Below are positions 1 to 33,245 of a DNA stretch of 33,245 bases, one piece after another. The notes beneath the pieces are model-generated. The model saw only the letters and a list, made by a program, of their open reading frames with translations. It did no database searches and had not been told where the DNA came from. The translations under genes and the position numbers were made by a program. How positions within the stretch are numbered: the first letter of the stretch is position 1; every line of letters begins with the position of its first letter. Source of the stretch: Oscillospiraceae bacterium (GTDB lineage: Bacteria; Bacillota; Clostridia; Oscillospirales; UBA929); NCBI GenBank assembly GCA_031253545.1, contig JAIRWH010000018.1, positions 1-33,245 of the forward strand, in the 5' to 3' direction.

Positions 1-66
1 ATACTTGACAATTTCACGGAATTTTGCCTCTGAAATTTTTGAACGGACAGCATACTTGTTTTCCAT
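1..66 (-). CDS. IS1595-family-like transposase, N-terminal 22 codons only (runs off the window edge)
   Basis: The minus strand from an ATG at position 66 to the window edge reads 22 codons starting MENKYAVRSKISEAKFREI. The 'RSKISEAKFRE' stretch resembles, from memory, the N-terminus of IS1595 (ISXO2-like) transposases, which catalyse cut-and-paste or copying of their element. A Shine-Dalgarno-like AAGGGTGG sits about 8-10 bases upstream of the ATG, which supports this start. Base composition is AT-rich compared with the rest of the window, as expected for a mobile element. The catalytic domain lies outside the window, so intactness cannot be judged. The family assignment rests on a short N-terminal match only. 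Confidence 0.62.
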   Translation of the reverse strand, partial: MENKYAVRSKISEAKFREIVKY

Positions 67-119
67 TGATATATCCACCCTTTTCAGGGTATCATCTTGC
101 CCTCATCTAGTCAAGCCCC
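1..119 (-). mobile_element. End of an insertion sequence (probable IS1595 family), boundary tentative
   Basis: The transposase start lies about 50 bases from a candidate element end at 107-119, where the minus strand reads GGGGCTTGACTAG. A G-rich terminus just upstream of the transposase start is typical of an IS left end. The other end and the target duplication are outside the window, so the boundary is inferred from the position of the G-run and from the open frame that begins immediately beyond it. Confidence 0.4.
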
Positions 120-521
120 ATAGTAATAACCACTGTACCTGGAACCACTCCCGGACCATCCCACACGGGGGATTTTCATGTTTTCGGAATGACCCTTTCT
201 TGGGGTACGATTTCACCGACTGACACGAATAGAACCGTGGCGGGAGCAAAATCAACGATTAGAACAAATGAATATATTAACGAACCTGATGTTGTATCTG
301 AGCCAAAGAACTTTACGGCTTATGTGCATGGAACAATGAAAGACCACAGAAGAGGGGCGACAATACAAAGTGAAATTGATAGATTGGCAAAGAATACTGT
401 CGCTTACATAATATATGCCAATAACAACAATTATACGGTTACCGTAGTACCTAGTTACACCGAGTTTGCCTGTCAAAGTCAAGCCCGAATACTAAAGCGG
501 TTTCATTGTTGCCGGGGTTAA
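120..521 (+). pseudogene. AT-rich ORF remnant, probably the 3' part of a gene cut by the IS; function unknown
   Basis: The frame ending at the TAA at 519-521 is open back to 111, with the preceding stop (TAG, 108-110) lying inside the presumed IS end. The frame is therefore open exactly as far as the element boundary, as expected for a gene truncated by insertion. The first internal ATG (189) has no ribosome binding site. Codons are AT-rich (for example a run of four Asn codons), unlike the GC-rich genes that follow. The last roughly 18 codons look compositionally different and may be past a further break. No domain is recognised. The remaining bases up to 550 hold no gene that I can support and no clear hisS terminator. 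Confidence 0.3.
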
Positions 522-550
522 TATCTGAAATCGGTATCGCGGCATAACGC

Positions 551-1909
551 TCACCGCCTTTCTTGCGGCCGTACTTCTTGTATGCGTACCGCCAGCCCGG
601 AAAAAGGAACGCTTTCTTTTACAAGAGACCCGTTGACCGCGTACTGAAGCACGGCGGTCTGCGTCGTTTCTTCTTCATCTCCTATTACCACGGTGAATTG
701 CGCGTTTTTCCTGTCGGCATATCGGAATTTTTGCTTAATGCTCATGTCTTCCAACAGCACGTCAATCGCGAAACCGCCCTCGCGGAGCTTGCCCGCCAAC
801 TCCATGGCGGCGGCTGAATTGTTTTCGGCAATCGGAACAACGACGGCGTCGGCAGACGTTTTTTGGGCGCAGTCAATTACGCCTATTTCCCGCAGTTTTG
901 AGAATAGGCGCGTAAGCCCTATCGAAATGCCCACGCCGGGCAGCTTTTGGTCTGTGTAGAGTGAGGCGAGGTTATCGAAACGCCCGCCGGAACATATGGA
1001 ACCCAGCTCCGGATAATCGTTGAATCGCGTTTCATAAACCGTGCCGGTGTAGTAGTCAAGCCCGCGCGCGATTGACAAGTCAATCATAAAGCATGACCGG
1101 TCAACACCGTTTTCGGTCATGATTTTTGTTACTGTTTCAAGTTCGCGAACGCCCTCGTCAAACAACGCGTCTTTTATTCCGAGATGGCGCAGGGCGGACA
1201 CAACCTCGGAAACACAGCCCTTAATTGAAATGAAGGAAAGCGTTTTGTCGGCGAGCTCTCGCTCCAGGCCGATTTCCATCAACGCCGATATAAAGCCATC
1301 TTGGCCGTCGAATTTCTCGACCTTATCGATGGTTCTCAGGATGTCGGCCGCCTTATCCGTCATACCGAAGGAACGCAACAGGCCGTTGAGTACTTTTCGG
1401 TTGTTGATGCGGATGGTAAAAGCCCCGAAGTTCAGCTTTTTGAAAAGCCGATAAATGATGCCCGGAATCTCGGCATCATACTTGACGCTGAGGACATTTT
1501 TGCCGATAACGTCAATATCACATTGATAAAACTCGCGAAAGCGTCCTTTTTGCGGGCGCTCTCCCCGGTAAACCTTTGCAATGTGGTAACGCCGGAAAGG
1601 GAATGAGAGGTCGTTGAAATGGTCGGCTACGTAGCGCGCCAACGGAACGGTTAAGTCGAACCTCAAAGCCGTGGACGTGAGGTCTTCCTTGCCCTTGTTG
1701 ACGAAATATATTTGTTTTTCCGTTTCTCCGCCGGCTTTCGCAAACAACGCTTCGCTTCGCTCGATGACAGGCGTGTCGAGCGGAACAAAACCAAAACTGC
1801 GATAGGTCTCCTCTATGACGGATTTGATGCGGTCAAATTCGAGCTGCTCCTCCGGAAGTAACTCCATAAACCCCGGCAACACCGATGTGATTATCGCTTT
1901 CGCGCTCAT
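551..1909 (-). CDS. hisS: Histidyl-tRNA synthetase
   Basis: Cytoplasmic class II aminoacyl-tRNA synthetase that charges tRNA-His with histidine using ATP. The 452-residue length is normal for a bacterial enzyme somewhat longer than E. coli HisRS. Visible motifs: motif 2 (YRGERPQKGRFREFYQ), the HisA signature RGLDYYTGTVYE, and motif 3 (SGGRFDNL followed by GVGISIGLTRL), then an anticodon-binding domain at about 350-440. The ATG at 1909 has GGAGG at 1921-1925, eleven bases away. The gene lies directly downstream of tRNA-His(GTG) and a tRNA-His-like element on the same strand and probably shares their promoter at 2264-2292. Its base composition looks less GC-rich than that of the genes to the right. 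Confidence 0.97.
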   Translation of the reverse strand: MSAKAIITSVLPGFMELLPEEQLEFDRIKSVIEETYRSFGFVPLDTPVIERSEALFAKAGGETEKQIYFVNKGKEDLTSTALRFDLTVPLARYVADHFNDLSFPFRRYHIAKVYRGERPQKGRFREFYQCDIDVIGKNVLSVKYDAEIPGIIYRLFKKLNFGAFTIRINNRKVLNGLLRSFGMTDKAADILRTIDKVEKFDGQDGFISALMEIGLERELADKTLSFISIKGCVSEVVSALRHLGIKDALFDEGVRELETVTKIMTENGVDRSCFMIDLSIARGLDYYTGTVYETRFNDYPELGSICSGGRFDNLASLYTDQKLPGVGISIGLTRLFSKLREIGVIDCAQKTSADAVVVPIAENNSAAAMELAGKLREGGFAIDVLLEDMSIKQKFRYADRKNAQFTVVIGDEEETTQTAVLQYAVNGSLVKESVPFSGLAVRIQEVRPQERR

Positions 1910-1925
1910 AACATTATTTTCCTCC

Positions 1926-2005
1926 GCAATCCAAAAAGTGGGCCGTCCGACCCGCCGCCTCCCGAGTCACAGTCGGGCGCTTTAGCCAACCAAGCTATGG
2001 ATACC
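1926..2005 (-). ncRNA. tRNA-His-like element in the hisS leader (GTG anticodon, abnormal T arm with U-tract)
   Basis: Read on the minus strand, the element has a well-formed D arm (GCTT/AAGC stem with a GGTTGG-containing loop) and a fully paired anticodon arm (CCCGA, loop CTGTGAC, TCGGG) whose anticodon is GTG (His). The T arm is not canonical: no TTCGA is present. The bases at 1940-1953 instead form GGGUC/GGCCC around a GGAC loop, followed by AC and five U (1933-1937), which looks like a weak terminator. An acceptor-like helix of only 5 bp (ATCCA 2002-1998 with TGGAT 1933-1929) closes the structure, next to the hisS ribosome binding site at 1921-1925. It could be a HisRS- or tRNA-related regulatory leader or a decaying tRNA-His duplicate. 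The structural description is read directly; the function is inferred. Confidence 0.5.
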
Positions 2006-2008
2006 ATG

Positions 2009-2086
2009 TGGGGAGGAATACGGGAATCGAACCCGCGACCTTCGGGACCACAATCCGACGCTCTAACCAACTGAGCTAATTCCTCC
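2009..2086 (-). tRNA. tRNA-His (anticodon GTG), CCA encoded
   Basis: On the minus strand an 8-bp acceptor stem (GGAGGAAT/ATTCCTCC) includes the extra G-1:C73 pair that is diagnostic of tRNA-His, and CCA is encoded at 2011-2009. The D stem is GCTC/GAGC and the T arm is GCGGG-TTCGATT-CCCGT. The anticodon loop is TTGTGGT with anticodon GTG. The anticodon stem TCGGA/CCCGA has an A31.C39 mismatch, where the otherwise similar Firmicute tRNA-His has a U at 39. The gene lies about 170 bases downstream of a consensus promoter and just upstream of the tRNA-His-like element and hisS, so it is probably transcribed together with its own synthetase. Confidence 0.95.
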
Positions 2087-2263
2087 ATAACCGCCTTGAA
2101 CAATTTGCCAATCCGCTTTCCGCGCAACCCCCAACCCCGGTGCCGCCTCGCGCGCTCCGTCCGCCATATTGCGACTTAGCGGCAATCTCGCGCTTGCGAC
2201 GGTTGATACGCTTGATTTTGCTCCCCGATGCCGACCGATTGACCTCAACGTGACCCGCAACGT

Positions 2264-2292
2264 ATTATACACTCGCCGTTCGAGGCTGTCAA
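2264..2292 (-). promoter_or_regulatory. Consensus sigma-70-type promoter for tRNA-His / leader / hisS
   Basis: On the minus strand a perfect TTGACA (2292-2287) is separated by 17 bases from a perfect TATAAT (2269-2264). Transcription would start near 2257 and reach tRNA-His after about 170 bases. I see no ORF or clear structured RNA in that 2087-2257 leader. No other minus-strand promoter is evident before hisS. Confidence 0.85.
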
Positions 2293-2366
2293 TACCTCTT
2301 CGCGGCTTCCGGGAGGCTGTCGCTTCCTTTAATAATCGGAGGAAGAGTACAAAAGGGGTTTTCGGA

Positions 2367-2391
2367 AAGAGGGCGATAATACCGCCCTCTT
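2367..2391 (-). terminator. Hairpin terminator downstream of dinB
   Basis: A perfect 9-bp inverted repeat (AAGAGGGCG/CGCCCTCTT) with a 7-base loop. Read on the minus strand, the second arm ends in CTCTTT, followed after a short gap by further pyrimidine-rich sequence. The U-run is short, so efficiency is uncertain. It separates the dinB transcript from the hisS promoter about 75 bases further on. Confidence 0.6.
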
Positions 2392-2397
2392 CATCCG

Positions 2398-2592
2398 TCA
2401 GGCGGCGATGGGGAAGAGGTTGCTGCATACAAAGGATAATACCGATTGAAAACCAATCCGCGAAAAGAGGAGCCCCTGCGTGAAGTATGCGCCGAGGCGG
2501 AACTTGCCGCCCGTTACGGCGACGACGGCTCCCTGCCAATGACGCTGCTTTCGGGTGGGCATCGGCGTTGTCCTCATGGCCGTTGTGGTCAT
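2398..2592 (-). CDS. Possible small hydrophobic protein downstream of dinB (64 aa), unknown
   Basis: An ORF starting 9 bases after the dinB stop with an AGGGAG-like ribosome binding site about 4-5 bases before its ATG. Third codon positions are mostly G or C, like the real genes in this window, and it ends just before the terminator at 2367-2391, so it would fit as the last gene of a dinB transcript. The protein has a basic N-terminus (PTRKQRHW) and a mildly hydrophobic C-terminal half. I recognise no family. A longer overlapping ORF in another frame runs through the hisS promoter and is rejected. It could simply be untranslated 3' sequence. Confidence 0.35.
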   Translation of the reverse strand: MTTTAMRTTPMPTRKQRHWQGAVVAVTGGKFRLGAYFTQGLLFSRIGFQSVLSFVCSNLFPIAA

Positions 2593-2601
2593 ATTGCTCC
2601 C

Positions 2602-3825
2602 TCATGTTTCGCGTATGCCCAAATCATTGTCTATTATGCTGCCTTGTATAACCGCCCCGCCGCCGTGGCGCTCGCGGATAGCGTCAAGCGTTTTCTCCAA
2701 GCGCTCGGCGCGTTCCGCCTGCCGCCTGCCGTCTTCATCGAAGAAGGAGAGTTGGCCGCCTTCCGCTTCGCTTGCGGGCACAAGCCCCTCCCCCGTGACG
2801 GTGAGCGTGCGTATGGGTTTGCCGCTTTGCCAGTGTCTGCCGATTAGTCCCAGCGCGGCGGCGGTGATGTCCGAGGACAGGTGCGTGGGAAAAGGCAGGG
2901 TTTGCCGGCGCGATATGGTGCCGAGGTTTACGTCCTTGATTGCCACCTGCACCACGCGGCACTTCACGCCGTGTTTGCGCAAGCGGCTCGCCACGCTGCC
3001 GGCGAGGTAACTCACGGCAGTCCTTATGTCGCCCTCGCTCTTTAAGTCCCGCTTGAAGGTGAAGCCGTTACCCACGCTCTTTACGTTTTCACCGCCGCCG
3101 ATTGCGGCCACGGGGGAACCGTCCGACCCGTTGGCGTGGGCGTACAGAGTCTCGCCGTGCTTGCCGAAGCGCTTGACAAGCAGCGCGCGCTCCAATGCCG
3201 CTATGTGGCCTATTGTGGTAACGCCCATTTTGGCAAGCGCCTGAGCCGTCTTCTTGCCCACGAATAACAAATCGCCCGCGGGGAGGGGGAACACAAGCTC
3301 GCGCCAGTTTTCGCGGGTAATCGCCGTCACGGCGTCGGGTTTTTTCATATCGCTGCCGAGCTTGGCGAAGGTTTTGTTCCACGATACGCCTATGCTGATT
3401 GTAATGCCGCATTCGCGCTTGACGCGCTGCCGTATGTCGTGGGCGCATCGCATAACGTCCTCGCCGAACGGGCGCAGGCAGCCGGTAACGTCCAAGAACG
3501 ACTCGTCTATGCCGAAACGCTCCACAAGGGGCGTGTATTGCTCATATATGGCGTTGACCTTTTCGCAATATTCGCCGTAAAGCCCGTGGCGCGGCGGCAC
3601 AAGCACAAGGGACGGGCATTTGCGCTTGGCTTGCCATACCGTCTCGGCGGTCTGTACGCCGTGCTTTTTGGCAAGCTCGTTTTTGGCGAGTATTATCCCG
3701 TGGCGCGCCTCGGGGTCGCCCGCCACGGCCATGGGCACAAGTTTGAGCCGCGGGGCGAAGACTTCCTCCACGCTCGCGTAGAAACTGTTGCAGTCGCAAT
3801 GGAGTATGTGGCGGTCATGTGGCAC
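2602..3825 (-). CDS. dinB: DNA polymerase IV (Y-family translesion polymerase)
   Basis: Error-prone polymerase that copies past damaged bases. From the GTG at 3825 the protein has 407 residues, normal for the family. Metal-binding and active-site signatures are DCNSFYASVE (Asp11, with Phe15/Tyr16 in the steric-gate position) and FGIDESFLDV (Asp107/Glu108). A helix-hairpin-helix region (LLFVGKKTAQALAKMG) and the little-finger domain follow. QLSFF near the C-terminus matches the beta-clamp binding motif. The frame is open 53 codons further upstream, but GGGAGGTG lies 6 bases before GTG 3825 and the promoter at 3860-3888 falls inside the longer version, so the short start is chosen. It is transcribed divergently from the histidine kinase gene. 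Confidence 0.95.
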   Translation of the reverse strand: MPHDRHILHCDCNSFYASVEEVFAPRLKLVPMAVAGDPEARHGIILAKNELAKKHGVQTAETVWQAKRKCPSLVLVPPRHGLYGEYCEKVNAIYEQYTPLVERFGIDESFLDVTGCLRPFGEDVMRCAHDIRQRVKRECGITISIGVSWNKTFAKLGSDMKKPDAVTAITRENWRELVFPLPAGDLLFVGKKTAQALAKMGVTTIGHIAALERALLVKRFGKHGETLYAHANGSDGSPVAAIGGGENVKSVGNGFTFKRDLKSEGDIRTAVSYLAGSVASRLRKHGVKCRVVQVAIKDVNLGTISRRQTLPFPTHLSSDITAAALGLIGRHWQSGKPIRTLTVTGEGLVPASEAEGGQLSFFDEDGRRQAERAERLEKTLDAIRERHGGGAVIQGSIIDNDLGIRET

Positions 3826-3859
3826 GGGCTTCACCTCCCGGCTGCGCGGCTGCGAGGTA

Positions 3860-3888
3860 ATTATACCACCTGTCGGCGCGCCGGGCAA
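3860..3888 (-). promoter_or_regulatory. Promoter of dinB
   Basis: On the minus strand TTGCCC (3888-3883), a 17-base spacer and a perfect TATAAT (3865-3860). The start would be about 28 bases before the dinB GTG. I see no obvious LexA-type box (GAACN4GTTC) around it. The remaining divergent intergenic sequence, about 3890-4067, holds no gene that I can support. Confidence 0.65.
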
Positions 3889-4067
3889 TGCGGCGAAAGC
3901 CGCTACGGAAAGCACGGGAAAAAGGGATAAAAGCATACCTTCTTCCCATGTTATACAATGACCCCGAAAGGAGTTGCTCGCCACGCGCGCCTACGGCAAT
4001 GTACGGGTATCCGTCTTGGGCTTCCGATAATCCGCGTGTTTGCCGCGCCGACGAGGCAATGCCCCCC

Positions 4068-4097
4068 TTGACCGGCGGGCTCGGAGGGTGGTATACT
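4068..4097 (+). promoter_or_regulatory. Promoter of the hybrid histidine kinase gene
   Basis: TTGACC (4068-4073), an 18-base spacer and TATACT (4092-4097), close to the sigma-70-type consensus. The expected start near 4104 leaves about 55 bases of leader before the GTG at 4159, which carries a strong GGAGGAGGT ribosome binding site. Confidence 0.65.
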
Positions 4098-4158
4098 GAT
4101 AACATGGGCATAAATGGGCGGGGCGGTGCGGACACACCCCCGGAGGAGGTGCGGCGAA

Positions 4159-6654
4159 GTGGAAGGCGCGGTGGAAACGGCGCGCGCGGGCGATGTGCTC
4201 CGCGAGCGTATGGCGGATATGCTTAAAAGCTGCCCGATATGCTGCCTGATGTTTGACGCCGCGGGCCGCATACTCGCCATAAACGACGAAGCGGCGGAGA
4301 TATTCGGAGAAAGCGTTGTAAACACGCACATGGTGGACTTTGTGAGTGCCCATTCCACCGAATATCAACCCGACGGCCGCGAATCGGACGAAAAGGCGGC
4401 GCTGATATTCGAGAAAATCTTCGGCAGCGACTCCTTCGATTTGTCGTTTGAATGGCTGCACACCGGGCGGTTTGGTGTGATTATGCCCATGGAAGTACAC
4501 ATAAAAAAGGCGCGCTACAGCGACGGGGACGTGTGCTTCGCTTACTATTACAACCTGCACAATGTGGAAACCATGCGCGAGGACGTGCGCCGCATGAACG
4601 ATATGCTCGGCGCGCGCCTTTTGCGCGAGGAACTGATTACCGGCATAACCAAGGCCTTCCTTGCGGAAAACGTCGGTACCGAGGCCATCGGCGGCGCGCT
4701 GGAGCGGCTCGGCACATTTTTGCAGGCGCAGGACGCCGCCGTTATCCCGCTCGGCAACGAGGAAGACACCGAGGAATACCTTTGGAACGACGGCAGCGGC
4801 AGGGCGCGGGGAGCGCGGGGGTTGCGGGGCTTAATCGGCGAGAACTATGTGGCGACGCGCGACGGGCGCGACGATACGCGCGTATACCGCCGGGGGGACT
4901 CGTCGTTTATATGGTCGCCCGTGCATTTCGAGGGCAGGCTTTGGGGTGTGCTGAGCGTGGCTCGGCATGGCGGCGGGCGCGAATGGAGCGAAGACGACAT
5001 ACGGCTGACGGCGCAAGTGGCGGACGCGGTGGCGGGCGCGGTGGAACGCGAGCTGTACAGCCGCCAGCGTATGCAGGCCTTAAAGCAAGCCATCGAGGCA
5101 AGCCACGCCAAGAGCAACTTCCTTTCCAATATGTCGCACGAGATGCGCACGCCCATCAACGCCATCATCGGCATGGCCTCCATCGGCAAGGCATCCGACA
5201 GCGCCGAGCGCAAGGACTACGCCCTCGCGAAGATTGAGGAAGCGTCGGCGCATTTGCTCGGCGTGATAAACGATGTGCTTGATATTGCCAAAATCGAGGC
5301 CAACAAATTGGAATTGACGGCGGAGAGCTTTTCGCTGAGGCAGACGCTGAAAAAGTGCATTGACGTGGTGAGTTTTCGCCTCAACGAAAAGCGGCAGGAG
5401 TTTTGTTTCAACTACGACGTGCGCCTGCCCGCCGTGTTGGTGGGCGACAGCCAGCGGCTCGCGCAGGTGGTGATAAACTTGCTGTCCAACGCCGTGAAGT
5501 TTACGCCGGAAGAAGGCGCGGTGTGTATGAACGCCATGCTCGGCGACGAGAGCGGCGGTATGGCCACCGTGATATTGGAGGTTACGGACAGCGGGGTGGG
5601 GATACAGCCCGACCGGCTGCCGCTGCTGTTTAAGGCGTTTGAGCAAGCGGACAGCGGCATCTCCCGCAAGTATGGCGGCACAGGGCTTGGGCTTACCATT
5701 TCCAAGCGGATTATAGACCTTATGGACGGCGATATTGCCGTGGAGTCGGAGCCGGGAAAGGGCTCGAAGTTTATCGTCACGTTTAAGGCCGCCGTGGGGG
5801 ACGCGCCCGACGACGCGGGGCTCGACCCGTCTGTGGACTGGGAGAAGCTGCGGATAATGGTTACGGACGATTCCCCCACAATACTGCGGTTTTTCTCCGT
5901 GCTGTTTTCGCATATAGGCTGCGTGTGCGACACGGTCTCCGACGGCGAGAGCGCGCTGGAGCTGATGAAGCGGAGCGAACCCTATGACTTCTGCTTCATA
6001 GACCGCCTGCTGCCCGGCATAGACGGCATAGAGCTGCTGCGGCAAATCAACGAGCGCTGCCCCGAAAAAAGAGGGTTTGCCGTGCTCATATCCGCCACAA
6101 ACTTGCAGCAATTTCGCGAAGAGGCGCTAAACGCCGGGGCGAGCGGTTTTTTGCAAAAGCCCATATATTCCTCGGACGTTATTTCCTGTATGTGCGAATG
6201 TATAGGGGTGGACGGCATCAAGCGGCACGGCGGGCAGCAGCTTGTGCCGGGGGAGTTTTGCGGCAGGCGCATTTTGCTTGCCGAAGACATCGAGATAAAC
6301 AGGGAAATCCTCTGCTCGCTGCTGGAAAGCTCCGGCGCGGAGATAGACTGCGCCGCAAACGGCATAGAGGCGCTGAGTATGCTCGAGCGCAACCCCGACA
6401 AATACGACCTCGTGTTTATGGACGTGCAGATGCCGGAGATGGACGGTTTGGAAACCACGCGGCGCATACGCCGCAACCCCCGCCACAGCGACTTGCCGAT
6501 TGTGGCGATGACCGCCAACGTGTTCAAAGACGACGTGGACAGGTGTATACAGGCGGGCATGGACGACCACACGGGCAAACCTCTCAACATAGACGACGTG
6601 GTGCGCCTCATACGCGCCCACAACAAAAACCGGCGCGGATACGCGCAGGGCTGA
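4159..6654 (+). CDS. Hybrid sensor histidine kinase, PAS-GAF-HisKA-HATPase-REC-REC
   Basis: Soluble-looking sensor kinase of about 831 residues; no transmembrane segment is evident, so a cytoplasmic signal is likely. A PAS domain occupies about 20-130 (CCLMFDAAGRILAINDEAAEIFG), then a GAF-like domain at about 155-310. The H-box is SNMSHEMRTPINAIIGM with phospho-acceptor His327. The ATPase domain has an N-box (NLLSNAVKF) and G-boxes (DSGVGI, GGTGLGLTI). Two receiver domains follow: REC1 with Asp615 (CFIDRLLPGIDG) and REC2 with Asp755 (FMDVQMPEMDG). There is no Hpt or DNA-binding output domain. GTG 4159 is chosen because GGAGGAGGT lies 8 bases before it; the ATG at 4114 is only about 10 bases from the promoter start. 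The partner protein is not in the window, and control of the following PTS operon is only a guess. Confidence 0.92.
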   Translation: MEGAVETARAGDVLRERMADMLKSCPICCLMFDAAGRILAINDEAAEIFGESVVNTHMVDFVSAHSTEYQPDGRESDEKAALIFEKIFGSDSFDLSFEWLHTGRFGVIMPMEVHIKKARYSDGDVCFAYYYNLHNVETMREDVRRMNDMLGARLLREELITGITKAFLAENVGTEAIGGALERLGTFLQAQDAAVIPLGNEEDTEEYLWNDGSGRARGARGLRGLIGENYVATRDGRDDTRVYRRGDSSFIWSPVHFEGRLWGVLSVARHGGGREWSEDDIRLTAQVADAVAGAVERELYSRQRMQALKQAIEASHAKSNFLSNMSHEMRTPINAIIGMASIGKASDSAERKDYALAKIEEASAHLLGVINDVLDIAKIEANKLELTAESFSLRQTLKKCIDVVSFRLNEKRQEFCFNYDVRLPAVLVGDSQRLAQVVINLLSNAVKFTPEEGAVCMNAMLGDESGGMATVILEVTDSGVGIQPDRLPLLFKAFEQADSGISRKYGGTGLGLTISKRIIDLMDGDIAVESEPGKGSKFIVTFKAAVGDAPDDAGLDPSVDWEKLRIMVTDDSPTILRFFSVLFSHIGCVCDTVSDGESALELMKRSEPYDFCFIDRLLPGIDGIELLRQINERCPEKRGFAVLISATNLQQFREEALNAGASGFLQKPIYSSDVISCMCECIGVDGIKRHGGQQLVPGEFCGRRILLAEDIEINREILCSLLESSGAEIDCAANGIEALSMLERNPDKYDLVFMDVQMPEMDGLETTRRIRRNPRHSDLPIVAMTANVFKDDVDRCIQAGMDDHTGKPLNIDDVVRLIRAHNKNRRGYAQG

Positions 6655-6712
6655 CGCGCGACGGCGCGAGCCGGAGCGCGCAAAAAACCGAAAAGCATTG
6701 CGCGCCGCTTTC

Positions 6713-6741
6713 TTGACATGAGCAAAACCTTGTGATACAAT
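6713..6741 (+). promoter_or_regulatory. Strong promoter of the PTS-glycosidase operon
   Basis: TTGACA (6713-6718), a 17-base spacer and TACAAT (6736-6741), with an extended -10 TG at 6733-6734. No other convincing promoter was noticed before the end of the operon at 22203. Upstream (6655-6712) the sequence is GC-rich with an A-run and no gene. Confidence 0.82.
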
Positions 6742-6753
6742 ACGCTCATCACA
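6731..6753 (+). promoter_or_regulatory. Inverted repeat overlapping the -10 box; candidate repressor operator
   Basis: TGTGAT, 11 bases, ATCACA forms a perfect 6-bp-armed inverted repeat covering the -10 hexamer and the expected transcription start. A second repeat, ATGAGC (6718-6723) with GCTCAT (6744-6749), brackets the same region. Such a position suits a repressor that blocks RNA polymerase. No dedicated regulator gene lies in the operon. The pattern is visible; binding is inferred. Confidence 0.4.
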
Positions 6754-6771
6754 TACTAGGGAGGTATGTCC

Positions 6772-7077
6772 ATGCGTGTGATGTTCGTATGCTGTTCGGG
6801 CATGTCCACAAGCCTGCTTGTGAAAAAAGTCAATCGCGTGGCGCAGGAGCAGGGTTCGCAAATGGAGCTGTTTGCCATGAGCGAGTCGGAGGCGCGCAAG
6901 GACTTGTCCGCGGCCGACATTCTCCTGCTCGGACCGCAAGTGAGATATTTGGAGCCCGGTTTCAGGCGGGCTTTGGAAGGTTCGTCCACAAAGCTCGGCG
7001 TGGTGGATATGTTGGCATACGGCCGTATGGACGGCGAGAAGGTGTATAACCAGATTTTGGAGTTGGCCGCGCAGTGA
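6772..7077 (+). CDS. PTS lactose/cellobiose-family EIIB subunit (CelA/ChbB-like)
   Basis: Cytoplasmic EIIB of a lactose/cellobiose/chitobiose-class phosphotransferase system. It passes phosphate from EIIA to the incoming sugar through a cysteine. From ATG 6772 it has 101 residues, the usual size. The N-terminus MRVMFVCCSGMSTSLL matches the family signature, with Cys7 in the place of the phospho-cysteine of ChbB (C-x-x-GMSTS). The earlier ATG at 6766 lies only 1 base from the GGAGG (6760-6764), whereas 6772 has a 7-base spacing. It is the first gene of the long operon and is followed by a 100-base gap containing a GC hairpin before EIIC. The exact sugar cannot be read from the sequence. Confidence 0.93.
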   Translation: MRVMFVCCSGMSTSLLVKKVNRVAQEQGSQMELFAMSESEARKDLSAADILLLGPQVRYLEPGFRRALEGSSTKLGVVDMLAYGRMDGEKVYNQILELAAQ

Positions 7078-7082
7078 CGCCG

Positions 7083-7102
7083 CGCGCGTTTGGGGCGCGC
7101 GT
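7083..7102 (+). other. GC-rich hairpin between EIIB and EIIC genes
   Basis: A stem of CGCGCG pairs around TTTGGGG in the otherwise empty 7078-7177 gap. No U-run follows, so it is unlikely to be a full terminator. It may act as an RNA processing or stability element that sets the amounts of soluble EIIB and membrane EIIC. This is the longest gap inside the operon. Confidence 0.35.
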
Positions 7103-7177
7103 TAATCGGCGGGAAGCAACCGGGTTCGCGGCGTATGACTGTTCGGCGGCGCGTACCCGGAGTTAATACGAAAAGTA

Positions 7178-8488
7178 GTGAGCGCTGTGAACTACACGAA
7201 GTTTTCCACGAGAATAACAAACGGCGCCATGGCTGTGGCGGGAGGCATCTCGTCGCAGAGGCACATCGCCGCCGTGAGAGACGGGTTGAAAGTGCTCATG
7301 CCCCTTCTCGTTGCGGTGAGCGTGTTTGATTTGCTCGATAAGTTCCCGGCGGGCACTTTCGCCGACGGCTCCGCGCGCTATCTCGGCGATTTGTTTGTCG
7401 CTTCGGGTTGGCTCATGTGGTTGCCCTACATTAACAAAATCCTCTTCTACGGCGTATACGGGGTTGTGGCGGCTCTTGCCGTGCTGCCCGTGGCGCACAG
7501 CCTCGCGAAAAGCTACGACGATGTGGACAGCGCCCTCGCCTCCGCCACCGCCCTGGCGGTGTATCTGTGCATGTTGCCGTCCGACATCCGCGAGGCGCTC
7601 TTGCGAGCCGAGTACACCGCGCCGGAAGGCGTATTCTCCGCCGTGTTGGTGGCGTTGGTTGCGGGGGAAATCTTCTCGCGTCTTTCCAAAACGGGAAAAG
7701 CTATCCGCACGCCGTCTTTTATCCCTCCGGCGGCCGTCTCCTCGTTTGTATCGCTCGCGCCCGTGTTTGCCACATTATTCGTTATGATAGGCGCGAGCGA
7801 ACTGTTTAAGGCGGTGGCAAACCGTAACGCGCTGGAGTTGGTGAATATCCTGTTTGCCAATGTGCTTGTGGGCATCGGCGGCTCGTTTGCCTTCGGCTTG
7901 ATTATCGTGTTGCTCACCAACCTCTGCTGGGCGTTCGGTGTCCACGGCATGCACGTGTTTGAGTTCCTCCTGCTCCCCTTCGTGCCCGCGATAATGCTCT
8001 ACAACCACAACGCCATACTCACCGGCAACGGGCAGTCGTATATTTTCAACAAGCTGTTCCTCGACACGTTTGTGCATTTGGGCGGTTCGGGCGTGTGCTT
8101 CAGCCTTGCGCTCGCCCTCGTTGTGGCCGGCCGCTCCAAACGCTTGCGCAAGCTCGGCGCGGAGTCGCTCTCTCCCACGGCGCTGAATATCAGCGAAACG
8201 CTCATCTTCGGCTTGCCCATTGTATTTAACCCCGTGTTTGCCATACCGTTTGTCCTCGCGCCGTTAGTGTGCTTCTTGGTGTCCTACATCGCCACGGCTT
8301 CCGGCTTTATGCCGCCGGTCGCCTATTTGGTGCCTTGGACCACCCCGCCCGTGCTCTCCGGCTTTTTGGCCACGGGTTGGGCATGGCAGGGCGCCGCGGT
8401 GCAGCTTGCCTGTATCGGTCTTGCCACCCTTGTGTATATACCGTTTGTGTTTTTGTCGAGCGCTTTGGAGAGGAAAAAGTCGAAGTGA
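7178..8488 (+). CDS. PTS lactose/cellobiose-family EIIC permease (CelB/ChbC-like)
   Basis: Membrane channel of the PTS that binds the disaccharide and moves it inward while EIIB phosphorylates it. The 436-residue length and about ten hydrophobic segments fit the family. After a short N-terminus the stretch GGISSQRHIAAVRDGLKVLMPLL is the typical family opening. A conserved loop reads FGVHGMHVFEFLLLPF, and near the C-terminus GAAVQLACIGLATLVYIPF precedes a lysine-rich tail. The start is uncertain: GTG 7178 has only a distant GGAG, and GTG 7187 is also possible. EIIB and EIIA flank it, so the three sugar-specific subunits are separate polypeptides. Whether it carries cellobiose, chitobiose or another beta-linked disaccharide is not visible. 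Confidence 0.93.
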   Translation: MSAVNYTKFSTRITNGAMAVAGGISSQRHIAAVRDGLKVLMPLLVAVSVFDLLDKFPAGTFADGSARYLGDLFVASGWLMWLPYINKILFYGVYGVVAALAVLPVAHSLAKSYDDVDSALASATALAVYLCMLPSDIREALLRAEYTAPEGVFSAVLVALVAGEIFSRLSKTGKAIRTPSFIPPAAVSSFVSLAPVFATLFVMIGASELFKAVANRNALELVNILFANVLVGIGGSFAFGLIIVLLTNLCWAFGVHGMHVFEFLLLPFVPAIMLYNHNAILTGNGQSYIFNKLFLDTFVHLGGSGVCFSLALALVVAGRSKRLRKLGAESLSPTALNISETLIFGLPIVFNPVFAIPFVLAPLVCFLVSYIATASGFMPPVAYLVPWTTPPVLSGFLATGWAWQGAAVQLACIGLATLVYIPFVFLSSALERKKSK

Positions 8489-8553
8489 ACCCGCCGCCGG
8501 TTATTCTCAAAGCGATATAAAATTGCGTGCAGAAAGGTTGTGAGGCACCGCGT

Positions 8554-8883
8554 ATGGACAGGGCGGATATGGAGCTGCTCATCATGGAGATGATTGTGGA
8601 CGCGGGGAGCGCGAGGAGCTACGCCATGCAGGCCATCGCCTCCGCGAAAGACGGCAGTCTCAATGAAGCGCTCAACTATTTGGAGGAGGCCAACGGCGAG
8701 CTGGCGAAGGCTCACCTCACGCAAACCGACCTCATACACAAGGTAGCCGGCGGGGAGACCGTGGAGGTGGACCTCTTCATGGTGCACGCGCAAAACCATC
8801 TGATGACGGCAATGCTCGCCAGGGATATGGCCTATGAGTTCGTGGATTTATACAGGAAACGCGGGGAGAGCGCGGGCGCATGA
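8554..8883 (+). CDS. PTS lactose/cellobiose-family EIIA subunit (CelC/ChbA-like)
   Basis: Trimeric helical EIIA that accepts phosphate from HPr and gives it to EIIB. From ATG 8554 the protein has 109 residues; the phospho-acceptor falls at His78 in FMVHAQNHLMTAM, the same residue number as in lactose EIIA (LacF). The N-terminal part (MELLIMEMIVDAGSARSYAMQAI) fits the family's first helices. An upstream GTG at 8527 would add nine residues but lacks a ribosome binding site, while GTGAGG lies 8 bases before 8554. The stop overlaps the chbG start by 4 bases (ATGA), indicating translational coupling. Confidence 0.92.
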   Translation: MDRADMELLIMEMIVDAGSARSYAMQAIASAKDGSLNEALNYLEEANGELAKAHLTQTDLIHKVAGGETVEVDLFMVHAQNHLMTAMLARDMAYEFVDLYRKRGESAGA

Positions 8884-9650
8884 AGGTAATCTTCAACGCG
8901 GACGACTTCGGTTATTCCAAGGGCGTGAACCTCGGTGTGCTCGAATCCTACAAACACGGGCTTGTGCGCTCGACTTCCCTCATGGCCACAAAACCCGCCT
9001 TCGACCACGCCGTGCTCGTGGCCTCCGAGCACCCCGGCTTGGGCATAGGCGCGCACCTTTCGCTCACATCCGGCGTGAAGGCGGGCACCGCCCGCTACAA
9101 AACCCTCACGAAAGGCGACGGCAGTTTCTTCGAGCCGCGGCGCTTTGAATCTTTGGCGCGCGGCGGGGAACTGAGCTTAGACGAAGCGCGGGAAGAGCTG
9201 GAGGCCCAGCTTTGCAAAATGGAAGCCGCCGGCATAAAGGCGGACCATTTGGACACACACCACCACATACATTGTCTGCCCGGTATGCAGGAGCTCTTCA
9301 TGGAGCTTGCCGCGAAGCGCAAGCTGCCTATCCGCCAATACGGGTTTTCGCGGGCGTACTGCGCCGAGCGGGGCCTTGCCACCACGGACGCGTTTGAGGG
9401 CGGCTTCTACGGCGAGGGCGCCACGGTGTGGAACCTCAAGCGGCTGCTCGAATCGCGCGAAGGCGCGGGCACGTTGGAGGTCATGTGCCACCCGGCGTAC
9501 ATGGACCGCGCGCTGTATATGGGCAGCGCCTACAACGTGGAGCGCGCGCTGGAAATGGACATCCTAACGTGCGAAGAGATGAGAGGCTATTTTGCCGAGC
9601 GCGGCCACGAGCTTTGTTCTTTCGGCGATGTGGCGGTTTCTTCCGTATGA
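8880..9650 (+). CDS. chbG: ChbG/YdjC-family carbohydrate deacetylase
   Basis: Metal-dependent deacetylase; the characterised E. coli ChbG removes one acetyl group from chitobiose-6-phosphate or chitotriose-6-phosphate so that the sugar can induce and be hydrolysed. The 256 residues include the ADD metal motif (NADDFGYSKGVN), GAHLSLT, the histidine-rich HLDTHHHIH and MCHPAYMD, all typical of the YdjC fold. Both ends overlap neighbours by four bases (ATGA): EIIA before it and NagB after it. Placement directly behind PTS genes and before nagB argues for an N-acetylated disaccharide phosphate as a substrate, but some YdjC relatives act on other acetylated sugars. Confidence 0.9.
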   Translation: MKVIFNADDFGYSKGVNLGVLESYKHGLVRSTSLMATKPAFDHAVLVASEHPGLGIGAHLSLTSGVKAGTARYKTLTKGDGSFFEPRRFESLARGGELSLDEAREELEAQLCKMEAAGIKADHLDTHHHIHCLPGMQELFMELAAKRKLPIRQYGFSRAYCAERGLATTDAFEGGFYGEGATVWNLKRLLESREGAGTLEVMCHPAYMDRALYMGSAYNVERALEMDILTCEEMRGYFAERGHELCSFGDVAVSSV

Positions 9651-10354
9651 CCGCGCTCAAAGCGACCGACTACAAAAACCTCAGCATGAGGGCGGCCATT
9701 GTAATCGCCGCGCAAATACTCGCCAATCCGCGCTGTGTGCTCGGTTTTGCCACGGGCGGCACGCCCGAGGGCATATACGCCGAGTTGGTGTCTATGTACA
9801 AAGACGGGCTGCTCGATTTTTCCCGCGTGACCACCTTCAACCTCGACGAATACTACCCCATTGACCCCGCGCACGGGCAAAGCTACCACCGCTATATGCG
9901 CGAGAAACTGTTTGACCATGTGAACATTAACCCCGGCAATACCTTCATCCCCAACGGGCTTGCCGCAGACCCGGAGAGCGAATGCCGCGAATATGAAGCC
10001 AAGCTCAAAGGCGCGGGCGGCATTGACCTTCAATTGCTCGGCATAGGCCGTAACGGCCATATCGGTTTCAACGAACCGCATTGTGTGTTTTCCGGTTTCA
10101 CGGGCGTGGTGACGCTCACGGAAGACACCAGGGCGGCGAACGCGAGGTTTTTCAGCGATGCCGGGCAGGTGCCCGCGCAAGCCATCACCATGGGTGTGGA
10201 ACAGATAATGCGCAGCCGCGCCATACTGCTTTGCGCCCACGGAAAATCCAAGCAAAGCGCGTTGGAAAAACTGTTCACAGGGCCGATTGACCCGCGCTTG
10301 CCGGCTTCCGCCCTCCGTTTCCATAACAATGCGCTTGTGATATATTGCGACTGA
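9647..10354 (+). CDS. nagB: Glucosamine-6-phosphate deaminase
   Basis: Converts glucosamine-6-phosphate to fructose-6-phosphate and ammonia, feeding amino sugar into glycolysis. From ATG 9647 it has 235 residues, slightly shorter than the typical Firmicute NagB. Key stretches are FATGGTPEGIYAEL, the catalytic region TFNLDEYYPIDPAHGQSYHRYM and GIGRNGHIGFNEP. The frame is open upstream, but that part overlaps chbG; the ATGA junction supports 9647. With ChbG it forms an amino-sugar branch. No NagA (GlcNAc-6-P deacetylase) is present, consistent with ChbG doing deacetylation at the oligosaccharide stage. Confidence 0.95.
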   Translation: MTALKATDYKNLSMRAAIVIAAQILANPRCVLGFATGGTPEGIYAELVSMYKDGLLDFSRVTTFNLDEYYPIDPAHGQSYHRYMREKLFDHVNINPGNTFIPNGLAADPESECREYEAKLKGAGGIDLQLLGIGRNGHIGFNEPHCVFSGFTGVVTLTEDTRAANARFFSDAGQVPAQAITMGVEQIMRSRAILLCAHGKSKQSALEKLFTGPIDPRLPASALRFHNNALVIYCD

Positions 10355-10378
10355 CAGTTTGCGAAAGGATGTAGAACA

Positions 10379-10651
10379 ATGTTATCGGAACAAATCGCCG
10401 TAGCCAATCCGTCCGGTCTGCACATGCGCCCCGCGAGCCTGCTCATGAAAGCCGCCATGGCCTATAAGTCCTCCGTGCTCATTGAGGCGCGCGGAAAGAC
10501 CTATAACGCCAAGAGCTTAGTTACCATACTCAGCGCGGCGGTGAAGCACGGCGAAACCATCGGCATTATCGCGGAGGGCGAAGACGAGGCGGAGTGCATG
10601 GCGGCTGTGCTGGAAGTGCTGACGCACACGCCGGGTGAACACGATGCGTAA
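10379..10651 (+). CDS. ptsH: HPr phosphocarrier protein
   Basis: General PTS carrier that takes phosphate from enzyme I and passes it to EIIA. The 90 residues carry the active site NPSGLHMRPAS with His15 and Arg17, and a regulatory Ser46 (NAKSLVTIL) at the position phosphorylated by HPr kinase in Firmicutes, so it could take part in CcpA-type catabolite control. AAGGA lies 10 bases upstream of the ATG. It overlaps the enzyme I gene by 8 bases. Its position inside a sugar-specific operon, instead of a separate ptsHI locus, is unusual. Confidence 0.95.
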   Translation: MLSEQIAVANPSGLHMRPASLLMKAAMAYKSSVLIEARGKTYNAKSLVTILSAAVKHGETIGIIAEGEDEAECMAAVLEVLTHTPGEHDA

Positions 10652-12344
10652 GTTTCAGGGCATCGGCGTGTCCGCCGGCATAGGCATCGGCCGCGTGTAC
10701 GCGCTCAACGACCGCCGGGGCGCGGGCGAGGGACGCGACACGGCCGGGACTTATGACCCCGCCACAGAAAGCAAGCGCCTGTATAAAGCGGTAAATATCC
10801 TGTCCAATTACCTCGGTGAAATGGCGAAGTCCGCCGGCGACGAACGCGCGGAAATCTTGGAAGGCTATATGTTGTTGGCGAAAGACTCGGTGATATTAGA
10901 CGAGGTCAAGGATATGCTCGCGACGGAATGTTGCAGCTGCGAGACGGCGGTGGAGGCGGTCTATGAGCGATATGCCGAGATATTGCGCCTTTCCGACGAC
11001 GAAATCATCTCCGGCAGGGCGGACGATTTGCGCGATGTGAAGAACAATTACCTCAGTGTGCTCGGCGGGAAGAAGCTCTTCGACGCCGGCACCCTCCCCG
11101 ACGGATGTATCCTCATGGGGTGGGAACTCTCGGCGTCTTTGGTGGCGGGGCTCAACCAAAGCAAATGCAAGGGGCTCATCAGCGCGTTTGGCGGCGCGAC
11201 GTCGCACATGACCATTATTGCGCGTTCGCTCGGCATACCGGCCGTGGTGGGCGTGGACATCCGTTCGCTTGAAGACGGCGTGCAGGTGATTATCAACGGC
11301 GACATCGGGGATGTGATTGCCGAACCGGCGGGCGATATGCTCAGCGAACACTCCACGTTGCTGGAAAACCTGAAAAAGGAGAGGGAGAACTTCGAACAGT
11401 ACAGGGGGCTTGTGTCCGCCACAAGCGACGGGCGCGTGGTGGAGCTTTTGGCGAATATCGGGTTTGAGACGGATATTGCGCGCGCGGCGGCATCCGACGC
11501 CGAGGGCGTTGGGCTCTTCCGCACGGAGTTTTTGTTTGTAAACCGCGACGTTATCCCTTCAGAGGAGGAGCAGTTCCTCATTTACGCCAAGGCGGCCAAG
11601 GCGTTTCCGGGAAAGCAGGTGATTATCCGCACGCTTGACGCCGGCGGCGATAAAGATATACCCATACTGGGTATATACAAAGAGGATAACCCTTACCTCG
11701 GCTGGCGCGCCATACGCTACTGCCTCGACCGCGAAGACTTGTTCCGTTCGCAGCTGCGGGCCATTGTGCGCGCGTCGGCGTTTGGCAAGGTCAAAATCAT
11801 GTTGCCCATGGTCTCGGAAATGTCGGAACTTATCCGCGCGAAGGACTTAGTGGAGAATGTCAAGGCGCAGCTCGCGCAGCAAGGGGAGAGGTTTGACCGC
11901 GATATACCCGTGGGCATGATGGTGGAGACACCCGCCGCGGCGCTGCTCGCCGACGCCTTTGCCCGGGAGGCCGCCTTCTTTTCCATAGGCACCAACGACC
12001 TCACGCAGTACACCTTAGCCGTGGACAGGGGCAACAAGAAGGTGGCGCGCCTGTATTCCGGCTCCTCGCCCGCCGTGCTGCGGCTTGTGTATGACACAAT
12101 CTGCGCGGCGAAAAGGCACAATATACCCTGCGGGCTGTGCGGCGAAACGGGCGCCGACCCCGCGCTGGCCAAGTTTTACATAGCCTGCGGCATAAACGAG
12201 CTGAGTATGACTTCCACGGAGATATTGCGTGTGCGCCGCACCGTGAGGGAGATGAACTACACAAGCGCAAAGGCGCTTGTGGAAAAGGCCATGCCTTCCC
12301 TCTGCTCGGCCGGCGATGTGGCGGCCCTGCTGGCGGCGCTGTGA
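10644..12344 (+). CDS. ptsI: Phosphoenolpyruvate-protein phosphotransferase (PTS enzyme I)
   Basis: First enzyme of the PTS: it autophosphorylates from phosphoenolpyruvate and phosphorylates HPr. The 566 residues match the family (about 570). The N-terminal HPr-binding and phosphohistidine domain carries GGATSHMTIIARSLGIPAV with His188. The C-terminal PEP-binding barrel shows RTEFLF, IIRTLDAGGDKD, the IGTNDLTQYTLAVDR signature and CGETGAD. ATG 10644 is chosen over GTG 10635 because GGTGA lies 5-6 bases before it. The stop is four bases before the GH31 gene, so it sits in the middle of one transcription unit. Confidence 0.96.
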   Translation: MRKFQGIGVSAGIGIGRVYALNDRRGAGEGRDTAGTYDPATESKRLYKAVNILSNYLGEMAKSAGDERAEILEGYMLLAKDSVILDEVKDMLATECCSCETAVEAVYERYAEILRLSDDEIISGRADDLRDVKNNYLSVLGGKKLFDAGTLPDGCILMGWELSASLVAGLNQSKCKGLISAFGGATSHMTIIARSLGIPAVVGVDIRSLEDGVQVIINGDIGDVIAEPAGDMLSEHSTLLENLKKERENFEQYRGLVSATSDGRVVELLANIGFETDIARAAASDAEGVGLFRTEFLFVNRDVIPSEEEQFLIYAKAAKAFPGKQVIIRTLDAGGDKDIPILGIYKEDNPYLGWRAIRYCLDREDLFRSQLRAIVRASAFGKVKIMLPMVSEMSELIRAKDLVENVKAQLAQQGERFDRDIPVGMMVETPAAALLADAFAREAAFFSIGTNDLTQYTLAVDRGNKKVARLYSGSSPAVLRLVYDTICAAKRHNIPCGLCGETGADPALAKFYIACGINELSMTSTEILRVRRTVREMNYTSAKALVEKAMPSLCSAGDVAALLAAL

Positions 12345-12348
12345 CGCG

Positions 12349-14607
12349 ATGAAGTTTTCCAACGGTTACTGGCTGACGCGCCCCGGCGTTACGGTCTACC
12401 CCTGCGCGCAAACGCGCGATACGCGCGTGGGCGCGCGCGGCGTTACGCTGCACATAGCCCCCATGAGGGTTTCGCACAAAGGGCAGACGCTGGGCGGCCC
12501 GCTCTTTGAGCTGACCTTTTCCTCGTGCCTTGAAGGCTCGTTGCAAGTTACCCTGCGGCATTACATCGGCGGCGCGGAGGTTTTTCCGCGCGGTTTCGCC
12601 CTCTGCGGCGGGGAACGCGCCATAGGTTGCGAAGACAAGGGAGAGGAGGTTATTATCACCTCCGGCTCTCTTTCCGCCGTGGTGCGTAAAGACGCGTTTT
12701 GCGTGGAATATTACCATAACGGCCGTTTCCTCACCGCTTCCGACCCGAAACAGCTCGCCTACCTCACCGCGCCCGACGGGCCGTATTGCCGCGAGCGCCT
12801 GCGCGTGAGCGTGGGCGAAGACATATACGGCTTTGGCGAGCGCTTTACGCCGTTTGTGAAAAACGGGCAGGTTGTGGATATTTGGAACGAAGACGGCGGC
12901 ACGGCATCCGAACAGGCGTATAAAAACGTGCCGTTTTGCGTTTCTTCCTCCGGTTACGGCGTATTTGTAAACCACACCGAAGCGGTGAGTTTTGAGGTCT
13001 GTTCCGAGGCCGTGTCCAAACTCTCGTTTTCCGTGCGCGGCGAAGAGCTGCGGTACATGATAATCGGCGGGGAGGATATGCGGGAGGTTATCTCGCGCTA
13101 CACCGACATCACGGGCAAGCCCGCGCTGCCGCCGGCGTGGTCGTTTGGGCTGTGGCTCTCCACCTCGTTTACCACCGATTACGACGAAGGCACGGTGAAC
13201 ACCTTTACGGACGGCATGGCTTCGCGGGGTATCCCGCTGAGCGTGTTTCACTTCGACTGCTTTTGGATGAAGGAATACCGCTGGTGCGACTTTACATGGG
13301 ACGCGGACATATTCCCCGACCCGCCCGGCATGCTCTCGCGCCTGAAACAAAAAGGGCTGAGAATCTGCGTGTGGATAAACCCGTATATCGGGCAGCGCTC
13401 GCCGCTGTTTGCGCAGGCCGCGCAACATGGCTACCTATTGAAAACAAAAGACGGCAATGTGTGGCAATGCGATGCCTGGCAACCGGGCATGGGCATTGTG
13501 GACTTCACCAACCCGGACGCCGCGCTTTGGTATCAATCGCACCTGCGGCGGCTGATGGGCGAGGGCGTGGACTGCTTCAAGACCGACTTCGGCGAGCGTA
13601 TACCCACCGACTGCGCCTACCATAGCGGCGCTTGCCCGGAGAGGATGCACAATTACTACGCGTACCTGTATAACAAGGCGGTCTTTGACGTTGTGAAGGC
13701 CGAACGCGGCGAGGGCGAGGCGGTGGTGTTTGCCCGCAGCGCCACTGCGGGCTGCCAACGCTTTCCCGTGCATTGGGGCGGCGACTGCGAGGCCACCTAC
13801 GAATCCATGGCCGAGACGCTGCGGGGCGGGCTGAGTTTGGCATTGGCGGGCTTCGGCTTTTGGAGCCACGATATAGGCGGTTTTGAGCAGACCGCCGCGC
13901 CCGACCTTTACAAGCGTTGGGTGGCTTTCGGGCTTTTCTCCACCCATTCGCGCCTGCACGGCAACTCCTCATACCGTGTGCCGTGGCTGTTTGACGAGGA
14001 AGCCTCGGAGGTCTTGAAGTTTTTCGCCGTGTGGAAATGCCGCCTAATGCCGTATATTTACTCTCAGGCGGCGCTCTCGCGCCGCACGGGTCTGCCCGTA
14101 ATGCGCCCCATGGTCTTGGAGTTTGGCTCCGACCCCGTGTGCCGCCGACTCGACAGGCAGTATATGCTGGGCGAGAGCATATTGGTGGCGCCCATATTCA
14201 ACCCGCAGGGCATGGCGGAATATTACTTGCCGGAAGGCGTGTGGACGCACCTGTTTACCGGCGAGGGCAGGCAGGGCGGGCGGTATTACCGCGAGCGGCA
14301 CGATTATTTCAGCCTGCCCGTGTATGTGAGGGAAAACAGTTTGGTTGCCGCGGGGCGGGGCGATACCGCCGCGTATGATTACCACGTGAACCCCGTAATC
14401 ACGGCCTACGAGGCGCGCGACGCTGCCGCCGCGCTCACCGATTCGAGCGGGCGCGAACGCTTTACCGTGAGAGCCGCGCGCGTGGGCGCGGCGTTGAAAG
14501 TTACCGCTCGCGGCGAGCACGGCGGCTTCACCGTGCGCCTTGCCCGCGCGCCGGGCGGGGAGCTTGTCTTCGCGCCGGGGCAGACGGAAGCGGAGCTGCC
14601 GCTGTGA
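12349..14607 (+). CDS. yicI: GH31 alpha-xylosidase (YicI type)
   Basis: Intracellular retaining alpha-glycosidase. E. coli YicI releases alpha-xylose from isoprimeverose-like ends of xyloglucan oligosaccharides. The 752 residues are close to YicI (772), and similarity runs through the catalytic barrel: FHFDCFWMKEYRWCDF, LRICVWINPYIGQRSPLF, nucleophile Asp413 in CFKTDFGE and acid/base Asp479 in VHWGGDCEATYESMAE, then SHDIGGFE and HSRLHGNSSYRVPW. No signal peptide is seen. The start is four bases after the ptsI stop with only a weak ribosome binding site; a longer upstream frame would overlap ptsI. The end overlaps the GH3 start as GTGA. Specificity for xylose versus glucose cannot be proven here. 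Confidence 0.93.
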   Translation: MKFSNGYWLTRPGVTVYPCAQTRDTRVGARGVTLHIAPMRVSHKGQTLGGPLFELTFSSCLEGSLQVTLRHYIGGAEVFPRGFALCGGERAIGCEDKGEEVIITSGSLSAVVRKDAFCVEYYHNGRFLTASDPKQLAYLTAPDGPYCRERLRVSVGEDIYGFGERFTPFVKNGQVVDIWNEDGGTASEQAYKNVPFCVSSSGYGVFVNHTEAVSFEVCSEAVSKLSFSVRGEELRYMIIGGEDMREVISRYTDITGKPALPPAWSFGLWLSTSFTTDYDEGTVNTFTDGMASRGIPLSVFHFDCFWMKEYRWCDFTWDADIFPDPPGMLSRLKQKGLRICVWINPYIGQRSPLFAQAAQHGYLLKTKDGNVWQCDAWQPGMGIVDFTNPDAALWYQSHLRRLMGEGVDCFKTDFGERIPTDCAYHSGACPERMHNYYAYLYNKAVFDVVKAERGEGEAVVFARSATAGCQRFPVHWGGDCEATYESMAETLRGGLSLALAGFGFWSHDIGGFEQTAAPDLYKRWVAFGLFSTHSRLHGNSSYRVPWLFDEEASEVLKFFAVWKCRLMPYIYSQAALSRRTGLPVMRPMVLEFGSDPVCRRLDRQYMLGESILVAPIFNPQGMAEYYLPEGVWTHLFTGEGRQGGRYYRERHDYFSLPVYVRENSLVAAGRGDTAAYDYHVNPVITAYEARDAAAALTDSSGRERFTVRAARVGAALKVTARGEHGGFTVRLARAPGGELVFAPGQTEAELPL

Positions 14608-16988
14608 CGGACGAAGCAATCCGCGCGCTTATCGCGTCTATGACGCGCGAAGAAAAACTCGGCCTGCTCCCCACCCGCCAAGCCGCCGTAGAGCACCTCG
14701 GCATCGGCGAATACCACATAGGCGGCGAAGGGGCGCACGGGGTGGTGGACCGCGACGGCAACACCGCCGAGGCCACCACGGTATATCCCATACCGTTTGG
14801 CCTCGCCTGCGCTTGGGATAAGGAGTTAATGCGCCTCATCGGCAACGCCATAGCCGACGAGGCGAGGGCGATGTATGAGCTATCCGGGAAAAAGGGCTGG
14901 CTGACGCTCTGGTTTCCCACCATTGACCCGGAGCGCGATATGCGCTGGGGGCGCACGGAGGAGGCCTACGGCGAAGACCCGCTGCTCGCGGGGCATCTCG
15001 CGGCCGCCCTCATACGCGGCGCGCACGGCGACGACCCGTATTACATAAAGCTCTCGCCCGCGCCCAAGCACTTTTACGCCAACAACAACGAGCGCGACAG
15101 GTCGTTTTCCGATTCGGTAATGCCCGAACGCGACAAGCGCGAATATTACCTGCGCGCCTTCCGTTACGCCTTTACCGAGGGCAAGGCGCTTTCGCTGATG
15201 ACCGCGTATAACAAAATCAACGGGGTGCCCGCCACGGTGAACCCCGAACTGCTCACGGTTGTGAAGGGCGAGTGGGGCTGCGAGGGCTTCTTCGTGTGCG
15301 ACGGCGGGGCGTTTGGGCAAGTGGCAAACGAGCACCGCCACACCCCCTCCCACGCGCACACCATGGCCGCCGCGCTTGCCGCAGGCATGGACTGCTTTAC
15401 CGACAAAGCGGAGACGGTGATTGAGGCGGCGCGGCAGGCGCTTGATATGGGGCTTATAACGGAGGAAAGCATAGACCGCGCGCTCTTCAATATACTGCGG
15501 GTGCGCGCGCGCTTAGGGCATTTTGACGCGCGTTGCCCGTATAAGGGCGACAAGGCGCGGCTTTGCCACCCCGAACACGCCGCCCTTTCGCTGCGGGCCG
15601 CCGAGGAGTCTATTGTCCTTTTGCAAAACAACGGTCTGCTGCCGCTCAAAAATCCGGATAATATTGCCGTTATCGGCGAGCTTGCGGGGCTGCACTACCC
15701 GGACTGGTATTCGGGGTCGCCGCCTTACTATGTGACAATACTTGCCGGTGCGCGCGAGCGCTTCGGCGAGGCCAACGTGCGTTACGCGAATATGCGCTCC
15801 AAGGTGGCGCTGCGCCTCGGCGGCGGCTGGGTGCGTGTGGACGGCCGGGGCGATGTGCGTACGGACGGCACGGGCGAGAACAGGGCGGAGTTTTGGGAGA
15901 TAGACTGGGGCTACGGGGCGAAGAGCTACCAAAACGCCGCCACGGGCCTTTATTTGCGCGTGGACTTCGAGGGCGTTTGCTCCTGCCTTTCCGAAAGGGT
16001 GGGCGGCTGGTTTGTGTATGAGCTGTTTTGGGAGGATAACGGGCAGCTGCTCGCGCTCAACAAAGCGCCGCTGTATCTCGACGAAAACGGGCGGATAATG
16101 TCGGCCGTGCCGCTCTCGCAAGACCAGCGCACACCGCAGGAGGGCAGGAAAGCCGACGCGCCGAGCCTGACCTTGGAAAAAGAAACGCTTTTTTGCGGCA
16201 GGGAACACGCCTTGGAGTTAGCGCGCGGCAGCGACACCACGCTGCTTGTGATGGGCAACCACCCGCTCATTTGCGGCAGGGAATGTTACGACAGGCCGGG
16301 CATAACCTTCCCGCCTTCCCACGCCGACCTGCCCGCCGCCTTTCTGCGCGCGTGCCCGCGGCTTGCGCTCGTGCTCGCGGCAGGCTACCCTTTCGCTTTG
16401 GAGCGCGGATATGAAGACATTCCCGCCATAATATTTGCCCCTCCGGGGGCGCAGGGCGCGGGCACGGCGGCGGCAAGGGCCCTGGCGGGCGATTATTCGC
16501 CGGCGGGCAGGCTGCCCATGACATGGTTGCCCCCGGACGCGGCGCTGCCGGATATAATGGATTACCGCATAATAGACGCGGGGCGCACCTATATGTATTA
16601 CAGGGGCAAGGCGCAGTTTCCGTTTGGCCACGGGCTGAGTTACTCCTCGTTTGATTATTCGGGCTTGATAATAGACGGCGAAGAGGTCTCGTTTACGCTG
16701 AAAAACATCGGTAAAACGCGAAGCGACGAAACGCCGCAGCTGTATTTTGCCGCTTTGCGCTCCGCCGTGCCGCGCCCGCGATTGCAGCTTGCCGACTTTA
16801 CGCGCCTCACGCTCGACCCCGGGCGCTCCGCGCGCGTGACGCTGCGCTTGCCCGCGAGCGAGCTTGCCTATTACAACGAGGGCGAGGGCGTTTTTACGGC
16901 GGAGGCGGGCGAATATAAGGTTATGGTGGGCGCTTCGTGCGAGGATATACGGCTCTCGGCGCTGATTACGGTAAAGGAGGGCGAATAA
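14604..16988 (+). CDS. GH3 family beta-glycosidase with an inserted domain
   Basis: Retaining beta-glycosidase of 794 residues (beta-glucosidase or beta-xylosidase type). The N-terminal barrel shows WFPTIDPERDMRWGRTEEAYGED, KHFYANNN and the nucleophile region FFVCDGGAF with Asp233. The second alpha/beta domain begins near ESIVLLQNNGLLPL (about 335). A non-standard insert of roughly 120 residues (about 395-520), aromatic and glycine-rich with WVRVDGRGDVRTDG and ATGLYLRVD, interrupts this domain and may be a beta-trefoil or other carbohydrate-binding module. The C-terminal FnIII-like domain follows FPFGHGLSYSSFDY. No signal peptide, so it acts in the cytoplasm. It starts at GTG 14604 overlapping yicI and ends in TAATG overlapping the GH2 gene. 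The substrate is unknown. Confidence 0.92.
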   Translation: MTDEAIRALIASMTREEKLGLLPTRQAAVEHLGIGEYHIGGEGAHGVVDRDGNTAEATTVYPIPFGLACAWDKELMRLIGNAIADEARAMYELSGKKGWLTLWFPTIDPERDMRWGRTEEAYGEDPLLAGHLAAALIRGAHGDDPYYIKLSPAPKHFYANNNERDRSFSDSVMPERDKREYYLRAFRYAFTEGKALSLMTAYNKINGVPATVNPELLTVVKGEWGCEGFFVCDGGAFGQVANEHRHTPSHAHTMAAALAAGMDCFTDKAETVIEAARQALDMGLITEESIDRALFNILRVRARLGHFDARCPYKGDKARLCHPEHAALSLRAAEESIVLLQNNGLLPLKNPDNIAVIGELAGLHYPDWYSGSPPYYVTILAGARERFGEANVRYANMRSKVALRLGGGWVRVDGRGDVRTDGTGENRAEFWEIDWGYGAKSYQNAATGLYLRVDFEGVCSCLSERVGGWFVYELFWEDNGQLLALNKAPLYLDENGRIMSAVPLSQDQRTPQEGRKADAPSLTLEKETLFCGREHALELARGSDTTLLVMGNHPLICGRECYDRPGITFPPSHADLPAAFLRACPRLALVLAAGYPFALERGYEDIPAIIFAPPGAQGAGTAAARALAGDYSPAGRLPMTWLPPDAALPDIMDYRIIDAGRTYMYYRGKAQFPFGHGLSYSSFDYSGLIIDGEEVSFTLKNIGKTRSDETPQLYFAALRSAVPRPRLQLADFTRLTLDPGRSARVTLRLPASELAYYNEGEGVFTAEAGEYKVMVGASCEDIRLSALITVKEGE

Positions 16989-19327
16989 TGCGAGAACTGC
17001 CGCTCAACGGCCAATGGCGCGCGCGGCGCGCCGATAGCTCCGCGTGGCTGCCCGCGCAGGTGCCCGGCTCCGTATACGCGGCTCTGCTTGCCGCCGGGGA
17101 GATGGAAGACCCGTATTGGCGGCACAACGAAGACGCCGCCTTGGCGCTCATGGCGCGCGACTGCGAATATGAGCGCGGGTTTGCGCTGACGGCGGACATG
17201 CTTGCCGCAGAGAACCTTACGCTGCGCTGCGAGGGGCTTGACACAATCTGCGATATATATATCAACGGGCAGCGCGTGGGCGGCGCCCGCAATATGCACA
17301 GGCTTTGGGAATACGATATTAAGCCCTTTGCCACCGAAGGCGAAAACACGCTGCTGATACGTTTCCGCTCACCCACGGCGTATATTGCCGAACAATACGC
17401 CCTTTGCCCCGTGGAAGGCTCGCCCGACGCTATGCGCGGGTTTCCGCATATACGCAAGGCGCACTGCATGTTTGGCTGGGACTGGGGGCCGCACCTGCCG
17501 GATATGGGTGTCTGGCGTGGCATATCCGTGGCGGCTTACAACACCCCGCCGCTCACGGACGTGTATATCACGCAGGTTCACTCCGGCGGGCGCGTGACGT
17601 TGCGTTTCCGGGCGGCGGGCGAGGGGTTGAGGGCCGCCGTGACGGCTCCCGACGGCGCGGTGTATGAAGGTTGGCCGGAGGTGGAACTCCCCTGCCCGCA
17701 GCTTTGGTGGCCCAACGGCTATGGCGCGCAGCCGCTGTATGACGTGGCTGTCACGCGAGAAGGCTCCGCTCCCTGGAAACGCCGAATCGGCCTGCGCGCG
17801 CTTACCATAGCGCGCGAAAAAGACGACCGGGGCGAGGGTTTTTGTTTCCGTTGCAACGGCACGGATATATTCGCCATGGGCGCGGACTATATACCCGAAG
17901 ACTGCGTATTGCCGCGCGCGAGTTATGAGCGCACAAGGCGATTGCTCCGAGACTGCGCCGATGTGAACATGAACTGCGTGCGCGTGTGGGGCGGCGGGCA
18001 CTACCCGCCCGATTATTTCTACGACATCTGCGACGAGCTGGGGCTGATTGTGTGGCAAGACTTTATGTTTGCCTGCTCCATGTACGAGCTTACGCCCGAC
18101 TTTGAGGAAAACATACGCGCCGAACTCGCGGACAATATCCGCCGCCTGCGCCACCACGCCTGCCTGGGGCTTTGGTGCGGCAACAACGAGATGGAGACGG
18201 CTGTGCTCGACAAGTGGTATCGCCACACCCCGGCGCAGTATTCGGCGTATATCCGCATGTATGAGCATATCTTCCCCGAAGTGCTGCGCGAACTCGACCC
18301 CGCCACATTCTATTGGCCTTCCTCGCCTTCGAGCGGCGGGGGTTTCGACGCGCCGAACGACCCGGACAGAGGCGACGCGCATTGTTGGAGCGTGTGGCAC
18401 GGCAATAAGCCGTTTACCTCATACCGCTCCGCGCGCTTCCGCTTTTGCTCGGAGTTTGGCTTTCAGTCTTTCCCTTGCCTGAAAACCGTGGAGGCTTTCA
18501 CGGAACCGGGCGACCGCAATATCTTCTCGCGCGTTATGGAGCGCCATCAGCGCAACGAGGGGGCGAACGCCAAGATACTGACGTATCTCGGCGAGCGTTA
18601 CCTTTACCCGCGCGACTTCGGCACTCTGCTTTACGCCTCGCAGCTTTTGCAGGCGGAAGCGGTGAGGTGCGGCGCGGAGCATTGGCGGCGGCACAGGGGG
18701 CATTGCATGGGCGCGCTCTACTGGCAGCTAAACGACTGTTGGCCCGTGGCCTCGTGGTCGTCTATTGACTACTTCGGGCGTTGGAAAGCCCTTCACTACT
18801 TCGCCAAGCGTTTCTTCGCCCCCGTGCTGCTCTCCTGCGAAGACGAAGGCCTTACAATGCGCCTTGCCGTGACCAACGAAACAATGCGCCCGTTTGCCGG
18901 CACGGCGACATGGGCTTTGCGCGAGCGCGGCGGGCGGCCGCTCCGCGCGGGCGGGCAGACCGTGACCGTGCCGCCGCTCTCTTCGCTCTGGCTTGAACCG
19001 GTTGACCTGCGCGGCGCGGATATATACAGCCAATACTTTTCCTATTCGTGCGGCGTATCCGAGGGCGTTGTGTTGCTCTGCCCGCCCAAACATTTCGACT
19101 TTGCCGACCCATGCCTGAGCGTGCGGGAGGAGGGCGACACGCTCACCGTGAGCGCGAAGGCGTTTGCCATGGCGGTGGAAATTGACCAAACGCGGGGGGA
19201 TATGCGGCTTTCGGATAATTACTTCGACCTGCACGGCGGCGAAAAGACCGTGGGCATACTGCGCGGCGGCCTTTCGCCGGGCGAGGGCGGCGACATCACG
19301 TTAAGGAGCGTGTACGACATTAGATAA
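16988..19327 (+). CDS. GH2 beta-mannosidase-like enzyme
   Basis: Retaining beta-glycosidase of 779 residues, most like beta-mannosidases that cleave terminal beta-1,4-mannose (for example from manno-oligosaccharides or the N-glycan core). The N-terminal sugar-binding domain contains CEGLDTICDIYINGQ and the family stretch KAHCMFGWDWGPHLPDMGVWR. The barrel shows VRVWGGGHY and DELGLIVWQDFMFACSMY, acid/base Glu401 in WCGNNEMET and nucleophile Glu489 in FCSEFGFQS, then YWQLNDCWPVASWSSIDYFGRWKALHY. No signal peptide. ATG 16988 overlaps the GH3 stop; the longer upstream frame is a GH3 overlap. It is followed after 16 bases by the GH94 gene. Confidence 0.92.
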   Translation: MRELPLNGQWRARRADSSAWLPAQVPGSVYAALLAAGEMEDPYWRHNEDAALALMARDCEYERGFALTADMLAAENLTLRCEGLDTICDIYINGQRVGGARNMHRLWEYDIKPFATEGENTLLIRFRSPTAYIAEQYALCPVEGSPDAMRGFPHIRKAHCMFGWDWGPHLPDMGVWRGISVAAYNTPPLTDVYITQVHSGGRVTLRFRAAGEGLRAAVTAPDGAVYEGWPEVELPCPQLWWPNGYGAQPLYDVAVTREGSAPWKRRIGLRALTIAREKDDRGEGFCFRCNGTDIFAMGADYIPEDCVLPRASYERTRRLLRDCADVNMNCVRVWGGGHYPPDYFYDICDELGLIVWQDFMFACSMYELTPDFEENIRAELADNIRRLRHHACLGLWCGNNEMETAVLDKWYRHTPAQYSAYIRMYEHIFPEVLRELDPATFYWPSSPSSGGGFDAPNDPDRGDAHCWSVWHGNKPFTSYRSARFRFCSEFGFQSFPCLKTVEAFTEPGDRNIFSRVMERHQRNEGANAKILTYLGERYLYPRDFGTLLYASQLLQAEAVRCGAEHWRRHRGHCMGALYWQLNDCWPVASWSSIDYFGRWKALHYFAKRFFAPVLLSCEDEGLTMRLAVTNETMRPFAGTATWALRERGGRPLRAGGQTVTVPPLSSLWLEPVDLRGADIYSQYFSYSCGVSEGVVLLCPPKHFDFADPCLSVREEGDTLTVSAKAFAMAVEIDQTRGDMRLSDNYFDLHGGEKTVGILRGGLSPGEGGDITLRSVYDIR

Positions 19328-19343
19328 AGGGGGGAGATACGCT

Positions 19344-21731
19344 ATGCAATACGGCTATTTTGACGAGCAAAACAGGGAATATGTGATTACCGACCCCGCC
19401 ACGCCGCAAGCCTGGGCCAATTACCTCGGTTCGCCCGAATACGGCGCGATTATCTCCAACAACGCCGGCGGCTACAGCTTCGTGAAGTCGGGCGCGAGCG
19501 GGCGCATTACGCGCTACCGCTTCAATTCCGTGACCACCGACCAGCCGGGCAGGTATATATACCTGCGCGACATGGAAAGCGGCGATTATTGGTCGGCCTC
19601 GTGGATGCCCGTGGGCAAGCCCGCGGAGCGGTACAAATGCGTCTGCCGCCACGGCACGGCCTACACCGTAATCAGCTCCGAATATTCGGGCATCGCCGCC
19701 GAGACGCTCTATTACGTTCCGCTCCGCCGTTCGCACGAGGTGTGGCGCGCCGAGATTACCAACAAAGGCGATAAGCCGCGCTCTCTCGCCGTGACCGGCT
19801 ATGTGGAGTTTACCAACGAGCCGTATTACGAGCAGGACCAGGTCAATTTGCAGTACACGCTGTTTATCTCGCGCACATACTTCATGGGCGACCGCATAAT
19901 GCAACGCTACAACGATAACTTCAAGGACCCCGCCAAGGAGCGTTTCTTCGGGCTGGCGGGGGCGGACGTGGCCGCCTATTGCGGCAGCAGGGAGAGCTTC
20001 GTGGGGCCGTATCGCGGCTACCACAACCCCATAGGGGCGGAGCGCGGTTTACGCGGAGACTTAAACTACAACTCCAATTCCTGCGGTGCCTTGCAGAGCG
20101 AGTTTACCTTAGCGCCCGGCGAAACGGTGACGCTGACGTATCTGCTCGGCCAAAAACCCGACAAAGACGCCGCGAACCTGCTTGCCGAATATAGGCTGCC
20201 GGGCCGCGCGGACGAGGAGTGGGCGGAGCTGAAAGCCTATTGGCACGCCAAGCTCGACAATCTGCAAGTCCGCACGCCCGACGAAAAGTTTAACAACATG
20301 GTGAACGTGTGGAACGCCTACCAATGCTTCATAACCTTCATATGGTCGCGCGCGGCCTCGTTTCAGTATTGCGGCCTGCGCAACGGCTACGGCTACCGCG
20401 ATACCGTGCAGGATATACAGGGCATAATACACCTCGCGCCGGATATGGCGAGGGCGCAGATAGAGTTTATGCTTTCGGCGCAGGTATCCTGCGGGGCGGG
20501 GCTGCCGCTTGTGAAGTACACCCACAAGGCGGGGTACGAGGACACGCCCGACGACGCTTCATACGTCAAAGACACGGGGCATCCGAGCTACCGGGCCGAC
20601 GACGCGCTCTGGCTGTTTCCCACGGTGAAGAAGTATATAGACGAGACGGGTGAGCTTGCTTTTCTCGACTATGAAATCCCCTTCGCGGATAAACCCGAAA
20701 AGGCGCCTGTGTATGAGCACCTCAAGCGCGCCGTGGCTTTTTCCATGAATAACCTCGGCGGCCACGGCATGCCCGCCGGGCTGCACGCCGACTGGAACGA
20801 CTGCCTGCGCTTGGGTAAAATGGGCGAATCCACCTTTGTGCTGTTTCAGCTCTACTACGCCGCGCGTGTGCTCAAAGACTACGCGCGCCGCCGGGGCGAC
20901 GGAGCGTATGCCGATTACTTAGACACCCTCGCGGCGGACATCGGCGACAAGGCAAACACCCTTTGTCGCGACGGCGACCGCTGGATAAGGGGTTTCCGCG
21001 AAGACGGCGGCGTTATCGGCAAGCGCGGCGACGCCGAAGCGTCTATGTGGCTCAACCCGCAGTCCTGGGGCGTCATCTCCGGCGTGTCTTCCGCCGAATA
21101 CGGCAAGGTTACCATGGACACGGCCTACAGGGAGCTGAACACGCCCCACGGCCTTATGCTCATGTACCCCGCCTACGAAAAGTACGCGTTTCCCGGCGCG
21201 CTCGCGGTGTGCTTCAATAAAGGCGCGAAGGAAAACGCGGGCATATTCTCGCAGTCGCAAGGCTGGGCCATACTCGCGGAAGCGCTGCTCGGGCGCGGCG
21301 ACAGAGCCTACGAATATTGGCGCGAGACCAGCCCGGCGTATATGAACGAAAAGGCCGAGCAGCGCGTAATCGAGCCGTACGCGCACGGGCAGTTTACCGA
21401 GGGCAAAGACAGCCCGTTTGCCGGGCGCTCCCATGTGCATTGGCTCACGGGCACGGCTTCCACGGTGATGGTGGCCTCCGTGGAGGGCATACTCGGTTTG
21501 CGCCCCACGCCCGAAGGCATTGTGATAGACCCGTCCGCGCCGGGTTGCTGGAAAGAATGGAGCATGGTGAAGAAACTGCGCGGCAAGACGCTGCGTATAA
21601 CGGTACTCAACCCCCACGGCGCGCAAAGCGGCGTGGGGAGCGTGACGCTCAACGGCAAGCTGCTGCCGGGCAATCTGATTGCGGACGCGGATATGGCAAG
21701 CGAAAACGATATAGTGGTTGAAATGCGATAG
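19344..21731 (+). CDS. GH94 disaccharide phosphorylase (cellobiose / chitobiose phosphorylase family)
   Basis: Cytoplasmic phosphorylase that splits a beta-linked disaccharide with phosphate, giving a sugar-1-phosphate and saving ATP. The 795 residues are close to cellobiose and N,N'-diacetylchitobiose phosphorylases. The N-terminal half opens with YGYFDEQNREYVITDP and NAGGYSF. The catalytic domain carries GYRDTVQDIQG, the general acid Asp486 in HADWNDCL, and the phosphate-region motifs KENAGIFSQSQGW and HWLTGTAS. GGGGGGAGA precedes the ATG. The segment around WSRAASFQYCGLRNGYGYRD resembles chitobiose phosphorylase (WSRFASF) at least as well as cellobiose phosphorylase (from memory), and ChbG and NagB in the operon favour an amino-sugar disaccharide. 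Cellobiose, laminaribiose or a mannose-containing substrate remain possible. Confidence 0.93.
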   Translation: MQYGYFDEQNREYVITDPATPQAWANYLGSPEYGAIISNNAGGYSFVKSGASGRITRYRFNSVTTDQPGRYIYLRDMESGDYWSASWMPVGKPAERYKCVCRHGTAYTVISSEYSGIAAETLYYVPLRRSHEVWRAEITNKGDKPRSLAVTGYVEFTNEPYYEQDQVNLQYTLFISRTYFMGDRIMQRYNDNFKDPAKERFFGLAGADVAAYCGSRESFVGPYRGYHNPIGAERGLRGDLNYNSNSCGALQSEFTLAPGETVTLTYLLGQKPDKDAANLLAEYRLPGRADEEWAELKAYWHAKLDNLQVRTPDEKFNNMVNVWNAYQCFITFIWSRAASFQYCGLRNGYGYRDTVQDIQGIIHLAPDMARAQIEFMLSAQVSCGAGLPLVKYTHKAGYEDTPDDASYVKDTGHPSYRADDALWLFPTVKKYIDETGELAFLDYEIPFADKPEKAPVYEHLKRAVAFSMNNLGGHGMPAGLHADWNDCLRLGKMGESTFVLFQLYYAARVLKDYARRRGDGAYADYLDTLAADIGDKANTLCRDGDRWIRGFREDGGVIGKRGDAEASMWLNPQSWGVISGVSSAEYGKVTMDTAYRELNTPHGLMLMYPAYEKYAFPGALAVCFNKGAKENAGIFSQSQGWAILAEALLGRGDRAYEYWRETSPAYMNEKAEQRVIEPYAHGQFTEGKDSPFAGRSHVHWLTGTASTVMVASVEGILGLRPTPEGIVIDPSAPGCWKEWSMVKKLRGKTLRITVLNPHGAQSGVGSVTLNGKLLPGNLIADADMASENDIVVEMR

Positions 21732-21741
21732 GGGGGCGTGT

Positions 21742-22203
21742 GTGACTATGGAGGGAGTAAGCGCGAGACCCGTGCAGATAGCGTGGATTGTGCGGGACAT
21801 AGAGCGGACCAAGCGCGCCTTCGCGGCGTTTCTCGGCGTGAGCGAGCCCGACACCGTGGGCAGCGGCGAATACGCCGTGACGCGGACGACGTATATGGGC
21901 AAGCCCGCCCCCGACGCGGACTGCCGCATGGCGTTTTTCCACATGGGCGACGGGCTGACCCTGGAGCTGATACAGCCGGGCGGCGGGGCGAGCGTGTGGA
22001 AAGACCACTTAGACACGCGCGGCGAGGGGCTGCACCATATAGGTTTCGCCGTGAAGGGCACAGACGGGGTTATCGCCTCGGCGGAAGGCCTCGGCATGAG
22101 GCTTGCCCAGCGCGGCAAATACGGCGACGGCGGCGGGGAATATGCCTACTTAGACGCCACAGACACCCTCAAATGCTTTATTGAGACGCTGGAGAGCTAT
22201 TAG
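21742..22203 (+). CDS. VOC (glyoxalase/bleomycin-resistance fold) family protein
   Basis: Small protein of 153 residues at the end of the PTS-glycosidase operon, 10 bases after the GH94 stop. It has two beta-alpha-beta-beta-beta modules: IAWIVRDIERTKRAFAAFLGV in the first and HHIGFAVKGTDGVIASAEGLG in the second. Likely metal ligands are Glu in LTLELIQP, His in LHHIGFAV and Glu in CFIETLE; the first-module ligand position has Gln (VQIAWIV) where many members have His. GTG 21742 has a GGGGGG ribosome binding site 5 bases before it; ATG 21748 is an alternative. The family includes glyoxalase I, methylmalonyl-CoA epimerase and sugar-related isomerases. Its role in this sugar operon is unknown. 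Confidence 0.82.
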   Translation: MTMEGVSARPVQIAWIVRDIERTKRAFAAFLGVSEPDTVGSGEYAVTRTTYMGKPAPDADCRMAFFHMGDGLTLELIQPGGGASVWKDHLDTRGEGLHHIGFAVKGTDGVIASAEGLGMRLAQRGKYGDGGGEYAYLDATDTLKCFIETLESY

Positions 22204-22240
22204 GCGTTACCCCGGAAATTGACGGCAACAACCTATCGGT

Positions 22241-22260
22241 GCCTCCCCTTTCGGGGAGGC
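22241..22260. terminator. Hairpin between convergent VOC and GH42 genes
   Basis: A perfect 8-bp stem GCCTCCCC/GGGGAGGC with a 4-base loop lies 37 bases after the VOC stop. No long U-run follows on either strand. Its place between convergent genes suggests a terminator or transcript-end stabiliser. The rest of 22204-22418 shows no gene. Confidence 0.5.
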
Positions 22261-22418
22261 GGACATCTTTCCGTTCGGATGGATATGTGCTGTTGCTCGG
22301 GTATGCGTGCCGCTTTGCCGGATACGTAAAAAACACCCGTTATAAATAACCTTTGTAAACTGTCTGCATATCTATCCTCCTCTGTGTGGATAATCATCGG
22401 CGGATTGACGGGATAACA

Positions 22419-24449
22419 TCAAGGCGCCGTGTCGGTATACACGCCGGATTCATAGGGTTTCAGCTCCGCGCGCGAGGCCTCTTCACCCGTTTCCGCGTTG
22501 TACAGGGGGAAGCGCAGCTCCACGGAGATACCTTCGCGCGTGAAGTTTTGGAAAAACCAGTACTCCCGCCCGCCTTCGGCTTTGCGGCGCGTCAGCTCCA
22601 CGCCGCAGGGCACAGCCGGGACTATGGGCGGACGAAGGTTCAGCGTGTCGGCAAGGCGGGCATAAAACGCTTTCAGGAAACGCGCTTCGGGCTTTGCCGC
22701 GATGTAGTACGCCGTGCCTTTGCCGTGGCCGCAGCGCGTGAGGGCGGGTCTGCCGGCGTAGAAGTCCTGCCCGTATACGGCGAGCGGCTCCGCGCCCTCG
22801 GTTGCGACAAGCTCGCACAGCTCCGAAAGGCGGTAGCTTTCGCCTTCATAAGTAAAGCTGTTACGCTGGCTGTCATACAAAGAGTCAATCTCCTCGGCGC
22901 GCACGCCGAAGACTTCCGCCATGCCTTCACCCGGGCGGGGGCCGAGGTAACACAGGTCGTTTTCGTTCACCACGCCGCTCCAATAAGTGCCCACCAACGT
23001 GCCGCCGCCGCGCGTGAAGGCCGCGAGTTTTCGCGCGAAGCCGGCGCGGTACATATAGAGCATGGGAGCGATAACCAAATCGTAGCCGGAGATGTCCCCG
23101 CTCATGTCGCGCACGTCGGTGTTTATGCCCATTTCCCAAAACGGGCGGTGGTGCTCGGCGAGGGTTTCCAAATAATGTATGCCCATATTGCGCGGGCCTT
23201 GCGCCCCCTCCAAAGCCCAGCGGTTTTCCCAGTCGTAGACAAGGGCGACGCGCGCGGGCACGCGCGAGCCCGTGACGGCGGACAGACCTTGCAGCCGCGC
23301 GCCGAGCCGCGCCACGTCGGTAAACACGCGGTGGTCGCTCCTGCCGCAGTGGTCCACCACCGCGCCGTGGAACTTTTCGCACGAGCCGCGGCTCTTGCGC
23401 CATTGGAAATACTGCACGGAATCCGAGCCGTGGGCGAGCGCCTGCATAGAGGAGAGCATATGCATACCCGGGCGTTTGGGTCTGCTTGTGGGCTTCCAGT
23501 TGGTCATGCTGGGGGTGCTTTCCATGAGCAAAAACGGCTTTCCGTCCCCCACGCCGCGCATGAGGTCGTGGGTGAGGGCGGTGAAGGCGGGCACGGCAAG
23601 CTCGTCCGGGTTTTCGTCGTGCCAGGTAGGGTAATTGTCCCACGACACAATGTCTAAGAGCGGGGCAAACTTGAAATAATCAAGCCCGTTATAAAAACCC
23701 ATGAGGTTGGCGGTCACGGGGAGGGCGGAGCCGCCCTCGCGCAGCGCGGCGACCTCGGCCTTCATAAAATCCGCCGTTTGGCGCGTAACAAACCGTTTCC
23801 AGTCAAGGCAATGGCCGTTTATACACATCTCACCGTGGGGCATGGGCGGGTGGATATGCTCCCATTCGGTGAAGGTGTGGCTCCAAAAATGACTCCACCA
23901 TTCGTGGTTGAGCCGCTCCAACGTGCCGTATTTTTCCCGCAGCCACGCCCTAAACGCTTCGGCGCAGAGCGGGCAGTAGCACTCCCCGCCGTATTCGTTG
24001 GAGATATGCCACAGTATGACGCCCGGGTGGGAGCCAAACTCGCCCGCGAGCGCGGCGTTGATTTTCGCGGTTTTCTCGCGGTAGACGGGCGAGGTGTAAC
24101 AATGGTTGTGCCGCCCCCCGCTCATATCGCGCCTGCCGTTTTTATCCACCCTGCGAACCTCTTCGTATTTCTCGCTCATCCAGTTCGGCTTCGCGGCCGT
24201 GGGGGTGGCGAGTATGGTATATACGCCTCGCCCGCGCAACTTATCTACAATCTCGCGCATCCACGCGAAGTCGTATTGCCCTTCGCGAGGTTCCAAACGC
24301 GCCCACGCGAAGATACCGAGCGACACGCAGTTTACGCCGGCCTTCTCCATCAGCTCCAAGTCCGCTTCCAAAACATCGGGGTAATCTAACCATTGGTCGG
24401 GGTTGTAGTCCGCTCCGTGGAGCATGGCGGCGTGACTGAATACCGGCAT
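22419..24449 (-). CDS. GH42 beta-galactosidase
   Basis: Intracellular retaining beta-galactosidase of 676 residues, a normal length for GH42. The barrel starts with HGADYNPDQW and shows GVNCVSLGIFAWARLEP, acid/base Glu152 in HISNEYGGECYCPLC and nucleophile Glu310 in FLLMESTPS. Cys117, Cys157, Cys159 and Cys162 match the zinc-binding cysteine cluster of the family. A trimerisation domain at about 400-600 and a short C-terminal beta domain follow. No signal peptide. AGGAGG lies about 9 bases before the ATG. It starts 45 bases after the ABC transporter gene on the same strand and converges on the PTS operon. GH42 enzymes often act on galacto-oligosaccharides or arabinogalactan fragments. Confidence 0.95.
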   Translation of the reverse strand: MPVFSHAAMLHGADYNPDQWLDYPDVLEADLELMEKAGVNCVSLGIFAWARLEPREGQYDFAWMREIVDKLRGRGVYTILATPTAAKPNWMSEKYEEVRRVDKNGRRDMSGGRHNHCYTSPVYREKTAKINAALAGEFGSHPGVILWHISNEYGGECYCPLCAEAFRAWLREKYGTLERLNHEWWSHFWSHTFTEWEHIHPPMPHGEMCINGHCLDWKRFVTRQTADFMKAEVAALREGGSALPVTANLMGFYNGLDYFKFAPLLDIVSWDNYPTWHDENPDELAVPAFTALTHDLMRGVGDGKPFLLMESTPSMTNWKPTSRPKRPGMHMLSSMQALAHGSDSVQYFQWRKSRGSCEKFHGAVVDHCGRSDHRVFTDVARLGARLQGLSAVTGSRVPARVALVYDWENRWALEGAQGPRNMGIHYLETLAEHHRPFWEMGINTDVRDMSGDISGYDLVIAPMLYMYRAGFARKLAAFTRGGGTLVGTYWSGVVNENDLCYLGPRPGEGMAEVFGVRAEEIDSLYDSQRNSFTYEGESYRLSELCELVATEGAEPLAVYGQDFYAGRPALTRCGHGKGTAYYIAAKPEARFLKAFYARLADTLNLRPPIVPAVPCGVELTRRKAEGGREYWFFQNFTREGISVELRFPLYNAETGEEASRAELKPYESGVYTDTAP

Positions 24450-24494
24450 TGCGCGCGACCTCCTTTTTGCCGCCCGCGGCGTTCGCGGCGGCGT

Positions 24495-26876
24495 TTATTC
24501 GCTCCGCAGGGCGGCCACGGGGTCTTTTCGTGAGGCTATGCCGGCGGGGAGCAACCCCGCCGTGAGCGTGAGCGCCATGCTTCCGGCAATGAGCGCCGCC
24601 GCGAAGGCGGGCGGCAGGCTCGCTATGCCGCCCAGACCCGTGAAACTGCGGATAACGGCGTTTATGGGCAAAGACAGAAGATATGTGGCGACAACGCCGA
24701 GCGCGCCCGCGGCAAAGCCGATAATCAATGTCTCGGCGTTGAACAGGCGGGCGATGTCGCGCTTGCGCGCGCCCACGCTGCGGAGTATGCCTATCTCCTT
24801 GGTGCGTTCTAACACCGACACATAGGTCACGATGCCTATCATAATGCTCGACACGAGCAGCGAGATGGCGGCAAAGCCCACGAGTACGGCGGACACGGTG
24901 TTGAGCAATGTGGCGGTCATGTTGGTGATGGTCTCCGAGAGGTCGGTGAAGTATATCTGCTCGGCTTGGGGCTTGCCGCTGTTGTAGGCCGCGAGGTATT
25001 CTTTCAGCGCGTCTTTGGCGGTGAAGTCGGCGGGGTAGATACTCACCGCCGTGGGGGTTGTGTCCGCGCCGAGGCGCAGCAGGGCGGAGCGGCGGGCGTT
25101 ATCATCGCGGAACGGCGCGCCCGTGAGCACATTACCCTCGCTTTCCGCCTGCGCGAGCGCCACGGCGGAAAGGGCGGCTTCACGCCGCACTTTGTCGGTG
25201 AGGGCGGAGGTATATACCAAGCCCGGCGAGAAAAACGCGCCCGCGGCGTTTTCTTTTATGCGCAGCACACCCGTCACGGTGAGCGGAAAGCCTTTTTCAT
25301 AGAGCGCGGGGTATTCGGAGGCGTTTGCCGCCACATACACGCCGCCCTGCTCGGTGTAATACTCGTCGTTAGACAACACCCTGAGGAAAGACGCGCCCAC
25401 GAAGTAATCCACCGAATAATCGCCATCTTCGCCATACAGCCCCAAGGCGTTGAGGAAAGAGGCGTTAAGGCGGTTATATTCGTCCACCACGAGCGCGATT
25501 TCGCCCTCGCGCTCCGGCAGGCGCGAACCTTCGCCGAGCAGGTCGTAGAGCGAGAGTATAAACGCGGCGTTGTCGGGCATTTCCTGCCATATGCCGCCGA
25601 TGCCGAGGCTTGCCGTCACGCCGTTCATGCCGTCCGAGCCGCCGGTGCCGGGGTTGAACGCCGTGACGCTCTCGCCCGCGCCGGAGAGCATATTGAAGGC
25701 CACGCCGCGAGTGTACATGACCGTGTTTACCGCGCCGGGCAGGGCTTGCCCCACGGCGTTTAAGTAGGCGAGAAATTCGTCGGTCAATATGTTGCGGTGG
25801 GTTATCTGCCCCTGCCTGCGGTCGTAGCGGTGCAGCTGCCCGCCGCTCGGATACGGCTCGTAGCCGTTTGTAATACCCAGCACGTTTTCCGCCGCCTGAG
25901 CCTCGCGCCCGCCGCCGAAAAAGCCGTTTTGCTCCACCACCGTTTCGTTGGTGCCGATTGTGAGCGGGAAACCGCTCAGCGCGCCGAGCTGCATTTCGCT
26001 CATATACGCCGAAAGCCCGGAAGACAGCGCGAGCACAAGCGCCACGCCGATGATGCCTATGCTGCCGGCGACGGCGGTAATCACGGAGCGCCCTTTCTTT
26101 GTGAGCAGGTTCCGCAACGAAAGCATGGCCGCCGCGCGCATGGACATGGCCGAACCTCGGCGGCGCGCGGCGGGTGCGGGGGCGGGGGTGTCGCCGTCGG
26201 GCGGGTTGCCGTCGGAGACAATCTGACCGTCGGTCATGCGGATAATCCTGTCGGCGTAACGCTCGGCAAGCGGCGTGTTGTGCGTGACCATGACGACAAG
26301 GCGTGTGGCGGACACTTCTTTGAGAATCTCCATTACCTGCGTGCCCGTGGCCGTGTCGAGCGCGCCCGTGGGCTCGTCGCAGAGCAGTATGTCCGGCTCT
26401 CCGGCAAGCGCCCGCGCTATGGCCACGCGTTGCGCCTGCCCGCCGGACAGGCGCGAGGGAAGTTTATCGGCTATGTCGGCAAGCCCCACGGATTCCAAGG
26501 CCGCCCTTGCCCGCCGCCGCCTTTCCGCGCGCGGCACACCCGAAAGGGTGAGGGATATTTCCACGTTTTGCAACGCGGTTTGGTGGGCGATGAGGTTGTA
26601 ATTCTGGAATACAAATCCCACGGAGCGGTTGCGGTAGGAGTCCCAATCCGCGTCGGTGTATTTCGCCGTGGAAACGCCGCGTATGGTAAGGTCGCCGGCG
26701 GTGTAGCGGTCTAAGCCGCCCATTATGTTCAGCAGGGTGGTCTTGCCGCAGCCGGACGAACCGAGCACAGCCGCAAACCCGCTGCCGCCGAATGTGAGCG
26801 ACACGCCGCGCAGCGCGCGGACGCGCCCCGTGCCCGTATATGTCTTTTCGATACGCGTCAGTCGCAGACAAGACAA
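24495..26876 (-). CDS. ABC transporter with fused ATPase and FtsX-like permease (MacB-type)
   Basis: Single polypeptide of 793 residues joining an ATPase and a permease. The ATPase (1-225) has Walker A GSSGCGKTT (Lys45), the signature LSGGQAQR (143-150), Walker B ILLCDEP and H-loop His199, and resembles the LolD/MacB group. After a proline/alanine linker, one membrane segment (about 265-290) is followed by a large extracytoplasmic domain and three membrane segments of the FtsX domain (about 640-780). Firmicute members export peptides or antibiotics, or act in cell-envelope processes, without moving substrate across the inner membrane in the usual way. The TTG start has GGAGGG 6 bases upstream. 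The upstream gap is filled by a tandem repeat and shows no clear promoter. Confidence 0.92.
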   Translation of the reverse strand: MSCLRLTRIEKTYTGTGRVRALRGVSLTFGGSGFAAVLGSSGCGKTTLLNIMGGLDRYTAGDLTIRGVSTAKYTDADWDSYRNRSVGFVFQNYNLIAHQTALQNVEISLTLSGVPRAERRRRARAALESVGLADIADKLPSRLSGGQAQRVAIARALAGEPDILLCDEPTGALDTATGTQVMEILKEVSATRLVVMVTHNTPLAERYADRIIRMTDGQIVSDGNPPDGDTPAPAPAARRRGSAMSMRAAAMLSLRNLLTKKGRSVITAVAGSIGIIGVALVLALSSGLSAYMSEMQLGALSGFPLTIGTNETVVEQNGFFGGGREAQAAENVLGITNGYEPYPSGGQLHRYDRRQGQITHRNILTDEFLAYLNAVGQALPGAVNTVMYTRGVAFNMLSGAGESVTAFNPGTGGSDGMNGVTASLGIGGIWQEMPDNAAFILSLYDLLGEGSRLPEREGEIALVVDEYNRLNASFLNALGLYGEDGDYSVDYFVGASFLRVLSNDEYYTEQGGVYVAANASEYPALYEKGFPLTVTGVLRIKENAAGAFFSPGLVYTSALTDKVRREAALSAVALAQAESEGNVLTGAPFRDDNARRSALLRLGADTTPTAVSIYPADFTAKDALKEYLAAYNSGKPQAEQIYFTDLSETITNMTATLLNTVSAVLVGFAAISLLVSSIMIGIVTYVSVLERTKEIGILRSVGARKRDIARLFNAETLIIGFAAGALGVVATYLLSLPINAVIRSFTGLGGIASLPPAFAAALIAGSMALTLTAGLLPAGIASRKDPVAALRSE

Positions 26877-26892
26877 AGCCGGCCCTCCGATG

Positions 26893-26971
26893 TTTAGTTG
26901 TTAGTTGTCAGTTGTTAGTTGTTAGGAGACGGGGGAGACGGGGAGACGGGGGAGACGGGGGAGACGGGGGG
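26893..26971 (+). repeat. Composite tandem repeat: TTAGTTG-like heptamers followed by AGACGGGGG units
   Basis: Positions 26893-26925 hold about four and a half copies of TTAGTTG (one copy TCAGTTG), immediately followed by about five copies of an 8-10-base unit AGACGGGG(G) at 26926-26971. The second part has four or more G-runs separated by AGAC and could form a G-quadruplex in the plus strand. It fills most of the gap between the three-TM gene and the ABC transporter. A copy with the same order of parts and the same orientation occurs at 33129-33166. Confidence 0.85.
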
Positions 26972-27009
26972 TTACGGCGGGCGGTAGCCCTCGCTCATCA
27001 GCCGATTCG

Positions 27010-27465
27010 CTACACCCCCCAAATGAGGAAGAGGGCCGCCACCGCCAGGGCGGCGAACGCGGCGAGGACAAACAGCTCCGTGACCTCGCGGGTAAACTTG
27101 CGTACCGAGTGCCAAGACACGAGGGCACCGAGCAGGTTGACGGGCAGATTGCCCACGACAATCAGGCGCGAGGCGGCGGCAACGGCGGCCCTGCGCGCCT
27201 CTCCCGCGCCGCCCGGCCTAATTGAGAGCAGCTTGCCGAGGTTAGCGTACGCCTCGCCGCGCTCGGCCATGAGCAAAAAGGAAAACAGCACAAAGAGCCA
27301 CGATGTGACGCATATAACCTTCATGGTTTGCACCGCTTTCGGCGGGCGCGACGACGTATACGGCGAGGCGGAGCCGTCTATGAACATATCGCCGTCAAAC
27401 CGCAAACTCGTCACGAAGTCGTCGTCTTCGGAGCCGTTCACAAAGTAATCGGTCTTCTTCGGCAT
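27010..27465 (-). CDS. Three-TM membrane protein, unknown function
   Basis: A 151-residue protein with an acidic, hydrophilic N-terminus (about 1-47) and three probable membrane helices: about 49-67 (VICVTSWLFVLFSFLLM), about 98-117 (LIVVGNLPVNLLGALVSW) and about 128-150 (ELFVLAAFAALAVAALFL). GGAGGGG lies 5 bases before the ATG and a promoter lies at 27503-27532. I do not recognise a family. It stands in front of the ABC transporter on the same strand, so the two may be co-transcribed through the tandem repeat, but no functional link is shown. Confidence 0.75.
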   Translation of the reverse strand: MPKKTDYFVNGSEDDDFVTSLRFDGDMFIDGSASPYTSSRPPKAVQTMKVICVTSWLFVLFSFLLMAERGEAYANLGKLLSIRPGGAGEARRAAVAAASRLIVVGNLPVNLLGALVSWHSVRKFTREVTELFVLAAFAALAVAALFLIWGV

Positions 27466-27502
27466 AACCGCCCCTCCTTCGCCCGGGAATATTCACGAGT
27501 TT

Positions 27503-27532
27503 ATTCTAACATGGGCGCGGTTATTCTGTCAA
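27503..27532 (-). promoter_or_regulatory. Promoter of the three-TM protein gene
   Basis: On the minus strand TTGACA (27532-27527), an 18-base spacer and TAGAAT (27508-27503). The -35 box lies inside the last codons of the upstream acetyltransferase gene. No closer promoter for the ABC and GH42 genes was found. Confidence 0.65.
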
Positions 27533-28228
27533 CCGCTCGCGAGGGGGTGTCCAGTCCTCCTTGTTGACCTGCCTGGCGCGAGCGATGCTGAGCATTTTGT
27601 CCGGCACGTTGTCCGTGATGGTGGAGCCGGCGGCCGTGTATGCGCCCGAACCCACCGCCACGGGGGCGATGAGGTTGGTGTTGCAGCCGATGAAGGCCCC
27701 GTCGCCGATGACGGCGCGGTGCTTGTGCTTGCCGTCGTAGTTGACTGTCACGGCACCGCAGCCGAAGTTTACGCCACGGCCTATGTCGCCGTCGCCGACA
27801 TAGGCTAAGTGGGATATGGCCGTGCCGCTGCCCACGGTGGAGTTTTTGATTTCCACGAAATCGCCCACCTTCACGGAGTCGCCGATACGCGTACCGGGGC
27901 GCAGATAGGCAAACGGCCCGACGGAGCAACCCTCGCCGATTGTAACGTCTGCGCGGATTACCGTGCCCGGGTAGATTACCGTGCCCGCGCCGATTTGTGT
28001 GTCCGGGTGGATATATGTGCCGTCTATGTCAATAATATCCACGCCGCGCTCCATGAAAAGCAAGTTGATGTGCCTTTGCGCGGCTTTGCGGGCGGCGGCC
28101 AATGACTCGCAGCTGTCTACGGTGAGGTCGCGCACGGGCGCTTGCGAGTCGGCAAGCCAAGCGGCATAGGGCTTGAAGAGGATTTCCGCTTTGTCAAACG
28201 CGCTTTGGCGCGAAGGCGTTTCGCTCAT
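27521..28228 (-). CDS. Stand-alone GlmU-type acetyltransferase domain (left-handed beta-helix)
   Basis: A 235-residue protein that matches only the C-terminal half of bifunctional GlmU, the glucosamine-1-phosphate N-acetyltransferase that makes GlcNAc-1-P for cell-wall precursors. The linker [22 protein letters not shown] is kept, followed by hexapeptide repeats and the GlmU-specific stretches [24 protein letters not shown] (catalytic His region), [24 protein letters not shown] and AAGSTIT. The N-terminal pyrophosphorylase domain is replaced by about 45 unrelated-looking residues. ATG 28228 has GGGAG 8 bases before it. It lies 26 bases after the HTH protein gene. The true substrate may be GlcN-1-P or another amino sugar phosphate. 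Confidence 0.88.
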
Positions 28229-28254
28229 TGCGTTCACTCCCGTGTGTTTTTTCG

Positions 28255-29808
28255 TTATTTCCTGTGTATGTCGGTCAGCGCCTCCGTCAGGGCGGAGATG
28301 GCTTTGTCGCGGTCGTAGGTATGCGAGGTAAACCAGTCTTCGAGCAGGCGCAGGCCGTCGGGGCGTCCGGTGAAAACGGCGGCGGGGCGTCCGGGGGTGT
28401 GCTCCGGCAACGAGAAATACGCGCCCACGGCACTTTTCAGGTATATTTGTATGGGAAAATCGGCGGGTTCCGGCCAGACTAAGTGGAAATTAGCGTATCG
28501 GCGCATGAGGTCCGTGACCACGCGCAGCACGGAGGCCGTGTCGCCGCCCTCCAAAACGAGGTCCCGCTCAATCGCAAGCTCCCCGCCGCCGACGGTGAGC
28601 GAACCCGCGGAAAGTGAGCGCAGCAGGTTTCGCGGCAGGATTTCCACCCAGAGGTGGTAGGCCACGCACCGCTCAAAGAGTTCGCGCCGAGCCGCGTTGT
28701 ACTCCAACACGGCGCGTTTGTCGCTCACGCCCGCGCGCTCCAAGGCGCGCAGCAGGACTTCATGCGGCACGAACATGGGGCTGAGGGTGTTCTTCATGAT
28801 GTAATACGCGCCCTCGCGTTCTTCGGTTTGCAATCTGCGTTCGCAGTACACGGAGCGGGTGTCGCAACTGAAGAGTACGGGCTCGCCTTCTTTCAGGCGG
28901 CTGTGGAACACGGCGTCAAAGAGGGATGTATCCATGACCCCGCGAAAGAGCAGGGTCATCTCTTCGGCTTGCCCCACATCGTAGCCGAGCACGGCGGCGT
29001 ATCCACGCGCCACGATGAGCATATCGGCGGGCGATTCGGCGACGGCGTATACGCGGCAGGAGGAATAGGCAAACAGAGGCAGCGCGAGCCAAGTGTCTAA
29101 ACTTTCGGAAAGGTATTCCTTGCCCACGGCGATGTGTACCCTGTGACCGCGCTGCAAGAGCGAGGCGAGCGAACGTCCCCAGAGGCTCTCGAAGGTGGGG
29201 TCGTCTTTTATCCAACGCATGGAGCGGTTGATGAGGATAAAGATGTCTTGCGGGCGGGCGGAGCTTTGCACGGCGTGGAGGAAACCGAACACGGCCTGGC
29301 GCTTGCCCTTCTCGCCCAGAAACACGGAGTGTTCGGCGGGTTGACCCGTCTGCACATACGGCCATACGTTTACCGGGCCCGTGTCCGGCGGGGGCGGACT
29401 GCCGAGCAGCCGCGCCATTGTGCCCACCAATTCCGAGGCGTTGCCCATGCCGCGCGCCGTGTCGGCGGCGGGGGCGGGAGGCGTATCCGCGCGGGTTTTG
29501 TCGGTATTTTTGAGGAGTACGATGTCGTCTGATTGCAGCCATACGGTAATGGCTTGCGCCAAGTCGCCGTCGGAAAGGCCGGAAAAGCCCACCGTGCGCG
29601 TGAGCAGCTCGCGGTCCGCGGGGAGAAGCTCCACGCCCGCCATATACGCGCCTATGCTCCCGGCCGCGTGGCCGCGCTTTGTGGGCAGCCGTTCGCCGCT
29701 GCGCCAGCGCGACACGAGGGAGGGGTCCACACCCGTGCCGCGCGAGAGCGACGCGCCGGACATACGGGTAATTTGCATGAGCAGGTTCAGTTTATCGCAA
29801 AACCGCAA
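28255..29808 (-). CDS. Large protein with N-terminal helix-turn-helix domain, unknown C-terminal part
   Basis: A 517-residue protein whose first roughly 50 residues look like an XRE-type helix-turn-helix ([22 protein letters not shown]). The remaining 450 residues contain no family I recognise. They include a Pro/Ala-rich linker (about 110-150) and stretches such as [24 protein letters not shown] and [18 protein letters not shown] that suggest a folded sensing domain. TTG 29808 is preferred over GTG 29817 because AGGTG lies six bases before it. It probably leads the minus-strand run acetyltransferase, three-TM protein, ABC transporter, GH42. A regulatory role is inferred from the HTH only. 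Confidence 0.7.
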
Positions 29809-29838
29809 AGAGCTCACCTCGGTTATCTCTGTATACGG

Positions 29839-29844
29839 ATTATA
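29839..29844 (-). promoter_or_regulatory. Extended -10 promoter of the HTH protein gene
   Basis: The minus strand reads TGTGATATAAT: a perfect TATAAT preceded by TGA, an extended -10. The -35 region is weak. The start would be about 24 bases before the TTG at 29808. The rest of the divergent gap to 30048 has GC-rich palindromes (for example CCCCC-GAA-GGGGG near 29950) but no gene that I can support. Confidence 0.6.
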
Positions 29845-30048
29845 TCACAGTTGCGGCACGAGCGCCATAAGTTTGTGAAGGGAGCGCGCAAACGGCCTTG
29901 CCCGCCGTATGCCGCTTCGGTAACCATAACCGGGGTTTTCCGGCTTCCGCCCCCCCGAAGGGGGATGAAGCCCCCGGCACGGCCGGCTTGCAATTTGCCG
30001 CGTAACAATAATAACGCGGTGTGGGCGCTCCCATTATGAAAAGACGGC

Positions 30049-30077
30049 TTGAAATACGCGCCGCGTGAATGTATAAT
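30049..30077 (+). promoter_or_regulatory. Promoter of ychF
   Basis: TTGAAA (30049-30054), a 17-base spacer and a perfect TATAAT (30072-30077). Transcription would start about 35 bases before the ychF ATG. Confidence 0.75.
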
Positions 30078-30120
30078 ACTGCCGTTGGCCGCTATTTGCC
30101 GGAAAGGATGCGATGCGCGT

Positions 30121-31188
30121 ATGAAATTGGGTATTGTGGGGTTGCCTAACTGCGGCAAGACCACTCTGTTTAACGCGCTCACCGGTTCGCAGGCGCAGAC
30201 CTCGGCCTACCCGTATACCACGGTGGAAACCAACCTTGCCGCCGTCACCGTGCCGGATTCGCGCCTGTCGGCCCTTGCCGCAATGCACAACCCCAAGAAG
30301 ATAACCCATGCCACGGCGGAGTTTTGCGACCTTGCGGGTCTCGCGCCGGGAGCGGCGCGGGGCGAGGGCTTGGGCAACCGCTTCCTCGCCGGCATACGCG
30401 AGGTGGATGCCGTGCTGCACGTATTGCGTTGTTTCGGCGAGGACGGCGATATACTGCGCGATAAGGAAACCGTGGATATAGAGCTGTGCGTGGCGGATGT
30501 GGAGACGTTGGATAAACGCATTGCGAGAGCCGAAAAAGCCGCCAAGGGCGATAAGTCATATCTGCGCGAGGCCGAGCTGCTCGGCAGCCTCAGGGCGCGC
30601 TTAGACTCCGGGCTCGCGGCGCGCGGCTTTCCCGCCGCGCCGGAAGACACCGCCCTGCTCGCCTCCTGCCAATTACTCACGGCCAAACCCGTGCTCTACT
30701 GCGTGAATTTCTCGGAGGAACTGTATAGGCGGCGGCGCGAATATAAGCCGCTGCAAGCGTTGGAGCAAGCGGCCGCCGCCGAGGGCGCGGCGGTGTTTCC
30801 CATCTGCGCGGCCACGGAATGGGAAATCTCACGCATGGCGCCGGAAGACCGCGCTCTGTTTTTGGAGGACATCGGCGAAACCGAGTGCGCCGGGGACAGG
30901 CTCATACGGCTTTGTTACGAGCTCATGGGGCTAATATCGTTTCTCACGGCGGGGCCGCCGGAGGTACGCGCCTGGACAATCCGGAAAGGCGCAAAAGCGC
31001 CCGACGCGGCGGGCAAAATACACAACGACATACGGCGGGGCTTCATACGCGCCGAAGTGACGGCTTTCGGCGACCTCATGGCCTGCGGTTCCCCCGCCGC
31101 CGCGAAGGAAAAGGGGCTCACGCGAGTGGAAGGCAGGGAATACGTCATGCGCGACGGCGACGTGGTGCTGTTTCGCTTCAACGTATGA
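30121..31188 (+). CDS. ychF: YchF/OLA1-family ATPase
   Basis: Obg-related, ribosome-associated ATPase of 355 residues (family about 363). The P-loop is GLPNCGKTTLFNALTG near the N-terminus, with CDLAGLAPGAARGEGLGNRFL (switch II region) and DAVLHVLRCF after it. The G4 motif is NFSE (VNFSEELY), fitting the NxxE form that gives this family ATP instead of GTP preference. The C-terminal TGS domain shows FLTAGPPEVRAWTIRKGAKAPDAAGKIHNDIRRGFIRAEV, ending DGDVVLFRFNV. AAAGGA lies 12 bases before ATG 30121; no better in-frame start exists, and the upstream extension would begin at the promoter. The stop overlaps the next ATG. Confidence 0.96.
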   Translation: MKLGIVGLPNCGKTTLFNALTGSQAQTSAYPYTTVETNLAAVTVPDSRLSALAAMHNPKKITHATAEFCDLAGLAPGAARGEGLGNRFLAGIREVDAVLHVLRCFGEDGDILRDKETVDIELCVADVETLDKRIARAEKAAKGDKSYLREAELLGSLRARLDSGLAARGFPAAPEDTALLASCQLLTAKPVLYCVNFSEELYRRRREYKPLQALEQAAAAEGAAVFPICAATEWEISRMAPEDRALFLEDIGETECAGDRLIRLCYELMGLISFLTAGPPEVRAWTIRKGAKAPDAAGKIHNDIRRGFIRAEVTAFGDLMACGSPAAAKEKGLTRVEGREYVMRDGDVVLFRFNV

Positions 31189-31835
31189 AAGGCGGGCGCA
31201 TACAGCTGCTTGACGCGCTGCGCGGCCTGTCCATCCTCCTGGTCATCGCCTACCACGCGGGTTACAACCTTGCGGCGGGCGGCTACATGCCCGCGGAGGT
31301 GCTGTATAACCCGTTGCTGAATGTGCTGCAACCGCTGTTTGCGGGTGTGTTTATCCTGCTTGCGGGCATATCCGGCCGCTTTTCCCGCTCCAACCTGCGG
31401 CGCGGAGCGGTCACAGCCGGCTGCGCCGCGCTTGTGTCGGCGGCGGCGTGGCTTATGGGCACCCCGATTTGGTTTGGCATACTGCACCTGTTGGCCGTTT
31501 GTATGCTGCTGTATTGGTTGGCGCAAAAAATCAACGCCGCGCTGCCGCTGACGCTGGCGGCGGCCTTTCTGCTCACCCTCTTCTCCGTGACCCGCTGGCC
31601 CGTGCTGGAATCGGCCGATTATTTCCCCATCGTGCCTTGGGGATTTTTGTTCATGCTCGGCACATGGCTCGGCGGACCGATAAAAGACGGCAAACTGCCG
31701 CGATGGTTTTACAACGCCAAAGTACCGCTCTTTCCCGTAATCGGGCGGTATACCTTGATTATCTACATGCTGCACCAACCCGCGCTGCATATAATTATGC
31801 TCATCTTACCGCTGCCCGCGGCAACCGGCGGTTAG
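31185..31835 (+). CDS. Membrane acyltransferase-like protein (DUF1624 / HGSNAT catalytic-domain family)
   Basis: A 216-residue integral membrane protein starting with RIQLLDALRGLSILLVIAYHAGYNL, the signature opening of the DUF1624 / heparan-alpha-glucosaminide N-acetyltransferase group. About six hydrophobic segments follow, including LQPLFAGVFILLAGISGRFSRS and WGFLFMLGTWLGG, ending in YTLIIYMLHQPALHIIM. Family members move acyl groups across a membrane or belong to related acyltransferases; the substrate here is unknown. The ATG overlaps the ychF stop (ATGA), so translation is probably coupled. A longer in-frame ORF upstream lies within ychF and is rejected. Confidence 0.85.
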   Translation: MKGGRIQLLDALRGLSILLVIAYHAGYNLAAGGYMPAEVLYNPLLNVLQPLFAGVFILLAGISGRFSRSNLRRGAVTAGCAALVSAAAWLMGTPIWFGILHLLAVCMLLYWLAQKINAALPLTLAAAFLLTLFSVTRWPVLESADYFPIVPWGFLFMLGTWLGGPIKDGKLPRWFYNAKVPLFPVIGRYTLIIYMLHQPALHIIMLILPLPAATGG

Positions 31836-31843
31836 CGACCCGC

Positions 31844-31868
31844 CGCGCCCGCGCTCCGCGCGGGCGCG
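31844..31868. terminator. Strong hairpin between convergent genes
   Basis: A perfect 11-bp stem (CGCGCCCGCGC/GCGCGGGCGCG, sharing the outer C-G pair) with a 3-base loop fills the gap between the convergent DUF1624-type and HDOD genes. No U-run follows on either strand; it probably ends both transcripts or protects their 3' ends. Confidence 0.6.
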
Positions 31869-33017
31869 TCACTCGATACTGTGGAGTATATCGCCCACCC
31901 AAAGCTCGGCGCTGATGTAGGCGGTGTGCAACCTTTCGCCAAGCGCCGCGTCGTTGGCCACAAGCGAGGTGAGCGCGCGCTTGTTGCCCGCGATGTAGGC
32001 CGTGGCAAGGCCGTAAAGGTAGCCTATGTCGTCGTGGTAGTTGAGGTAACGCTCCACCTCAGGCGGCGCGTGCATATCCTGCAACGCTTCCTTGAGGGGT
32101 TCGCCGAGCATAACGTCGCTCACGGAGGCAAGGCCGGTGAAAAACGCGAGCCAGCGGTTCTTTCTCTGCGCGGCGGCGAGGTTTTCCATGAAGCGCGCGC
32201 GCACTAAGGAACTGCGCGCGATTTCGGGGGTGCGCTTCTCCGTGACCGCCGTGGTGAGAATAGCCGTGCTCCAACTTGTGAGGTTTTTGATGCCGATACG
32301 CACAATGGCGTCTTTGAGCGTGTTGACCTTGCTCACGGAGCCGAAGAAGGCGGAGTTGGCCATCTTGATGAGCGAGAGCGTGAGGAACACGTCGCGCTGC
32401 ACAATCTGCGCGATTTGCTCGAAGTTGTCGGTGGATTCGTGCTGCCAACGGGTAACCTCCGCGAGCACGGCGAGTTTATTGGCCTGTATGGGGCCGAGTT
32501 TGGCTTTTGGGGTGCCCTCCGAAAAGATATGGCGCAAATAAAACTCGCCGAGGAAGTAATCGTAGCCGCCCGCGCGGGTGAGGTCGTAATCGTCGCGAGT
32601 ATTGACCCCCAGGGCAATTTTCGGCACATTGAGCCCGCAAATAGTGTTGGTCACGGAGCGGATTTGTTTTATATGCGGGTTACGCATGTTGTATGCCACG
32701 GCATCGCAACGTTGGAGCACTTCTTTGAGGTTGGCGCGAGCCTCCAAGTCTAAGCCGATGGTCTGCAAACCCGCGTCGTGTATGGCCTGCGCGCGTTCGG
32801 CGGTGGTGGTGTGGTTGATGCTGATACCCGTGTAGCCTTCCGGTATGCAGTGCTGCGTGAAAGCCCATTTTTTCATCGGTATGACCTTGTCTACTCGGCG
32901 CAGCGCGGCGTCTTCCTCTTCCGCGCCGAAGCCCGCCGTGACGGGAATGTACTGGTCCACCGCGCCGTTGCGGTCAAACAGCGGCAATATTCTGAGTAAC
33001 TTTATCGTAGAGCCCAC
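31869..33017 (-). CDS. Degenerate EAL plus HDOD domain protein (YuxH-like)
   Basis: A 382-residue signalling protein with the EAL-HDOD arrangement. The N-terminal half (about 1-185) keeps only late EAL-like features, such as GLDLEA and GYDYFLGEFYLRHIF, and lacks an EAL catalytic motif, so cyclic-di-GMP hydrolysis is unlikely. The HDOD domain (about 195-370) shows FLTLSLIKMANSAFFG, TLKDAIVRIGIKNL and LAFFTGLASVSDVMLG. Proteins of this type are usually stress or motility signalling factors without known enzymatic activity. The start is uncertain: GTG 33017 touches the AAGGGG, whereas an ATA four codons later has an ideal 7-base spacing from GGGGTGGG. Confidence 0.85.
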   Translation of the reverse strand: MGSTIKLLRILPLFDRNGAVDQYIPVTAGFGAEEEDAALRRVDKVIPMKKWAFTQHCIPEGYTGISINHTTTAERAQAIHDAGLQTIGLDLEARANLKEVLQRCDAVAYNMRNPHIKQIRSVTNTICGLNVPKIALGVNTRDDYDLTRAGGYDYFLGEFYLRHIFSEGTPKAKLGPIQANKLAVLAEVTRWQHESTDNFEQIAQIVQRDVFLTLSLIKMANSAFFGSVSKVNTLKDAIVRIGIKNLTSWSTAILTTAVTEKRTPEIARSSLVRARFMENLAAAQRKNRWLAFFTGLASVSDVMLGEPLKEALQDMHAPPEVERYLNYHDDIGYLYGLATAYIAGNKRALTSLVANDAALGERLHTAYISAELWVGDILHSIE

Positions 33018-33040
33018 CCCTTTTCGCCGAACTTTCCTCT

Positions 33041-33070
33041 AATATATCATACCGGCGCAACAAACGTCAA
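33041..33070 (-). promoter_or_regulatory. Promoter of the EAL/HDOD gene
   Basis: On the minus strand TTGACG (33070-33065), an 18-base spacer and TATATT (33046-33041). It places the transcription start about 17 bases before the GTG at 33017. Confidence 0.6.
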
Positions 33071-33128
33071 GTGCGTTATTATGGTAACTTAGCGGGTTTT
33101 GTAAAACAGCGGGCGCGCCCGCGGCGCG

Positions 33129-33166
33129 TTTAGTGGTTAGCGGTTAGTTGTTAGTAGACGGGGGGG
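33129..33166 (+). repeat. Second copy of the TTAG-heptamer / AGACGGGGG composite repeat
   Basis: TTTAGTGG TTAGCGG TTAGTTG TTAG (33129-33154) is followed by TAGACGGGGGGG (33155-33166), the same two parts in the same order and orientation as at 26893-26971. G-rich sequence with little complexity continues to the window end at 33245; no gene is visible in 33071-33245. Confidence 0.8.
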
Positions 33167-33245
33167 TGCGGGGGCGCGGGGGCGCAGCCCCTTGACCTTG
33201 CCCGAAAGGCGCGTACCCCGTCCCCGGCGGGGGGGTGTGCGGGGG

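What the first reader, a model, noticed from the sequence alone, without database searches (positions are those of the whole stretch)
1926..2086. tRNA-His and a tRNA-His-like leader sit directly in front of hisS
From a consensus promoter the minus strand reads tRNA-His(GTG), three bases after its CCA a second element with an intact D arm and a perfectly paired anticodon arm also carrying GTG, then an abnormal T arm that forms a small hairpin followed by five U, then the hisS ribosome binding site. The D stem has a changed but still paired T13-A22 (C13-G22 in the real tRNA), which hints at preserved structure. HisRS binding to this mimic could control its own synthesis, like the tRNA-like operator of E. 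coli thrS, or the U-tract hairpin could act as an attenuator. The simpler alternative is a decaying tandem copy.
Basis: partly seen in the sequence, partly recalled or inferred. Interest (0 to 1): 0.72.

Follow-up and report, generated by a model that had tools for sequence, protein, structure and literature searches.

The report
Degenerate tRNA-His before a transferred hisS
A bacterium carries a borrowed histidyl-tRNA synthetase gene with its only tRNA-His directly in front of it, and between the two lies a second, damaged tRNA-His whose remaining shape might let the enzyme control its own message, although it may equally be a leftover.

Summary
The minus strand carries a perfect promoter, a complete tRNA-His (2086-2009, the genome's only one), 3 nt later a tRNA-His-derived element (2005-1926), then the hisS ribosome-binding site. 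A tRNA-His covariance model scores the element 32.8 bits (E 5e-5 in 204 kb); ARAGORN and Rfam's cut-off miss it. It keeps G-1, a fully paired D stem, a fully paired anticodon stem with GUG, five acceptor pairs and C73. It lost the T-loop motif, A14 and CCA and gained U4; the SD sits where CCA would be.

New: this HisRS is foreign to its family. It forms a fully supported clade with two Spirochaetia and two Clostridia genomes. Among about 150 hisS loci only the window and those spirochaetes have tRNA-His just upstream, so synthetase and tRNA probably moved as a pair. The element is not a neutrally decaying copy of its neighbour (p about 0.005); it is nearer ordinary clostridial tRNA-His. Relic and thrS-like HisRS operator cannot be separated: no close relative exists, and constraint after loss of tRNA function is not significant. 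I favour a relic inside a co-transferred pair (0.52), operator second (0.30).

The parts
2264..2292 (-). sigma-70 promoter TTGACA-17-TATAAT, 12 of 12 matches
   Evidence: 0.4 promoter-like sites expected by chance in the 800-base stretch
2009..2086 (-). complete tRNA-His(GTG) with encoded G-1, C73 and CCA; only tRNA-His in the genome
1926..2005 (-). tRNA-His-derived element from G-1 to C73 equivalent, with U4 insert and broken T loop
1979..1995 (-). D arm of the element, 4 of 4 pairs, T13-A22, A14 changed to G
1961..1977 (-). anticodon arm of the element, 5 of 5 pairs, loop CTGTGAC with GTG
1934..1955 (-). abnormal T arm (8-base loop; alternative hairpin GGGTC-GGAC-GGCCC) followed by a U tract; weak terminator-like site
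1927..1933 (-). acceptor 3' strand TGGATTG, pairs 5 of 7 with GTATCCA 2004-1998
   Evidence: chance about 0.03; pair probabilities 0.5-0.9
1921..1925 (-). GGAGG Shine-Dalgarno sequence of hisS, at the place of the CCA end
551..1909 (-). hisS, histidyl-tRNA synthetase, 452 aa, foreign to its family

Best explanation
This is a horizontally acquired synthetase/tRNA pair: a foreign HisRS gene with a tRNA-His gene just upstream, probably transcribed together, so that enzyme and substrate arrive and are expressed together. The element between them is a second tRNA-His gene, of ordinary clostridial type, that lost tRNA function (T loop, A14, CCA, U4 insertion) and now lies in the hisS 5' leader. Shown: the sequence, the linkage in a second lineage, the foreign HisRS, the tRNA-His origin of the element. 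Inferred: co-transcription, co-transfer, and that the element is mainly a relic whose surviving arms date from its time as a tRNA.
For: Element recognised by a tRNA-His model and nearest to clostridial tRNA-His, 9 of 42 differences. HisRS clade window + two Spirochaetia + two Clostridia at 100/100. tRNA-His directly before hisS only in the window and the spirochaetes among about 150 loci. Family members carry another HisRS and other tRNA-His acceptor stems. hisS GC 0.516 and GC3 0.62 against 0.61 and 0.75-0.79 for the contig and other genes. Several tRNA invariants lost.
Against: All D and anticodon pairs, GUG, G-1, five acceptor pairs and C73 survive, more than a long-dead gene would keep. 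The two Clostridia of the clade lack the linkage, and one origin of the linkage is only marginally allowed (p-AU 0.053).
Confidence: 0.52

Rival explanations
1. HisRS operator by tRNA mimicry. HisRS in excess of its tRNA binds the GUG anticodon arm (and perhaps the G-1/C73 end) of the leader element and covers the adjacent GGAGG, blocking translation of hisS; free tRNA-His, made from the same transcript, competes and relieves the block.
For: All bacterial His identity bases (G-1, C73, GUG; PMC9976931) are kept, D and anticodon stems are intact with paired double changes, the lowest-energy fold is a four-way cloverleaf with the SD next to it, precedents thrS and yeast HisRS.
Against: No second example; stability ordinary (z 0.70); cloverleaf shape in 5% of shuffles; pairs 1-72 and 2-71 mismatched and U4 breaks acceptor/T stacking; constraint after loss of tRNA function not significant.
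Confidence: 0.3
2. Transcription attenuator or punctuation: the T-arm hairpin plus U5 ends part of the transcripts, so that tRNA-His is made in excess over hisS mRNA.
For: In the spirochaetes a strong hairpin with U8 lies at the same place, between tRNA-His and the hisS SD (-12.1 kcal/mol). Window hairpin GGGTCGGACGGCCC-AC-TTTTT.
Against: Only 5 pairs, -6.5 kcal/mol, not in excess over chance; no competing antiterminator among the low-energy folds.
Confidence: 0.12
3. Neutrally decaying tandem copy of the neighbouring tRNA-His.
For: Adjacent, 3 nt apart, same anticodon.
Against: 14 of 42 differences with three paired double changes, chance of both stems surviving 0.0045; 6 of 8 positions of the acceptor 5' strand differ; nearer to other clostridial tRNA-His.
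Confidence: 0.04

Closest known systems
E. coli thrS operator
   Same: synthetase mRNA leader with an anticodon-arm mimic just before the SD (PMC9976931)
   Different: here the element is recognisably a whole former tRNA gene, lies behind the real tRNA gene, and binding is untested; thrS lacks an acceptor-arm equivalent
Yeast HisRS mRNA anticodon mimic
   Same: HisRS, GUG in a stem-loop of its own mRNA, relieved by tRNA-His (PMC6542539)
   Different: in yeast the element is inside the coding region and is only an anticodon-like stem-loop
tRNA-His-like structure proposed by Ames and colleagues for a histidine leader
   Same: idea that a leader resembles tRNA-His (cited in PMC6542539)
   Different: as I recall it concerns the his operon attenuator, not a hisS leader, and not a former tRNA gene
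T-box leader
   Same: tRNA-linked control of synthetase genes in Firmicutes
   Different: no T-box match in the window leader; here the leader resembles the tRNA instead of binding it
Transferred HisRS with matching tRNA-His (Ardell and Andersson 2006, cited in PMC9976931)
   Same: lateral transfer of HisRS with a matching change in tRNA-His
   Different: here the tRNA gene is physically linked to hisS; the cited paper itself was not available

Membership tests
functional tRNA-His (second gene) | T loop TTCRA, 7-base T loop, A14, CCA, full acceptor stem | tested here: not met
   8-base loop TCGGACGG, G14, no CCA, acceptor 5 of 7 with U4 insert; not called by ARAGORN, below Rfam cut-off
tRNA-His-derived sequence | significant match to a tRNA-His model, GUG, G-1 | tested here: met
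   32.8 bits, E 4.7e-5; G-1 and GUG
thrS-type tRNA-mimic operator | anticodon-like arm of the cognate tRNA upstream of the SD | tested here: met
   CCCGA-CTGTGAC-TCGGG at 1977-1961, SD at 1925-1921
thrS-type tRNA-mimic operator | covariation of the mimic across relatives | tested here: inconclusive
   no second example found in about 150 hisS loci
thrS-type tRNA-mimic operator | synthetase binds the leader and competes with the ribosome | not testable with these tools
   needs binding and reporter assays
T-box leader | match to RF00230 | tested here: not met
   no match in window 1-6000 at E up to 10
intrinsic terminator | stable GC-rich hairpin followed by a U tract | tested here: inconclusive
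   5 pairs, -6.5 kcal/mol, U5; not in excess over chance
co-transferred HisRS/tRNA-His pair | HisRS foreign to the lineage | tested here: met
   other HisRS in the rest of the family, clade with spirochaetes 100/100, lower GC3
co-transferred HisRS/tRNA-His pair | same tRNA linkage in related foreign copies, of one origin | tested here: inconclusive
   present in both spirochaetes, absent in the two Clostridia of the clade; p-AU 0.053 for one clade of linked copies

The most novel reading that the evidence does not exclude
A displaced tRNA-His gene has been turned into a whole-cloverleaf operator for HisRS, its CCA end replaced by the Shine-Dalgarno site, so that a transferred HisRS/tRNA-His pair carries its own translational feedback.
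Probability: 0.27. Interest if true: 0.8.

Novelty: new variant of a known kind. Interest (0 to 1): 0.45.

Why it matters
Synthetase genes are often replaced by transfer; a gene order in which the tRNA comes along would explain how a foreign HisRS is accepted. If the element is an operator, it would show directly how a tRNA gene becomes a regulatory mimic and would be a bacterial HisRS counterpart of the thrS operator.

Tried and rejected
T-box or other Rfam leader: none. A third tRNA remnant in the 170 nt before the tRNA: none with filters off, and that stretch has no unusual fold (z 1.35). Misbinned contig: rejected by composition, and the genome would otherwise lack any HisRS and tRNA-His. 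Trace in the only other genome of the genus, G001: it has another HisRS and no tRNA-His in its assembly. Synteny through dinB: copies 51-55% identical in only 3 other family members, not informative. Plasmids and viral contigs: no close HisRS. Extra stability of the leader fold: none (z 0.70). An alternative pairing of the anticodon arm with the T hairpin as antiterminator: not among the low-energy folds. Two searches for papers on synthetase leaders with tRNA pseudogenes or tRNA-His next to hisS gave nothing specific.

Full report
Observation. The minus strand reads: perfect promoter TTGACA-17-TATAAT (2292-2264), about 170 nt without unusual structure, tRNA-His(GTG) 2086-2009 with G-1, C73 and CCA, three bases, the tRNA-like element, GGAGG, and hisS at 1909-551 (TIGR00442). 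The element is not called by ARAGORN and is below Rfam's threshold (20.9 against 29 bits). A model built from 18 tRNA-His genes (16 of the same order, one spirochaete copy, and the window's real tRNA-His) finds it at 32.8 bits, E 4.7e-5 in 204 kb.

Anatomy. Read as a tRNA it has G-1 (2005), acceptor GTATCCA, U8, a 4/4 D stem with T13-A22, G18 G19, a 5/5 anticodon stem with U33 and GUG, a T arm with an 8-base loop lacking TTCRA, four inserted T, then TGGATTG, which pairs with acceptor positions 3-7, and C73. In place of CCA comes GGA, the start of the Shine-Dalgarno sequence. The acceptor pairing has a chance of about 0.03 in dinucleotide shuffles. The predicted minimum-energy fold is a four-way cloverleaf with the SD mostly unpaired; 5% of shuffles give a comparable shape, and overall stability is ordinary (z 0.70). 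The D arm is predicted in a shifted register, which also happens for the real tRNA.

Origin of the element. Against the neighbouring tRNA-His it differs at 14 of 42 positions (U8 to 48-49), with three pairs changed on both sides; against the nearest clostridial tRNA-His (L199, genome G023) at 9 of 42, with two such pairs. Random change of the same amount leaves both stems paired in 0.45% and 3.3% of simulations. So it is not a neutrally decaying copy of its neighbour. This does not show present function: a tRNA that diverged while working and broke later gives the same pattern. Counting only changes that a tRNA could hardly tolerate (about 6 to 10 events), their absence from the 18 D- and anticodon-stem bases has a chance of roughly 0.1 to 0.2 (own arithmetic), which is not significant.

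The pair. The genome (G000, 97% complete) has one HisRS and one tRNA-His. The other genomes of its family carry a different HisRS, about 25-36% identical over the matched stretches, and where a tRNA-His was recovered it has another acceptor stem. hisS is AT-richer than the contig, while the contig belongs to the genome by composition. The closest HisRS proteins, 55-58% identical, are those of Spirochaetia bacterium MS499-44 and one more spirochaete genome. With two Clostridia MAGs (L062, L130) they form one clade with the window at 100/100 support. [quoted passage not shown] that MS499-44 did too is inferred from the code. Both spirochaetes have tRNA-His directly before hisS, followed by a strong terminator, and in one it is the only tRNA-His found. 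The two Clostridia of the clade do not: their tRNA-His lies in ordinary tRNA clusters. Among about 150 hisS loci, a few of them cut short upstream, no other has a tRNA-His next to it. This favours tRNA-His and hisS moving as a pair, though two separate origins of the linkage are not excluded (p-AU 0.053).

Mechanism. I favour a co-transferred, probably co-transcribed pair with a degenerate extra tRNA-His left in the leader (0.52). The operator reading (0.30) has good logic: all bacterial histidine identity bases, G-1, C73 and GUG, are kept (identity: PMC9976931), the SD sits at the CCA position, and thrS in E. coli and HisRS mRNA in yeast (PMC6542539) are precedents. It lacks a second example and any binding data. 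The terminator reading (0.12) rests on the spirochaete parallel, but the window's hairpin is weak.

Verdict. The feature is real and somewhat better preserved than first described; regulation is open. It is a new variant of a known kind if it is an operator, and a relic in a transferred pair if not.

Noticed in passing
L157 2935-3008 and L158 2934-3008 (Spirochaetia genomes G057, G058): The hisS-linked tRNA-His has C, not G, at position -1 opposite C73, although in G058 it is the only tRNA-His found; how histidine identity is met there (other HisRS rules, or a Thg1-like enzyme) is open.
   Followed up: partly
L150 about 1232-1715 (G057): Tight cluster Ser-Lys-Phe-Asp-His-Ile of tRNA genes with very short spacers, including a second, unusual tRNA-His; may be a tRNA array of a mobile element.
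   Followed up: no
window 1-550: The stretch after hisS to the contig end has only 42% GC against 61% for the rest; possibly more transferred DNA.
   Followed up: no
window 2009-2086: The real tRNA-His has an A31.C39 mismatch in its anticodon stem.
   Followed up: no
window 1909-1917: A two-codon frame ATG TTA TGA lies 6 nt after the SD and overlaps the hisS start codon; it could be a minimal upstream frame or nothing.
   Followed up: no
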